Positions 1-64,000 of a stretch of DNA of 64,000 bases are shown here, piece by piece. Made by a program: the position numbers and the translations under genes. The DNA comes from Nocardioides coralli (GTDB taxonomy: Bacteria > Actinomycetota > Actinomycetes > Propionibacteriales > Nocardioidaceae). The notes under the pieces were generated by a model. That model worked only from the letters and a program-made list of their open reading frames with translations, was not told the DNA's origin and searched no databases. Numbering within the stretch: the stretch's first letter is position 1; each line of letters opens with the position of its first letter. The stretch lies in the NCBI RefSeq assembly GCF_019880385.1, contig NZ_CP082273.1, positions 1,116,001 to 1,180,000 on the forward strand, given 5' to 3'.

Positions 1-237
1 GCCCGACGCATCGGCCGCTACCTCGACGCCGATCCGGCCGCGCCGCTGACGCCCGCCGAGGTGCGGCGGCTCGAGGAGCACCTCGCGGTGTGCGAGAAGT
101 GCTCCCGGGTCACCGTGGAGCACAAGGCGCTGCGGCGGGCACTGCACCGCTGGTCGCAGCAGCACCTGCCCGACGAGCAGTCGGTGGCCCGCATGCACGC
201 GGTCCTGGATCGGCTGACCCGGGACGGGACCCGGTGA
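1..237 (+). CDS. Zinc-finger anti-sigma-like protein, C-terminal part
   Basis: The gene enters the window from the left; 78 residues and the stop are visible. An H-x3-C-x2-C motif (HLAVCEKC), preceded by a helix beginning with an RYLD-like sequence, resembles the zinc-binding domain of actinobacterial anti-sigma factors and zf-HC2 proteins. The tail is short and basic with no membrane segment, so a soluble protein is likely. Its stop overlaps the next start by four bases (GTGA), so the two are probably co-translated. A sigma factor gene would be expected just upstream, but that lies outside the window. It could also be a free-standing zf-HC2 protein. Confidence 0.7.
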   Translation, partial: ARRIGRYLDADPAAPLTPAEVRRLEEHLAVCEKCSRVTVEHKALRRALHRWSQQHLPDEQSVARMHAVLDRLTRDGTR

Positions 238-1715
238 GGCCGGCCCACGGAGCGCCCTGGGACCTCCTGGTCGTCGGCGGTGGCACTGCCGGGATCGTCG
301 GCGCCAAGACCGCCGCCGGCTTCGGCGCGCGGGTTCTCCTCGTGGAGCGCGAGCGCACCGGCGGCGACTGCCTGTGGACCGGGTGCGTGCCCTCGAAGGC
401 GCTGCTCGCGGCAGCAGGAGTGGCGGCGACGGTGCGGGACGGCGCGCGGTACGGCGTGCACGCCGGCCGGCCGCGGGTCGACTTCGCGGCCGTCATGGAG
501 CACGTCCGCGGCGCCATCCGCACCATCGCCCCCGTCGACTCGCCTGAGGCGCTCGAGGAGGCCGGCGTGACCGTGTGGACCGGCGACCTGACCTTCACGG
601 GGAGCCAGACCGCCCGCGTGGGGGACCGTGAGATCCGGTTCGACCAGGCGCTCGTCTGCACCGGCTCTGCCCCACAGCTGCCGCCGGTGCCGGGCCTGGA
701 GTCCTGCGACCCGCTCACCAGCGACACCGTCTGGGACCTCGAGCAGCTCCCGGGGCGACTTGCGGTGCTCGGTGGGGGCGCCATCGGCTGCGAGCTCGGA
801 CAGGCCTTCGCGCGACTGGGCGCCGAGGTGGTCGTGGTCGAGGCCGCCGACCGCCTCGTGCCCACGGAGGACCCGGCCGCCTCGGGGGTGGTCGAGGCGG
901 CGCTGGGGCGTGACGGCGTGCGGGTGCTCACCGGCAGCAAGGTCGAGGAGGTGAAGGCCGAGCGCGCGGGCGCGGGCCACCTGCTCCTCGAGGGCGGCGA
1001 CAGCGTGTCCTTCGACCGGCTGCTGGTCGCCACCGGCAGGACGCCACGCACCGACGACCTCGGGCTGGCGGTCGCGGGCGTGCGGGCCGACGAGCGCGGT
1101 CACGTCGAGGTCGACGACCACCTGCGCACCTCCCACCCGCGGATCTGGGCCGCCGGTGACGTCACGGGGCACCCGCAGTTCACCCACCTCGCCGGGGTGC
1201 ACGGCAGCCTGGCCGCCTCCAACGCCGTGCTGGGACTGCGGCGCAGCATCGACCTCGCCACCAACCCGCGGGTCACCTACACCCAACCCGAGGTGGCCGC
1301 GGTGGGCGTCGCCACCGAGCGGGCGGAGCGTGCCGATGACCTGTCGGTGGTCACCTGGGAGCACGCCGAGGTTGACCGTGCGGTGGCCGAGGGCGAGACC
1401 GGTGGCTTCACGCGGATGGTCCTGGACCGGCGAGGACGGATCCTCGGTGCCACCGTGGTCGGCCCGAGGGCGGGGGAGACGGTGGGGGAGCTGACCCTCG
1501 CCGTACGCCACGGGATGCGCACGCGCGACCTGGCCGGGACGACCCACCCCTACCCGACGTGGAACGACGGTCTGTGGCGGGCGGCGGTCGCCGACGTGCG
1601 CTCGCGTCTGCGGCAGGGCGCGCCGGAGCGCGTCACCCGCGCCCTGGTCGCGGCCCGCCGCCGGTGGGTCGGCTCCCGGGCCGCGGCCGCGGCCGGTCAG
1701 GACAGCGCGCGGTAG
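234..1715 (+). CDS. FAD-dependent pyridine nucleotide-disulfide oxidoreductase
   Basis: 493 residues from a GTG start overlapping the previous stop. It has an N-terminal FAD-binding glycine motif (VVGGGTAG, residues 13-20), a redox-active disulfide (Cys46 and Cys51 in GGDCLWTGCVPSK), a central NAD(P)H-binding fold (GGGAIGCELG), a second FAD motif (WAAGDVTG) and a C-terminal dimerisation domain with HPYPT. This is the lipoamide dehydrogenase / mercuric reductase superfamily. It lacks both the N-terminal heavy-metal domain and the vicinal C-terminal cysteines of true MerA, so mercury reduction is unlikely. The substrate is unknown. Co-translation with an anti-sigma-like gene hints at a redox role. 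Its last 19 bases overlap the convergent gene. Confidence 0.85.
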   Translation: MRPAHGAPWDLLVVGGGTAGIVGAKTAAGFGARVLLVERERTGGDCLWTGCVPSKALLAAAGVAATVRDGARYGVHAGRPRVDFAAVMEHVRGAIRTIAPVDSPEALEEAGVTVWTGDLTFTGSQTARVGDREIRFDQALVCTGSAPQLPPVPGLESCDPLTSDTVWDLEQLPGRLAVLGGGAIGCELGQAFARLGAEVVVVEAADRLVPTEDPAASGVVEAALGRDGVRVLTGSKVEEVKAERAGAGHLLLEGGDSVSFDRLLVATGRTPRTDDLGLAVAGVRADERGHVEVDDHLRTSHPRIWAAGDVTGHPQFTHLAGVHGSLAASNAVLGLRRSIDLATNPRVTYTQPEVAAVGVATERAERADDLSVVTWEHAEVDRAVAEGETGGFTRMVLDRRGRILGATVVGPRAGETVGELTLAVRHGMRTRDLAGTTHPYPTWNDGLWRAAVADVRSRLRQGAPERVTRALVAARRRWVGSRAAAAAGQDSAR

Positions 1716-2320
1716 CCCGCCCACGTCCGCTGGGCCGCGCTGGCCAGCACGACGGCGGCCCAGCCGACGGCGAGCTGCCAGGCCCAGAAGGGCAGGAGCA
1801 GCCACAACGCGTGCACGGCGATGGTCTCCGTGCCCTCGGCGAGGCCGCCCAGGAAGGACAGCGAGCGGCCGTCGTCGAGGGTGCGGCCGGTCCGCTCGGC
1901 GATCGAGGAGAACGCGAGGAAGGCCGTGCCGTTGACGTAGTAGGCGAGCAGGACGAGCAGGAACGGCCACCAGGGCGCGTCGTAGGCCGCCGTCACGCCG
2001 ACCGCGACGCCGACCACGCTCGTCCCGTAGACCGCGAAGTCCGCCGTGATGTCGAGGAAGCCTCCCGCATCCGCACCTCCGGGCGTCCTGGCGGCGCGGT
2101 GTCGCGCCAGGGCGCCGTCGAGGCCGTCGACCACCCGCGAGACCAGCCACAGCACCAGGGCGACTCCCCACCACCGGCCGGCGGCGGCCCCCGCGCTCCC
2201 GAGGCCCAGCACCAGTCCGGCCGCGGTGAGTCGGTCGGGGGTGATTCCCGGCCGGTCGATCGCGGCTGCCGCTCCGGCCAGCACCGGGTCGAGCCGCCGC
2301 CGCACACGGGCATCCAGCAT
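1697..2320 (-). CDS. CDP-alcohol phosphatidyltransferase family membrane protein
   Basis: 207 residues. This family transfers a phosphoalcohol onto CDP-diacylglycerol or a related CDP-alcohol at the membrane. The signature is visible as DGLDGALAR followed by GGFLDITAD, giving the expected acidic residues. The spacer between the AR and the glycine is about 13 residues rather than the usual eight or so, and carries a small Gly/Ala-rich insert. Several hydrophobic segments follow. The ATG shares one base with the stop of the upstream gene (TGATG), so the two minus-strand genes are translationally coupled. The alcohol substrate cannot be told from the sequence. Confidence 0.8.
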   Translation of the reverse strand: MLDARVRRRLDPVLAGAAAAIDRPGITPDRLTAAGLVLGLGSAGAAAGRWWGVALVLWLVSRVVDGLDGALARHRAARTPGGADAGGFLDITADFAVYGTSVVGVAVGVTAAYDAPWWPFLLVLLAYYVNGTAFLAFSSIAERTGRTLDDGRSLSFLGGLAEGTETIAVHALWLLLPFWAWQLAVGWAAVVLASAAQRTWAGYRALS

Positions 2321-2997
2321 CAGCGAGCCTCCCCGCGCCCGCGGACCCAGTTGCGCCGGGCGGCGACGGTGCCCAGCACCGTGAGCAGGACCAGCACGGC
2401 CGCGGCGGTGAGGAAGGGCCACGAGGTGGGCGAGGTGCCGTAGCTGCCGAGCGCCACGAAGGCCGCCGTGCCGGGCAGGATGCCGATCCCGGTGCCGATC
2501 ACGTAGTCGCGGTGGCGCAGCCCGGTCAGCCCTGCCGCGTAGTTGATCGCCGTGAAGGGCACCACGGCCACGAGGCGGAGCAGCAGGACCGTCACCAGTC
2601 CGTGCCGGGACAGCAGGGCGTCGAGCTGGGCGACCCGCCCCCCGGAGATGCGCTCCACGGCCGAGCGGCCGAGCAGCCGCCCGAGCCAGAACGACGCCAC
2701 GGCCCCGATCATGGCGCCGAGCCAGACCAGCGCGACGCCGAGGGCCAGCCCGAAGGCGAGCCCGGCGGCGGCGGAGATGACGTGCTTGGGCACCGGGGCG
2801 ATCGTGGAGGCGACGTACACCGCGACGAAGAGGACGGGCGCAGCCCACCCGGCCGACTCGACCCGGTCGCGGAGCTGGTCGGCCGATGGCAGGTCCACGA
2901 CGAGGGCCACGGCGACCGCGGCCGCGACCACGAGCGAGAACGCCGCGAGCCGCAGCCAGGACGATCTCCGGCTGCGTGCGGTCTGCTCGGGGGTCAC
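2320..2997 (-). CDS. TVP38/TMEM64 (VTT domain) family membrane protein
   Basis: 225 residues with about five or six hydrophobic segments. The central block with FWLGRLLGR, LLRLVAVVPF and a Gly/Pro-rich re-entrant-like region is typical of the VTT (DedA/TVP38-like) family, thought to act in lipid movement or membrane homeostasis. The GTG at 2997 was chosen because GAGGAG lies 8-9 nt before it. An ATG 42 bases further upstream has no ribosome binding site. It is coupled to the CDP-alcohol phosphatidyltransferase, suggesting a shared role in lipid metabolism (inference). Confidence 0.8.
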   Translation of the reverse strand: MTPEQTARSRRSSWLRLAAFSLVVAAAVAVALVVDLPSADQLRDRVESAGWAAPVLFVAVYVASTIAPVPKHVISAAAGLAFGLALGVALVWLGAMIGAVASFWLGRLLGRSAVERISGGRVAQLDALLSRHGLVTVLLLRLVAVVPFTAINYAAGLTGLRHRDYVIGTGIGILPGTAAFVALGSYGTSPTSWPFLTAAAVLVLLTVLGTVAARRNWVRGRGEAR

Positions 2998-3146
2998 GGC
3001 CGTGTCTCCTCGGGGGGTGGGGGTGGAACCGGTCTGCATGATGGGAAGGCGGTGAGGGGTCCACCGTGTTCCCGGACCGTCCAACCTGCCCCCTGGCCGT
3101 GGCGGGTCGGGGCCGAGAACCACCACGTCGACCACCAGGAGGCTGC

Positions 3147-4412
3147 GTGCGCCTGCGCTCACGCTCCCGCACCCCCCGACCCCCGCGCCCCCGGCGGGCG
3201 AGCCTGCTGCTGGCCCTGGCGGCGCCGGTGCTGGCCGCGTGCGCGGCACCGGCCGCGACCACCGCCGACACCGACCGGCCGTGGTCGGCGATCGCGGAGG
3301 AGGCTCGAGGGCAGACGGTCTCGCTGTGGATGTGGGGCGGCGACCCCCAGGGCAACGCCTACGTCGACGACGTCCTCGCCCCCGCTGCTGCGGAGCTCGG
3401 TGTGACGCTGCGCCGCGTGCCGGTCGCGGACACCGGTGACGCGGTGAACCGGGTGCTGGCCGAGCGCCAGGCCGGCCGGACCGACGGTGACGTGGACCTG
3501 GTGTGGGTCAACGGCGACAACTTCCGCACCGGTCGGCAGGCCGACGCCTGGTTGTGCGGGTGGACCGACGCCCTCCCCAACCTGGCCCTGACCGATCCCG
3601 AGGACCCGCTCCTGCTCTCCGACTTCGGGGTCCCGGTCGACGGGTGCGAGGCCCCGTGGCACAAGGCGCAGTTCACGCTCGTCTACGACGCCAGCCGGGT
3701 GCCGGACCCGCCGACGACCCTCGAGGGAGTGCTCCAGTGGGCCGAGGACAACCCCGGCCGCTTCACCTACCCGGCGCCGCCGGACTTCACCGGCTCGGTC
3801 TTCGTGCGTCAGGTCCTCTACAGCGTCGCCGGCGGGCCCGGACAGGTGCCGGCGACCTACGACCAGGCCGCCTACGACGAGCTCGCGCCGCAGCTGTGGC
3901 AGCGGTTGCGTGACCTGGCGCCCTCCCTGTGGCGCGGTGGCGCCACCTACCCGCGCGACGTCGCCGCCCTCGACCGCCTCTTCGCCCAGGGCCAGGTCGA
4001 CATGACCATGACCTATGGCCCGGCAACGCTCACCGAGCTGGTGGAGCAGGGCACCTTCCCCCCGAGCACCCGCGTGCTCACCCTCGAGGAGGGCACCGTC
4101 GGCAACGCGAGCTTCCTCGCGATCCCCGCCACCACCGCTGACAGTGCTGGGGCGATGGTCGTGGCCGACCTGGCGCTCTCCCCGGAGCAGCAGGCGGCCA
4201 AGGCCGACCCGGCGACGTGGGGTCAGTTCACGGTGCTCGACCTGGAGCGGCTGTCGCCGCCGGAGCGACGGCGCTTCGCGGAGCTGCCGGAGTCAGCGGT
4301 GGTCCCGCCCTACGCCGAGCTGTCGCGGGGCGCCGACCCCGAGCTGGCCGCCGACTGGGTGGGTCCGCTCGACGATGGCTGGCGGCGCGACGTCCTGGCC
4401 GCGACCCGGTGA
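3147..4412 (+). CDS. ABC transporter substrate-binding lipoprotein, YnjB-like
   Basis: 421 residues. A basic N-terminus, a hydrophobic stretch and a lipobox ending in LAAC (cysteine near residue 31) mark it as a lipoprotein. The mature part has WMWGGDPQGNAYVDD and DLVWVNGDNF blocks that closely resemble the YnjB family, binding components of importers of unknown substrate distantly related to Fe/thiamine/spermidine binders. The GTG start is set by AGGAGG four bases before it and gives a complete signal peptide. It is the first gene of a four-gene importer with overlapping stops and starts. The 149 bases upstream show no riboswitch. Confidence 0.85.
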   Translation: MRLRSRSRTPRPPRPRRASLLLALAAPVLAACAAPAATTADTDRPWSAIAEEARGQTVSLWMWGGDPQGNAYVDDVLAPAAAELGVTLRRVPVADTGDAVNRVLAERQAGRTDGDVDLVWVNGDNFRTGRQADAWLCGWTDALPNLALTDPEDPLLLSDFGVPVDGCEAPWHKAQFTLVYDASRVPDPPTTLEGVLQWAEDNPGRFTYPAPPDFTGSVFVRQVLYSVAGGPGQVPATYDQAAYDELAPQLWQRLRDLAPSLWRGGATYPRDVAALDRLFAQGQVDMTMTYGPATLTELVEQGTFPPSTRVLTLEEGTVGNASFLAIPATTADSAGAMVVADLALSPEQQAAKADPATWGQFTVLDLERLSPPERRRFAELPESAVVPPYAELSRGADPELAADWVGPLDDGWRRDVLAATR

Positions 4413-5278
4413 GCGTCGGGACGGCAGCGGCCCATGACCGCGGCGACCGGTTCCGCGGGATCCTGGCGGTCGGCCCCGCCGTGCTCGTGGTCGTGCTGGT
4501 CGTGGGCACCGGCCTGGTCACGGTGGTGCTGCAGAGCGCGGGGCTGATGCCGCTGGTGGGGCAGCCGCGCCTCTCGGGGGCGGCGTACGCCGGTGCGGCG
4601 GACGAGCTGCTCGACGCCACGGTGCTGTCGCTCGTCATCGCCGGCGCGTCGACGCTGGTGGCTGCCGGCGTCGGCCTGGGCGCAGCGATCCTCCTGGTCG
4701 CCTCCCCGCGTGGTCGCCGGCTGCTGGCCGCGATCGGGAGCGCACCGATCCCGGTCCCGCACCTCGTGGGTGCGGCGTCGGTCGGGCTGCTGCTCATGGA
4801 CGGCGGTCTGCTCGCCCGGTGGCTGGGCATCGCCCCCGACGCGTGGCCGGCCCTGGTCGCGGGTCACTGGCCGACCGCCGTGGTCGTGGAGTACGCCTGG
4901 AAGGAGTCCGCGTTCGTGGCGCTGGTGGTCACGGCGGCGCTGGCCACCCGGATCGCCGGCTACCACGACACCGCGGCCGTCCTCGGCGCCGACCGGTGGG
5001 CGCGGTTCCGGCACGTGACCCTGCCGCTGGCAACACCGGCCCTCGTCGCCGCGTCCGCGATCACGTTCGTCTACACGCTCGGGTCCTACGAGGTCGCCTG
5101 GCTGCTGGGGCCGGTCTACCCCGAGCCGCTGCCGGTGATGGCCTACCGGGTCTTCACCTCGACCGACCTCTCGGCCCGCCCGGAGGCGATGGCGGTCGCT
5201 GCGGTCACGACGACGCTGTCGTTGGCGTCGGTGCTGGTCGCCCTGGCGTGGCTGCGCCGGACGGCGGTGTGGCGATGA
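4409..5278 (+). CDS. ABC transporter permease, YnjC N-terminal-half-like
   Basis: 289 residues with about six membrane segments and a BPD-type permease core. A coupling region with ATRIAGYHDTAAVLGADRW, followed by a conserved glycine/leucine-rich segment, matches the EAA loop that docks onto the ATPase. The GTG start overlaps the stop of the binding-protein gene (GTGA), and its own stop overlaps the next permease (ATGA). In enterobacterial ynjC the two permease modules are one polypeptide; here each module is a separate gene. Confidence 0.85.
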   Translation: MSVGTAAAHDRGDRFRGILAVGPAVLVVVLVVGTGLVTVVLQSAGLMPLVGQPRLSGAAYAGAADELLDATVLSLVIAGASTLVAAGVGLGAAILLVASPRGRRLLAAIGSAPIPVPHLVGAASVGLLLMDGGLLARWLGIAPDAWPALVAGHWPTAVVVEYAWKESAFVALVVTAALATRIAGYHDTAAVLGADRWARFRHVTLPLATPALVAASAITFVYTLGSYEVAWLLGPVYPEPLPVMAYRVFTSTDLSARPEAMAVAAVTTTLSLASVLVALAWLRRTAVWR

Positions 5279-6060
5279 GTGGGATCCGTGTGCTGCGTGC
5301 CGGGGCGGGAATGGCGCTGACGGTGTGGTTCCTGCTGCCGCTGGTGCCGCTGCTGCTGTGGGCCGTCGCCGACACCTGGGACGCGCCGGCGCGGCTGCCT
5401 CAGGACTGGGGCGGGCGGGGGCTGGAGCTCGCGCTCGCCGAGGGAGGGGTGGCCGCCTCCGGCCGTTCGGTCCTGCTGGGCCTGGTCGTGGCCGGTATCG
5501 CGACCCCGCTCGGGGCGGCCGCCGCCCGGGCGCTCGCCCTGCGCACGGCGCCGCTGCCGCGGCTGGTCTCCGTCCTGCTCTTCCTCCCCGTCGCCCTGCC
5601 GCTCTTCGCCGTCGTGCTGGGCATCGACGTCACGCTGCTGCGGTTGCGCGTCCCCGGGCTGGTCGGCATCGTGCTGGTCCTCGTCGTGGTCGCGCTGCCC
5701 TACACGACCTACCTGATGCGGGTCGCCTACGGCGCCTACGACTCCGCCTTCGAGGACGAGGCGCGCACCCTGGGGGCGGCGCCCCGGGCCGTGCGCTGGC
5801 GGGTACGCCGGCCACTGCTGGCGCCCGGGCTGGCCGGGGCGGCCTTCCTCGCCTTCCTCGTCGGCTGGAGCGACTACCTGGTCACGTTGCTCGTCGGCGG
5901 CGGGCGCCTGGTCACCCTGCCGCTGCTGGTCGCCGCGACCGCGTCCGGCACCGGCAACGAGCCGACGGTGGCCGTCCTGTCCCTGGCAGCGGTGCTGCCG
6001 CCCGTGCTCGTGCTGGTCGGCGTGGGGCTCCTGCGCCGCCGCGTAGGAGGAGTGAGATGA
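5275..6060 (+). CDS. ABC transporter permease, YnjC C-terminal-half-like
   Basis: 261 residues with about six membrane segments. The cytoplasmic EAA loop is clear (FEDEARTLGAAPRAVRWRV), followed by the final two helices. The ATG overlaps the preceding TGA, and the stop overlaps the ATPase start, so all four transporter genes appear translationally coupled. Together with the previous gene it would form a heterodimeric membrane channel in place of the single fused YnjC chain. Confidence 0.85.
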   Translation: MSGIRVLRAGAGMALTVWFLLPLVPLLLWAVADTWDAPARLPQDWGGRGLELALAEGGVAASGRSVLLGLVVAGIATPLGAAAARALALRTAPLPRLVSVLLFLPVALPLFAVVLGIDVTLLRLRVPGLVGIVLVLVVVALPYTTYLMRVAYGAYDSAFEDEARTLGAAPRAVRWRVRRPLLAPGLAGAAFLAFLVGWSDYLVTLLVGGGRLVTLPLLVAATASGTGNEPTVAVLSLAAVLPPVLVLVGVGLLRRRVGGVR

Positions 6061-7181
6061 GCGCCGAGCTGTCCCTGCACGCCATCACCCGGGACCACGG
6101 TGACGGCTCGCCGCCCGCGCTCTGCGAGGTCGACCTCACCGTGGGGGCCGGGGCCTGCGCCGCGGTGGTGGGCCCCTCCGGCTCGGGCAAGTCGACGGTG
6201 CTGCGGATCGCCAGCGGGCTGGACCGCCCCGATGCCGGTGACGTGCTGCTCGACGGCCGCAGCGTGCTGGCGGTGCCGGCGGAGCGGCGCCAGGTCGCGC
6301 TGATGCTGCAGCGGCCGTTGCTCTTCCCCCACCTGAGCGTGCTCGACAACGTGGCGTTCCCGGCCCGGGTCGCCGGGGCCTCGCGTCGGGAGGCCCGACG
6401 CGGCGCCGCTGACTACCTCGACCTGGTGCGGCTCGACGGCTACGGCCGGCGCCGGGCCGGTGAGCTGTCCGGCGGGCAGGAGCAGCGGGTGGCCCTGGCA
6501 CGGGCACTCGCCGCCCGGCCCCGGGTGCTGCTGCTCGACGAGCCCTTCAGCGCCCTGGACGTCGCCCTCCGTGCGGAGATGCACGACCTGCTGCGCCACG
6601 TCCGCTCGGTGCTGGAGCCCACCATCGTGCTGGTCACCCACGACCCCGGCGAGGCCGCAGCGCTCGCGGACACGGTGGCGGTCCTCGACGGTGGGCGGGT
6701 CGAGCAGCACGCCGGGGTCGACCTGCTCTACCGCCGGCCGGCGTCCCTGACCGTGGCCCGGATCATGGGCGGCCGGAACGAGGTGCCCGGCGAGGTCCGC
6801 GGAGGGGCCCACCACTCGGTGCTCGGTCGGGTCGCGCTGCCGCCCGACGTGCGCCCGCCGGAGGGAGCCGGGGTGCTCGTGGTGCGCCACGAGTCCGTCG
6901 ACCTGGTGGCGCCGGAGCCGGGCCTCGTCACCGGCCGGGTTGCGGCCACGACGCCGTCAGGCGCCCGCACCCTCGTCGCTGTCGAGGTGTCGGGCCCGGA
7001 CCGGCCCGACCTCCGGCTCCACACGGAGGTACCGCCCGGTCACCCCGTGCGACCGGGCGACCTGGTCGGGCTGCGCATCCCCATCCAGGCCGTGGCGGTC
7101 GTCCCGACCGGGCGCCCCGCGCAGCCGCCGGTCGACGACGCGGAGTCCGGCGGAGTGGTCCTGGCCGGGGAGTCCGGGTGA
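6057..7181 (+). CDS. ABC transporter ATP-binding protein, YnjD-like
   Basis: 374 residues. Walker A (GPSGSGKST), a Q-loop (LMLQRPLLFPH), the ABC signature (LSGGQEQR), Walker B with catalytic Glu (LLLDEPFSALD) and the H-loop (VTHD) are all intact. After about residue 235 there is an extra C-terminal region with a TOBE-like beta fold, as in importer ATPases of the CysA/PotA group. It is longer than E. coli YnjD, which lacks this extension. It should energise the upstream importer; the substrate remains unknown. Confidence 0.88.
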   Translation: MSAELSLHAITRDHGDGSPPALCEVDLTVGAGACAAVVGPSGSGKSTVLRIASGLDRPDAGDVLLDGRSVLAVPAERRQVALMLQRPLLFPHLSVLDNVAFPARVAGASRREARRGAADYLDLVRLDGYGRRRAGELSGGQEQRVALARALAARPRVLLLDEPFSALDVALRAEMHDLLRHVRSVLEPTIVLVTHDPGEAAALADTVAVLDGGRVEQHAGVDLLYRRPASLTVARIMGGRNEVPGEVRGGAHHSVLGRVALPPDVRPPEGAGVLVVRHESVDLVAPEPGLVTGRVAATTPSGARTLVAVEVSGPDRPDLRLHTEVPPGHPVRPGDLVGLRIPIQAVAVVPTGRPAQPPVDDAESGGVVLAGESG

Positions 7182-7214
7182 GGGTCTCCTGCCGTTCCGT
7201 TCCCGGGCCGGGTG

Positions 7215-8294
7215 TCAGGGCCGGGGTCGCAGCTCGTCGCGGTGGGAGGCGACGTCGTCCACGATCGTCGTGATGTTGAGCAGGGTCGTGATCAGCGCGC
7301 CGTAGACCGGCCAGTGCCGGCTGGGCAGCTCCTCGCCGGACAGGTCGCGGGTGAGGCGGTCGAGGTCGGGTCGGACCTGCTCCACCTCGGCGTACGGGTC
7401 GGCGACCCGGCGTCCCACGCGACGCAGCAGGTCGGTCCACCGGTCGCGGAACCCGTCGTCCCAGGCGCGGGCCTCGACCACGGACTCGTCGACCACGCGC
7501 GCGATCGCCCGCGCCTGGGCGACACCCTCCTCGAGGCGGATGAGCAGCTCGGTCTCCTGGTCCACGTCGGCCGTACGGCGGGACCGGCGGCGACGCACGT
7601 TGGCCCACTGGCTCTCCTGGGTGAAGCTCAGGTGCTCCTGCGCACGATCGAGGCGGGCGTCGATGTCCCGCGTCTCCTCGACCCACGCCTGGGTGCCCTC
7701 CCGCGCCATGTCGTGACGCAGCTCGGCCGCCATCCGTTCCAGCAGCCTCCCCAGGTCGAGCACCGCCCGATCCAGGGCGCGCTCGGCGATCCGGTCGTCG
7801 AGCGGGGGCAGCAGCAGCACGTTGACCACGACGCCGACGCCGACACCGATCAGGGTGTCGAGGAACCGGTCGAGCAGGAGGGCCTCCTGGGTGCCGGCGC
7901 CGGAGGTGATGACGAACAGCGCCGTGGTGGCCACCGCGATGCCCTCCTCCTTGATGAGCGGCGTCCGGGCGAGCAGCAGCCCCACCAGCACCGCCGCGCC
8001 GAGGCTGGCCGCGCCGAAGCCCAGGGCCGCCGTGGCCAGGTAGGAGAGGACAATCCCGAGCAGCGTCGCCACCACCGACTGGGCGCCGCGCCAGAACGTG
8101 CGGTAGACGGTGGCGTGGATGGTGAGCAGGGCGGCCCACGCGGCGAGGAAACCCTGCTCCAGCCCGAGCACCCGGACGGCCAGCAGCCAGGCCACGACAG
8201 TCGCGACCACCGCCTTGACCACCTGGAGCAGGTCCGTCTGGACCTCGGGCCGACGCAAGCCGGAGCGGGCTCGGCGCCACCATCGCGACACCAT
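7215..8294 (-). CDS. FUSC / aromatic acid exporter family membrane protein
   Basis: 359 residues. The N-terminal 170 or so contain about six closely packed membrane helices, including VVKAVVATVVAWLLA and the conserved FWRGAQSVVATLLG segment. The remainder is a soluble, charged, helical domain. This is the half-module layout of the fusaric-acid-resistance/YgaH-like exporters, known or predicted to remove aromatic carboxylates. The ATG at 8294 is preferred over a GTG at 8297 because AGGGGG lies four bases upstream and because a seven-codon ORF ends in TGATG exactly here. It is convergent with the ABC importer. Confidence 0.75.
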   Translation of the reverse strand: MVSRWWRRARSGLRRPEVQTDLLQVVKAVVATVVAWLLAVRVLGLEQGFLAAWAALLTIHATVYRTFWRGAQSVVATLLGIVLSYLATAALGFGAASLGAAVLVGLLLARTPLIKEEGIAVATTALFVITSGAGTQEALLLDRFLDTLIGVGVGVVVNVLLLPPLDDRIAERALDRAVLDLGRLLERMAAELRHDMAREGTQAWVEETRDIDARLDRAQEHLSFTQESQWANVRRRRSRRTADVDQETELLIRLEEGVAQARAIARVVDESVVEARAWDDGFRDRWTDLLRRVGRRVADPYAEVEQVRPDLDRLTRDLSGEELPSRHWPVYGALITTLLNITTIVDDVASHRDELRPRP

Positions 8295-8317
8295 CACACC
8301 CCCTGCGGCCGCGTCAT
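8294..8317 (-). promoter_or_regulatory. Possible leaderless seven-codon leader ORF coupled to the exporter
   Basis: A TAGGCT -10 box (8330-8325) is followed after 7 nt by an ATG that opens a reading frame of seven codons (MTRPQGV). Its TGA shares a base with the exporter ATG. Translation of the short frame could feed ribosomes onto the exporter. It may equally be just a 5' leader with a Shine-Dalgarno sequence. Confidence 0.3.
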
Positions 8318-8324
8318 CGGGTCG

Positions 8325-8330
8325 AGCCTA
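8325..8330 (-). promoter_or_regulatory. Candidate -10 box (TAGGCT) for the FUSC exporter transcript
   Basis: TAGGCT lies about 30 bases before the exporter ATG and 7 bases before the short leader ATG. It matches the TAnnnT pattern used repeatedly in this window. Confidence 0.4.
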
Positions 8331-8339
8331 GGGCGCTGG

Positions 8340-9122
8340 TCAGCCGGCCAGCGACCCCGCGAAGATCTGCCAGGCGAGCGCCGACTTCGCGACCAGGCTG
8401 AGGACCAGGTAAGCCCGCTCGCCGAAGGCGTAGCTGCGCCAGGGCCCGACCTCCCGGTACTGCAGCCACTGGTTGACGGCGAAGCTCGAGAACAGGACGA
8501 ACAGCGAGGCGAAGATGCCGTACACGAAGCCCGGCACCGTCTCGGCGCTCAGGATGTTGTAGCCGATCGCGACCCAGGGCGCCGCGCCCGCGACGCAGCC
8601 GAACCAGAAGGCCTTCATGGTGGTGGCGGCCCGGCCGGGCGGGTTCGCGGCCTCCTGCAACCAGCCGAAGAGGATCATCCCGACGTTGGCGCCGGCGATG
8701 CCGATGACCGCGGAGAACCCCGTGATGCCGGTGTAGAAGGCAATCAGCACGACCATCAGGGTCGCGCTGACGGAGTACTCCACCCACCGGAACCGGTTGA
8801 TGCCCGCCCGCAGCCCGGTCTCGTAGCGGTCGCGGAGGACGGTCGCGGTGAGCCCGTGGTCGAGCGCGGCGAGGGCGAGGAAGACGGCGATCGCCCCGCC
8901 GATCGGGACGTCGAAGAAGGCCTCGGGTGCCTCCGGAGGGGTGCCCGGAGGCCCCGTGGGCAGGGACGTGGTGACGGTGATCGCGAAGTCGCTGGCCAGC
9001 ACGAGGACCACCACCGCCTGCGCTGCGTGCAACACGGTGAGCCCCAGGTTCCACCGCCGCAGGGAGCGCAGGCTGCGGTGGTCCACCCCGGAGGCGGTGG
9101 CCATGGCTGAGGGCGTGGTCAT
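8340..9122 (-). CDS. Heliorhodopsin (retinal-binding photoreceptor-type membrane protein)
   Basis: 260 residues with seven predicted membrane helices (roughly 24-44, 74-95, 110-130, 135-155, 170-192, 198-220, 235-257). Helix 7 has VAKSALAWQIF, placing a lysine at residue 246 where heliorhodopsins bind retinal. Helix 3 has RWVEYSVSAT with Glu115 at the Schiff-base counterion position, in place of the DTD/DTE-type motifs of pump rhodopsins. His32 and His89 sit where heliorhodopsins have conserved helix 1 and 2 histidines. Length matches the family (about 250). The ATG at 9122 has GGAG just upstream. It is divergent from the CmtR-like gene; its function is unknown, possibly light sensing or enzyme regulation. 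No retinal-synthesis gene is in the window. Confidence 0.93.
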   Translation of the reverse strand: MTTPSAMATASGVDHRSLRSLRRWNLGLTVLHAAQAVVVLVLASDFAITVTTSLPTGPPGTPPEAPEAFFDVPIGGAIAVFLALAALDHGLTATVLRDRYETGLRAGINRFRWVEYSVSATLMVVLIAFYTGITGFSAVIGIAGANVGMILFGWLQEAANPPGRAATTMKAFWFGCVAGAAPWVAIGYNILSAETVPGFVYGIFASLFVLFSSFAVNQWLQYREVGPWRSYAFGERAYLVLSLVAKSALAWQIFAGSLAG

Positions 9123-9159
9123 GGCTCCATCGTGCCAGCGGGCTGAGCACCACACAGGG

Positions 9160-9165
9160 ACAGTA
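9160..9165 (-). promoter_or_regulatory. Candidate -10 box (TACTGT) for the heliorhodopsin gene
   Basis: On the minus strand TACTGT lies 37 bases before the heliorhodopsin ATG. The -35 region of such a promoter would fall within the repeated element at 9174-9199. No good -35 hexamer is visible, so support is weak. Confidence 0.25.
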
Positions 9166-9171
9166 CAGCCC

Positions 9172-9200
9172 TTGCTGGATACATTGCTTGCTGAATACAG
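9172..9200 (+). promoter_or_regulatory. Promoter with a GCTGRATACA direct repeat, possible CmtR-like operator
   Basis: GCTGGATACA (9174-9183) and GCTGAATACA (9190-9199) are direct repeats with a 16-base period. They coincide with a plausible promoter: -35 TTGCTG at 9172 and -10 ATACAG at 9195, with a 17-base spacer. Their position between the divergent heliorhodopsin and metal-sensor genes suggests an operator. Binding is inferred. Confidence 0.4.
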
Positions 9201-9222
9201 CCTCGGGTGTCACGATGGGGAC

Positions 9223-9567
9223 ATGACCACGCGCGCCGTCGACACCTTGGAGGCCCTGGCCCGCTTCGGCCACGCGCTGTCCGACCCCACGCGGGCCCGC
9301 ATCCTCGTGGGGCTGCGCGAGGCGCCGGCCTACCCCGCCGAGCTGTCGGAGCGCCTGGGGGTCTCGCGACAGTCGGTGTCCAACCACCTCGCGTGCCTGC
9401 GCGGCTGCGGCCTGGTGGTGGCGGTCCCGGAGGGCCGACGCGTCCGCTACGAGCTGGTGGACGGACGGCTCCGGCACGCCCTGGGCGACCTCGAGGCCCT
9501 CGTGCTCGAGGTCGACCCTGCGCTGTGCAGCACCGCCGAGGCCGACGCGACGGGGGTTCCGGCATGA
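9223..9567 (+). CDS. cmtR: ArsR/SmtB-family metal sensor, CmtR-like (Cd/Pb type)
   Basis: 114 residues forming a winged helix (LSDPTRARILVGL, then a recognition helix with SRQSVSNHL). Cys58 and Cys62 in the CLRGCGLVV block and Cys102 in the tail match in spacing the three cysteine ligands (57, 61, 102) of mycobacterial CmtR, which senses cadmium and lead. The protein should repress its own operon and release DNA when metal binds. The next gene, a CDF-type transporter, overlaps by four bases (ATGA) and is the obvious target. Control of the divergent heliorhodopsin from the same intergenic region is an inference. Confidence 0.85.
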   Translation: MTTRAVDTLEALARFGHALSDPTRARILVGLREAPAYPAELSERLGVSRQSVSNHLACLRGCGLVVAVPEGRRVRYELVDGRLRHALGDLEALVLEVDPALCSTAEADATGVPA

Positions 9568-10280
9568 CGACGGGGACCCGTTCCGGTGCCCATCCCGTGA
9601 TCGGGGTCGAGCGGCGCGCCCGTCTCGCGAACCGGGTGCGGCTGCTGGTGCTGCTGACCATCGGCTACAACCTCCTCGAGGCGACCGTCGCGCTCACGGC
9701 CGGAGCGCTGGCAGGGTCTGCGGCACTGATCGGCTTCGGCCTCGACTCGGTGATCGAGGTGTCCTCGGCGGTCGCGGTGCTCTGGCAGTTCTCCCGGCCC
9801 GACCACGAGGTCCGGGAGCGCGCCACGTTGCGGGTCATCGCGGGGTCGTTCCTGGCGTTGGCGGTCTTCATCTCCTACGACGCGGTGGACGCCCTCGTCC
9901 GGCAGGAGCAGCCAGACCCCTCCACGATCGGCATCGCCGTCGCTGCGCTGAGCCTGCTGGTCATGCCTGCCCTGTCCCGCCTCCAGAGGCGCACCGGGTG
10001 GGAGCTCGGTTCCCACTCGGCAGTCGCCGACTCCAGGCAGACCCTGCTGTGCGCCTGCATGTCGGCGGTGCTGCTCGTCGGGTTGCTGGCCAACGCCTGG
10101 CTCGGCTGGTGGTGGGCCGACCCGGTCGCCGCCCTCGGCATCGCGGGGCTGGCCGTACGTGAGGGGTTCAACGCCTGGCGCGGCGACGCCTGCTGCACCG
10201 TGGGCGGTCTGCGTGACGCGCACGCCGTGGACCCCGCTGACCAGCAGGACGTGCGCAGCCCGGGGGACACGTGCTGCTGA
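9564..10280 (+). CDS. Cation diffusion facilitator-like transporter with Cys-containing tail
   Basis: 238 residues with about five or six hydrophobic segments. GFGLDSVIEVSSA in the second helix supplies the membrane aspartate and SHSAVADSRQT in the fifth supplies His/Asp residues, as in CDF-type metal exporters. The usual cytoplasmic C-terminal domain is absent. Instead a short tail has CC near residue 210 and ends in TCC, which may be a metal-binding site. Co-translated with the CmtR-like sensor, it probably exports a soft or borderline divalent metal; cadmium, lead and zinc are the best guesses. Confidence 0.75.
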   Translation: MTTGTRSGAHPVIGVERRARLANRVRLLVLLTIGYNLLEATVALTAGALAGSAALIGFGLDSVIEVSSAVAVLWQFSRPDHEVRERATLRVIAGSFLALAVFISYDAVDALVRQEQPDPSTIGIAVAALSLLVMPALSRLQRRTGWELGSHSAVADSRQTLLCACMSAVLLVGLLANAWLGWWWADPVAALGIAGLAVREGFNAWRGDACCTVGGLRDAHAVDPADQQDVRSPGDTCC

Positions 10281-10294
10281 CGTCCTCGGACCTG

Positions 10295-10315
10295 TTCTCT
10301 TGACTCGTTCAAGAA
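10295..10315 (+). promoter_or_regulatory. furA promoter with palindromic FurA-type operator
   Basis: Arms TTCTcTTGA and TTCAAgAA flank a ctcg centre, forming a near-perfect palindrome. TTGACT at 10300-10305 inside it fits a -35 box. This resembles the site where actinobacterial FurA represses its own operon. A start about 30 bases later would put the mRNA end at or close to the GTG at 10335, so the transcript may be leaderless. Confidence 0.6.
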
Positions 10316-10334
10316 AGTGGGGGAGGCTCGGGAC

Positions 10335-13029
<2,695 letters not shown>

Positions 13030-13058
13030 GAGCCGGCCTGGGAACAGGACGGGGTCGA

Positions 13059-13098
13059 CGAGGGGCCGGTCGGGTGGTGACATCCGGCCGGCCCCTCG
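13059..13098 (+). terminator. Hairpin after katG
   Basis: CGAGGGGCCGG pairs with CCGGCCCCTCG in an 11-base perfect stem with an 18-base loop, 30 bases after the katG stop. No T-tract follows, as is usual in GC-rich actinobacteria. Confidence 0.6.
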
Positions 13099-13179
13099 GT
13101 CGTCCGGTGGCCAGGACGGGCGGCGACCCGTCGCCGACGGTTCACCCGGGGGAGGGTGTCGGCATCGGCCCGCACCGCT

Positions 13180-13185
13180 TAGGTT
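13180..13185 (+). promoter_or_regulatory. -10 box TAGGTT, leaderless type
   Basis: TAGGTT lies 7 bases before the ATG at 13193 and there is no Shine-Dalgarno sequence, which suggests transcription starts at the initiation codon. Confidence 0.5.
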
Positions 13186-13192
13186 GGGCTGC

Positions 13193-14434
13193 ATGTCTCG
13201 GAAGCCCCTGGCCGTGCCGATCGCCCTCATCGCCCTCCTCGTCACCGTCCTGGCCCTGCCCGCGGCCGCGGACGGCGACCGTGACGACGACGGTGCCGAC
13301 GGCGACCGCCGAGAGCGGGCGGTGCGGTTCGCGACCTACAACGCCTCGCTCAACCGCTTCAACGAGGGTGACCTCGTGCGGGACCTGTCGACGCCCGACG
13401 ACGCGCAGGCCCGGAAGGTCGCCGAGGTCGTCCAGCGCACCCGTCCCGACGTCCTGCTCGTCAACGAGTTCGACTACGACGCGGCGGGGGAGGCGGCCGA
13501 CCTGTTCCGGGAGAACTACCTCGAGGTCGCCCAGAACGGCGCGAGCCCGGTGGACTACCCCTACGTCTTCGTCGCGCCCTCCAACACCGGCATCCCGAGC
13601 GGCCACGACCTCGACAACCGGAACGGTGTCGGTGGACCCGGCGACGCGTTCGGCTTCGGGTTCTTCCCCGGCCAGTTCGGCATGGTCGTTTTCTCGAGGT
13701 ACCCGATCGACATCGACGCGGCCCGCACGTTCCAGCGCTTCCGGTGGGCGGACATGCCGGGCGCGATGCTCCCGGACGACCCGGCGAGGCCGGGGCCGGC
13801 GGACTGGTACTCGCCCGAGGAGCTGGAGGACGTCCGGCTCTCCAGCAAGTCCCACTGGGACCTGCCGATCGAGGTGGGTGACGACGACACCGTCCACTTC
13901 CTCGTCTCCCACCCCACGCCGCCGGTGTTCGACGGTCCCGAGGACCGCAACGGCACCCGCAACCACGACGAGATCCGGTTCTGGGCCGACTACGTGGGCA
14001 GCCGCAAGCGGTCGCGCTACATCTACGACGACGAGGGCGGCCGCGGCGGCCTGCGTCCGGGGGCGCGCTTCGTGATCGCCGGTGACCAGAACGCCGACCC
14101 GCGCGACGGCGACTCGGTCCCCGGTGCCGTGCAGCAGCTGCTCGACCACCCGCGGGTCAACGACCGGGACACGCCCGCCAGCGCCGGTGCCGTCCAGGCT
14201 GCCGCCACCCAGCCGGGCAACGAGGGCCACGCGTCACCGCCGCAGTTCGACACGGCCGACTTCGGGGAGCCCCCCGGCAACCTGCGCGTCGACTACGTGC
14301 TGCCCTCGAAGCAGCTGAGGATCCGCGACTCCGCGGTGTTCTGGCCCCGGGCGGGAGACCCCCACGCCGACCTGGTGGACGCCAGCGACCACCGGCTGGT
14401 CTGGGTGGAGGTCCGGCGCGCCGACGACGACTGA
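13193..14434 (+). CDS. Secreted endonuclease/exonuclease/phosphatase-family protein
   Basis: 413 residues. A Sec-type signal peptide (basic start, hydrophobic core to about residue 25, cleavage near AAADG) precedes a D/R-rich linker and the domain. Family landmarks are ATYNASL at the start, VNEFDYD with the metal-binding Glu, SHPTPP, AGDQNADP near the active site and a final SDHRLVW. This is the fold of DNase I-like nucleases and phosphodiesterases. Export suggests action on extracellular nucleic acid or phosphoesters. The ATG is preceded by TAGGTT at 7 bases. Confidence 0.85.
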   Translation: MSRKPLAVPIALIALLVTVLALPAAADGDRDDDGADGDRRERAVRFATYNASLNRFNEGDLVRDLSTPDDAQARKVAEVVQRTRPDVLLVNEFDYDAAGEAADLFRENYLEVAQNGASPVDYPYVFVAPSNTGIPSGHDLDNRNGVGGPGDAFGFGFFPGQFGMVVFSRYPIDIDAARTFQRFRWADMPGAMLPDDPARPGPADWYSPEELEDVRLSSKSHWDLPIEVGDDDTVHFLVSHPTPPVFDGPEDRNGTRNHDEIRFWADYVGSRKRSRYIYDDEGGRGGLRPGARFVIAGDQNADPRDGDSVPGAVQQLLDHPRVNDRDTPASAGAVQAAATQPGNEGHASPPQFDTADFGEPPGNLRVDYVLPSKQLRIRDSAVFWPRAGDPHADLVDASDHRLVWVEVRRADDD

Positions 14435-14465
14435 CCCGATGAGGTGAGTCTGGCGGGCCGGCCGG

Positions 14466-16022
14466 TCAGCCGCTCCGGGTGGTCCGGAAGGTGACGGCGT
14501 ACCGACGGTCGTCGTCGCGGGACCGGCCGCCACAGGAGTAGCCGGTGACGTACTTGCCGCGGCAGTCGAACCGGGTCGAGGTGTTGGCGACGACGACCCA
14601 CACCCGCGAGGTCTGCCGGCGGTTGAAGGGCACGGTCACGACGCCGTCGCCGTTGCCGTCCAGCGCCACGCTCGTCCGCCGGAGGGCGCCCGAGGCGGTA
14701 CGTCGCACGACCGTGGCCCGCGGCCCCGTCTTCCGGGCCGGCCCGTCGACCCGCACCCGCAGCTGCCACCGCCGGTCGTCGAGCGTCCGGGCCGGGCGGA
14801 CCCGGAACACGTAGCCGGCCAGGTGCCGGACCCGGAAGCCCTGGTCGGACTCGACGCCCTGGTTGCGGCCCAGGCTGCCGTCGTAGGCCAGCCGTGGGCT
14901 CGGCCAGTGCTTGCCCTCGGGGTAGGAGCGGGCGGGCACGACGTTGGCGGCGAGGAACCCGAGGTAGGTGCGGGCGAAGGGCGCGGAGCGGGGGAGCGCT
15001 GCTTCCAGGGCCCTCGTGGACCAGGCCCGGCCGTCACCGGGACCGTTCCCGGCCTCGCGCCAGACCTTCCGGACGAAGCCGGTGCCGAACCGCTGCGTGA
15101 GGTGCTCGACGAACGCCCAGTTGCCGTACTGACTGGTCCCGCTCCGGTCGAAGTAGTCCAGCGGGATGTCGGGCCGGGCGACCTGTCCCTGCGGGAGGTA
15201 GCGGCGGTTGTCGTTGACGGCGTCGGCGAAGCGCTCCTCCATCCACGTCGCCGTCGCCTCCATCAGCCACGGGTCCTCGAGGTAGTCGTAGGCGAACTGG
15301 ACGGCGTGGAAGAACTCGTGGGCCGCGGTCACCCGGAGGCTGTGGACGGGCTTGGCTGCGTACTGCGAGCGGGCGAAGTCGTTGTCCAGGACGCAGTAGC
15401 CGGACGCGAGTCGCCGGTTGCCCGGCTTGGTGAGCTCGGGGGCGCAGTAGCCGAAGAGCCCCTGGTCGCCCACGTCGGCCAGGTAGACGTCGAACTTGGC
15501 GTTGCCACCCCGGCGGCCGTCGCGGAGCGGACGCCGGTAGCCCATCTTGCCCACCTGCTGCGACCACACCCGGTCGACCGTCGTCAGCGTGCGCCGTGCC
15601 CAGGCGGCGGTGGCCCGGTCACGCGTCCGCTTCACCCGGTGCACGCAGATCCGGCCGTTGCACGTCTTGACCGATCGCGCGCGGTAGCCGTCGCCGTACG
15701 GGTCCTGGGCGCCCTCCGTGGGGCGTGCCAGCATGCGCTCGGCCCGCCTGCGCTCGGCGCCCTCGAGCTGGGGGAGCGACCGGAACAGGTCGCGGAGCGC
15801 GATGGTGGCCTCGGGCTGGTCGTGCCCCACATGACCCGCCGGCGGATCGCCGTCGGCGTCACCCGCGAGGGCCTCCTCCGCCAGCGCCAGCGCCCGCTCC
15901 GCCTCGCCCGCAACCCCCTCAGGTGCGCGGGACGCCCGGTCGTCGGCGTACCCCACGGCAGGGCCGAGAGGGGCCGACAGGAGGGCGACGACGGCGACGA
16001 GGGCGGCGGCGGTGCGGCGCAT
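14466..16022 (-). CDS. Secreted zinc metalloprotease-like protein (HEFFH motif)
   Basis: 518 residues. The start at 16022 has GGAG before it and opens a signal peptide (basic, then a hydrophobic core to about residue 25). A zinc-protease HExxH motif appears as TAAHEFFHAVQF, followed about 20 residues on by EATATWMEE, whose Glu could be the third ligand, as in MXAN_6640-type putative metallopeptidases. Four cysteines before the motif may form disulfides, and the C-terminal 120 residues look like a beta-rich domain. The substrate is unknown. It faces the secreted nuclease-like gene tail to tail. Confidence 0.75.
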   Translation of the reverse strand: MRRTAAALVAVVALLSAPLGPAVGYADDRASRAPEGVAGEAERALALAEEALAGDADGDPPAGHVGHDQPEATIALRDLFRSLPQLEGAERRRAERMLARPTEGAQDPYGDGYRARSVKTCNGRICVHRVKRTRDRATAAWARRTLTTVDRVWSQQVGKMGYRRPLRDGRRGGNAKFDVYLADVGDQGLFGYCAPELTKPGNRRLASGYCVLDNDFARSQYAAKPVHSLRVTAAHEFFHAVQFAYDYLEDPWLMEATATWMEERFADAVNDNRRYLPQGQVARPDIPLDYFDRSGTSQYGNWAFVEHLTQRFGTGFVRKVWREAGNGPGDGRAWSTRALEAALPRSAPFARTYLGFLAANVVPARSYPEGKHWPSPRLAYDGSLGRNQGVESDQGFRVRHLAGYVFRVRPARTLDDRRWQLRVRVDGPARKTGPRATVVRRTASGALRRTSVALDGNGDGVVTVPFNRRQTSRVWVVVANTSTRFDCRGKYVTGYSCGGRSRDDDRRYAVTFRTTRSG

Positions 16023-16121
16023 GGTGCTCCGTTCCGGGGTGGGGCGGGGGCGCTGGAGCGCGGGGGAAGGATCCGCAGCCATCGAGGGTAGACGCCCCGG
16101 GCGGTCGGCGTGGGAGGACGC

Positions 16122-16520
16122 TCAGGAGGCGCCGGAGATCTTCTCGATCAGCGCGGTCGTCGAGATCGCCGGCGTGCGGGAGAGGTAGACGACCTCGCAG
16201 ATGTCCTCGAGCTCGTCGAACTTGCCGGCCCAGTCGTCGCCCATCACGAGCACGTCGGCGGCGTGCTGGAGGATGTAGTCGCGCTTCTGCTCGAGGCTCT
16301 CCTCGACGAAGACCTCGTCCACGGCACGCAGCGCACCGACGATCGCGAGCCGCTCGGCCTCGCTGAAGACCGGCTCCCGTCCCTTCTTGCGCAGGTTGAG
16401 CGCGTCGGCCGACACGCCGACGACCAGACGGTCCCCGAGGGCCGCTGCACGCTCGATGACGCGCAGGTGCCCCACGTGGAAGACGTCGAAGGTGCCGAAG
16501 GTGATGACGGTCCGCGACAT
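16122..16520 (-). CDS. Glycerol-3-phosphate cytidylyltransferase-like protein (TagD type)
   Basis: 132 residues, close to TagD (about 129). GTFDVFHVGHL carries the HxGH nucleotide-binding motif and RTPAISTTALI matches the RTxxISTT motif of cytidylyltransferases. It would make CDP-glycerol, or a related CDP-alcohol, from CTP, feeding teichoic-acid-like polymers. The ATG at 16520 gives the family's normal N-terminus; longer upstream frames do not fit. It is divergent from the DUF445 gene. Another nucleotidyltransferase activity on a related substrate is possible. Confidence 0.82.
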   Translation of the reverse strand: MSRTVITFGTFDVFHVGHLRVIERAAALGDRLVVGVSADALNLRKKGREPVFSEAERLAIVGALRAVDEVFVEESLEQKRDYILQHAADVLVMGDDWAGKFDELEDICEVVYLSRTPAISTTALIEKISGAS

Positions 16521-16566
16521 CCCGGCATTCTGGCAGCGTCCCCCGCGTAGGGAAGAATCGACCGTG

Positions 16567-17829
16567 ATGAGCACCACCGTCCCCCTGGTCACCGCCAACC
16601 CGGCCGCCGACGACCTGCGCAGGCGCGGGTTGCGCCGGATGCGGAGCGTGGCCGTCGGCCTGCTCCTCCTGGCCGCCGTGGTCTACCTGCTGACCCTGGG
16701 CGAGGACGGCTTCCTCGGCTTCGTCAACGCCGGAGCCGAGGCGTCGATGGTGGGCGCCATCGCGGACTGGTTCGCGGTGACTGCCCTCTTCCGGCACCCC
16801 TTGCGCATCCCGGTGCCACACACGGCGCTGGTGCCGCGCCGCAAGGACGACCTCGGGCGCAGCCTCGAGGAGTTCTTCGGGGAGAACTTCCTGCAGGAGA
16901 CGATCATCCGGGACCGGGTGGCAGCGGCGGCGGTCGCCAACCGGATCGGCCACTGGGCGGCCGAGCCCGCCAATGCCCGGCGGGTCGTCGACGAGGTCGC
17001 CGACATCGTGGCCCTCGCCCTCGCGCGGGTACGCGACGACCAGGTCACCGAGCTCGTGGAGCGAGCCCTCGTGCCCCGCTTCCGGGAAGAGCCGATCGCC
17101 CCCGTGCTGGGCAGCTTCGTGGTCGAGGCGGTCCGGGACGACCTGCACCACGGTGTCGTCGACCTGGCGCTCGAGGAGCTGCACCGCTGGCTGTCGGAGA
17201 ACCCCGAGACCGTCCGCGAGGTCCTCAGCGAGCGGGCGCCGTGGTGGGCGCCGCCCCGGCTCAACGAGGCCGTCACCACCCGGATCCACGTCGAGGCGGT
17301 CCGGTGGATCGCCGACATCCGCGACGACCCGCAGCACCACGCCCGCGCTGCCCTCGACTCGATGCTGGGCCAGCTCGGGCAGGACCTGCTCTTCGACCCG
17401 GCGACGCAGGCACGCGCCGAGGCGCTCAAGGAGCGCCTCCTCGACCACCCGCAGTTCGCCGCGACTGGGGTGTCGCTCTGGAACGCCCTGCGCAAGGCAC
17501 TGCTGGGCGCGCTGCGCGACCCGCACGGCGAGCTGCGGTCGCGGCTCCAGGCCGAGCTGGTCGCGTTCGCCGAGCGGGTCACCGTCGACGAGGACCTCCG
17601 CCGTCGTCTCGACGGCCTCGCGGCGGACGCCGCGGTCTTCGTCGTCGAGCGGTACGGCGCCGAGCTGACCACCGTCATCACCCACACCATCGAGCGGTGG
17701 GACGGCCACGAGGCCGCCCGCCGGATCGAGCTCCACGTGGGTCGGGACCTGCAGTTCATCCGGATCAACGGCACCATCGTCGGCGGCCTGGTCGGCGTGC
17801 TGATCCACACCGTGGCGGTGCTGCTGTGA
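16567..17829 (+). CDS. DUF445 family membrane-associated protein
   Basis: About 420 residues. A hydrophobic segment near residue 30 is followed by NAGAEASMVGAIADWFAVTALFRHP, the hallmark of DUF445 (YjiN-like) proteins. A long helical region and a second membrane segment at the extreme C-terminus (TIVGGLVGVLIHTVAVLL) follow. Both termini are thus membrane-linked; the function is not known. The start is either this ATG or the GTG three bases earlier. The stop overlaps the S4 gene by four bases (GTGA). Confidence 0.85.
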   Translation: MSTTVPLVTANPAADDLRRRGLRRMRSVAVGLLLLAAVVYLLTLGEDGFLGFVNAGAEASMVGAIADWFAVTALFRHPLRIPVPHTALVPRRKDDLGRSLEEFFGENFLQETIIRDRVAAAAVANRIGHWAAEPANARRVVDEVADIVALALARVRDDQVTELVERALVPRFREEPIAPVLGSFVVEAVRDDLHHGVVDLALEELHRWLSENPETVREVLSERAPWWAPPRLNEAVTTRIHVEAVRWIADIRDDPQHHARAALDSMLGQLGQDLLFDPATQARAEALKERLLDHPQFAATGVSLWNALRKALLGALRDPHGELRSRLQAELVAFAERVTVDEDLRRRLDGLAADAAVFVVERYGAELTTVITHTIERWDGHEAARRIELHVGRDLQFIRINGTIVGGLVGVLIHTVAVLL

Positions 17830-18074
17830 GCGGCGAGCCGGTCGACGTCCCGATCCGCGACCGGTCCATCCGGCTGGGCCAGTTCCTCAAGCTCGCCAAC
17901 CTGGTCGAGAGCGGTGCGGACGCCAAGCCGCTCATCCAGGATGGTCACGTGCTGGTCAACGGTGAGGTCGAGACCCGCCGCGGGCGGCAGCTGGAGCTGG
18001 GCGACGTCGTGTCGCTGGCCGGGCAGTCGGCCCGCGTCGCCGACGAGGCGAACGAGGACGACCTGCCGTGGTGA
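17826..18074 (+). CDS. Small S4-domain RNA-binding protein
   Basis: 82 residues, essentially one S4 domain: RLGQFLKLANLVESGADAK, then LIQDGHVLVNGEVETRRGRQL, as in YbcJ-like proteins. Such proteins bind structured RNA and are often ribosome-associated. The GTG start overlaps the DUF445 stop, so the two are co-translated; a functional link is not established. Confidence 0.85.
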   Translation: MSGEPVDVPIRDRSIRLGQFLKLANLVESGADAKPLIQDGHVLVNGEVETRRGRQLELGDVVSLAGQSARVADEANEDDLPW

Positions 18075-18086
18075 TGGCGGCGAGGC

Positions 18087-18455
18087 TCAGCGCACGCCGA
18101 GCAGGTCGACCACGAAGATCAGGGTCTCGCCCGGCTGGATGACGCCGCCGGCACCGCGGTCGCCGTAGCCGAGGTGGGGCGGGATCACGAGCTGCCGCCG
18201 GCCCCCGACCTTCATGCCCTGGACCCCCTGGTCCCACCCGGAGATGACCTGGCCGACCCCGAGGCGGAACTGCAGCGGCTCGCCCCGGTTGTAGGAGGCG
18301 TCGAACTCCTCGCCGGTCGAGTGGGCCACCCCGACGTAGTGCACCGACACCGTCGACCCGGGGGCGGCCTCCGCGCCGTCGCCCTCGGTGACGTCGGTGA
18401 TGACCAGCTCGGTCGGGGGTTCGGGGTCGAAGAACTCGATCTCGGGCTTGTCCAT
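18087..18455 (-). CDS. FKBP-type peptidyl-prolyl cis-trans isomerase
   Basis: 122 residues, a single FKBP domain. Recognisable blocks are VSVHYVG, FDASYNRGEPLQFRLG, VISGWDQGVQGMKVGGRR and IPPHLGYGDRG, with the aromatic residues that line the proline pocket. There is no signal peptide, so it should act on proteins in the cytoplasm. It lies downstream of the CBS-domain gene on the same strand (13-base gap) and may be co-transcribed. Confidence 0.93.
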   Translation of the reverse strand: MDKPEIEFFDPEPPTELVITDVTEGDGAEAAPGSTVSVHYVGVAHSTGEEFDASYNRGEPLQFRLGVGQVISGWDQGVQGMKVGGRRQLVIPPHLGYGDRGAGGVIQPGETLIFVVDLLGVR

Positions 18456-18468
18456 GGGGGCCTTCCGG

Positions 18469-18900
18469 TCAGGACTGGTGGACGTAGTGGTCGAGCTGGT
18501 CGCGCTCGAACTGCAGCTGGTCGATGCGGTGCTTGACGACGTCGCCGATGCTGATCACGCCGACGAGACGACCCTCGTGGACCACGGGGAGGTGGCGGAC
18601 CCGGTGCTCGGTCATCACCTTCATGAGGTCGTCGAGGACGGCGTCCGGATCGCAGGTCTCGACCTCGGTGGTCATGATCGCCGACACCGCACCGTCGAGG
18701 ACGGCCTCGTCGTCGTGGAGACGGCGGACGACGTCGCGCTCGCTGACGATCCCGTCGACCGAGGACCCGTCGGCACTGACGATGAGGGCGCCCACGTTGT
18801 GCTCGGCCAGGAGCGTCAGCAGCTCGCGCACGCTCGCGTCCGGGCTGATGGTGATGACGTCCTGGGACTGCTTGGCGTTGAGAACGTCGCCGATCCGCAT
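18469..18900 (-). CDS. CBS-domain pair protein
   Basis: 143 residues comprising two CBS motifs: roughly 8-65 (ITISPDASVRELLTLLAEHNVGALIV) and 75-130 (VETCDPDAVLDDLMKVMTEHRVRHLPVV). Stand-alone CBS pairs bind adenosine nucleotides and often regulate a partner. The ATG at 18900 follows GGGAGG with a short spacer; longer frames upstream would run through a tandem repeat and are rejected. The partner is not evident from the neighbours (FKBP, HisN). Confidence 0.88.
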   Translation of the reverse strand: MRIGDVLNAKQSQDVITISPDASVRELLTLLAEHNVGALIVSADGSSVDGIVSERDVVRRLHDDEAVLDGAVSAIMTTEVETCDPDAVLDDLMKVMTEHRVRHLPVVHEGRLVGVISIGDVVKHRIDQLQFERDQLDHYVHQS

Positions 18901-18916
18901 CCTGACCTCCCGCTCA

Positions 18917-18947
18917 CTGGCCCCCGTCAACTGGCCCCCGTCAACTG
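18917..18947 (-). repeat. 14-bp tandem duplication carrying two TTGACG boxes
   Basis: CTGGCCCCCGTCAA occurs twice head to tail (18917-18930 and 18931-18944), followed by CTG. On the minus strand each copy contains TTGACG, a good -35 hexamer, just upstream of the CBS gene. Confidence 0.7.
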
Positions 18948-19005
18948 CTTCCACGCTAGCCCGGCGCGGACCCTCGCAACAGGTCCGCCACACGGTGAGA
19001 CCCGA

Positions 19006-19875
19006 TCAGTCCTCGCGGCCTCGACGCTCGCGCAGCTCGGAGACCGACCCCGGCCCCCGGGGTCGGGAGTCGGGGTCGTCGGCGTCGTCGGGCAGTGACC
19101 CGAGGAAGGCCAGGGCCGCCTCGTGCAGGTGGCCGTTGGAGGCCAGCGCGTTGCCGCCGAAGGGACCGTCGGTTCCATCGAGGGACGAGAACCGCCCACC
19201 GGCCTCCCGGACGATCACGTCGAGGGCGGCCATGTCGTAGAGCTCCAGCTCGGGCTCGGCGGCGAGGTCGACCGCTCCTTCAGCGAGCAGCATGTAGGAC
19301 CAGAAGTCGCCGTAGGCCCGGGTGCGCCAGCACCGCCGTGAGAGCGAGAGGAAGTCGTCGAGACGGTCGCGCTCGTCCCAGCCGTGCAGGGAGGAGTAGG
19401 ACAGGGAGGCGTCCTCGAGCCGGCGTACGTCGGAGACCTGGCAGCGGCTCGCCTTGAGCAGCGAGCGTCCCGTCCAGGCGCCGTTGTCGGCCGAGGCCCA
19501 CCAGCGGCGCTGCAGCTGTGGTGCGGACACGACGCCGAGCACGGTCACGTCGTCGACCACCAGCGCGATCAGCGTCGCCCACACGGGGACACCGCGCACG
19601 AAGTTCTTGGTGCCGTCGATCGGGTCGACCACCCAGCGGCGCTGGCTGTGCCCCGTGGCTCCCTGTTCCTCGCCCAGCACGGCGTCACGCGAGCGCACCC
19701 GCGAGAGGGTGCGGCGGATGCTCTCCTCGACGGCCTGGTCGGCGTCGGTCACCGGCGTCAGGTCGGGCTTGCTCATGACGTGCAGGTCGAGCGCCCGGAA
19801 CCGCGTGGTGGTCAGCGAGTCGGCGTCGTCGGCCAGCACGTGGGCGAGTCGCAGGTCGTCGGTGTAGTCGGGCAC
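19006..19875 (-). CDS. hisN: Histidinol-phosphatase HisN (inositol monophosphatase family)
   Basis: 289 residues. Mg-binding motifs of the inositol monophosphatase fold are present: LGEEQG, then VDPIDGTKNFVRG, and later ELYDMAALDVIVREAGG. The FVRGVPVW extension after the DGT motif is typical of actinobacterial HisN, which dephosphorylates histidinol phosphate in histidine synthesis. The GTG start at 19875 has a TAGTGT -10 box 7 bases upstream and no ribosome binding site. Another phosphatase of the same family remains possible. Confidence 0.85.
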   Translation of the reverse strand: MPDYTDDLRLAHVLADDADSLTTTRFRALDLHVMSKPDLTPVTDADQAVEESIRRTLSRVRSRDAVLGEEQGATGHSQRRWVVDPIDGTKNFVRGVPVWATLIALVVDDVTVLGVVSAPQLQRRWWASADNGAWTGRSLLKASRCQVSDVRRLEDASLSYSSLHGWDERDRLDDFLSLSRRCWRTRAYGDFWSYMLLAEGAVDLAAEPELELYDMAALDVIVREAGGRFSSLDGTDGPFGGNALASNGHLHEAALAFLGSLPDDADDPDSRPRGPGSVSELRERRGRED

Positions 19876-19882
19876 GGGCGCC

Positions 19883-19888
19883 ACACTA
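19883..19888 (-). promoter_or_regulatory. -10 box TAGTGT for hisN, leaderless type
   Basis: On the minus strand TAGTGT ends 7 bases before the GTG of hisN. Confidence 0.5.
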
Positions 19889-19905
19889 TGCGTACGGGAC
19901 GGGAG

Positions 19906-19911
19906 TACCGT
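19906..19911 (+). promoter_or_regulatory. -10 box TACCGT, leaderless type
   Basis: TACCGT lies 6 bases before the ATG at 19918. The same hexamer and spacing recur before the paralogue at 20441. Confidence 0.5.
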
Positions 19912-19917
19912 GCCGGC

Positions 19918-20373
19918 ATGGAGATCAGCGGGCTGCCGCTGCACCCGTTGGTCGTGCACGCGGCCGTCGTCCTCGCCCCGCTGGGGGCGCTGACCGCCCT
20001 TGCCTACGCCGTCCCCGGCCGGTTCCGGGAGCGGCTGCGCTGGCCGATGCTGCTGACGGCGCTGGCCGCGACCGGGTCCGTCGTGGCGGCGTACGTGACC
20101 GGGACCGACTTCCTCGAGCGCCGGCCCGAGCTCGCCGACAACGCGCAGCTGCTGACGCACCGCGACCGCGCCCGGCTGCTGCTCTGGGTGACCCTGGGGT
20201 TCGGGGTCCTCGCCCTCGCCGCCGGGTGGTGGCACCAGCGGCCCGGGGTGGTCCGCCCGGTCCTGGCCGGGCTGCTCGCCGTCTCCGCCCTGGGGCTGCT
20301 CGTCCTGGCGGTGCTCACGGGCGACGCCGGGGCCCGCTCGGTGTGGGAGGGCGTGGGGGTGGACCGGACCTGA
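19918..20373 (+). CDS. DUF2231 family membrane protein (first of two)
   Basis: 151 residues with four hydrophobic segments. It begins LHPLVVHAAVVLAPLGAL, the conserved opening of DUF2231 proteins, with a histidine at the start of helix 1. A second polar block, VTGTDFLERR, follows helix 2. The function is unknown; some relatives sit near redox or haem proteins. It has the same architecture as the next gene and about the same length, so the two look like a tandem duplication that has diverged. Confidence 0.8.
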   Translation: MEISGLPLHPLVVHAAVVLAPLGALTALAYAVPGRFRERLRWPMLLTALAATGSVVAAYVTGTDFLERRPELADNAQLLTHRDRARLLLWVTLGFGVLALAAGWWHQRPGVVRPVLAGLLAVSALGLLVLAVLTGDAGARSVWEGVGVDRT

Positions 20374-20389
20374 TCGTCCGTTCGGACAC

Positions 20390-20417
20390 ACCTCGGCGAT
20401 TGTCCGTACGCCGAGGT
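20390..20417 (+). terminator. Hairpin between the two DUF2231 genes
   Basis: ACCTCGGCG and CGCCGAGGT form a perfect nine-base stem with a 10-base loop, just after the first DUF2231 gene. A smaller palindrome (GTCCG-TT-CGGAC, 20376-20387) lies beside it. It could end the first transcript or act as an operator for the second gene. Confidence 0.5.
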
Positions 20418-20428
20418 GGCGCAGGCCC

Positions 20429-20434
20429 TACCGT
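20429..20434 (+). promoter_or_regulatory. -10 box TACCGT, leaderless type
   Basis: TACCGT lies 6 bases before the ATG at 20441. Confidence 0.5.
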
Positions 20435-20440
20435 TTCTGC

Positions 20441-20890
20441 ATGGACTTCGCCGGGCTGACGTGGCACGCCGCGTTCGTGGTGGCGGCCGTGGTCCTGGCG
20501 CCGGTGGGTTGCCTGGTGTCGCTCGGGTACGCCCTGCTGATCGAGCGCCGCGACTCGTGGCGCACCCCCATGCTGGTCACCGCCGTGCTCGGCGCCGTCT
20601 CCATCCTCGCTGCCTACGTCACCGGCGAGGGCACGCTCATGATCGAGCGTGGCGTGTCGGAGTCGCAGGACGACGTCGACCGCGAGTACGCCAACCAGCT
20701 CGCCCTGCCGACCGTGGGATGGCTGGTCGTGGCGTTGGTGACCGGGTGGGTCCACCCGCGCACGGGGGCGCTGCGGATCATGCTCCCGATGCTGCTGTTC
20801 GGGTTCGCACTCGTCGTGCTGGTGCTCACCATCCTGGCCGGCGACCCCGACGCGCGCTCGCTGCTCGAGACGATCACCGACGAGCTCTAG
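20441..20890 (+). CDS. DUF2231 family membrane protein (second of two)
   Basis: 149 residues with four hydrophobic segments. The opening LTWHAAFVVAAVVLAPVGCL aligns with the previous gene, keeping the histidine but losing the LHP motif. AAYVTGEGTLMIERG corresponds to the second polar block. An acidic loop (SESQDDVDRE) is specific to this copy. It has its own TACCGT promoter, so it is probably transcribed separately. Its stop overlaps the rsgA stop in a shared CTAG. Confidence 0.75.
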   Translation: MDFAGLTWHAAFVVAAVVLAPVGCLVSLGYALLIERRDSWRTPMLVTAVLGAVSILAAYVTGEGTLMIERGVSESQDDVDREYANQLALPTVGWLVVALVTGWVHPRTGALRIMLPMLLFGFALVVLVLTILAGDPDARSLLETITDEL

Positions 20891-21909
20891 TAGCTCGGCT
20901 CGCTCCGCGCAGCCAGCAGTCGTCGGAACGAGTCCACGCGGTCGCGCTCAGCCTCCCCGGACGCGACCGCCGCGTCGAGGCCGCACTCGGGCTCGTCGTC
21001 CCCGTGGGTGCACCCCCGCGGGCAGTCCTCCGTCATCTCGTCGAGGTCGGGGAACGCCTCGATCAGGTCCTCCGGCCGGACGTGGGCGAGGCCGAAGGAG
21101 CGGATGCCGGGCGTGTCGACGATCCAGCCGGCCGGGTGGGGAGAGCCCGCCGGCGATCCGGGCAGCGCCAGCATCAGCGCCGAGGTGGAGGTGTGCCGGC
21201 CGCGGCCGGTGACGGCGTTGACGTGGCCGATCTCGCGGTCCGCGTCGGGGACCAGCGCGTTGACCAGCGTGGACTTGCCCACCCCGCTGTGCCCGACCAG
21301 CACGCTGGTCCGGCCGTGCAGGGCGCTCCGCAGCTCGCCGAGGTCGCCCCCCTTGCGGGTGACCAGCCACGGCACGCCCAGCGAGCGGTAGGTGGCGAGC
21401 AGGGTCTCGGGGTCGGCGAGATCGGCCTTGGTGAGGCACAGCAGCGGCTTCATCCCGGCGTCGTACGCCGCCACGAGGGCGCGGTCGATGAGCCGTGGCC
21501 GGGGCTCGGGGTCGGCCAGCGCGGTGACGATGACCAGCTGGTCGGCGTTGGCGACGACCACCCGCTCCACCGGGTCGTCGTCGTCGGCGGTGCGCCGCAG
21601 CACCGTGCGGCGCTCGGCCACCTCCACGATCCGGGCGAGGCTCCCCTCGGCACCGGACGTGTCGCCGACCACCCGCACCCGGTCGCCGACCACCACGCCC
21701 TTGCGACCGAGCGGGCGGGCCTTCATCGCCGTCACGGTCGTGCCGTCGACCAGCAGCGTGAACCGCCCCCGGTCGACCGTCACCACGGTCGCCTCGACGG
21801 CGTCGTCGTAGGTCGGCCGCTCCTTGGTGCGCGGCCGGGTCCGGCGGCGGGGGCGCTCGTAGTGCTCGTGGTCGTGCTCGCCGTACCGCCCGGGCCGTGC
21901 TCCCCCCAT
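20887..21909 (-). CDS. rsgA: Ribosome small subunit-dependent GTPase A
   Basis: 340 residues. An N-terminal OB fold is followed by a circularly permuted GTPase: TKAD (G4) comes before GHSGVGKST (G1) and VDTPG (G3). The C-terminal zinc knuckle is CPRGCTHGDDEPECG. RsgA is a late checkpoint in 30S subunit maturation. The first 40 residues are a charged, His/Arg-rich extension. The ATG shares a base with the aroA stop (TGATG), so the two genes are coupled, as in mycobacteria. Confidence 0.95.
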   Translation of the reverse strand: MGGARPGRYGEHDHEHYERPRRRTRPRTKERPTYDDAVEATVVTVDRGRFTLLVDGTTVTAMKARPLGRKGVVVGDRVRVVGDTSGAEGSLARIVEVAERRTVLRRTADDDDPVERVVVANADQLVIVTALADPEPRPRLIDRALVAAYDAGMKPLLCLTKADLADPETLLATYRSLGVPWLVTRKGGDLGELRSALHGRTSVLVGHSGVGKSTLVNALVPDADREIGHVNAVTGRGRHTSTSALMLALPGSPAGSPHPAGWIVDTPGIRSFGLAHVRPEDLIEAFPDLDEMTEDCPRGCTHGDDEPECGLDAAVASGEAERDRVDSFRRLLAARSEPSY

Positions 21910-23177
21910 CAGAGGAGCCCGGCCCAGAAGTCGGCGAACTCGGGGAAGGTCTTGGCCGTGGTGGCGACGTCCTCGACCAGGACGCCGTCCACGGCTGCGC
22001 CCACGATCACGCCGGCGTGGGCCATCCGGTGGTCGGCATAGGTGTGGAAGACGCCGCCGTGCAGCGAGGCCGGGCGGAAGGACAGGCCGTCGTCGTGCTC
22101 GGTGACGTCGGCACCCAGGGCGCCCAGCTCCCGTGACAGGGCGGCCAGCCGGTCGGTCTCGTGGGCCCGGATGTGGGCGACCCCGCGCAGCCGGGACGGC
22201 TCGTCGGCGAGGGCGCAGAGCGCGGCTACCGCGGGCGTGAGCTCGCCGACGTCGTGGAGGTCGAGGTCGATCCCCTGCAGCTGCTCCGGTCCGGCCACCC
22301 GGAGTCCCTCGTCGGTGAAGCCGACGTCGCACCCCATCTCCGCCAGGATCTCGCGGAGCCGGTCGCCGGCCTGCGTGGTGGCGCGGGGCCAGTCGCGGAC
22401 CGTGACCTCGCCCCCGGTCACCGCGGCGAGGGCCAGGAACGGGCCGGCGTTGGAGAGGTCGGGCTCGATGGTGCGGTCGACGGGCGTGAGCGGGCCCGGG
22501 GTCACGACCCACCGGTCGACGTCGGAGTCGTCGACGGCGACGCCGTGCTCGCGGAGCAGGGCGACCGACATCTCCACGTGTGGCAGCGAGGGGACCGGTG
22601 CGCCCGCGTGGCGGATGTCGACGCCGTCGTCGAAGCGGGCCCCGGCCAGCAGCAGCGCGGAGATGAACTGCGACGAGGCCGAGGCGTCGAGGGCGACCGG
22701 CCCGCCCCGGACCCGGCCGCTGCCGTGGACGGTGAACGGCAGCGTGTCGCCGGGGACGTCGACGCCGAGGGCCCGCAGCGCGGCGAGCACCTGCCCGACC
22801 GGACGCTGCCGCATGTGGGCGTCGCCGTCGAAGTCGACCGCTCCCTCGGCCAGGCCGGCAACCGGTGGGAGGAACCGCATCACGGTCCCGGCGAGGCCGC
22901 AGTCCACCCGGGCCGGCCCGGTCAGCCGGGCGGGGGTCACGAGCCAGTCGTCCCGGTCGCTGTCCACCCCGCACCCCAGCGCCACCAGCCCTGCGGCCAT
23001 GAGGCGGGTGTCGCGCGATCGCAGCGGGCGGCGTACGACGCTGGGGCCCTCGGCCAGGGCCGCCAGCACCAGCGCGCGGTTGGTGAGCGACTTGCTGCCG
23101 GGCAGCGAGACCACCGCGGAGACCGGCCCTGCGGCACGCGGGGCCGGCCACGGGTCGGCGAGCCGGGTGGTGGTCAC
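21909..23177 (-). CDS. aroA: 3-phosphoshikimate 1-carboxyvinyltransferase (EPSP synthase)
   Basis: 422 residues. It makes EPSP from shikimate-3-phosphate and PEP in the aromatic pathway. [17 protein letters not shown] binds the phosphates; [32 protein letters not shown] and ADHRMAHA are further active-site blocks. The GTG at 23177 is preceded by TACGCT at 6 bases with no ribosome binding site; upstream in-frame sequence is low-complexity and not part of the family. The position of the PEP-binding residues looks normal. Confidence 0.95.
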
Positions 23178-23183
23178 CCGGGA

Positions 23184-23189
23184 AGCGTA
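23184..23189 (-). promoter_or_regulatory. -10 box TACGCT for aroA-rsgA, leaderless type
   Basis: On the minus strand TACGCT ends 6 bases before the aroA GTG. Confidence 0.5.
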
Positions 23190-23202
23190 TCGAGGCCGGG
23201 GG

Positions 23203-23733
23203 CTACCCGATCTGCGCCGCGGCCAGCTTGGCCTCCCGGCGCGCGGAGGTGGCGAGGTGGCGGGCCTCGCGGCGGGCGTCCTTCGCCGCGCGGCGGGCAC
23301 GCCAGGCCATCCCCGGCTTCCCCTCGGTGTCGACGGCGGCGAGCATCAGCCCGCCCAGCATCGAGACGTTCTTGAAGAAGTGGATCTTCTGGTTCCGGCG
23401 CTGCTCGGGGTCCTCCTCCTCCCAGAACCGGTGACCGGCGGCGGTCGTCGGGACGAGCGAGGCGGCGAGGAGGGTGGCGGAGAGTCTCGGGAGGCGTCCG
23501 GTGGCGAGCATCGCGGCGGCGCCGATCTGGGCGGCGGCGTTGATCCGCACCAGCGTCACGGTCTCGGTCGGGATGGGCGCCTGCGGCAGCGCCTTCCGGG
23601 CCAGGGGGGTCAGCCGCTCGGCCACCGGCTCGGCCCGGGCCGCGTGGGCCTCGCTGTTGCGCAGGGCGTTGACACCGCCCACCACGAACATCGAGGCGAG
23701 CATCGGCCGGGCGAGCAGTCGCGAGATCGTCAT
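23203..23733 (-). CDS. DoxX family membrane protein
   Basis: 176 residues with about four hydrophobic segments. [20 protein letters not shown] at the start and [16 protein letters not shown] in the last helix are typical of actinobacterial DoxX proteins. After the last helix comes an Arg/Ala-rich cytoplasmic tail of about 40 residues. DoxX proteins have been linked to redox homeostasis at the membrane, but the reaction is not settled. It lies 25 bases after the aroA start on the minus strand, upstream of aroA in transcription order. Confidence 0.8.
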
Positions 23734-23785
23734 GGGCCCATCTTGCACGATCGTCGTGCGGCGCCGTCGGGGCGTCGCGCCCGGT

Positions 23786-23791
23786 TAGGGT
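23786..23791 (+). promoter_or_regulatory. -10 box TAGGGT, leaderless type
   Basis: TAGGGT lies 6 bases before the SRAP ATG at 23798. Because the mature SRAP protein needs Cys2 to be exposed, a precise start here matters. Confidence 0.55.
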
Positions 23792-23797
23792 CGGCAC

Positions 23798-24553
23798 ATG
23801 TGCGGTCGCTACGCCTCGAGCCGGAAGCCGGAGGACCTGGTGGAGGAGTTCGAGGTCGTCGACAGCCGGGTCGAGCAGCCGCTCGAGCCGGACTACAACG
23901 TCGCGCCGACCAAGGAGGTCTACGCGGTGATGGAGCGCAAGCCGTCCCGCGACTCCGAGGAGGATCCGCAGCGCCAGCTGCGCACGCTGCGCTGGGGCCT
24001 GGTGCCCTCGTGGGCGAAGGACCCCGGCATCGGCAACCGGCTGATCAACGCCCGGATGGAGACGGTCGCCGAGAAGCCCTCCTTCAAGCGGGCGTTCGCC
24101 GCCCGCCGGTGCCTGCTCCCGGCCGACGGCTACTTCGAGTGGTACCCCACCTCACAGAGGACCGCGGCCGGCAAGCCCGCCAAGCAGCCCTTCTTCATCC
24201 GGCCCCAGGACGGCGGCGTCCTGGCCATGGCCGGCCTCTACGAGATCTGGCGTGACCCGACTCGCGACGACGACGATCCCGACCGGTTCCGCTGGACCTG
24301 CACGGTGCTGACCACCGAGGCCGAGGACGCCGTCGGCCACATCCACGACCGGATGCCGCTCATGGTCGAACGGGAGCGGTGGGGAACCTGGCTGGACCCG
24401 CGGGTCTCCGGCGCGGACGACCTGCTGGGGCTGCTGGTGCCCGCGGCGCCGGGACAGCTCGAGGCCTTCCCCGTCTCCGCCCGGGTCAGCAACGTGCGCA
24501 ACAACGGCCCCGACCTCGTCGAGCCGATCCCGCTCGAGGACGCGCTGTCGTGA
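23798..24553 (+). CDS. SRAP-domain DNA-protein crosslink protein (YedK/HMCES)
   Basis: 251 residues. The start MCGRY exposes Cys2 after Met removal, which forms a thiazolidine link with abasic sites in single-stranded DNA. Other active-site residues are visible: Asn34 in YNVAPT, Glu in GYFEWY, and His in GHIHDRMP. NARMETVAEKPSF is the conserved DNA-binding strand. It protects abasic sites during replication. The next gene overlaps by four bases. Its place near aroA and the sigma factor matches the mycobacterial order. Confidence 0.93.
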   Translation: MCGRYASSRKPEDLVEEFEVVDSRVEQPLEPDYNVAPTKEVYAVMERKPSRDSEEDPQRQLRTLRWGLVPSWAKDPGIGNRLINARMETVAEKPSFKRAFAARRCLLPADGYFEWYPTSQRTAAGKPAKQPFFIRPQDGGVLAMAGLYEIWRDPTRDDDDPDRFRWTCTVLTTEAEDAVGHIHDRMPLMVERERWGTWLDPRVSGADDLLGLLVPAAPGQLEAFPVSARVSNVRNNGPDLVEPIPLEDALS

Positions 24554-25212
24554 ACGCCGTGGTCTCCGGGCACGAGTCGCACTTCGACACGCCGCACGGG
24601 CCGGCCCGGACCGTGACGGCCCGGGCCCGCCGGTCGGTGGCCACCCTGCTGCTCAGCCACGGGGCGGGGGCCGGGATCCACACTCGCGACCTGGTCGCCC
24701 TGGCCGAGGCGCTGCCCCGGCAGGGAATCACCGTGGTGTGCCTCGAGCAGCCGTGGGTGCTGGCCGGCCGCAAGGTGGCCAGCCCACCGGCGACGCTCGA
24801 CGACGGCCTGCGAGCCGCCGCTGCGCGGCTGCGGGGCAGCACCCCGCTGATCGTCGGCGGGCGCTCCGCGGGGGCGCGGTCGGCCTCCCGGTGCGCTCTC
24901 GACCTCGGCGCCGTCGGGGTGCTGGCGCTCGCCTTCCCACTGCACCCGCCCGGCAAGCCCGACAAGAGCCGGCTCCACGAGCTGCTCGGTGCCGGCGTAC
25001 CCACCCTGGTCGTGCAGGGGGAGCGGGACGCCTTCGGCCGGCCGGAGGAGTTCCCGCCGGAGGTGGAGCTGTGCGTGATCCCGGGCGCCGACCACGGCCT
25101 CAAGGTGCCCGCCCGGGGTCCGGTGTCCCAGGAGGAGGCGCTGGGGATCGTCGTCGAGGCGACCCTCGAGTGGGTGGTCCGTGAGGCGGTCGGGGAATCA
25201 CCCGCGGGGTAG
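24550..25212 (+). CDS. Alpha/beta hydrolase (KANL3/Tex30-like)
   Basis: 220 residues. A short alpha/beta hydrolase with LLLSHGAGAG near the oxyanion region, a nucleophile elbow GGRSAGARSA, an acidic residue after TLVVQGERDAFG and a catalytic His in GADHGLK. The compact size and the missing lid fit the Tex30/KANL3-like group. The substrate is unknown. It overlaps SRAP by four bases (GTGA). Its 3' end contains the predicted sigmaR promoter of the following gene. Confidence 0.8.
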   Translation: MNAVVSGHESHFDTPHGPARTVTARARRSVATLLLSHGAGAGIHTRDLVALAEALPRQGITVVCLEQPWVLAGRKVASPPATLDDGLRAAAARLRGSTPLIVGGRSAGARSASRCALDLGAVGVLALAFPLHPPGKPDKSRLHELLGAGVPTLVVQGERDAFGRPEEFPPEVELCVIPGADHGLKVPARGPVSQEEALGIVVEATLEWVVREAVGESPAG

Positions 25213-25219
25213 GTGCGTT
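25194..25219 (+). promoter_or_regulatory. SigmaR-type autoregulatory promoter (GGAAT-N18-GTT)
   Basis: GGAAT at 25194-25198 and GTT at 25217-25219 are 18 bases apart, an exact match to the Streptomyces sigmaR / mycobacterial SigH consensus. It lies at the end of the hydrolase gene, directly before the sigma factor, as expected for positive autoregulation. Confidence 0.7.
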
Positions 25220-25261
25220 GTGGCCATGTGCTCGCGACGATGGAACGACCAGACACGCCAG

Positions 25262-25267
25262 TACGCT
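25262..25267 (+). promoter_or_regulatory. -10 box TACGCT, second promoter of the sigma factor gene
   Basis: TACGCT lies 8 bases before the ATG at 25276. It would give a housekeeping, near-leaderless transcript besides the sigmaR-dependent one. Confidence 0.4.
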
Positions 25268-25275
25268 GGGGGACG

Positions 25276-25905
25276 ATGACCGACGAGACCAGCGTCGACG
25301 AGATCGACGTCGCCACCGAGTCCGACGAGGACCGAGCCGCACGCTTCGAGCGTGACGCGCTGCCCTTCCTCGACCAGCTGTACGCCGCGGCGATGCGGAT
25401 GACCCGCAACCCTGCCGACGCCGAGGACCTCGTGCAGGAGACCTTCGCCAAGGCCTTCTCCTCCTTCAAGCAGTTCAAGCCGGGGACCAACCTGAAGGCG
25501 TGGCTCTACCGCATCCTCACCAACACCTTCATCAACAGCTACCGCAAGAAGCAGCGGCAGCCGCAGCAGTCGATGACGGAGGACGTCGAGGACTGGCAGC
25601 TCGCCCGCGCCGAGTCCCACACCTCCTCGGGACTGAAGTCGGCCGAGACCGAGGCGCTGGAGCGGCTGCCGGACTCCCAGGTCAAGGACGCGCTCCAGCA
25701 GCTCCCCGAGGAGTTCCGGCTCGCGGTCTACCTCGCCGACGTCGAGGGGTTCGCCTACAAGGAGATCGCCGAGATCATGGAGACCCCCATCGGGACCGTG
25801 ATGTCCCGGCTGCACCGCGGGCGCCGGCAGCTGCGGGACCTGCTCGCCGACCATGTCCGGGCCCACGACCTGCTGCCCATCGGTCCCGAAGGAGGCGACG
25901 CGTGA
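25276..25905 (+). CDS. sigR: ECF sigma factor SigR/SigH type (thiol-oxidative stress)
   Basis: 209 residues. Region 2 ([19 protein letters not shown], then [20 protein letters not shown]) and region 4 ([24 protein letters not shown]) match the SigR/SigH group. This factor directs the response to disulfide stress and heat. It is followed, with a four-base overlap, by its RsrA-type anti-sigma gene. Upstream in-frame starts (ATG 25240, GTG 25228) lie downstream of the sigmaR-type promoter, so a form extended by 12 or more residues could be made from that transcript, as known for sigmaR' in Streptomyces. Confidence 0.92.
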
Positions 25906-26174
25906 GCCACCACCACGACCACACCGCGGACCAGTGCGCCGACTACCTCGAGCGCATCGTCTACTTCCTCGACAACGAGCTAGATGCCGCCGACTGCGCG
26001 GTCGTGCAGCGGCACCTCGACGAGTGCGGTCCGTGCCTGGAGAAGTTCGACCTGCAGCGCACCGTCAAGTCGGTCGTCGCACGCTCGTGCTCCTCCGAGC
26101 ACGCCCCCGAGGAGCTGCGGGCCCGCGTGCTCGTGCAGATCCGCCAGGTCCAGGTGCGGATCACCGACGTCTGA
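25902..26174 (+). CDS. rsrA: Zinc-binding redox anti-sigma factor RsrA
   Basis: 90 residues. Cys12, His38, Cys42 and Cys45 (HLDECGPC) match the zinc ligands of Streptomyces RsrA (Cys11, His37, Cys41, Cys44), and Cys62 follows. Oxidation forms a disulfide, expels zinc and releases the sigma factor. The N-terminus has an extra HHHDH cluster that may also bind metal. It is coupled to sigR through a GTGA overlap. The order fits the SigH-RshA locus of mycobacteria. Confidence 0.92.
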
Positions 26175-26256
26175 GCCCGCGGATCCGACCCTGGCGATTA
26201 CGGCGGTCCGTCACGGGTCTGCGAGACTGTGCCGAGCAACTGATCGGAGGACGACC

Positions 26257-26331
26257 ATGGGCAAGACCGGCCGCAAGCGTCGTGCGCGCAGGAAGAAGAG
26301 CGCGAACCACGGCAAGCGCCCCAACAGCTGA
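26257..26331 (+). CDS. Ribosomal protein bL37 (24 residues)
   Basis: A 24-residue, strongly basic peptide ending in ANHGKRPNS. It matches the tiny actinobacterial large-subunit protein bL37 seen in mycobacterial ribosome structures. GGAGG lies six bases before the ATG. It is easily missed because of its size. The gene follows rsrA by 82 bases and is closed by a strong terminator, so it may be read from the sigR operon or from its own promoter. Confidence 0.85.
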   Translation: MGKTGRKRRARRKKSANHGKRPNS

Positions 26332-26348
26332 GACGCTGACGATTCTCC

Positions 26349-26377
26349 CGGACCCCCGGCCCACGGCCGGGGGTCCG
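26349..26377. terminator. Strong bidirectional terminator
   Basis: GGACCCCCGGCC and GGCCGGGGGTCC form a perfect 12-base stem (13 with the flanking C-G) around a CAC loop. It separates the bL37 gene from the convergent thioesterase gene and can serve both. Confidence 0.8.
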
Positions 26378-26392
26378 TCGTCTGTGGGTGCG

Positions 26393-26764
26393 TCAGAGCC
26401 GCGACAGGAAGCGCTCGGCGTCCACGACGACGCGGGTCACCTCGCCCGACCCGACCAGCTTTCCGTCGGCGTGGCGCGCCGAGACCGTGAAGCGGTGCAG
26501 GCGACCGTCGACGTACGCCGCGCTGGCCGTCACCTCGACCTCCGCGCCCACCGGCGAGGCCGCCAGGTGCTCCAGCGTGACCCGGGTCCCGACCGAGGTG
26601 CCACCCGCGGGCAGTGCCGGCTCGATGGCCGCGCACGTCACCGCCTCGGCCCACGCCAGCAGCCGCGGCGTCGCCAGCACCGGCAGGCTGCCGCTGCCGA
26701 CGGCCTCGGCCGTGTCGGCCTCGGTGACGGTGAAGCTCCGGGTCGCGGCGAGGGTGTCGGTCAC
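26393..26764 (-). CDS. Hotdog thioesterase-like protein (FlK-related)
   Basis: 123 residues of hotdog fold. ATPRLLAWAEAVTCAAIEPAL, followed by GTRVTLEHLAASPVGAEVEVTA, closely resembles the fluoroacetyl-CoA thioesterase (FlK) group, with the Glu and His of the active site visible. Such enzymes cleave small acyl-CoAs. The GTG start overlaps the stop of the GNAT gene (GTGA). The operon with a GNAT enzyme and a ThDP enzyme suggests an acyl-CoA pathway; the substrate is not known. Confidence 0.72.
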   Translation of the reverse strand: MTDTLAATRSFTVTEADTAEAVGSGSLPVLATPRLLAWAEAVTCAAIEPALPAGGTSVGTRVTLEHLAASPVGAEVEVTASAAYVDGRLHRFTVSARHADGKLVGSGEVTRVVVDAERFLSRL

Positions 26765-27246
26765 GTCAGCTCCTTGGTGAAGGCGATCAGGTGGACTCCC
26801 GGGACCGGGTCCCAGTCCCGGTGCGGGCAGCGGGTGTAGCCGAGCCGGGCGTAGACCCGGTGCGCCGCGGCCATGGTCGGCAACGACGACAGCACCATCC
26901 GCGTGGCGCCGTGCTCCCGGGCCCTGGCCTCGCACAGCGCGGCCAGCGCCTGGCCGACGCCACGCCCGCGGACGTCGGGGTGGACCGAGAGCATCCGGAA
27001 CTCGCCCTCGGTCGCGTCGCGGGCCAGCTCGCGCCACGGCGAGCCCGGCGGGCAGAACGTCACGCAGCCCAGCAGGGTCGTGCCGTCGGCGGCCACCCAG
27101 ACCTCGGCCTCCCGGTCACGCAGGGCCACGTCGGCCACCCGGTCGCGGTAGAAGTCCTCGGCGCCGGTGAAGAAGTCCTCGTACGCCGCCACGCACAGCC
27201 GGCCGGCGGCGTCGAGCTCGGTCCTCGCGGGGCGCCGCAGCTCCAT
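26761..27246 (-). CDS. GNAT family N-acetyltransferase
   Basis: 161 residues. The acetyl-CoA-binding segment is LSVHPDVRGRGVGQALAALC, with the usual R/Q-x-x-G-x-G/A loop, then RMVLSS and RVYARLGYTR at the C-terminal strand. The acceptor is unknown. It is sandwiched between the thioesterase (GTGA overlap) and the ThDP enzyme (TGATG overlap), so the three genes are one translationally coupled unit. Confidence 0.85.
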   Translation of the reverse strand: MELRRPARTELDAAGRLCVAAYEDFFTGAEDFYRDRVADVALRDREAEVWVAADGTTLLGCVTFCPPGSPWRELARDATEGEFRMLSVHPDVRGRGVGQALAALCEARAREHGATRMVLSSLPTMAAAHRVYARLGYTRCPHRDWDPVPGVHLIAFTKELT

Positions 27247-28928
27247 CAGACGCCGAAGGTGTTGCGCGGGTAGGCCGCCTCCACGTCGGTGATGACGTTG
27301 ACGAGGTAGGGCACGTCGGCCGCGAAGGCGCGATCGAGGGCCGCCCCGATCTGGCGCGGGTCCGTGACGGTCTCGCCCGCACCACCCAGGGCCTTGACGA
27401 CCTCGTCGTACCGGGTCTGCCCGGCCAGGTCGGCCGCGACGTCGTAGCCGTAGAGCATCTGCATGGGACCCTTCTCGAGCCCCCAGGCGGAGTTGTTGCC
27501 GCACACCATCACGACGGGCAGCTGGTGCCGGACCAGGGTGTCCACGTCCATCAGGGAGAAGCCGGCCGCGCCGTCGCCGAGCAGCAGCACCACCTGGGAG
27601 GAGGGGCGTGCCAGGCGGGCGGCGATCGCCGAGCCGAGCCCGGCCCCGAGGCACCCGTAGGGGCCCGGGTCGAGCCAGCCGCCGGGCTGCTTGGGCTCGA
27701 CGAACTTGCCGGCGAAGGAGACGAAGTCACCGCCGTCGCCGATGACCACGGCGTCCTCTGCCAGCCGGGGCACCAGCTCGCCGTAGATCCGGGCCGGGTG
27801 GATCGGGTCGGCCTCGGCGGAGAGCAGGGCGGCGTCGCGCTCGACGGCCTGCGCCACGCCCTGCTGGAGCTCGTCGACCCACGAGGACCAGTCGGGGCGG
27901 CGCACGACCTGCTGCACAGCGGTGAGCAGGCCGTCGAGGGTGCGCGTCAGGTCGCCGGACACGGAGGCGGCGAGCTCGGCGTGCCCGGACACCTGGCCCG
28001 GCGAGTCGGCGACGTGGACGACCTGCGCCGGCTGGGCACCGTCCTTGCCGCCGAACACGCCGTAGCCGAGCCGGAAGTCGAGCGGGGTGCCGACCACGAC
28101 GACGAGGTCGGCGCCGCCGAGTGCCTGCCCCCGCGCCTTGGTCACCAGCAGCGGGTGACCGCCCGGGACGATCCCGCGGCCCATGCCGTTGGTGATGGCG
28201 GGGACGCCGGTGGACTCGACGAGCCGCAGCGCGGCCTCCTCGGCGCCGTCGGCCCACACGTCGGTGCCCAGGATCAGCACCGGCCGGCGCGCGGACGCCA
28301 GCAGCTCGGCGACCTCGGCGATCGCGTCGGGGTCCGGCTCCGCGCCCCGCTGTGCCGCGGCCGCGGGGAGCGTGCCGGACGCCGAGTTGAAGAACTCGTC
28401 CATGGGGACGTCGACGAAGACCGGGCCACGGTGAGGGGTCCGGGCGGTGGCGAACGCCTCGTGCATCCCCTCGAGCACCGCGTCGGCGGTGTGGAGCGTG
28501 CGCGCCGACTTGGCGATGGGCGCGATGATCGGCGGCTGGTCGAGCTCCTGCAGGCTGCCGCTGCCCCACCGGTTCGCGGGGGCGCGGCCCCCCACGACGA
28601 CCATCGGCGATCCGGCGAACTGAGCCTGTGCCACCGCGCTGAGACCGTTGGTCACGCCGGGGCCGGCCGTGAGGACCGCGAGCCCGGGCACCCGGGTCAG
28701 CTTGCCGGTCGCCTCGGCCGCGAACGCCGCGGTCTGCTCGTGGCGGACGTCGAGCAGCCGCAGGGGCGGGTCGGCCTTGACCGCGCCGTCGTACATCGGG
28801 AACACGTGGGCGCCCGAGAGGGTGAACATCGTCTCGACGCCGTGGGCACGCGCCACGGCGACCGCGAGCTCGCCCGCGTGGCCGGACAGCTGGCCGGTGG
28901 CCTCGGTGGAGGCGTGGAGATCGGTCAT
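27246..28928 (-). CDS. ThDP-dependent acetolactate synthase-like enzyme
   Basis: 560 residues with three ThDP-enzyme domains. The catalytic Glu is in DVRHEQTAAFAAEATG and the ThDP/Mg motif is GDGAAGFS...NNSAWGLEK. It resembles the actinobacterial IlvX/IlvG-like group rather than the main biosynthetic IlvB. 2-hydroxyacyl-CoA lyase or oxalyl-CoA decarboxylase activity is an alternative, supported by the coupled thioesterase gene. The ATG at 28928 is preceded by TAGCCT at 7 bases. Confidence 0.75.
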   Translation of the reverse strand: MTDLHASTEATGQLSGHAGELAVAVARAHGVETMFTLSGAHVFPMYDGAVKADPPLRLLDVRHEQTAAFAAEATGKLTRVPGLAVLTAGPGVTNGLSAVAQAQFAGSPMVVVGGRAPANRWGSGSLQELDQPPIIAPIAKSARTLHTADAVLEGMHEAFATARTPHRGPVFVDVPMDEFFNSASGTLPAAAAQRGAEPDPDAIAEVAELLASARRPVLILGTDVWADGAEEAALRLVESTGVPAITNGMGRGIVPGGHPLLVTKARGQALGGADLVVVVGTPLDFRLGYGVFGGKDGAQPAQVVHVADSPGQVSGHAELAASVSGDLTRTLDGLLTAVQQVVRRPDWSSWVDELQQGVAQAVERDAALLSAEADPIHPARIYGELVPRLAEDAVVIGDGGDFVSFAGKFVEPKQPGGWLDPGPYGCLGAGLGSAIAARLARPSSQVVLLLGDGAAGFSLMDVDTLVRHQLPVVMVCGNNSAWGLEKGPMQMLYGYDVAADLAGQTRYDEVVKALGGAGETVTDPRQIGAALDRAFAADVPYLVNVITDVEAAYPRNTFGV

Positions 28929-28935
28929 GCCCCGC

Positions 28936-28941
28936 AGGCTA
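28936..28941 (-). promoter_or_regulatory. -10 box TAGCCT, leaderless type
   Basis: On the minus strand TAGCCT ends 7 bases before the ATG of the ThDP-enzyme operon. Confidence 0.5.
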
Positions 28942-28971
28942 CTCAAGGGTAGTGGCGGGCCGCCGACCCGC

Positions 28972-29811
28972 TCAGCGGCCGAGCGTCCAGGGGTTGCTGG
29001 CGCGCAGGGCGTCGACCGTCACCAGGACCAGGTCGGCGCGGTCGGCCGGCGGGGTGGGCCCGAGCGAGAGCTGCAGGTAGAGCGCGCGCAGGAAGTGCTG
29101 GGCGTTGAGCGTCGGCCGGTAGGGGTCCACGTGGCCACGGGTGAGGTGGGAGTTGGCACGAGCGGCGATGCGGGCGATCCACGGCTCGACGACGCGGGTC
29201 GGCACGAGGTTGCGCCGCAGCACCCCCATCACGGCGTGCGCCAACCGGTCCGGCTCGCCGTAGAGCAGCGGCTGGTCGCTCTGGAGCAGCCGGTCCGCGA
29301 CCACGTCGAGGAGCACGGTGAGCTCGTTGAGGCCGAAGTGGCGGGAGCCGGCGAGGGAACCGACGGCATCGGCGCCGTGGGCGACCGCGTGCGCCCAGCC
29401 CTTGCCGGGGACGAAGCCACGCAGGTCGCGCTCCCGCAGGAACCACGACACGATCTGGTCGCCCCACCGCAGCACCTTCTCCCCGGGGACCAGGTGCTGG
29501 GAGGTGTCGCGCTCCACGACCGTGGCCAGGACGAGCACGCTGAACGAGCGCCGGAAGACGGTGTCGGTGTCGGACTCGCCCAGGCCGGTCGCGAGGCCGG
29601 CGGCCATGCCGTCTCCGAGGCCCACCAGCAGCTCGTCGTAGACGCCGCGGTCGATCCAGGTGCCGAGGGTGGGATAGGCGACGCCGTCGCGGAGCTCGGG
29701 GTCGGGGGAGCCGAGCAGGGTGGTCAGCTCGGCGGTCAGCTCGGCCAGCGGGCGGTCGGTGGGGACGGCGAGCCCTCGCTCCAGCACCTGCTTCCAGTAC
29801 CGCCCGGACAT
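28972..29811 (-). CDS. DUF2785 domain-containing protein
   Basis: 279 residues, helical and soluble. GKGWAHAVAHGADAVGSLAGS and VFRRSFSVLVLATVVERDT match the DUF2785 pattern; no enzymatic motif is known. The start at 29811 was picked because AGG lies 9 bases upstream; an ATG 9 bases earlier is also possible. It runs divergently from pdtaS and in the same direction as the ThDP operon, separated by 43 bases. Confidence 0.75.
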   Translation of the reverse strand: MSGRYWKQVLERGLAVPTDRPLAELTAELTTLLGSPDPELRDGVAYPTLGTWIDRGVYDELLVGLGDGMAAGLATGLGESDTDTVFRRSFSVLVLATVVERDTSQHLVPGEKVLRWGDQIVSWFLRERDLRGFVPGKGWAHAVAHGADAVGSLAGSRHFGLNELTVLLDVVADRLLQSDQPLLYGEPDRLAHAVMGVLRRNLVPTRVVEPWIARIAARANSHLTRGHVDPYRPTLNAQHFLRALYLQLSLGPTPPADRADLVLVTVDALRASNPWTLGR

Positions 29812-29869
29812 GGCGCCCATCCTGCCAGTCGACCCCCGGTCGTCACGACCCGGCTGCGCCGTCACCGCC

Positions 29870-29875
29870 TACCCT
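29870..29875 (+). promoter_or_regulatory. -10 box TACCCT for pdtaS, leaderless type
   Basis: TACCCT lies 7 bases before the pdtaS GTG at 29883; there is no ribosome binding site. Confidence 0.5.
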
Positions 29876-29882
29876 CGGGGGC

Positions 29883-31349
29883 GTGCCGTCGTTGACCGAG
29901 CTCGTGCGCAGCCACACCGACCTCGACCACGAGGACGTGGCCTGGCTGCAGCTCATCCAGGCGGACTGGCAGATCGTGGCCGACCTGTCCTTCGCCGACC
30001 TGGTGCTGTGGTTGCCCGACCGTGAAGGACGTGGATTCTGGGCGGGTAGCCAGATGCGACCGACGACCGGGCCCACCGCCCTCGTGGACGACGTGGTGGG
30101 CCGTTTCGTGCCCCGCGGGCGGCGGCCCATGCTCGACGAGGCCTACGAGCGGGGGCGGGTGGTCCGCGAGGGGGACCCGGAGTGGCGCGACCACGTCCCG
30201 GTCCGTGTGGAGACCATCCCCGTGCGGCGCAGCGGTCGCGTGATCGCCGTCATCGCGCGCAACACCAACCTGCTCGGCGTACGCACCCCGAGTCGTCTGG
30301 AGCTCTCCTACCTGCAGACCGCCGCCGACCTGAGCCAGATGATCGCAGCCGGCGAGTTCCCCGCCCCCGGCCAGCGCAGCGACCACGCCGACTCCCCGCG
30401 GGTGGGCGACGGCTTCGTGCGCATCGACGTCCACGGGCGGGTCACCTACGCCAGCCCCAACGCGCTGTCGGTGTTCCGACGGTTGGGCCTCTCCGGGGAC
30501 CTGGAGGGGCTGGTGCTCACCGACGTGACCCGCGACCTGGTCCCGGCGCGGCGCCGACCTGACGAGGAGACCGTGTCGGCGGTGCTCGGCGGGCGCGCGC
30601 ACCGTGACACCGAGCTGGGCACCGACGAGGTGGTGCTGATCGTCCGGTCGATCCCGCTGGCCCCGGCCGGGGAGAGGATCGGCGCGCTGGTGCTGGTGCG
30701 CGACGTGACCGACCTGCGGCGGCGCGACCGGGAGCTGGTGACGAAGGACGCCACGATCCGCGAGATCCACCACCGGGTGAAGAACAACCTGCAGACCGTC
30801 GCGGCCCTGCTGCGGCTGCAGGCACGCCGGATCGAGGCGCCGGCGGCGCGGTCGGCGCTGGAGGAGGCGGTGCGCCGGGTGGGCTCGATCGCCATCGTCC
30901 ACGAGACGCTGAGTGCCGCCGCCGACGAACGGGTCGACTTCGACGAGGTGGCCGATCGGCTCGGACGGATGGTGACCGAAGTCAGTGCGTCCGGCGACCG
31001 CGTCCGGGTGGCGCGCTCAGGGTCCTTCGGTGTGCTCGGCTCCGACACGGCGACGGCGCTGGCGATGGTGCTGACCGAGGTGCTGCAGAACGCCGTCGAG
31101 CACGGCTACGGCAGCGACCAGGGAGGCACGATCACGATGCAGGTCGGGATCGTGGCCGGCCGTCTGCAGGTGGCGGTCACCGACGACGGTCGGGGGCTGC
31201 CGGAAGGCTTCGACCTCGACGCCAGCACCAGCCTCGGGCTCTCGATCGTGCGGACGCTCGTGGAGTCCGAGCTCGGCGGCCGGCTCGGTGTCGGCGACGT
31301 GTCGGGTGACGGTGGGACGCGCGTGACGCTGGACCTGCCGCGACCCTGA
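29883..31349 (+). CDS. pdtaS: Sensor histidine kinase PdtaS
   Basis: 488 residues. A GAF-like domain (about 1-150) and a PAS domain (about 175-285) precede a HisKA_2 dimerisation domain with the phosphoacceptor motif EIHHRVKNNLQT. The ATPase domain has LTEVLQNAVEHGY (N box), DDGRGLP (G1) and GLGLSIV-like (here SLGLSIV). It is cytosolic, with no membrane segment. In mycobacteria PdtaS phosphorylates the ANTAR regulator PdtaR and sits beside whiB1, as here. No pdtaR is in this window. Confidence 0.92.
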   Translation: MPSLTELVRSHTDLDHEDVAWLQLIQADWQIVADLSFADLVLWLPDREGRGFWAGSQMRPTTGPTALVDDVVGRFVPRGRRPMLDEAYERGRVVREGDPEWRDHVPVRVETIPVRRSGRVIAVIARNTNLLGVRTPSRLELSYLQTAADLSQMIAAGEFPAPGQRSDHADSPRVGDGFVRIDVHGRVTYASPNALSVFRRLGLSGDLEGLVLTDVTRDLVPARRRPDEETVSAVLGGRAHRDTELGTDEVVLIVRSIPLAPAGERIGALVLVRDVTDLRRRDRELVTKDATIREIHHRVKNNLQTVAALLRLQARRIEAPAARSALEEAVRRVGSIAIVHETLSAAADERVDFDEVADRLGRMVTEVSASGDRVRVARSGSFGVLGSDTATALAMVLTEVLQNAVEHGYGSDQGGTITMQVGIVAGRLQVAVTDDGRGLPEGFDLDASTSLGLSIVRTLVESELGGRLGVGDVSGDGGTRVTLDLPRP

Positions 31350-31363
31350 GCCGGGACCTGGCC

Positions 31364-31615
31364 TCAGGCGGTGCGGACGCGGGCCCGGGCGTTGCGTCGC
31401 TTGAGCGCCCGCCGCTCGTCCTCGCTCATGCCGCCCCACACACCGTGGTCCTGACCAGCCTCGAGCGCCCACGCGAGGCACTGCTCGCGTACCTCGCAGC
31501 GTCGGCACACCTGCTTGGCCTCCTCGATCTGGAGGATAGCCGGACCGGTGTTGCCGATCGGGAAGAACAGCTCCGGATCCTCGTCGAGGCATGCGGAGCG
31601 GTCGCGCCAATCCAT
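31364..31615 (-). CDS. whiB1: WhiB1 iron-sulfur regulator
   Basis: 83 residues. Cys9, Cys37, Cys40 and Cys46 are the [4Fe-4S] ligands; GVWGGMSEDERRALKRRN is the G[VI]WGG turn and basic tail for DNA binding. Length and sequence match WhiB1, an essential NO-sensitive partner of the main sigma factor in mycobacteria. The ATG at 31615 gives the family start MDWR. The upstream leader holds a strong hairpin. It is convergent with pdtaS. Confidence 0.95.
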   Translation of the reverse strand: MDWRDRSACLDEDPELFFPIGNTGPAILQIEEAKQVCRRCEVREQCLAWALEAGQDHGVWGGMSEDERRALKRRNARARVRTA

Positions 31616-31667
31616 GGCTGGGGAATCCCTCTCTTCTGACGTCAGGGGGCGGCTTCTCACCGCACGG

Positions 31668-31699
31668 GTCCTGCCCGGCCTGTGGCCGTAGGGCAGGAC
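31668..31699 (-). promoter_or_regulatory. Hairpin in the whiB1 5' region
   Basis: GTCCTGCCC (31668-31676) and GGGCAGGAC (31691-31699) are a perfect nine-base inverted repeat; the loop contains a smaller GGCC-TGT-GGCC stem. It lies about 50-85 bases before the whiB1 ATG. A palindrome TGACGTCA sits at 31637-31644. Either could be a regulator site or an RNA structure. Confidence 0.45.
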
Positions 31700-31796
31700 G
31701 AATCGCACGCTTTCATTCGCGCAGCGCCTAGCGTGGCAAGAGTTTGATCGTGAAACAACCCCGAATCACCGTCGATTCCGTCACAGAGGCCTCCCT

Positions 31797-31802
31797 TAGG
31801 GT
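31797..31802 (+). promoter_or_regulatory. -10 box TAGGGT, leaderless type
   Basis: TAGGGT lies 7 bases before the GTG at 31810. It favours this start over the longer frame that begins at a TTG at 31744. Confidence 0.5.
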
Positions 31803-31809
31803 TGAGATC

Positions 31810-32211
31810 GTGAGCCCCCGTACCGACCAGAATCCACCGCCTCTCACCGTAGCGGCCTCACTGGTCGCTGTGGAAGGGGTTGTCCTGGTGTTGCTGGGCC
31901 TCGCAGAGGTCGCCACCCTGGCCTCCACCCGGCTGGCGATGGGGTTGACCACCGCGGCGTTCTTCGCGGTGTACGGCGTGGGCCTGCTGCTCTGCGCCTG
32001 GCAGCTCGCCCGACGGGAGTCCTGGGCCCGCAGCCCGGTCGTGCTGGCCCAGCTGATCCAGCTGGGGCTGGCCTGGAGCTTCCGGGGCGACGGCACCACC
32101 TGGGTGGCCATCCTGCTGGCCGTCGCCGGGGTCGTCGTGATCGCCGGTGTGCTCCACCCGGCGAGCCTCGAGGCCCTCGCCGACCGCCCGGCCGGCGACG
32201 AACGGGTCTGA
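31810..32211 (+). CDS. Conserved integral membrane protein
   Basis: 133 residues with four hydrophobic segments (about 12-32, 38-60, 72-90, 94-112). No enzymatic motif is visible. The position, next to whiB1 and pdtaS, is that of the mycobacterial membrane protein near Rv3217c, so it may be the orthologue. Start chosen from the TAGGGT box 7 bases upstream. It ends convergently with the SigF-type gene. Confidence 0.65.
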   Translation: MSPRTDQNPPPLTVAASLVAVEGVVLVLLGLAEVATLASTRLAMGLTTAAFFAVYGVGLLLCAWQLARRESWARSPVVLAQLIQLGLAWSFRGDGTTWVAILLAVAGVVVIAGVLHPASLEALADRPAGDERV

Positions 32212-32245
32212 CGCCCGACCCGACGCTGGCCCGCTGTCGGGGAGC

Positions 32246-33058
32246 TCAGCCCTCCTGGAGGGAGGTCCGGAGCTGGGCCAGGGTGCGGGTGAGCAGCCGG
32301 GAGACGTGCATCTGGGAGACGCCGACCTCCGCAGCGATCTGGGACTGGGTCATGTTGCGGAAGAACCGCAGCAGCAGGATCTGCTTCTCGCGCGGCTCGA
32401 GGCCGTCGATCAGCGGCTTGAGCGACTCGCGGATCTCGACGTGCTCCAACCGCGGGTCGTGGTCGCCCAGGGCGTCGAACAGCGGGGTCGGGCCGTCGCC
32501 CTCGGCGCCGGCGTCGAGCGACAGGGTCGCGTACGCGTTGCCGGACTCCAGACCTTCGACGATCTCCTCGACGCTGCAGCCGAGCCGCTCGGCGAGCTCG
32601 CGAGGCGTGGGGGAGCGTCCCAGCCGCTGGGTGAGCTCGGCCGTGCTGGCACCGATCTGCATCCGCAGCTCCTGCAGCCGCCGCGGCACCCGGATCGCCC
32701 AGCCCTTGTCGCGGAAGTGGCGCTTGATCTCGCCGATGATCGTCGGGGTGGCGTAGGTCGAGAACTCGACGCCGCGGTCGACGTCGAAGCGGTCGATGGA
32801 CTTCAGCAGCCCGATGGTCCCGACCTGCACCAGGTCCTCGAACGGCTCGCCGCGGTTGCGGAAGCGGCGGGCGCAGTGCTGGACCAGGGGAAGGTGGAGC
32901 CGGACCAGCCGGTCGCGCGCCGTCTCGAGGTCGAGCGGGGTGCTGGTGGCGTCGGCGAGCACGGCGAACAGCTCGAGGCTGTGTCGCCGGCTGTCGTCGA
33001 CCCCTGGCGAGGACGGATCCCCGAGCTGATCCTCGCCCCGGCTGGTCTGGGAGGTCAT
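32246..33058 (-). CDS. Sigma factor of the SigF/SigB group
   Basis: 270 residues, with regions 2 (FEDLVQVGTIGLLKSIDRFD; FSTYATPTIIGEIKRHFRDK), 3 (WAIRVPRRLQELRMQI) and 4 (MTQSQIAAEVGVSQMHVSRLL) of a group 3 stress or sporulation sigma factor. One base separates its ATG from the stop of the anti-sigma-like gene upstream, so the pair is co-expressed. No anti-anti-sigma gene is in the window. The exact orthologue (SigF, SigB or SigG) cannot be named. Confidence 0.9.
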   Translation of the reverse strand: MTSQTSRGEDQLGDPSSPGVDDSRRHSLELFAVLADATSTPLDLETARDRLVRLHLPLVQHCARRFRNRGEPFEDLVQVGTIGLLKSIDRFDVDRGVEFSTYATPTIIGEIKRHFRDKGWAIRVPRRLQELRMQIGASTAELTQRLGRSPTPRELAERLGCSVEEIVEGLESGNAYATLSLDAGAEGDGPTPLFDALGDHDPRLEHVEIRESLKPLIDGLEPREKQILLLRFFRNMTQSQIAAEVGVSQMHVSRLLTRTLAQLRTSLQEG

Positions 33059-33059
33059 G

Positions 33060-33467
33060 TCAGAGGCTGGGCTCCAGGGTCTCCGTCTCGAGCGTCAGGG
33101 TGACGGCGAGCTTTCCCTCCCCGGCCTCCGCGGTGGCCGAGCTGGCCAGGGTGTCCAGCACCTGCCAGGCGAAGCTGTCGTAGTCGGGGGTCCCGATGTC
33201 GGCGCCCGTCACCGCGACACGGACCGTCAGCCGGGAGGGCGCGAGATGGAACTCGGCCAGCAGGGAGCTGCCCTCGTCGGCCTCGGGCAGCACGAGCGCG
33301 CAGGCCTCGCCGACGGCGATCCGCAGGTCCTCGATGTGGTCGATGGTGAAGTCGAGGCGAGCCGCCAGTCCAGCGGTCGTCGTGCGCAGCACGGACACGT
33401 AGGCGCTGTCCGCCGGCAGCCGCAGCTCGACGTCCGCGCGTGGACTCTCCGGGCCAGTGAGTGACAT
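33060..33467 (-). CDS. RsbW-like anti-sigma factor (ATP-binding kinase)
   Basis: 135 residues with a GHKL/HATPase fold. DLRIAVGEACALVLPEA is the N box, with Glu and a degenerate Asn position, typical of RsbW/UsfX. YDSFAWQVLDTLAS lies near the G box, which is poorly conserved. It would bind the adjacent sigma factor and be controlled by a phosphorylatable antagonist. The ATG at 33467 has GAGGAGG 10-14 bases before it. Confidence 0.82.
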   Translation of the reverse strand: MSLTGPESPRADVELRLPADSAYVSVLRTTTAGLAARLDFTIDHIEDLRIAVGEACALVLPEADEGSSLLAEFHLAPSRLTVRVAVTGADIGTPDYDSFAWQVLDTLASSATAEAGEGKLAVTLTLETETLEPSL

Positions 33468-33582
33468 GGGGGGCCGTCCTCCTCGCACATGGGCTGGTGC
33501 CGACACTAGCCGGGGCCGGCCGCCGTGTCCGGCAGGCCGACCCCGGCTGTGTGTTCGGGTGTTCTCGCTCCGACGGCCCGCG

Positions 33583-33616
33583 CGGTCCGTGCGGGCCGTG
33601 CGGTCCGTGCGGTCCG
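33583..33616. repeat. 9-bp tandem repeat between sodN and the anti-sigma gene
   Basis: CGGTCCGTG, CGGGCCGTG, CGGTCCGTG and a partial CGGTCCG lie head to tail, just past the sodN stop. The units are self-complementary in part and could act in termination. Confidence 0.6.
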
Positions 33617-33620
33617 ATCC

Positions 33621-34022
33621 TCAGGACTTCTTGGTCTCCCAGAAGATCTCGGCGATCTCGTCGATCTTGGCCAGCAGCTCGTCGGCCTTGCCTGCGTCCA
33701 GCTCGCCCTTGGTGCCGGACGCCCCGGCCAGCTTGGTGGCCTCGTTGAACAGCTGGTGCAGCTGCGGGTACTTCTCGAAGTGCGGGGGCTTGAAGTAGTC
33801 GGTCCACAGCACCCAGAGGTGGTGCTTGACCAGCTCGGACCGCTGCTCCTTGATGACGATGGCGCGGGTACGGAAGTCGGGGTCGTCGTTGTCGGCGACC
33901 TTCTCGATGATGCCCTTGATCGACTCGGCCTCGATGCGTGCCTGCGCCGGGTCGTAGACGCCGCAGGGGAGGTCGCAGTGCGCCGCGACCTCGACGGTGG
34001 GCATGAACAGCTTCGTGAACAC
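33621..34022 (-). CDS. sodN: Nickel superoxide dismutase
   Basis: 133 residues. After a 14-residue leader, the mature protein begins HCDLPCGVY, the nickel hook in which His1, Cys2 and Cys6 bind the metal. Later landmarks are VIKEQR, HHLWVLWTDYFKPPHFEKYP and the C-terminal IFWETKK, as in Streptomyces SodN. The GTG at 34022 gives exactly the known leader length, and GGAG lies 9 bases upstream; longer frames would place extra residues before it. It is divergent from its maturation protease across 59 bases. Confidence 0.96.
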   Translation of the reverse strand: MFTKLFMPTVEVAAHCDLPCGVYDPAQARIEAESIKGIIEKVADNDDPDFRTRAIVIKEQRSELVKHHLWVLWTDYFKPPHFEKYPQLHQLFNEATKLAGASGTKGELDAGKADELLAKIDEIAEIFWETKKS

Positions 34023-34081
34023 GTGGAGTCCACTCCTATCTGCTGGGGTTCGGTCGTCCGTCGACTGCGACACTACTCCGC

Positions 34082-34426
34082 GTGTCACCACCCTTGAAGG
34101 TGAGTCTGATCCCGTTCGGGATCGCTGTCGTGCGCGGCACCTCGATGCTGCCGGGACTCCGTGACGGCGACCGGCTCCTGGTCAGGTACGGCGCCGCGGT
34201 CCGGCCCGGAGCGGTGGTCGTGGGCCGCTTCGCCGACGGGACCCTTGCGGTCAAACGGGCAGCGGAGCAGCGGCCGGCTCGTGACGGCTCCCGCGGCTGG
34301 TGGCTGCTCGGCGACAACCCCGACGGGCTCGACTCGCGGCACCGCGGTCCGGTGCCCGAGACCGACGTCCTCGGTGTCGCGGTCGCGCGCGTGTGGCCCC
34401 GGCCTCGAGGGCTCCGCCCGCGGTGA
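34082..34426 (+). CDS. sodX: Nickel SOD maturation protease SodX (S26-type)
   Basis: 114 residues. A signal peptidase-like fold: VRGTSMLPGLRDGD has the catalytic Ser, and TLAVKRAAE the general-base Lys; LLGDNPDGLDSR is the later conserved box. It removes the SodN leader so that the new N-terminal His can bind nickel. The very short N-terminus may be too weak for a membrane anchor, as in other SodX. The GTG start is close to a TAGTGT-like element that serves sodN in the opposite direction. Confidence 0.9.
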   Translation: MSPPLKVSLIPFGIAVVRGTSMLPGLRDGDRLLVRYGAAVRPGAVVVGRFADGTLAVKRAAEQRPARDGSRGWWLLGDNPDGLDSRHRGPVPETDVLGVAVARVWPRPRGLRPR

Positions 34427-34481
34427 GTCGGCGGTGAGATCGCGCGGTGCCGGGCGCGGCGGTGTGGAAGGATCGCTGGCC

Positions 34482-35663
<1,182 letters not shown>

Positions 35664-35704
35664 ATCCGGCCCCGGCTCGGTCCCCTCGTTCCTCGGGCAC
35701 GGTC

Positions 35705-35710
35705 TAGGGT
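35705..35710 (+). promoter_or_regulatory. -10 box TAGGGT, leaderless type
   Basis: TAGGGT lies 6 bases before the ATG at 35717. Confidence 0.55.
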
Positions 35711-35716
35711 CGTGAC

Positions 35717-36685
35717 ATGTTCGCCGTGTACGCCGACAGCTTCTCTGCCGACGACCCGCTGGCGGGACTGGTGGTGGGGGATCGCCCCGACCCCGAGGTC
35801 CCCGACGGCTGGACGACGGTGACCGTCCGGGCCGCTTCTCTCAACCACCACGACCTCTGGTCGCTCCGGGGTGTGGGGCTGCGCGAGGAGGCGTTGCCGA
35901 TGATCCTCGGCTGCGACGCCGCGGGGCTCGACGAGGACGGCAACGAGGTCGTCGTCCACGCCGTCATCAGCTCGCCGGGCTGGAGCGGCGACGAGACCCT
36001 CGACCCGAAGCGGTCCCTGCTGAGCGAGCGCTACCAGGGGACCTTCGCCGAGCGGGTGGCGGTGCCGCGACGCAACGTCGTGCCCAAGCCGGCATCGCTG
36101 AGCTTCGAGGAGGCGGCCTGCCTGCCGACCGCCTGGCTGACGGCGTACCGGATGCTCTTCGTCCAGGGCGGCATGCGGCCCGGCGACACCGTCCTGGTGC
36201 AGGGCGCCGGCGGCGGGGTGTCGACCGCCCTGATCACGCTGGCCCGGGCGGGCGGGCTCAAGGTGCTCGTGACGAGCCGCGACGAGGTGAAGCGCAAGCG
36301 GGCGCTGGAGCTCGGGGCCCACGAGGTGTTCGAGTCCGGCGAACGGCTGCCCGTGAAGGTCGACGGGGTCATGGAGACGGTGGGGCGCGCCACATGGTCG
36401 CACTCGATCAAGTCGCTGCGCCCCGGCGGGACCCTCGTGGTCACCGGGACCACGTCCGGAGCCGACCTCGACAACGCCGAGCTGACCCGGGTCTTCTTCC
36501 TGCAGCTGCGCGTCGTGGGCTCGACCATGGGCACCCGGGGCGAGCTGGCGTCGCTCGTGGAGATGCTCGACGCCACCGGGACCCGACCGCTGGTCGACCG
36601 CACCCTGCCGATGGACCAGGCCCGCGACGGCTTCGCGGCGATGGCGGAGGGCGACGTCTTCGGCAAGGTGGTGTTCACGCGCTGA
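35717..36685 (+). CDS. Zinc-type medium-chain alcohol dehydrogenase/quinone reductase
   Basis: 322 residues. N-terminal GroES-like domain (ASLNHHDLWSLRG; ILGCDAAG) and a Rossmann domain with VLVQGAGGGVSTALITLA. The structural zinc cysteines of classical alcohol dehydrogenases are missing, which favours a quinone oxidoreductase or enoyl reductase type. The last residue overlaps the next gene start by one base. The substrate is unknown. Confidence 0.85.
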   Translation: MFAVYADSFSADDPLAGLVVGDRPDPEVPDGWTTVTVRAASLNHHDLWSLRGVGLREEALPMILGCDAAGLDEDGNEVVVHAVISSPGWSGDETLDPKRSLLSERYQGTFAERVAVPRRNVVPKPASLSFEEAACLPTAWLTAYRMLFVQGGMRPGDTVLVQGAGGGVSTALITLARAGGLKVLVTSRDEVKRKRALELGAHEVFESGERLPVKVDGVMETVGRATWSHSIKSLRPGGTLVVTGTTSGADLDNAELTRVFFLQLRVVGSTMGTRGELASLVEMLDATGTRPLVDRTLPMDQARDGFAAMAEGDVFGKVVFTR

Positions 36686-37359
36686 TGGGACGCCACTTCA
36701 TCACCGGGGCCACCTCCGGGATCGGGCACGAGCTGGCGCGGCGGCTGCACGAGCGCGGCGACGACCTGGTGCTGCTCGCCCGCAACGAGGAGCGCGCGGC
36801 AGACCTCGCGGAGGCGTTCCCCGGGTCGGGGGTCGTGACCGCCGACCTGAGCGAGCTCCCGGCCGAGCTGCCCGACGGCGTGCCGGACTCCCTCGACGGC
36901 GTGGTGCACGCCGCGGGGGTCGTCGACGTGGCCAGCGTGGCTGACAGCGATGCGGCGAGCCTGGCCGAGACCGTCGCGGTCAACCTCGTCGCCCCGATGG
37001 CGTGGACCAGGCTGCTGCTGGAGCCCGTGCGCCGCGGGCGGGGCACTCACGTCTTCGTGAACTCCGGGTCCGGCCTGCGCGCCAACCCGCACTGGGCCTC
37101 CTACAACGCCTCGAAGTTCGGGTTGCGTGGCTTCGCCGACGCGCTCCGCCAGGAGGAGGCCGAGCACGGGGTCCGGGTGAGCTCGGTCTACCCCGGCCGG
37201 ACCGCCACCCGGATGCAGGAGCGGGTCCACGCCCAGGAGGGCAAGGAGTACGACGCCTCCCAGTGGATCCGTCCCGAGACCGTGGCCGAGGAGATCGTGC
37301 GGCTGCTCGACCTGTCGCGCGACGCCACGATCCCCGACGTGACACTTCGGCCCCTCTAG
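36685..37359 (+). CDS. Short-chain dehydrogenase/reductase
   Basis: 224 residues. ITGATSGIGHELA is the cofactor-binding motif; HAAGVVDV, a catalytic Ser in NSGSGLRA, and YNASKFGLRG (YxxxK) complete the classical SDR set. Co-translated with the zinc-type dehydrogenase (TGATG). Its stop overlaps the stop of the convergent nitroreductase-like gene (CTAG). Confidence 0.9.
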   Translation: MGRHFITGATSGIGHELARRLHERGDDLVLLARNEERAADLAEAFPGSGVVTADLSELPAELPDGVPDSLDGVVHAAGVVDVASVADSDAASLAETVAVNLVAPMAWTRLLLEPVRRGRGTHVFVNSGSGLRANPHWASYNASKFGLRGFADALRQEEAEHGVRVSSVYPGRTATRMQERVHAQEGKEYDASQWIRPETVAEEIVRLLDLSRDATIPDVTLRPL

Positions 37360-37886
37360 GGCACCGGCTCCAGCACGAACACCCGGATCCGGCGCCGGCC
37401 GCCCACGCGTTCCCGGTAGCGGCGGTAGCCGGCGTAGGAGGCCGACGCCAGCGCGAAGATCTCCTCCACCTCGGCGCCCGACGCCGGCCGGGCCACGACC
37501 TCGCGGGTCCGGCCGCGGTAGGTCACGCTCGCCCGCGGGTCCGCCTCGAGGTTGAGTGCCCACGCGGGGGTGCCCGGCTGGCCGAAGTTGGTGCCGAGGA
37601 GGGCCAGCGTGCCGGCGTACGGCGTGGCGATGAGGTGGCTGGTGCGCCGCTGGCCCGAACGGCGGCCGGTCGTCGTCACGTCGAGCACCGCCAGCCCGGT
37701 GAGCAGCCCGGGAGCGCTGTGACGGCCGCGCGAGAGCCGGCCGACGACGTCGTCGAGCCGGCGCAGCACCCGCGAGAGCACCCAGGCCCCGCCCCGCGTG
37801 CCCGCCATCCTGCGGACGGTCCGGTGGAGCGGGTTGCCGGTGCGGTGGTGGTAGTCGAGATCAGCGGCCAGGCCCACGGCGCTCAC
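37356..37886 (-). CDS. F420-dependent nitroreductase (Ddn) family protein
   Basis: 176 residues. LDVTTTGRRSGQRRTSHLI and GTPAWALNLEADPRASVTYRG are hallmarks of the deazaflavin-dependent Ddn/FDOR-B fold, which uses coenzyme F420. The physiological substrate is often a quinone. The GTG start overlaps the stop of the TetR gene (GTGA), so it is probably regulated by it. Confidence 0.82.
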   Translation of the reverse strand: MSAVGLAADLDYHHRTGNPLHRTVRRMAGTRGGAWVLSRVLRRLDDVVGRLSRGRHSAPGLLTGLAVLDVTTTGRRSGQRRTSHLIATPYAGTLALLGTNFGQPGTPAWALNLEADPRASVTYRGRTREVVARPASGAEVEEIFALASASYAGYRRYRERVGGRRRIRVFVLEPVP

Positions 37887-38497
37887 GTCCTGGAGGTCCA
37901 GTGCAGGGCCCCGACGAGCACCATCCGCAGCTGGGTGCGCGCCCGGGCGACGATGGCGGTCTCGGCGTCGGGGGAGGAGATCAGCTGCTCGGCGGTCGCG
38001 ACCACCGAGGTGACGACGAGGTTGGCGAGCACTCGCAGGTCGGCGTCGGTCCAGTCGGCAGCCCCCGGCAGTCGGGCGATGTCGGCGGCCAGCTCGGCCT
38101 CGAAACGCTCGATCTGGTCGCGGATCTCCTCCCGCACCGCCGGCGGCCCTGCCGCCCGCTCGCGGGCGATGAAGCCGATGTGGGCACGCTGGGCGTGCAC
38201 GTGCTCGACGAGGACGTCCAGCGACCGGTCGATGACCCGGTCCAGCTCCGGGTCGCCGCGCCGGACGTCGCGGAGCATGCTCCGCAGCGATGCCATCGAC
38301 TCCTCGACCAGGGCCATGCCGAGGTCCTCGAGGGAGCTGAAGTGCCGGTAGAACGCCGTCGGCACGATGCCGACCTCGCGGGTCACCTGGCGCAACGAGA
38401 GTGCCGCGAAGGTCTCGGCGTCGGAGAGCTCGAGAGCCGCGTCGAGGAGGGCGCGTCGGGTTCGCTCCTTGCGCTCGCCGCGGGTGGTGGTCGTCAC
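37883..38497 (-). CDS. TetR-family transcriptional regulator
   Basis: 204 residues. The N-terminal HTH region is clear (TRRALLDAALELSDAETFAALSLRQVTREVGIVPTAFYRHFSSLEDL by landmarks: ALLDAALEL, LRQVTREVG, TAFYRHFSS). The ligand domain is unlike any I can name. The GTG start is preceded by TAGGCT at 6 bases. It is co-translated with the Ddn-like gene and may control it, itself, or the divergent 67-residue gene. Confidence 0.9.
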   Translation of the reverse strand: MTTTTRGERKERTRRALLDAALELSDAETFAALSLRQVTREVGIVPTAFYRHFSSLEDLGMALVEESMASLRSMLRDVRRGDPELDRVIDRSLDVLVEHVHAQRAHIGFIARERAAGPPAVREEIRDQIERFEAELAADIARLPGAADWTDADLRVLANLVVTSVVATAEQLISSPDAETAIVARARTQLRMVLVGALHWTSRT

Positions 38498-38503
38498 GCT
38501 GGC

Positions 38504-38509
38504 AGCCTA
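38504..38509 (-). promoter_or_regulatory. -10 box TAGGCT for the TetR gene, leaderless type
   Basis: On the minus strand TAGGCT ends 6 bases before the TetR GTG. Confidence 0.5.
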
Positions 38510-38554
38510 GCCACGGCACGCCGTCACCTCGGACGGGCGTGGGAGACTGGCGCC

Positions 38555-38758
38555 ATGACGGACCGGCTGAGCAAGGGTGAGATCCGCAAGGACGCCGTGC
38601 AGTCCGTGGTGGAGGCCGCCGCCGGCACGGTGGGTCAGGTGACGACGATCCTCACCGGTGCCGTCAAGGACGTCGCCGGGGTGCTCGGGGGGTTCGCGAC
38701 CGAGCTCTTCGAGATCCGTGACTCGTCCCGTCGTGCCCGGGAGGACGTCGACGGGTGA
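38555..38758 (+). CDS. Conserved-looking small protein of unknown function
   Basis: 67 residues with an amphipathic helical middle (VVEAAAGTVGQVTTILTGAVKDVAGVLGGFATELFEIRD), too polar for a sure membrane segment. It begins with a charged MTDRLSKGEIRK stretch. The ATG is preceded by GAGACT at 6 bases, a variant of the leaderless box. Codon usage in the third position is GC-rich, as in real genes here. No function is known to me. It is divergent from the TetR regulator. Confidence 0.6.
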   Translation: MTDRLSKGEIRKDAVQSVVEAAAGTVGQVTTILTGAVKDVAGVLGGFATELFEIRDSSRRAREDVDG

Positions 38759-38764
38759 GCGGGC

Positions 38765-39565
38765 TCAGCCCTCGGGGGCGAGCTCGGCGACCATCGCGAT
38801 GACGTCCTCGATGGAGTCGAGCACCTCGGTGGCACGGTAGGGGAAGTCGTCGACGCGATCGGCCGAGGTCGATCCCGACAGCACGAGGATCGTGCGCAGC
38901 CCCGCCTCCAGGCCGGCGACGACGTCGGTGTCCATGCGGTCGCCGACCATCATGGTCGTCTCCGAGTGAGCCTGCAGCTCGTTGAGCGCGAAGCGCATCA
39001 TCAGCGAGTTGGGCTTGCCGATGTAGTAGGGCTGACGGTTGGTCGCGGTGCTGATGAGGGCGGCCACCGAGCCGGTCGCCGGCAGCTTGCCGTGGACGCT
39101 GGGCCCGCTCGGGTCGGGGTTGGTGGCGATGAAGCGGGCACCGCCGTCGATGAGCCGGATGGCGCGGGTGATCGCCTCGAAGGAATAGGTGCGGGTCTCG
39201 CCCAGCACCACGTAGTCGGGGTCGCGGTCGTTCATCGTGTAGCCGATCTCGTGCAACGCGGTGGTCAACCCGGCCTCGCCGACGACGTAGGCCGTGCCGC
39301 CGGGTCGCTGGTCGTCGAGGAACTGCGCGGTGGCGAGCGCCGAGGTCCAGATCGCGGACTCGGGCACGTCGATGTCGGCCCGCTGCAACCGGGCGCGCAG
39401 GTCGCGCGGGGTGAAGATCGAGTTGTTGGTGAGGACCAGGAACGGGCGGTCGTGTCGCTTCAGGGTGTCGATGAACTCCGCGGCACCGGGGAGCGGGTCC
39501 TCCTCGTGTACCAGGACGCCGTCCATGTCGATGAGCCAGCACTCCACCGGCCGGGTGTTCGTCAT
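38765..39565 (-). CDS. HAD-superfamily phosphatase, NagD-like
   Basis: 266 residues. Motif I is LIDMDGVL, motif II VLTNNS, motif III the Lys of YIGKPN and motif IV GDRMDTDV, the order of NagD/p-nitrophenyl phosphatase-like HAD enzymes with a C2 cap. They dephosphorylate nucleotides, glycolate-2-phosphate or polyol phosphates. It precedes nothing on its strand but may follow the alpha/beta hydrolase in one transcript (19-base gap). Confidence 0.88.
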   Translation of the reverse strand: MTNTRPVECWLIDMDGVLVHEEDPLPGAAEFIDTLKRHDRPFLVLTNNSIFTPRDLRARLQRADIDVPESAIWTSALATAQFLDDQRPGGTAYVVGEAGLTTALHEIGYTMNDRDPDYVVLGETRTYSFEAITRAIRLIDGGARFIATNPDPSGPSVHGKLPATGSVAALISTATNRQPYYIGKPNSLMMRFALNELQAHSETTMMVGDRMDTDVVAGLEAGLRTILVLSGSTSADRVDDFPYRATEVLDSIEDVIAMVAELAPEG

Positions 39566-39584
39566 GGCGTCATGCTTGCAGACC

Positions 39585-40424
39585 TCAGCCCTCCGAGGCG
39601 CTCCGCGCCCGCTCCGCGATCAGCGCAGCAAGCGTCTCGGGAGCCTCCTCGGGGATCCAGTGCGAGACGCCCGGCAGCACCTCCAGCCGGTAGGGCGCGT
39701 CGACCCAGCGCTCGGTGAGCTCCGCGCCCGTCCGGGCCAGCGCCACGTCGTGGTCGCTCCAGACCATGGTGGTGGGCACACGCACCGGGCGACGGAGCGT
39801 GCGGCGACGGGTGAACGGCATCCCGCGGTACCACAGCAGCCCGCCGCGGAGGGCTCCGTCCTGCACGACCTCGGCGCGGTAGCGCGCCACCATCTCGCGG
39901 GTCATCCCGCCGGCGCGGAACGCACCCTCCCCCCGCGGAGAGGCGAGCACCTTCTCGGGCACCCATGGCAGCTGGAAGAAGGCCATGTACCAGCTCCGCC
40001 GCAGCTGGTCGCTGCGACGGAAGGACTCGACGAAGGCGCCCGGGTGGGGGACCGAGACGGCGACCAGCGACCTGACGAGGTCGGGACGGTGGCCGGCCAG
40101 CAGCCAGGCGACGAGCGAGCCCCAGTCGTGGCCGACCAGGTGGACCGGCGTACCGACCACCTCGGCGAGGGCGGCCGCGTCGGCGACCAGGTGCTCGGCG
40201 GCATAGTCACGTCGCCGGCGGGGGCGCGCCCCGGGCGAGTAGCCGCGCTGGTCGGGCGCGAGGGTGCGGAAGCCCTGCTGGTGGAGGAGCGGTGTGACAG
40301 CGTCCCAGCTGGTGGCGCGCTGCGGGAAGCCGTGCAGCAGCAGGACGGGCGGGCCGTCCTCGGGCCCCTCGTCACGCACGGCGAAGGTCAGCCCGTCATG
40401 GGTCCACGTGGTCAACCGGGTCAT
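39585..40424 (-). CDS. Alpha/beta hydrolase, epoxide hydrolase-like
   Basis: 279 residues. LLLHGFPQ gives the oxyanion HGxP motif, GHDWGS the nucleophilic Asp, and GVSHWIPEE the catalytic His; the cap region contains YRGMPF. Together these fit the soluble epoxide hydrolase or haloalkane dehalogenase group. The ATG at 40424 is preceded by TACGGT at 6 bases; the frame continues upstream but lacks a ribosome binding site. The substrate is unknown. Confidence 0.87.
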   Translation of the reverse strand: MTRLTTWTHDGLTFAVRDEGPEDGPPVLLLHGFPQRATSWDAVTPLLHQQGFRTLAPDQRGYSPGARPRRRRDYAAEHLVADAAALAEVVGTPVHLVGHDWGSLVAWLLAGHRPDLVRSLVAVSVPHPGAFVESFRRSDQLRRSWYMAFFQLPWVPEKVLASPRGEGAFRAGGMTREMVARYRAEVVQDGALRGGLLWYRGMPFTRRRTLRRPVRVPTTMVWSDHDVALARTGAELTERWVDAPYRLEVLPGVSHWIPEEAPETLAALIAERARSASEG

Positions 40425-40430
40425 GCTGTC

Positions 40431-40436
40431 ACCGTA
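40431..40436 (-). promoter_or_regulatory. -10 box TACGGT, leaderless type
   Basis: On the minus strand TACGGT ends 6 bases before the hydrolase ATG and directly follows the terminator hairpin of the protease gene. Confidence 0.5.
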
Positions 40437-40438
40437 GG

Positions 40439-40471
40439 GGAGCGGCACCGGTCGGCCTACGGTGCCGCTCC
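40439..40471 (-). terminator. Terminator of the subtilisin-like protease gene
   Basis: GGAGCGGCACCG and CGGTGCCGCTCC form a perfect 12-base stem with a 9-base loop, 20 bases past the protease stop on the minus strand. Confidence 0.75.
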
Positions 40472-40491
40472 TCCTGCGCCGCGGGCGGTGA

Positions 40492-41988
40492 TCAGCGCTT
40501 CTTGAGCAAGGTGAGCGCGTGGATGCAGCGGAGCGCCTTCTTGGTGTGCACCATGCCCATGCCTGAGTGGATGTCGAACCCGCGGTCCATCATGTCGACC
40601 GCCGTCGCGCGCAGGCAGCTCTTCACCTGCCGCGGCGTCGCCCGCGGGTTGGCCTCCAGCATGAGCGCCACGACACCGGCGACGTGCGGCGACGACATCG
40701 ACGTGCCGGAGATGCAGAAGTAGCCGGGCGTCTGGATCTCCGGGCACTCCGTCAGCGGCGCGAGCACGGACGGGGACAGCGCAGCCATGATGGTGTCGCC
40801 GGGGGCCACGACGTCGACCTGCGGACCCGAGCCGTCCTGGGCGCCACGGCTGGAGAAGTCGGTCATCTCCTGGCCCTCGTCGCACCGCGAGGAGTCCTTG
40901 GTCTTGCAGGCGGCCCCGACGAGGATGGCGCCGTTCCGGGGGTCGTGGTAGCCGCCGATGGTGCCCGGCTCCGGGCCGTTGTTGCCGGCCGAGAACACCA
41001 CGTGCACCCCGCTGTCCACGACGGAGGCGATCATCTCCGACATCGCGTCGAAGTCGGTCGGCTCGCCGCAGTCTAGACCGAAGCAGTTGGGCTCGGTCGG
41101 GAGCAGACCCCAGGAGTTCTGGGTGATGTCAATGCCGTACTCCTTGCGGTGCCGGATCGTCCAGTCGAAGGCGGCCAGCGCGGCCTCCTCCCAGTCGATG
41201 TCGTCGACGATGCCGAAGCCGGGCGTCGCCACCCGCATGGAGATCAGCTCGACGCCCGGGGCGACACCGGCGAGGTCCGGACCGCCCTGCGACGCGGAGA
41301 GGCTGCCGTCGCCGCCGATCGTGCCCGCGACGTGGGTCCCGTGGCCGATCTCGTCCTGGAGCGCCACGGGGCCGGTCGACTCCGCGTAGGTGTCCCACTG
41401 CTCGGTCGAGAACCCCGCCTGCTGGTTCACCTCGGAGTAGGAGAAGTTGAGTCCCTTGACCACACGGTCACCGAAGTCGGGGTGCCCCGCGAAGATGCCG
41501 GAGTCCAGGACGGCCACGGTCACGCCCTTGCCGGTGACCCCCGGTCGCGTCCCGCGGACACGCTTCTTCCCTGCTCGGGTGGTGTACCGCTGCGGCTTGT
41601 CGACGCCGACGGCCTTGATCTGCTTCTTGGACTCGTAGAGCTGGGTGTCCAACCGGCGCTGCGGCTCCACCGCGGCCACACCGGGGACGGTGTCGAGCCG
41701 GTCGATCACCCTGAGGGGCGCCGTCACGGCGATCGCGCCGATCGTGCGCAGCGGAATCGCGCGCTCCACGCCCAGCGCCTGCAGCGCCGCCAGGGTGCCG
41801 GTCGGGATGCCGCCGCCGTCGAAGGCCACGATGACCTTGCCCAGCCCGTCGCCGTCCGTCGGCACCGAGGACGCAGGTGCGGACGGGGGCTGGGCGCTGG
41901 CCCCCGTGGTTGCGGGTACCGCCATGGCAGCGGCCGTGGCCAGGACAGCGACGGACGCCGTCAGGCGTCGGGTGATCGTGCGCAGCAT
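40492..41988 (-). CDS. Secreted subtilisin-like serine protease (S8)
   Basis: 498 residues. A signal peptide (about 1-32, ending near ASAQ) and an inhibitor-like propeptide (IVAFDGG ... RIDRL... to about 120) precede the catalytic domain. Catalytic Asp is in VAVLDSG, His in GHGTHVAG and Ser in GTSMSSPHVAG; the oxyanion Asn is in SAGNNGP. Several paired cysteines suggest disulfides. It should act outside the cell. The ATG at 41988 has GGAAGG seven bases upstream. Confidence 0.93.
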   Translation of the reverse strand: MLRTITRRLTASVAVLATAAAMAVPATTGASAQPPSAPASSVPTDGDGLGKVIVAFDGGGIPTGTLAALQALGVERAIPLRTIGAIAVTAPLRVIDRLDTVPGVAAVEPQRRLDTQLYESKKQIKAVGVDKPQRYTTRAGKKRVRGTRPGVTGKGVTVAVLDSGIFAGHPDFGDRVVKGLNFSYSEVNQQAGFSTEQWDTYAESTGPVALQDEIGHGTHVAGTIGGDGSLSASQGGPDLAGVAPGVELISMRVATPGFGIVDDIDWEEAALAAFDWTIRHRKEYGIDITQNSWGLLPTEPNCFGLDCGEPTDFDAMSEMIASVVDSGVHVVFSAGNNGPEPGTIGGYHDPRNGAILVGAACKTKDSSRCDEGQEMTDFSSRGAQDGSGPQVDVVAPGDTIMAALSPSVLAPLTECPEIQTPGYFCISGTSMSSPHVAGVVALMLEANPRATPRQVKSCLRATAVDMMDRGFDIHSGMGMVHTKKALRCIHALTLLKKR

Positions 41989-42154
41989 GATGAAGCCTTC
42001 CAGAGTGGGTCTCGCACTCCAACGAGATGCGGGCCCGTCCGTTACGTGGCTCACGTTCCTGCCCGCCGGGCCACGTGCCGCCTCGCGCGCACGGGCGTAG
42101 AGTCAGGAAGTCGACCGGCGCCGCCGGGGCGCCGCGTGCACCCCAGGGGGAGTC

Positions 42155-42541
42155 ATGGGCCTCAGTGATGGCAAGGTCTCGGCCGCGATCGCCGTTTCCG
42201 ACATGGACCGGGCGGTCGAGTTCTACGAGGGGAAGCTCGGGCTGACCCCTTCCGGAGGGGAGGAGGTCGACGGTGGCCGCACCTACGCGTGCGGCGGCGG
42301 CAGCAGCGTCCACGTCTTCCCGTCACCGGCGGCCCACGGCACCGGGGCCACGGTCGCGGGCTGGCAGGTCGACGACGTCGAGGGCACGATCGGCGACCTG
42401 CTCGCGCGTGGGGTGACCCCGGAGCACTACGACGACGGCCCGATCGCGACCGACGAGAAGGGCGTGGCGCGGATCGGTGACTTCGTCGGGGCCTGGGTCA
42501 AGGACCCCGACGGCAACGTGTTGTCGATCGGCAACGGCTAG
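42155..42541 (+). CDS. VOC/glyoxalase-fold protein
   Basis: 128 residues. AIAVSDMDRAVEFYEGKLGL and WVKDPDGNVLSI are the two ends of a vicinal oxygen chelate fold. The metal ligands are only partly conserved, so it may be a binding or resistance protein rather than glyoxalase I. GGGGGAG lies just before the ATG. A TAGAGT box (42098-42103) is a likely -10 with a 45-base leader. Confidence 0.85.
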   Translation: MGLSDGKVSAAIAVSDMDRAVEFYEGKLGLTPSGGEEVDGGRTYACGGGSSVHVFPSPAAHGTGATVAGWQVDDVEGTIGDLLARGVTPEHYDDGPIATDEKGVARIGDFVGAWVKDPDGNVLSIGNG

Positions 42542-42556
42542 CTCGCCGTCTCGAGT

Positions 42557-42733
42557 TCAGTCCTCGGGGTCGTCGAGCCGCGCCAGCCAGGTGGCGAACC
42601 GCTCGACGGCGGTCTCGAAGTCGGGGTTGAGGTCGGTGAACTCGGCAAGCCGCTCCGCGACCCACGCCAGGGTGACCTCCTCGTCACCCCGACGCTTCTC
42701 GAGCTCCTCGATCCCGCGGTCGGTGAAGTACAC
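42557..42733 (-). CDS. DUF6104 family small protein, downstream of kgd
   Basis: 58 residues: it begins VYFTDRGIEELEKRRGDEEV and ends in ATWLARLDDPED. This is the short actinobacterial DUF6104 family, often found beside the 2-oxoglutarate dehydrogenase gene. The GTG lies 6 bases after the kgd stop, so it is almost certainly in the same mRNA. The charged helical sequence suggests a small soluble protein, perhaps a modulator; no function is known. Confidence 0.85.
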   Translation of the reverse strand: MYFTDRGIEELEKRRGDEEVTLAWVAERLAEFTDLNPDFETAVERFATWLARLDDPED

Positions 42734-42739
42734 GGGCGC

Positions 42740-46573
<3,834 letters not shown>

Positions 46574-46623
46574 GGGTGCTTTTCGCCTCTTCCGGGATCG
46601 CGCGCGGTTGGGTGCTCCACCAA

Positions 46624-46629
46624 AGGCTA
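46624..46629 (-). promoter_or_regulatory. -10 box TAGCCT for kgd
   Basis: On the minus strand TAGCCT lies about 50 bases before the kgd GTG, implying a short untranslated leader of about 45 bases. Confidence 0.4.
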
Positions 46630-46707
46630 GTCCCACAGCCATGCAAATGCGCAGCCACCGTCCGGGATCGGGGTCGGGGCCGCGCGACACGACAGACAGG
46701 GAGTCCG

Positions 46708-47430
46708 ATGACTGTGAAGCGGACCCGGCGAAGGCGGCTCCGAACCGCCGTGCCGGTCGTCGCGCTGGCCCTCCTCCTGCCCCTGGTGGCGACCTCGTGC
46801 AGCGGGGACGACGAGGAGCCTCGCCCGGACGCCGACCCGTCACCTTCGCTGCAGGAGCCGGAGGAGGCGCCGACCCTCGCGGTCGAGCCGGTCACCACGA
46901 CCGGCCGGGTGCTGGGTCGGCTGCCGCGCAAGGACCGCGTGCGCGTCGAGCGCGCGGTCTCCCGGGTGGCGGTGCGCTGGATGGACGACGCCTTCCTCGG
47001 CGGCCGCTACCCGCGGTCCGGCTTCGGCAGCTCCTTCGCCGTCTTCACTCCTGGCGCCCGGGCGGCCGCGCGACGTGACCTCGGCCGGATGACCAACAAG
47101 CTGGTCGGGCGCCGCGTCGACGCGGTCACGCCCACCGCGATCAGCGTGGAGGTCGACCTGCTCGCCGTGCGCCTGCGCGCCGTCACCGCCACCGCCCACG
47201 TCGACCTGCGGTTCCGCACGACCGGCAAGGTCGAGCGCGACTACCGCGTCGCGGGCCGCCTGATGATGACGCGGCAACAGCCGGGGTGGCGGGTGTTCGC
47301 CTACGACATCGCGCGGGGCCAGCAGGGTGGCAAGCCCGCCCAGAAGCAGCAGCAGAAGCAGGACCAGAAGCAGAAGGAGAAGCAGGGCAGATCGACGACG
47401 AAGAACCGCTCCCGGGGAGGTCGGGCATGA
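46708..47430 (+). CDS. Probable lipoprotein of unknown function with Gln/Lys-rich tail
   Basis: 240 residues. The N-terminus [18 protein letters not shown] and a hydrophobic core ending in LVATSC suggest a lipoprotein signal peptide. The middle (about 60-200) is a compact alpha/beta domain that I do not recognise, possibly NTF2-like. The last 35 residues are almost only Gln, Lys and Arg. GGGAG lies before the ATG. The stop overlaps the LCP gene by four bases (ATGA), hinting at a cell-wall role. Confidence 0.7.
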
Positions 47431-48335
47431 CCCGCAGGCTGCCGACGTTCCTGCGCACCGGGTTGCTGGTGCTGGTGCTGGCCCTCGTGGGCGTGACGGT
47501 GCCCGACTCCGCCGTCCGGCCCGCCGAGGTCAGCCTCGTCAAGGTCCCGCACGCCCGCGGCGTCGACGGCGGGAGGGGCGTGATCTGGATCCTGGGGATC
47601 GGGTCGGACGCGCGCCCCGGACAGCTGATGACCCGGACCCGCGGTGACGCCATCCAGATGATCGCCCTGAACCCGCGCACCGGCGCAGCCTCCGCCATCG
47701 GCATCCCCCGCGACTCGTGGGTGCCGATCCCGGGCCACGGCTACAACCGCGTCAACGCGGCCCTCACCTTCGGTGGTCCCGCGCTGATGGGCCGGACCGT
47801 CGGGGCCATGGTGGGTGTGCAGCCGGACTACGTGATGGTCACGCGCTTCCCGTTCTTCGAGAACATGGTCGACGCGATCGGCGGCATCTACGTCGACAAC
47901 CCCCGTGCCTTCGGCGACCCCGACCTCAAGCCGCGCGGCTTCCGACGTGGCCACATCAAGGTCGACGGGTACGGCGCCATGGCCTTCGCCCGGATCCGCA
48001 AGAGCCTGGCAGGCGGCGACTTCGACCGGTCGGCCAACCAGCAGCGGGTGCTGCGGGGCATCCAGTCGCGCATCGCGACACGGGCGGGTCAACCCGGCTT
48101 CGTCGAGCGAGGTGTGGTCTCGGTGATGCGCAACATGGACACCAACCTCGGCCCCGCCGAGCTGTTCCGGCTGGCCCACGTGGTGGCGCAGGTCGACCCG
48201 CGCCGGATCCGCACGTGCGTCGTGGGCGGGTCCTTCGGGAACGTCGGTGGGGCCAGCATCATCCGGCCCAACCTCACCCAGGCGCGTCGCTACGGGAACG
48301 CCGCCCGCAACGACGGGAGCCTGGGCCGCTGCTGA
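47427..48335 (+). CDS. LytR-CpsA-Psr (LCP) family protein
   Basis: 302 residues. An N-terminal membrane segment (about 8-27) is followed by the extracellular LCP domain: WILGIGSDAR, TRGDAIQMIALNP, AIGIPRDSWVPIPG, GYNRVNAA and FARIRKSLAGGDFDRSANQQ, which place the conserved Asp and Arg residues of the pyrophosphate site. LCP enzymes attach glycopolymers to peptidoglycan. Two cysteines near the C-terminus may form a disulfide. It is translationally coupled with the preceding lipoprotein. Confidence 0.92.
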   Translation: MTRRLPTFLRTGLLVLVLALVGVTVPDSAVRPAEVSLVKVPHARGVDGGRGVIWILGIGSDARPGQLMTRTRGDAIQMIALNPRTGAASAIGIPRDSWVPIPGHGYNRVNAALTFGGPALMGRTVGAMVGVQPDYVMVTRFPFFENMVDAIGGIYVDNPRAFGDPDLKPRGFRRGHIKVDGYGAMAFARIRKSLAGGDFDRSANQQRVLRGIQSRIATRAGQPGFVERGVVSVMRNMDTNLGPAELFRLAHVVAQVDPRRIRTCVVGGSFGNVGGASIIRPNLTQARRYGNAARNDGSLGRC

Positions 48336-48341
48336 GTCGGC

Positions 48342-49697
48342 TCAGCTGCGGGTGATGTAGGCCCGGGCGTGACCCAGGTCGATCACCGATTCCTCGGGGG
48401 TGCCCGGCCGGAGCGTGATCCGGACGGCGATCACGTCGGAGCCGCGGGCTCCTCGGTCGCGGAGGAAGAACTCCAGCGTGGCGAGGTCGGGGACCTCGAC
48501 CACGTCGCCGGGACGAGGAGCGTCCTGCTTCTCCCCGTCGATGACGAGCCGCCCGATGCTGCTGCCCTCGATGGTGTTGCCGACGACGGCGCCGGACCGG
48601 TCGGTCCGGACGTTGACGCGGCCGACGATCCCGGAGAGGCGCACCCGGCCGTTGCCGATGTCGACCGAGCTCACGGTGGCGTCGGTCCAGCCCCGGGCCG
48701 ATCCGTTCTCCTGCACGCCGAAGGCCCGCCCGCGCAGCGCCGCCACCTCGATCAGGTCGGCGTTACCGAGGTCGGGGCTGCCACTGGACAGCTGTCGGAC
48801 CTTGCCGTTCGTGCCGGGGCACGGCATCGGCTTGTCCACCACACGGCCGACGTCGAGCAGCCCGCCGGCGACCTGCGCCTCGAGGGGGATGCTCCGGCCG
48901 CGAAAGACGCCTCCCGTGACGTCGGCGTAGACGGCCGCCCGGCTCCTGCCCAGGATCGCCTTGACGTCGTCCCCACCGCCGGGCAGGCCGTCCTCGCCGT
49001 AGAGCTTCGCCTTGATCGCCGCCACCCGCGCGACCGCGGCGGAGCGGTCCACCCGGGTGACGTCCTCGCCGGACTGGAGCTCACCGAGGCCGGGGACGAT
49101 CAGGGTCCCGCCCGCGTCCGTGATCGCCTCGAGGAGCGTGTCGAGCCCCGCGTCGGCCTCGTTGAGGACCGCGTCGAGCGGAGTGCCGGTGTTGCTCTCG
49201 ATGCGGTTGGCGGTCGCCTCGGTCGTGGCTGCCAGCTTCCCGTCGGCGCGACGTGCGTAGGCGGTGCCGACCGTCCGGATGCCTTCGATGGTGAGGGTGG
49301 GACCGCCGGGGCTACCGAGGGTCGCGCTGGCGACCCGGCTGATCGAGCGGGTTCCCACCCGGGTGCCGGTGCGGAAGGACTCGGTCGAGTTGTCCGCCCG
49401 GGTGACCTCGAGGGCCGAGCCGGACCCGCCGCCGGACGCGGCCACGAAGTTGTCCCGGTCGATGCCGGCCCGGCGGGTGCAGGCGAGGTACGTCGGGGCC
49501 GTCGGGGCCGAGCCCACGGCGAGGGGGGAGGCCTTGGCGACCGATCCGTAGGCGCGGCCGGCGAACCCGTAGTCGGTGACCGGCTTGCCACGCTGTGAGG
49601 GGGCCGCGCCGCTGGCGGTCGTGGTGGTCACGGAGGCGGTGAGCGTGGCCGCGAGGGCGGTTGCGCACAGGGCGGCAGTCACTCGGGAGGTGGTCAT
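48342..49697 (-). CDS. Large secreted protein of unknown function
   Basis: 451 residues with a signal peptide (about 1-33). The mature protein is Gly/Ser/Thr/Asp-rich and beta-strand-like, with several short repeats of the type DxGNGRVRLSGIVG. Two cysteines (CTRR... and PMPCPG) may form a disulfide. It has some features of the choice-of-anchor P type secreted proteins of Nocardioides-like bacteria, but I cannot confirm this. There is no LPXTG or hydrophobic C-terminus. AAGGACG lies just before the ATG. Nothing nearby tells its function. Confidence 0.65.
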   Translation of the reverse strand: MTTSRVTAALCATALAATLTASVTTTTASGAAPSQRGKPVTDYGFAGRAYGSVAKASPLAVGSAPTAPTYLACTRRAGIDRDNFVAASGGGSGSALEVTRADNSTESFRTGTRVGTRSISRVASATLGSPGGPTLTIEGIRTVGTAYARRADGKLAATTEATANRIESNTGTPLDAVLNEADAGLDTLLEAITDAGGTLIVPGLGELQSGEDVTRVDRSAAVARVAAIKAKLYGEDGLPGGGDDVKAILGRSRAAVYADVTGGVFRGRSIPLEAQVAGGLLDVGRVVDKPMPCPGTNGKVRQLSSGSPDLGNADLIEVAALRGRAFGVQENGSARGWTDATVSSVDIGNGRVRLSGIVGRVNVRTDRSGAVVGNTIEGSSIGRLVIDGEKQDAPRPGDVVEVPDLATLEFFLRDRGARGSDVIAVRITLRPGTPEESVIDLGHARAYITRS

Positions 49698-49865
49698 CGT
49701 TCGTCCTTGCACCCAGGGGGGAACGACACCCTTACGAGCCCGGACCCCGTCGTCGTGGTTTGCGGACCCTAACGAGGCGTGGTGGCGCGACGACATGGTC
49801 TGTGACTGTGACGCTTGCCACGGTTTGACAGACCCGGGAAAGGAGAAAGATAGGCGATCGTCGGG

Positions 49866-49938
49866 CGCCTCCGGCAGGATTCGAACCTGCGGCACCTGGT
49901 ACCGGAAACCAGTGCTCTATCCCCTGAGCTACGGAGGC
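49866..49938 (-). tRNA. tRNA-Arg, anticodon CCG
   Basis: 73 bases fold into a cloverleaf: acceptor stem GCCTCCG/CGGAGGC, D-arm GCTC/GAGC, anticodon stem CTGGT/ACCAG with loop TTCCGGT, and a T-arm with GGTTCGAATCC. The anticodon CCG reads the codon CGG. The CCA end is not encoded. It faces argS head to head. Confidence 0.95.
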
Positions 49939-50018
49939 TGGTCGCAGGCCGACGGCCGGCGCTGCGGTGCCGAACACTACCCGGCTGATACGGCGACAAC
50001 GAAACCGGTGGGCGTCGA

Positions 50019-50024
50019 TAGGCT
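50019..50024 (+). promoter_or_regulatory. -10 box TAGGCT for argS, leaderless type
   Basis: TAGGCT lies 6 bases before the argS GTG at 50031, with no ribosome binding site. Confidence 0.55.
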
Positions 50025-50030
50025 GGCCCG

Positions 50031-51704
50031 GTGAATCCCGCCCAGCTCTCCGCCACCGTCGTCGACGCCCTCGCGTCCCTCGTCGACCGCGGCGCGCTCG
50101 TCCTGGCCGACGGCGTGCCCCCCGAGGTGACGGTCGAACGACCCCGGCAGAAGGGCCACGGCGACTACGCCACCAACGCGGCGATGAAGCTGGCCAAGCA
50201 GGCGGGCATGCCGCCCCGCGACCTCGCCCAGCTCCTGGCGGGCGAGCTTGAGCAGGCCGACGGGATCGCCGCGGTCGAGGTCGCCGGCCCGGGGTTCCTC
50301 AACGTCACCGTGGCCGCCGAGGCGCAGGGCAGGATCGCCGCCGACATCGTCGCGGCCGGCGCGAGCTACGGGCACAACGACAGCCAGGCGGGGGAACGGG
50401 TCAACGTCGAGTTCATCTCGGCCAACCCCACGGGGCCGCTCCACCTGGGCCACACCCGGTGGGCGGTGGTCGGCGACAGCATCGCGCGGGTGCTGGAGGC
50501 AGCCGGCGCGTCCGTCACCCGCGAGTTCTACATCAACGACCGCGGCAACCAGATGGACCTGCTCGGCGCTTCGGTCGAGGCGCGCGCCTTCGACCAGGAG
50601 GTGCCCGCGGACGGCTACCAGGGCGCCTACGTCACCGACCTCGCGGCGGCCGTCCTGGCCGCACACCCGGAGCTGCGCGAGCAACCGGCCGGGGCAGAGC
50701 GCACCGCCGCCATCCAGGAGGCGGCGTACGAGCTACAGCTGCGCGAGCAGCGCGAGCACCTCGAGCGCTTCCACACGGTCTTCGACGTGTGGTTCTCCGA
50801 GCGCACCCTGCACGAGGGTGACGTCGCCGCGGCACTGGAGAAGCTGCGTGGGCAGGGCCACCTGTTCGATGCCGACGGCGCCCTGTGGATGCGCACCACC
50901 GACTTCGGCGACGACAAGGACCGGGTGCTGATCCGGTCCAACGGCGACCTGACCTACTTCGCCAGCGACACGGCCTACTACGTCAACAAGCGGGAGCGCG
51001 GCTTCGACCGCTGCCTCTACCTGCTCGGCGCCGACCACCACGGCTACGTCGGCCGGCTCAAGGCCATGGCGGCCTGCGCGGGCGACGACCCCGAGCGCAA
51101 CATCGAGGTGCTCATCGGACAGCTCGTCAAGATCCTCCGAGACGGTGAGGAGATCCGGCTCTCGAAGCGTGCGGGGGAGATCGTCACGCTCGAGGAGCTG
51201 ATGGACGAGATCGGCGTCGACGCGCTGCGCTACTCCCTGGCCCGCTACCCGTCGGACTCCCCGCTGGTGCTCGACGTCGCCGAGATCACCAAGGCGTCCA
51301 ACGACAACCCCGTCTACTACGTGCAGTACGGCCATGCCCGCACCTGCCGGATGATGGCCAACGCGGCCGACCTGGGCATGTCGCTCCCGTCGGTCGAGGA
51401 GTTCGACCCCTCGCTGCTGACCCACGAGCGCGACCGCGAGCTGCTGCGGGCCCTGGCCGACTTCCCCAGGGTCGTGGCGGCCGCCGCGGAGCTGCGCGAG
51501 CCCCACCGCGTCGCCCGCTACCTCGAGGACACGGTCTCGGTCTTCAACAAGTGGTACGACACCCGGGAGTGCCGAATGCTGCCGGTCGGGGACGAGCCGG
51601 TCCGCCCGGTCAACGAGGCCCGCCTGGTGCTGGTCGTCGCGAGCCGCACCGTCATCGCCAACGGGCTCGACCTGCTGGGCGTGACCGCGCCCGAGCGGAT
51701 GTAG
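50031..51704 (+). CDS. argS: Arginyl-tRNA synthetase
   Basis: 557 residues. Class I synthetase with the HIGH motif as HLGH in ANPTGPLHLGHTRW, the KMSK-type loop as RLSKRAG, an N-terminal Arg-tRNA domain (about 1-90) and the C-terminal anticodon-binding (DALR) domain. It charges tRNA-Arg. It heads a cluster argS-lysA-hom-thrC-thrB, as in mycobacteria; the lysA start comes 2 bases after its stop. The leaderless promoter lies opposite the tRNA-Arg(CCG) gene. Confidence 0.96.
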   Translation: MNPAQLSATVVDALASLVDRGALVLADGVPPEVTVERPRQKGHGDYATNAAMKLAKQAGMPPRDLAQLLAGELEQADGIAAVEVAGPGFLNVTVAAEAQGRIAADIVAAGASYGHNDSQAGERVNVEFISANPTGPLHLGHTRWAVVGDSIARVLEAAGASVTREFYINDRGNQMDLLGASVEARAFDQEVPADGYQGAYVTDLAAAVLAAHPELREQPAGAERTAAIQEAAYELQLREQREHLERFHTVFDVWFSERTLHEGDVAAALEKLRGQGHLFDADGALWMRTTDFGDDKDRVLIRSNGDLTYFASDTAYYVNKRERGFDRCLYLLGADHHGYVGRLKAMAACAGDDPERNIEVLIGQLVKILRDGEEIRLSKRAGEIVTLEELMDEIGVDALRYSLARYPSDSPLVLDVAEITKASNDNPVYYVQYGHARTCRMMANAADLGMSLPSVEEFDPSLLTHERDRELLRALADFPRVVAAAAELREPHRVARYLEDTVSVFNKWYDTRECRMLPVGDEPVRPVNEARLVLVVASRTVIANGLDLLGVTAPERM

Positions 51705-51706
51705 TC

Positions 51707-53116
51707 GTGCCCACCTCGCACCCGTCGGGCTGGGCGCACGCGGACGGCGCGCTCAAGGCTCCGCCGTGGCTGCGGCAGCCCGGCGACCCCAACCACCTCG
51801 TACCGCTGCTGTGGCCGCTCACGGCCGAGAAGGTCGACGGCGTGCTCCACGTCGGCGGCGCGGCGGTGCCCGACGTCGTCGCGGAGGTCAACACCCCGGC
51901 GTACCTCCTCGACGAGGACGACTTCCGCACGCGGGCCCGCACCTTTCGCGACGCCTTCGCCGACTTCGACGTCTACTACGCCGGCAAGGCCTTCCTCTGC
52001 ACCACGCTGGCCGGCTGGGTGCAGGAGGAGGGCCTGTTCCTCGACGTGTGCACCGACGGCGAGCTCAGCGTGGCACTCCGCGCCGGGGTCGACCCGGCCC
52101 GGATCGGGTTCCACGGCAACAACAAGTCCTACGCCGAGCTCCGTCGCGCGGTCGCCGCCGGCGTCGGACGGATCATCGTCGACTCGTTCCACGAGGTAGA
52201 CCGGCTGGTGCAGATCACCGAGGGGCGCGCGGGGGAGCCCGTCGCAGTCATGGTCCGCGTGACGGCCGGGGTCGAGGCTCACACCCACGAGTACATCGCC
52301 ACCGCCCACGAGGACCAGAAGTTCGGCTTCTCGATCACCGGCGGCGACGCGCTCGAGGCAGTACGGCGCATCAGCGCCGCCCCGGGGCTGGACCTGCGTG
52401 GTCTCCACTCCCACATCGGCAGCCAGATCTTCGACTCCTCCGGGTTCGAGGTGGCAGCGCGGCGGGTGCTCGCGCTCCACGCCCAGGTCGCCGAGGAGGT
52501 CGGCACCGCCATGCCCGAGCTCGACCTCGGCGGCGGCTTCGGCATCGCCTACACGACGCAGGACGACCCGGCTGACCCTGCTCAGCTGGCCACCGAGATG
52601 GCCAAGATCGTCGACCACGAGTGCCGCGCCCTCGGCGTCGAGCGACCGCGGCTCTCGATCGAGCCGGGGCGCGCGATCGTGGGCCCGTCGATGTGCACCG
52701 TCTACACGGTCGGCACCGTCAAGGAGGTGGAGCTCGACGGCGGCGCCCGGCGTACCTACGTCTCGGTCGACGGCGGCATGAGCGACAACATCCGGACGGC
52801 GCTCTACGACGCCGACTACTCCTGCACGCTGGCCTCACGGCACTCCGACGCACCCCCGGTCCTGTCCCGGGTGGTGGGGAAGCACTGCGAGGCCGGCGAC
52901 ATCGTGGTGAAGGACGAGTTCCTGCCCGGCGACCTTGCTCCCGGTGACCTGCTGGCGGTCCCCGGGACCGGCGCCTACTGCTGGTCGATGGCCTCGAACT
53001 ACAACCACCTGCTGCGGCCGCCGGTCGTCGCGGTGCGAGAGGGTGAGGTACGTGTCCTGGTGCGCCGGGAGACCGAGGACGATCTGTTGGCAACCGACAT
53101 GGGGGCGCACGCGTGA
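51707..53116 (+). CDS. lysA: Diaminopimelate decarboxylase
   Basis: 469 residues. PLP-dependent type III fold: YYAGKAF carries the PLP lysine, GLHSHIGSQI and DLGGGFGI are phosphate-binding loops, and SIEPGRAIVG is the EPGR motif. It makes lysine from meso-diaminopimelate. The GTG begins two bases after the argS stop; the stop overlaps hom (GTGA). Confidence 0.96.
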   Translation: MPTSHPSGWAHADGALKAPPWLRQPGDPNHLVPLLWPLTAEKVDGVLHVGGAAVPDVVAEVNTPAYLLDEDDFRTRARTFRDAFADFDVYYAGKAFLCTTLAGWVQEEGLFLDVCTDGELSVALRAGVDPARIGFHGNNKSYAELRRAVAAGVGRIIVDSFHEVDRLVQITEGRAGEPVAVMVRVTAGVEAHTHEYIATAHEDQKFGFSITGGDALEAVRRISAAPGLDLRGLHSHIGSQIFDSSGFEVAARRVLALHAQVAEEVGTAMPELDLGGGFGIAYTTQDDPADPAQLATEMAKIVDHECRALGVERPRLSIEPGRAIVGPSMCTVYTVGTVKEVELDGGARRTYVSVDGGMSDNIRTALYDADYSCTLASRHSDAPPVLSRVVGKHCEAGDIVVKDEFLPGDLAPGDLLAVPGTGAYCWSMASNYNHLLRPPVVAVREGEVRVLVRRETEDDLLATDMGAHA

Positions 53117-54414
53117 GTGACAAGCCGCTGAAGGTCGCGGTGCTGGGCTGCGGGTCGGTGGGCTCGCAGGTGGTCCGGCTGCTCCACGAGCAGTCCGGTG
53201 ACCTGGCCGCGCGGATCGGTGCCCCGCTGGAGCTGGTCGGCGTCGCCGTACGGCGGCTCGACGCGGCGCGCGAGGTCGAGGTGCCCACGGGGCTCCTCAC
53301 GACCGACGCGGAGGAGCTGGTCTCGCGGGCCGACCTCGTCGTGGAGGTGATCGGTGGCATCGAACCGGCGCGGGGCCTGATCCTGGCAGCACTCGACCAC
53401 GGTGCCTCGGTCGTGACGGCCAACAAGGCGCTGCTCGCCGCCGACGGACCGACGCTCTACGAGGCGGCCGAGAAGGCCGACCGCGACCTGTTCTACGAGG
53501 CGGCGGTGGCCGGTGCCATCCCGATCCTCCGGCCGCTGCGCGAGTCGCTCGCCGGGGACCGCGTCACCCGCGTCCTCGGCATCGTCAACGGGACCACCAA
53601 CTTCATCCTCGACCGGATGGACAGCTCCGGCGCCGGTTTCGCCGAGGCGCTCGAGGAGGCCCAGGAGCTCGGGTACGCCGAGGCCGACCCGACGGCCGAC
53701 GTCGAGGGGTTCGACGCCGCCGCGAAGGCAGCGATCCTGGCCAGCCTGGCCTTCCACTCCCGGGTGACGGTGGACGAGGTGCACCGGGAGGGGATCTCCG
53801 AGGTGACCGCGGCCGACGTTCAGTCGGCGGCGGAGATGGGGTCCGTGGTCAAGCTGCTGGCCATCGCCGAGCTCCGGCCCGACGACGACGGGGGAGAGGC
53901 GGTGGCCGTCCGGGTCCACCCCGCGATGATCCCGCGGAGCCACCCGCTGGCCTCGGTCCGGGAGGCCTTCAACGCAGTGTTCGTCGAGTCCGAGGCGGCC
54001 GGTGAGCTGATGTTCTACGGGCCCGGGGCCGGGGGTTCGCCGACCGCGTCGGCCGTGCTGGGCGACCTGGTCACCGTGGCGCGCAACCGGCTGGCGGGCA
54101 CGCGGGGCGCCGGCGAGTCGGCGTACGCCGACCGACGGGTGCTGCCGATGGGGGAGACCGTCACCCGCTACCACGTGGCGATCGACGTCGACGACCGTGC
54201 CGGCGTCCTCGCCGCCGTGGCCAACGCCTTCGCCGACCACGACGTGTCCATCCAGACCGTGAAGCAGGAGGGTCGCGACGAGGACGCGCAGCTCGTGGTC
54301 GTCTCGCACACGGCGAGCGACGCCCAGCTCGCCGCCACGGTCGAGCAGCTGCGCACCATGGACATCGTCCGCGAGGTCACCTCCGTGATGCGCGTGGAGG
54401 GCGAGGCCGAGTGA
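53113..54414 (+). CDS. hom: Homoserine dehydrogenase
   Basis: 433 residues. NAD(P)-binding [12 protein letters not shown] at the N-terminus, catalytic TANKAL and [11 protein letters not shown] blocks, and a C-terminal ACT domain (about 355-433) for allosteric control by threonine. It converts aspartate semialdehyde to homoserine. It overlaps both lysA and thrC by four bases. Confidence 0.96.
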
Positions 54415-55499
54415 GCACCGGCACCACCACCCAGTGGCGGGGGGTGATCGAGGAGTACCGCGAGCTGCTGGACCTCCCCGCCGACATCGAGGCGGTGACG
54501 CTGCGCGAGGGCGGGACGCCGCTGGTCCCGTCGGCCTGGCTGTCCGGCCTCACCGGCGCCCGGGTCCACCTCAAGGTCGAGGGTGACAACCCGACCGGCT
54601 CCTTCAAGGACCGCGGCATGACCGCGGCCATCTCGCTGGCGCGCCACGAGGGTGCCGAGGCGGTCGTCTGCGCGTCGACGGGCAACACGTCTGCGTCCAT
54701 GGCGGCCTATGCCGCCCGGGCCGGGCTCAAGCCGCTGGTGCTGGTCCCCGAGGGCAAGATCGCCGCCGGCAAGATGGCGCAGGCGATCGTGCACGGCGCC
54801 CAGATCATCATGGTGCGGGGCAACTTCGACGACTGCCTGCAGATGGCACGCGGTCTGGCCGACAGCTACCCGGTCGCCCTGGTCAACTCGGTCAACCCGG
54901 CGCGGCTGGAGGGACAGAAGACCGCGGCGTTCGAGATCACCGACTTCCTGGGCGATGCCCCTGACGTGCACGTGCTGCCCGTGGGCAACGCCGGCAACAT
55001 CTCGGCCTACTGGCTGGGCTACACCGAGCACCACAAGGCCGGCCGGACCTCGCGGTCGCCCGTGATGCTCGGCTACCAGGCGGAGGGAGCGGCACCCCTC
55101 GTGCACGGGGAGCCGGTGCGCGACCCCGAGACCAGGGCCACGGCCATCCGGATCGGCAACCCGGCCTCGTGGTCGCTGGCCGTCCGCGCCCGGGACGAGT
55201 CGGGCGGGCGGTTCGCGGCCGTCAGCGACGAGCGGATCCTCGACGCGCAACGGCTGCTGGCTGCCCGCGACGGGGTCTTCGTCGAGCCCGCCTCGGCGGC
55301 CGGTGTGGCCGGCCTGCTGCAGGACCTCGAGCACGGCGACGCCGCCGTGACCGGTCTGGCCGACCTCACGGTCGTCGTGACCGTGACGGGGCACGGGCTC
55401 AAGGACACCGCGACGGCCCTGGAGGGCTTCGGCGCCCTGGCCGACACCGTGGTGGACGCCGACGTCGACGCGGCGGCGCGCGCCGCCGGTCTGGCCTGA
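54411..55499 (+). CDS. thrC: Threonine synthase
   Basis: 362 residues. [12 protein letters not shown] carries the PLP lysine and [19 protein letters not shown] the PLP-phosphate loop. It makes threonine from phosphohomoserine. The GTG start overlaps the hom stop; thrB follows five bases after its stop. Confidence 0.96.
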
Positions 55500-55504
55500 C
55501 CGCC

Positions 55505-56404
55505 GTGGCGAGCTTCGTCGACGGGCCCGTGACGGTGTCGGTCCCGGCGACCTCCGCCAACCTGGGGCCGGGCTACGACTCGTTGGGGCTGGCGCTGGAC
55601 CTGCGGGACCGACTCACGGCCGAGGTGGCCGCCGGGGGCCTGGTGGTCGAGGTGGTGGGCGAGGGTGCCGACGACGTGCCCCGCGACGAGCAGCACCTCG
55701 TGGTCCGGGCGATGCGGGCGGCCTTCACCGAGATGGACGCCCGACCGCCAGGGTTGTCGCTGCGGTGCGAGAACGTGATCCCGCACGCGCGCGGCCTGGG
55801 CTCGTCGTCGGCGGCGATCGTGGGTGGCATCGCGCTGGCCCGGTCCCTCGTCGCCGGGGGATCGCTGCTGCTCGACGACGATGCGGTGTTCCGGCTCGCT
55901 GCCCGGCTCGAGGGGCACCCCGACAACGTCGCCCCGGCCTGGTACGGCGGGTTCGTGGTGTGCGGGCGCGAGGACGGGGAGTTCTACGCCGTGCCGACCG
56001 CCGTCGACCCGCGGATCACCACGGTCGTCTTCGTCCCGCCGACCGCGGTCTCCACCGCCCAGGCGCGAGGCCTCCTCCCCGCAGCCGTCCCCCACGCCGA
56101 CGCGGCCGCGGACGCCGGGCGCACCGCCTTGCTGGTGGTGGCCCTCTCGGGGGCGCCCGAGCACCTGCTGCTCGCGACCCGCGACTACCTGCACCAGGAC
56201 TACCGACGGCCGGCGATGCCGCAGTCACTGGCGCTGGTCGACGCGCTGCGGGCACGAGGGATCCCGGCCGTGGTGTCGGGCGCCGGACCCTCGGTGCTGG
56301 CGTTCTGCGACGGCGCCGGGGTCGAGGAGCTGGTGGCGCGGGCGCCGGCCGGGTGGCGCGCCGAGCGGCGTACGCCGGAGCACCGCGGCGCCGTGGTCGA
56401 GTGA
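55505..56404 (+). CDS. thrB: Homoserine kinase
   Basis: 299 residues of GHMP-kinase fold. ATSANLGPGYDSLGLAL begins the domain, PHARGLGSSSAAIVGG is the ATP-binding loop and GAGPSVLAF the C-terminal motif. It phosphorylates homoserine for ThrC. A GTG at 55505 lies five bases after the thrC stop; no ribosome binding site is obvious, so coupling is likely. It ends the amino-acid operon before the rho leader. Confidence 0.95.
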   Translation: MASFVDGPVTVSVPATSANLGPGYDSLGLALDLRDRLTAEVAAGGLVVEVVGEGADDVPRDEQHLVVRAMRAAFTEMDARPPGLSLRCENVIPHARGLGSSSAAIVGGIALARSLVAGGSLLLDDDAVFRLAARLEGHPDNVAPAWYGGFVVCGREDGEFYAVPTAVDPRITTVVFVPPTAVSTAQARGLLPAAVPHADAAADAGRTALLVVALSGAPEHLLLATRDYLHQDYRRPAMPQSLALVDALRARGIPAVVSGAGPSVLAFCDGAGVEELVARAPAGWRAERRTPEHRGAVVE

Positions 56405-56457
56405 GCCACGGACGCGCGGGAACGTGACGTCGATGACACAGGTCCGCAGCCGGGTGG

Positions 56458-56660
56458 TACGCTGACACAGCGCCGTTGATCTCGGCGTGACACCCACGAC
56501 GGCCGCCCTGAGGCGGCACCCGAGCGGGTGTGCACCTTCTTCCTCCGCCGCGACGACGTCGTGCCGAAGCATTCGCGACGGCGCACTCCGGTCGGGGAAG
56601 CAACGACCAAGAAGCCGGCCCATCTGAGCGGCTGGCACTGATACGTGGGAAGGACCTCAC
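56458..56660 (+). promoter_or_regulatory. rho promoter and long 5' leader with hairpins
   Basis: A -10 TACGCT (56458-56463) with an ATGACA-like -35 (56433-56438, 19-base spacer) would give a leader of about 190 bases. It holds two adjacent perfect hairpins: GCCGCC/GGCGGC (56502-56517) and CACCCG/CGGGTG (56517-56530). A long leader suits autoregulation of Rho by early termination. Confidence 0.45.
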
Positions 56661-58526
<1,866 letters not shown>

Positions 58527-58543
58527 CTTCCCGCCTCCGGCTC

Positions 58544-58577
58544 CGAGGACCCGCACCCGCGAGGGTGCGGGTCTTCG
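58544..58577 (+). terminator. Rho gene terminator with GCGA tetraloop
   Basis: GACCCGCACCC and GGGTGCGGGTC form an 11-base perfect stem (15 with flanking pairs) closed by a GCGA loop of the GNRA type, 18 bases after the rho stop. A TTCGAGATTT stretch follows. Confidence 0.85.
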
Positions 58578-58651
58578 AGATTTCGGGCGTCAGGGGGTCT
58601 AGGCTTCTCGTGCCAGCAACACCCCCCGGCGCCCCTCGGAAGGACACGAAC

Positions 58652-59023
58652 GTGGCCAGGATCCTCGTCGCGGACGACGACGTCGACATCCGCGAGCTCG
58701 TCGAGTTCAAGCTGTCCACCATGGGCCACGACATCGTGGCCGTGGGCGACGGTGCCGCCGCCATCGAGGCCTGCCGGGCCGAAAAGCCCGACCTCGCCGT
58801 CCTCGACGTGATGATGCCCGGGGTCTCCGGCCTCGACGCGATCCGGGAGATCCGGGCCGACGCGGACCTGGCCGGCCTGCCGGTGATCCTCCTGACGGCA
58901 CGCGCCCAGGAGGCCGACGTCGAGACCGGCTTCGACTCGGGGGCCGACGACTACATCACCAAGCCCTTCAGCCCCCGGGAGCTCGCCGCCCGCGTCGACG
59001 CGCTCCTCGCCCGTACTCCCTGA
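58652..59023 (+). CDS. Single-domain response regulator (CheY-like)
   Basis: 123 residues, only a receiver domain. Asp pair in LVADDDVDI, phosphoacceptor in [10 protein letters not shown] (Asp53), Thr in LLTARAQ and Lys in ITKPFSP. There is no output domain and no kinase gene beside it. GGAAGG lies eight bases before the GTG. In this cluster (rho-rpmE) it is an insertion not seen in mycobacteria. A TAGGCT box (58600-58605) is a likely promoter. The partner kinase is unknown. Confidence 0.9.
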
Positions 59024-59135
59024 CCCACGGCCCCCGATTTGGGCACCTGTTGCCCACAGGTGGCACACTTGGTCGTCGGTTCCGGTTCACGCCGCCGCAC
59101 CCGCGACAGCGACCCGGCGACCCAGAGAGGACACC

Positions 59136-59351
59136 ATGAAGAAGGACATCCACCCGGACTACGCCGCGACCCAGGTGACCTGCACCTGCGGCAACCAGTT
59201 CACCACCCGCAGCACCGCACCCAACGGCGTCATCCACGCCGACGTGTGCTCGAGCTGCCACCCGTTCTACACCGGCAAGCAGAAGATCCTCGACACCGGC
59301 GGCCGCGTCGCCCGCTTCGAGGCCCGCTACGCCAAGGCTGCCAAGAAGTAG
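59136..59351 (+). CDS. rpmE: Ribosomal protein bL31, zinc-binding type
   Basis: 71 residues. Four cysteines (Cys16, Cys18, Cys38 and Cys41; TCTCG and CSSCHP) form the zinc site of C+ type L31, the form used when zinc is ample. It starts MKKDIHPDY as usual, with GAGAGG before the ATG. A terminator hairpin follows. Confidence 0.96.
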
Positions 59352-59362
59352 CTTCCCCGCCG

Positions 59363-59391
59363 GCGCCGGTCACCTTCGTGGTGGCCGGCGC
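59363..59391 (+). terminator. Terminator after rpmE
   Basis: GCGCCGGTCACC pairs with GGTGGCCGGCGC (12 bases, one G-U) around a TTCGT loop, 11 bases after the rpmE stop. Confidence 0.7.
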
Positions 59392-59433
59392 TCTGCATGT
59401 GCCGACCGCCCACGAGGCCACCAGGGGGTGCTG

Positions 59434-60507
59434 ATGTTCGAGGCCGTCGAGAGTCTCGTCGCCGAGCGTCGCGCGCTCGAGGGACAGCTCGCCGACCCCG
59501 CCACGCACGCCGACCAGGCCCTCGCCAAGCGGCTCCACCAGCGCTACGCCGAGGTCTCGGCGATCGTGCGGACGTGGGAGGAGTGGCGCCAGCTCGGGGA
59601 CGACGCGTCGGCGGCCCGGGAGCTGGCGGCCGACGAGCCCGACTTCGCGACCGAGGCCGACGCCCTCGCGGCGCGGCGGGAGGAGACGGCCGAGCGGCTC
59701 CGCCTGCTGCTGGTGCCACGCGACCCGGCCGACGGGAAGGACGCGATCCTGGAGGTGAAGTCGGGCGAGGGCGGTGAGGAGTCAGCGCTCTTCGCCGGAG
59801 ACCTGCTGCGCATGTACACCCGGTACGCCGAGCGGCGCGGCTGGGCGACGGAGCTGCTCGACGCCACCGAGTCCGACCTGGGTGGCTACAAGTCCGTCAC
59901 GGTCGCCGTGAAGGCCCGCGGAGCGAGCGAGCCGGGCCAGGCGCCGTACGGCCTGCTGAAGTTCGAGGGCGGCGTCCACCGGGTGCAGCGGGTGCCCGTC
60001 ACCGAGTCCCAGGGCAGGGTCCACACCAGCGCGGCCGGGGTCCTCGTGCTCCCCGAGGCCGAGCAGGTCGACGTCAGCATCGACGAGAACGACCTGCGCA
60101 TCGACGTCTTCCGCAGCAGCGGGCCCGGTGGGCAGAGCGTCAACACCACCGACTCCGCGGTGCGGATCACCCACCTGCCCACCGGCGTGGTGGTGAGCTG
60201 CCAGAACGAGAAGAGCCAGCTGCAGAACCGCGAGCAGGCGATGCGGATCCTCCGCTCCCGGTTGCTCGCGATCGCCCAGGAGGAGGCCGACGCCGAGGCC
60301 AGCGAGGCGCGGCGCAGCCAGGTGCGCACCGTGGACCGCTCCGAGCGGATCCGGACCTACAACTTCCCCGAGAACCGGATCTCCGATCACCGCACCGGCT
60401 ACAAGGCCTACAACCTCGACCAGGTCCTCGACGGCGATCTCGGACCGGTGCTGGAGTCCTGCGTGACCACCGACCTCGAGGCCCGGCTGGCCGCGCTGGA
60501 GTCATGA
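59434..60507 (+). CDS. prfA: Peptide chain release factor 1
   Basis: 357 residues. The catalytic GGQ motif is in [11 protein letters not shown] and the stop-codon-reading PxT motif is PVT in [11 protein letters not shown], typical of RF1 (UAA/UAG). The ATG at 59434 was preferred over the GTG two codons earlier because AGGGGG precedes it. The stop overlaps prmC (ATGA), which methylates the GGQ glutamine. Confidence 0.96.
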
Positions 60508-61355
60508 GCCTGCGCGACGCGCGGCGCCGCGCGAGGGATCGGCTCGCCGCGGCCGGAGTCCCCTCCCCGGCGTACGACGCCGACGCGCTGCTCGCCCACG
60601 TGCTCGGGGTCGACCGTGGCCGGCTCGCGCTGGCGGGTCCGCTGTCGCCGGACGAGGAGCAGCGGCTCGAGCAGCTGCTGGTGCGGCGTGAGCGACGGGA
60701 GCCGCTCCAGCACCTGCTGGGCACCGCGGCGTTCCGCCACGTCGAGCTGGCCGTCGGGCCGGGCGTGTTCGTGCCACGGCCCGAGACCGAGCTGCTCGCG
60801 GGCTGGGCCGTCGAGCGAGCCCACGAGGTCGAACGCGGCAACCGCACCTGTCGCGTCGTCGACCTCTGCACCGGCTCCGGGGCGATCGCGCTGGCGGTCC
60901 GCCACGAGGTGCCGGCCGCCGAGGTGCACGCCGTCGAGCTCGACCCCGCGGCCCACGCCTGGGCCGAGCGCAACCTGGCCGGCACCGGCGTCGACCTGCG
61001 GCTGGGCGACCTGGCGGACGCTTTCGAGGACCTGCTCGGCACCGTCGACGTGATCACGTGCAACCCGCCGTACATCCCGCTGGAGGCATGGGAGTCGGTC
61101 GCACCCGAGGCCCGCGACCACGACCCTGCCCTGGCGCTGTGGTCCGGCGAGGACGGGCTCGACGCGATCCGCGTGGTCGAGCGGCGCGCGGCGCGGCTGC
61201 TCCGCCCTGGGGGCTGGATCGGCGTCGAGCACGCCGACGCCCAGGGCTCGTCGGCACCGGGCGTCTTCACGGCCGGCGGAAGGTGGGTCGACGTCCGTGA
61301 CCACGCCGACCTGGCCGGTCGGCCGCGCTTCCTCACGGCGCGACTGGCACGATGA
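60504..61355 (+). CDS. prmC: Release factor glutamine methyltransferase PrmC
   Basis: 283 residues. [15 protein letters not shown] binds S-adenosylmethionine and CNPPYIP is the NPPY motif that positions the glutamine side chain. The helical N-terminal domain (about 1-80) binds the release factor. Co-translated with prfA and with the threonylcarbamoyl-AMP synthase gene. Confidence 0.95.
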
Positions 61356-62023
61356 GCCCCGTGACTGCGCAGCGCCTCCCCACCGGCACCGACGAGGAAC
61401 GTGAGGACGCGATCGCCGCGGCCAGCCGCGCCGTCCAGCACGGGGAGCTGGTGGTCATCCCGACCGACACCGTCTACGGCATCGGCGCCGACGCCTTCGA
61501 CGTGGACGCCGTCTCCGCCCTGCTCGACGCGAAGGGCCGTGGCCGCGACATGCCACCGCCCGTGCTGGTCAGCGCGGCCACGACCGTCGACGCCCTCGCG
61601 ACCGACCTCCCGGGATACGCACGCGCGTTGATCGACGCCTTCTGGCCGGGCCCGCTCACGCTGGTGTGCCGGCAGCAACCCTCGCTGCAGTGGGACCTCG
61701 GCGAGACGCGGGGCACGGTCGCGGTCCGGATGCCCGACCACGACGTGGCGCTGGCCGTGCTCGAGCGCACCGGCCCGCTGGCGGTCAGCTCGGCCAACAA
61801 GACGGGGAAACCCGCGGCGGTGGACGCCGAGGCGGCCGAGGAGATGCTGGGCCTCGAGGTCGCGGTCATCGTCGACGCCGGCACAGCGCCCGGGGGAGAG
61901 GCGTCGACGATCGTCGACGTCACCGGCAGCCAGGGACGCGTGCTGCGTCGTGGTGCGCTGTCGCTGGAGCGGCTCAACGAGGTCCTGGAACCGCTCGGAG
62001 CGACGCTCACCGAGGAGGAGTGA
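61352..62023 (+). CDS. tsaC: L-threonylcarbamoyladenylate synthase (TsaC/Sua5 core)
   Basis: 223 residues, the YrdC-type domain. IPTDTVYGIGADAF, KGRGRDMPPPVLV, WPGPLTLVC and VSSANKTGKPA are the conserved blocks lining the active site. It makes the t6A precursor for ANN-decoding tRNAs from threonine, bicarbonate and ATP. The ATG overlaps the prmC stop; a GTG three codons later is an alternative. Confidence 0.93.
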   Translation: MSPVTAQRLPTGTDEEREDAIAAASRAVQHGELVVIPTDTVYGIGADAFDVDAVSALLDAKGRGRDMPPPVLVSAATTVDALATDLPGYARALIDAFWPGPLTLVCRQQPSLQWDLGETRGTVAVRMPDHDVALAVLERTGPLAVSSANKTGKPAAVDAEAAEEMLGLEVAVIVDAGTAPGGEASTIVDVTGSQGRVLRRGALSLERLNEVLEPLGATLTEEE

Positions 62024-62027
62024 GCCG

Positions 62028-63167
62028 GTGCGCGAGTACGTCCTGGTCTTCCTGGTCGCCGCCGCGGTCACCTACCTGCTGACCGTCATCGCCCGGGAGA
62101 TCGCGCTGCGGACCGGTGCCATCGCCGAGGTCCGCGACCGGGACGTCCACGCCGAGCCCATTCCCTACCTGGGTGGGCTGGCCATGCTCGGCGGTCTGGT
62201 GGCGGCGTACGCCGTGGGTCGTGAGCTGCCGTTCCTGTCCAGCAACGGGCCCTTCGTGTTCGAGGACGCGGGCGTGGTGCTCCTCGCCGGGGCGCTCGTG
62301 TGCGCTGTCGGAGTGCTCGACGACCTCTTCGAGCTCGACGCGCTGAGCAAGCTGGGCGGCCAGGTCCTCGCCGTCGGCTTCCTCGTCTACTCGGGCATCC
62401 AGTTCCAGTGGATCCTGCTGCCGGACCGCTGGCAGTTCTCGCTCGACCCGGCGCAGGGCGCGCTGCTCACCGCCGTCCTGGTCGTCGCGACGGTCAACGC
62501 GGTCAACTTCGTCGACGGCCTGGACGGGCTGGCGGCGGGCGTCGTCGGGATCGGCGCCCTGGCCCTGTTCCTCTTCAGCTACCAGCTGACGACGCTCAAC
62601 GGGGTGACCCTCGCGACGACGGGAGCCTTCCTCTCGGCGTCCCTGGCGGGGGCGTGCGCCGGCTTCCTGCCGCACAACTTCCACCCCGCGCGGTTGTTCA
62701 TGGGTGACAGCGGCTCGATGCTGCTGGGGCTGGTCCTGTCCTCCTCGGCGCTGGTGCTGACCACCCAGTTCAGCGGTGCCGAGATCGGTCGGGGTGGCGC
62801 CGGGTCCAACGTCAACCCCTTCGCCTTCTTCCTGCCGCTGCTGCTGCCGGTCGCGATCCTCGTCGTCCCGTTCGCCGACCTGGTGCTGGCCGTGGTGCGA
62901 CGCGGCTGGGCGGGGCGCTCGCCGTTCGCCCCCGACAAGCGGCACCTGCACCACCGGCTCCTGGAGATCGGCCACAGCCAGCGGCGGGCCGTCGTGATCA
63001 TGTGGATGTGGGCGGCGCTCATCGCGTTCGGCACCGTGATCGTCAGCCTCTACACCGGCAACCTGATGTGGGCGGCGCTGGCCGTCGCGACGGCCGTGAC
63101 GATCACGCTGACCTTCGTCGTGCCCGTCGTGCACACCCCGCACCTGGGGCAGCGCGAGGACGCCTGA
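62028..63167 (+). CDS. wecA: WecA/MraY-family undecaprenyl-phosphate GlcNAc-1-P transferase
   Basis: 379 residues with about ten membrane segments. VGVLDDLFELD (Asp pair), NFVDGLDGLAAG, FMGDSGSMLLG and a cytoplasmic KRHLHHRLLEIGH are the active-site landmarks. It transfers a sugar-phosphate to undecaprenyl phosphate to begin a cell-wall polymer, probably the linkage unit. The GTG follows a GAGGAGGAG ribosome binding site. The place before the atp genes matches rfe/wecA in mycobacteria. Confidence 0.93.
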   Translation: MREYVLVFLVAAAVTYLLTVIAREIALRTGAIAEVRDRDVHAEPIPYLGGLAMLGGLVAAYAVGRELPFLSSNGPFVFEDAGVVLLAGALVCAVGVLDDLFELDALSKLGGQVLAVGFLVYSGIQFQWILLPDRWQFSLDPAQGALLTAVLVVATVNAVNFVDGLDGLAAGVVGIGALALFLFSYQLTTLNGVTLATTGAFLSASLAGACAGFLPHNFHPARLFMGDSGSMLLGLVLSSSALVLTTQFSGAEIGRGGAGSNVNPFAFFLPLLLPVAILVVPFADLVLAVVRRGWAGRSPFAPDKRHLHHRLLEIGHSQRRAVVIMWMWAALIAFGTVIVSLYTGNLMWAALAVATAVTITLTFVVPVVHTPHLGQREDA

Positions 63168-63210
63168 ACGCTGCCGGGGACCCCGATGCGGCACCTCGGG
63201 GACTTTGTGA

Positions 63211-63216
63211 TAGTTT
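63211..63216 (+). promoter_or_regulatory. Candidate -10 box TAGTTT before the atp locus
   Basis: TAGTTT lies in GTGA-TAGTTT-TCAC, a small inverted repeat and the most AT-rich spot in this part, 44 bases before the ATG at 63260. It may mark the promoter of the ATP synthase operon. Confidence 0.4.
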
Positions 63217-63259
63217 TCACGAGCACCGACGCCCGACCCGACCGGCAAGGACGGACGCC

Positions 63260-63766
63260 ATGCTGCTGGCCCTGCGCACCACCCGCGAGAGCGGGGTGGC
63301 CGTGCTCCTCAGGGGCGCTGCTGTCACGTTGGTGCTGGGGCTGCTCGCAGCCGTCGTCGGTGGGCTGACCGTCGGTGCTCCCGCTGCCTGGGGCGCGGTG
63401 TGCGGCACCGCCCTCGTCGTGCTCGTGGCCGCCGGGGGAGCCCTCGTGGTCAACGCCGTGGCCGGCGTGCTCCCGAGCGCCTCGATGCTCGTCGCGCTGC
63501 TCACCTACACGCTCCAGCTGCTGCTCGTCCTGCTCGCCCTGCTGGGGCTCGAGCGGTCGGGGCTGCTGGAGACGACGCTGGACCGCACCTGGGTCGGCGG
63601 CGCGGTCATCGGTGGGGTCCTGGTGTGGCTCGGGACCCAGGTCGCACTGGCGACCGGGACCCGCATCCCGGCCTACGACCTGACGTCCGACGACCCGTCG
63701 GCCAGCCCGTCCGGCAGCCCGTCTGGGGCGACCCCGGAGGGGCCTAAGGGGGGTGACCGGCCGTGA
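63260..63766 (+). CDS. ATP synthase subunit I-like membrane protein
   Basis: 168 residues with four hydrophobic segments and a Ser/Pro/Gly/Asp-rich C-terminal tail. By order (wecA, this gene, AtpZ, then presumably atpB) it is the AtpI-like protein of the ATP synthase locus, thought to help assembly of the c-ring. The sequence is too variable for certainty. GGACGG lies eight bases before the ATG. Confidence 0.65.
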   Translation: MLLALRTTRESGVAVLLRGAAVTLVLGLLAAVVGGLTVGAPAAWGAVCGTALVVLVAAGGALVVNAVAGVLPSASMLVALLTYTLQLLLVLLALLGLERSGLLETTLDRTWVGGAVIGGVLVWLGTQVALATGTRIPAYDLTSDDPSASPSGSPSGATPEGPKGGDRP

Positions 63767-63793
63767 TCGACGACTGCTATTGTCCGGGACGCG

Positions 63794-64000
63794 ATGAGTC
63801 AGCAGGGTGCACGCCCGTCAGGGGACGAGCAACCCAAGGGCGACCCGTGGCACGCGTTCGGGTACGTCGCGTCCGGTGTCGGTCTCTACGGCCTGCTCGG
63901 CTGGCTGGCGGATCGTTGGCTCGGCACCTCGTTCCTGGTGGCGCTCGGCGTCCTGTTCGGAGCAGGTCTGGGGATCTACATGACCTACGCACGGTTCAAC
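63794..64000 (+). CDS. atpZ: AtpZ-type F0F1-ATPase assembly protein, N-terminal part
   Basis: 69 residues are visible; the frame is open at the window edge. After a charged start come two membrane segments, YVASGVGLYGLLGWLADRWLG and LVALGVLFGAGLGIYMTYARF, the two-helix pattern of AtpZ/ATPase gene 1 proteins associated with Mg or ion handling in the ATP synthase operon. TATTGT lies 10 bases before the ATG. The true end is beyond the window. Confidence 0.8.
   Translation, partial: MSQQGARPSGDEQPKGDPWHAFGYVASGVGLYGLLGWLADRWLGTSFLVALGVLFGAGLGIYMTYARFN

Follow-up and report, generated by a model that had tools for sequence, protein, structure and literature searches.

A heliorhodopsin of Nocardioides coralli: family membership, gene neighborhood, and a probable external source of retinal

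Nocardioides coralli encodes a single heliorhodopsin (HeR), a real and ordinary member of a known family, in a complete 3.5-Mb genome in which the known carotenoid and retinal genes were not found. We put at about 85% the probability that this protein is an ordinary, intact actinobacterial HeR that acts as a light sensor with scavenged retinal. It would bind environmental retinal at Lys246, absorb near 550 to 556 nm, not pump, and relay a slow, light-driven change of conformation to a partner protein by way of its arginine-rich cytoplasmic loops. Taken by itself, this HeR is one more among thousands (the protein search gave 6,845 matches at E ≤ 1e-3 among 8,000 candidates scored), and its value is that of a clean test case. 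The points of note are a host without a known retinal route and a possible operon of the HeR with a FUSC-type exporter, facing a metal regulator; the argument from an oxidative-stress neighborhood is weak for this HeR.

Family membership, fold, and predicted color

The HeR gene occupies positions 8340 to 9122 of the window (the whole 64,000-nucleotide stretch of DNA that was analyzed) on the minus strand, with an ATG at 9122 and a stop at 8340, and codes for 260 amino acids. The protein matches PF18761 with 330.2 bits (E = 8.6e-99; cut-off, 26.7) and the NCBIfam HeR equivalog NF038020 with 271.2 bits (E = 7.7e-81; cut-off, 100), the two matches spanning residues 21 to 258. Chance is excluded, and the open reading frame is confirmed as a genuine HeR. 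The one-contig genome of 3,527,132 bases has no other HeR match, and the nearest named relatives of this HeR are actinobacterial, in agreement with the original prediction of a heliorhodopsin in an actinobacterial chromosome.

The same prediction, made from the DNA letters and their translation, had named a retinal lysine in helix 7 (Lys246), a counterion in helix 3 (Glu115), two conserved histidines, and seven helices, all of which are borne out by alignment and structure prediction. In the alignment with HeR-48C12, Lys246 pairs with K241, Glu115 with E107, His32 with H23, and His89 with H80, and all four residues are invariant in an alignment of 29 HeR sequences. Arg112 pairs with R104 of 48C12, and the GPPG motif, named for the A-B loop in a published description (PMC9385722), is common to both proteins. 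The AlphaFold2 model, built from the 29-row alignment, has a pLDDT of 87.8 and seven long helices; two strands are predicted in the A-B loop, at residues 47 to 52 and 67 to 73, and they form a beta-hairpin in the model. The likeness to HeR-48C12 (PDB 6su3 and 6uh3) thus covers the same lysine, glutamate, two histidines, and GPPG motif as well as the fold, 6su3 being the best PDB match of the model in a Foldseek search (TM score, 0.88; rmsd, 1.8; 47% identity). Ranks 1 to 10 of that search are all taken by 48C12 and TaHeR structures, with TM scores by query length of 0.85 to 0.88, and type-1 rhodopsins follow far behind.

With segment limits taken from the AlphaFold2 model, lysines and arginines number 2, 4, 2, and 3 (11 in total) in the predicted cytoplasmic N terminus and loops and zero in each of the four predicted outside segments. 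The predicted topology is the inverted one of HeRs, with the N terminus in the cytoplasm, and the charge asymmetry is consistent with it. Of the two outcomes that the original prediction had named as refuting it, misalignment of Lys246 and Glu115 or a topology at odds with HeRs, neither appeared in these predictions.

Positions corresponding to Gln148 and Gln213 of 48C12 mark the HeRs that absorb above 550 nm, Ala240 doing so less clearly (PMC7807009). The HeR of Nocardioides dokdonensis, which absorbs at 555 nm, belongs to this group (PMC7807009). The window HeR carries Q156, Q218, and A245 at the three positions of the alignment, and since its tuning glutamines are those of the green group, its absorption maximum is predicted to lie near 550 to 556 nm.

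The further statement that known heliorhodopsins lack pumping and have no settled role has in part been superseded: one viral HeR is a proton transporter (PMC9448325), and bacterial HeRs are reported to modulate a glutamine synthetase (PMC9529153), a photolyase (PMC9769723), and an ABC exporter (PMC11109279). In AbHeR, the partner-binding surface is reported to consist of intracellular-loop residues with a positive charge (PMC9529153).

Distribution of related heliorhodopsins

Each of the 120 matches listed from the protein search (query included) carries the HeR Pfam domain. Where an organism is named, it is Nocardioides, Intrasporangium, or Phycicoccus, and the identity is approximately 77 to 81%. 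HeR genes were found in 41 of 147 sampled genomes of the same genus and in 50 of 294 genomes of a family sample (E ≤ 1e-30); both samples were drawn from larger groups, and they overlap. Within the genus sample, identities to the window HeR fall into two bands, about 66 to 78% and 50 to 58%. For one HeR of the lower band (G061:C1:2181888-2182616), the search alignment contains a single in-frame TAG. A tree was built from 74 HeRs, namely, the window HeR and 73 of the 80 named loci described below, seven having been dropped with the HeR not called or called short. It places the window HeR in a supported clade of 14 rows, together with 11 HeRs from Nocardioides, one from Pedococcus, and one from an Acidimicrobiales metagenome-assembled genome.

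Gene neighborhood and its recurrence

Downstream of the HeR gene and on the same minus strand lies a gene for a FUSC/ArAE_1-like membrane exporter (aromatic acid exporter family 1; 7215 to 8297; PF06081, 4e-14; PF13515, 1.9e-9). Four genes on the plus strand lie on the other side. They encode a CmtR-like ArsR/SmtB metalloregulator divergent from the HeR (9223 to 9567; NF047906, 130.1 bits; PDB 2jsc, 107.7 bits); a CDF metal transporter that overlaps the ArsR stop (9564 to 10280; PF01545, 1.2e-13; TIGR01297, 61.1 bits, below the cut-off of 82.35); a PerR-like Fur-family regulator (10317 to 10775; PF01475, 2.3e-18; best NCBIfam match PerR at 72.9 bits, below the cut-off of 200); and the catalase-peroxidase KatG (10837 to 13029; TIGR00198, 1112.8 bits).

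The recurrence of these five genes was followed by tblastn, which in this form detects only close homologs of the window's own proteins. Among the named HeR loci (the best 80 of at least 492 confirmed, the 11 shortest of which extend over only 3.6 to 8.9 kb), close homologs of FUSC, ArsR, and CDF were found at none, and Fur-KatG was found beside the HeR at one, L066 (1e-8). None of the five had a close homolog beside any of the 43 other same-genus HeRs, whose flanks reach up to about 9 kb and are shorter at some contig ends. The two locus sets overlap, the 122 loci with a called HeR representing 108 distinct HeR genes; gene calls came from a codon model for which the window's own genes served as the training set, and L033, in which the HeR was not called, was dropped from the neighbor counts.

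HeR neighbors vary between loci. The commonest clusters within five genes of the HeR are SDR oxidoreductases (19 loci), TypA/BipA (17), and FMN oxidoreductases (15), followed by M4-type peptidases and acyl-CoA synthetase-like proteins (12 each); these counts include duplicates, and the clusters were named by scanning one representative or some members against Pfam. Pfam scans of same-strand immediate neighbors within 150 bp covered, after deduplication, 33 downstream and 37 of 38 upstream genes (L137:14-346 was omitted). TerC-family membrane proteins, one representative of which was checked against Pfam, lie within five genes of the HeR in 8 of the 108 distinct loci (L020, L022, L026, L127, L142, L150, L192, and L193, with duplicates L124 and L126; L127 and L192 come from one genome). 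TerC is also one of ten published HeR operon groups (PMC11109279), and metal export next to HeR may recur.

The FUSC exporter as a candidate partner

The FUSC gene starts 42 bp past the HeR stop if the GTG at 8297 is its start codon; the alternative start is 8258, and the codon-bias call prefers the latter. The protein has no NCBIfam match. By analogy with the Ornithinimicrobium HeR and its OmrDE ABC exporter, HeR and FUSC/ArAE might form a single operon in which the light-activated HeR directly modulates the export of aromatic acids. We regard this as unlikely, even though it is the most probable of the alternatives. In its favor, the two genes share a strand, with a short gap if the GTG is used; there are precedents for HeRs that modulate a neighbor in their operon (PMC11109279, PMC9529153); and no terminator-like site was found between 8250 and 10850, a weak point, as only 0.4 would be expected there by chance. 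The ambiguity of the FUSC start counts against it, and so does the comparison with other genomes. Close FUSC homologs are absent at all of the best 80 named loci and all 43 same-genus loci, and in none of the 49 other HeR genomes of the 294-genome family sample is there a FUSC match (E ≤ 1e-50) near the HeR. The closest pair on one contig elsewhere is approximately 47 kb apart (G129; coordinates compared by eye), and the nearest FUSC homolog (75%) stands without a HeR in a genome that lacks any HeR match. Nor does FUSC appear among the ten operon groups (PMC11109279).

The closest published parallel is Ornithinimicrobium cerasi, in which a membrane exporter likewise lies next to the HeR and shares its strand (PMC11109279). 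There, however, a two-gene ABC exporter lies upstream of the HeR, whereas the FUSC/ArAE gene of the window lies downstream and does not recur in the genomes compared. FUSC is the best local candidate for a partner, with low confidence, because its linkage to HeR is seen in no other genome compared.

The window also encodes, at 3147 to 7181, an ABC transporter that comprises a solute-binding protein (NF008633, 463 bits) and an ATPase and whose genes converge on FUSC. It was rejected as a HeR partner: it is on the other strand, beyond FUSC, and of the importer type by virtue of its solute-binding protein, unlike the published exporter, which lies upstream of the HeR (PMC11109279).

The divergent CmtR-like regulator and its likely operator

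The ArsR protein is called CmtR-like only, because it does not reach the NCBIfam CmtR equivalog (NF047906; 130.1 bits against a cut-off of 150). Its best solved relative is the Mycobacterium CmtR (PDB 2jsc), a Cd/Pb sensor whose C57 and C61, which we take to be metal ligands, align with C58 and C62 of the window protein. Apart from the score, it differs from CmtR in that C102 is one residue off the third, C-terminal CmtR cysteine in the alignment, and in that Ala25 occupies the position of the peroxide-sensing Cys24 of BCG CmtR, so that peroxide sensing through a CmtR-type Cys24 was rejected. The CmtR gene is followed by a P-type ATPase gene, and in the window a CDF gene takes that place.

The gap between the divergent HeR and ArsR genes contains, at 9163 to 9212, three overlapping degenerate copies of ATACA-N8-TGTAT in a 16-bp phase, the likely ArsR operator. 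They begin at 9195 (28 bp before ArsR, 2 mismatches), 9179 (44 bp, 1 mismatch), and 9163 (60 bp, 2 mismatches). In six ArsR-CDF loci of relatives (L196 to L201), the main site begins 27 to 33 bp before ArsR, with no mismatches in L196 to L199 (L198 and L199 being identical) and 2 in L200 and L201. At 16 bp further out there is a second site, weaker than the first, with 2 to 3 mismatches; no site of this kind was found upstream of ArsR in a seventh, more distant CDF locus (L202; ArsR, 44%). The window thus has the two positions seen in relatives and a third copy 16 bp further towards the HeR, the middle, HeR-side site being the strongest. Elsewhere in the 64-kb window, one other match has at most 2 mismatches; 0.67 would be expected, and four were reached in 1 of 100 shuffles. 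At the ArsR-CDF loci with wide context (L213 and L214), no HeR is adjacent, although two of the relatives' genomes, G129 and G061, carry one elsewhere. Comparison with the ArsR-CDF loci of relatives has made the case for the operator itself stronger and that for a tie to HeR alone weaker: judging by the site patterns, the array likely belongs first to ArsR-CDF autoregulation, and in the window it is extended on the HeR side. That ArsR may also cover the HeR promoter is a post hoc inference.

Control of the HeR by this regulator, such that heavy metal would switch on the CDF pump together with HeR-FUSC, is distinctly unlikely. The third copy towards the HeR speaks for it, as do the better match of the middle site (1 mismatch against 2 in the main site), the rarity of further matches in the window and the shuffles, and the alignment of C58 and C62 with the CmtR cysteines. 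CmtR itself reportedly binds multiple operator sites cooperatively, to go by the title of Chauhan 2009. However, a two-site array is found at ArsR-CDF loci without an adjacent HeR (wide context in L213 and L214) and so needs no HeR; the pattern was noticed after the window had been inspected, and its three copies are imperfect, overlapping, and not independent; L202 is without the site; and the arrangement stands beside no other HeR among the best 80 of at least 492 named loci and the 43 same-genus loci. A sigma-70 consensus scan found nothing, and nothing would be expected by chance either.

Oxidative-stress genes in the window

Profile matches place KatG, a Fur-family regulator, SigR-RsrA, and a nickel superoxide dismutase in the window, and a published survey describes catalase genes beside some actinobacterial HeRs and an enrichment of redox genes (PMC8612252). 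It nevertheless appears improbable that the HeR, KatG, and the Fur-family regulator make up a photo-oxidative stress module. The genes for KatG and the Fur-family regulator lie 1.2 to 3.9 kb from the HeR start, the survey reports that peroxidase and catalase genes are enriched around HeRs, with three or more cases of catalase in actinobacteria (PMC8612252), and L066 has Fur-KatG upstream of its HeR on the same strand. In the window, however, KatG and Fur are on the strand opposite the HeR, behind ArsR-CDF, and ArsR has Ala25 in place of the peroxide-sensing cysteine. KatG is present in 139 of the 147 genomes of the genus sample (E ≤ 1e-200), and the nearest KatG to a HeR on a shared contig elsewhere is approximately 68 kb away (G063; by eye). 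The original prediction held that a stress-rich neighborhood gives a handle on function. This is not supported by the comparison, in which close homologs of Fur-KatG came within reach of the HeR at 1 of the best 80 of at least 492 named loci and those of the five nearest genes stood beside none of the 43 other same-genus HeRs; the KatG/Fur linkage was accordingly rejected as such a handle. The neighborhood says little about the role of the HeR and is too light for the functional weight it had been given.

Other genes of the window include one for a SigR/SigH-type sigma factor and, after it, one for the mycothiol anti-sigma factor RsrA (25276 to 26174; TIGR02947 and TIGR03988), the products being disulfide-stress regulators. 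Near them, and not close to the HeR, is a sensor kinase gene (29892 to 31349) whose product has a PhyK-like C-terminal region that scores below the PhyK cut-off. The stretch from 33621 to 34426 encodes the nickel superoxide dismutase SodN and, divergent from it, a SodX-like maturation protease that scores under its cut-off, and 14466 to 16022 encodes a putative metalloprotease of the MXAN_6640 family (NF045524, 345 bits).

Source of retinal

The whole-genome search for a Brp/Blh dioxygenase and carotenoid genes, proposed as a check in the original prediction, was negative. The complete genome gave no match to Brp/Blh (PF15461 and TIGR03753), to RPE65-type cleavage enzymes (PF03055), or to phytoene synthase (PF00494). 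Of the 147 genomes of the genus sample, 4 matched PF15461, 28 matched PF03055, and 59 matched PF00494 over its cut-off. Among 14 control genomes, PF15461 was found in none, TIGR03753 in one (below cut-off), PF03055 in two, and PF00494 in seven; these controls are weak for the Blh searches, and the argument for sensitivity depends on the relatives that PF15461, PF03055, and PF00494 did detect. A crtI-based carotenoid pathway was rejected as well: all 14 TIGR02734 matches in the genome are below the cut-off of 238.1, and the genes at the two best places (132.7 and 102.5 bits) encode amine-oxidase-type flavoproteins according to Pfam scans. With no phytoene synthase, Brp/Blh, or RPE65-type enzyme found in a complete genome, retinal probably comes from outside, although in such a host the HeR could also be an apoprotein or a novel retinal enzyme could be at work.

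HeR hosts differ in this respect. Both crtEBIY and blh are present in the host of AbHeR (PMC9529153), and Blh is reported as a HeR gene neighbor (PMC9385722). The TaHeR host is described as being without retinal synthesis, and it has been proposed that the fenestration of TaHeR lets in retinal from outside (PMC9385722). Most Luna-1 actinobacteria have been inferred to be retinal auxotrophs from their lack of blh; many of them bear a HeR, and carotenoid genes are described as widespread in the group (PMC12422013). Compared with Luna-1, the host studied here appears to lack the phytoene synthase step, too. Because Luna-1 auxotrophy and the TaHeR host have already been described, N. coralli is a further case of a retinal-less HeR host and not a new phenomenon.

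Phytoene synthase is present in 23 of the 41 HeR genomes that the genus sample contains, in 8 cases along with a cleavage enzyme (in one, G023, the RPE65-type match is broken). All three markers are missing from 16, of which three (G111, G127, and G140) are less than 90% complete. The pattern of the window's host is repeated in these 16, and with such a host the question whether sensory HeRs run on scavenged retinal becomes directly testable. Phytoene synthase is at the same time commoner in HeR carriers than in the other genomes (23/41 versus 36/106; Fisher p = 0.016, uncorrected for kinship), which speaks against a simple rule that HeRs need no retinal of their own.

That the HeR is a blind relic, its host having lost retinal synthesis and left the opsin unused, would agree with the failure to find the known pathway in a complete genome. 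It is nonetheless a doubtful proposition: the HeR reading frame is uninterrupted and has retained all four key residues, the 16 marker-less genomes show that such HeRs persist, and the TaHeR host offers a precedent for proposed entry of exogenous retinal (PMC9385722). A light sensor with scavenged retinal remains the preferred reading.

A light- and metal-tuned exporter is possible, though unproven, and least probable of all is a full metal- and light-gated export module, in which the CmtR-like repressor, on a tandem operator extended towards the HeR, would control both the CDF pump and a HeR-FUSC operon, and the HeR, charged with retinal from neighboring cells, would switch the aromatic-acid exporter by light in a cell without known carotenoids. 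In relatives, FUSC (L186 and L188) and ArsR-CDF (L213 and L214) lie near what are presumably phenylacetate-degradation genes, to judge from the starts of the encoded proteins.
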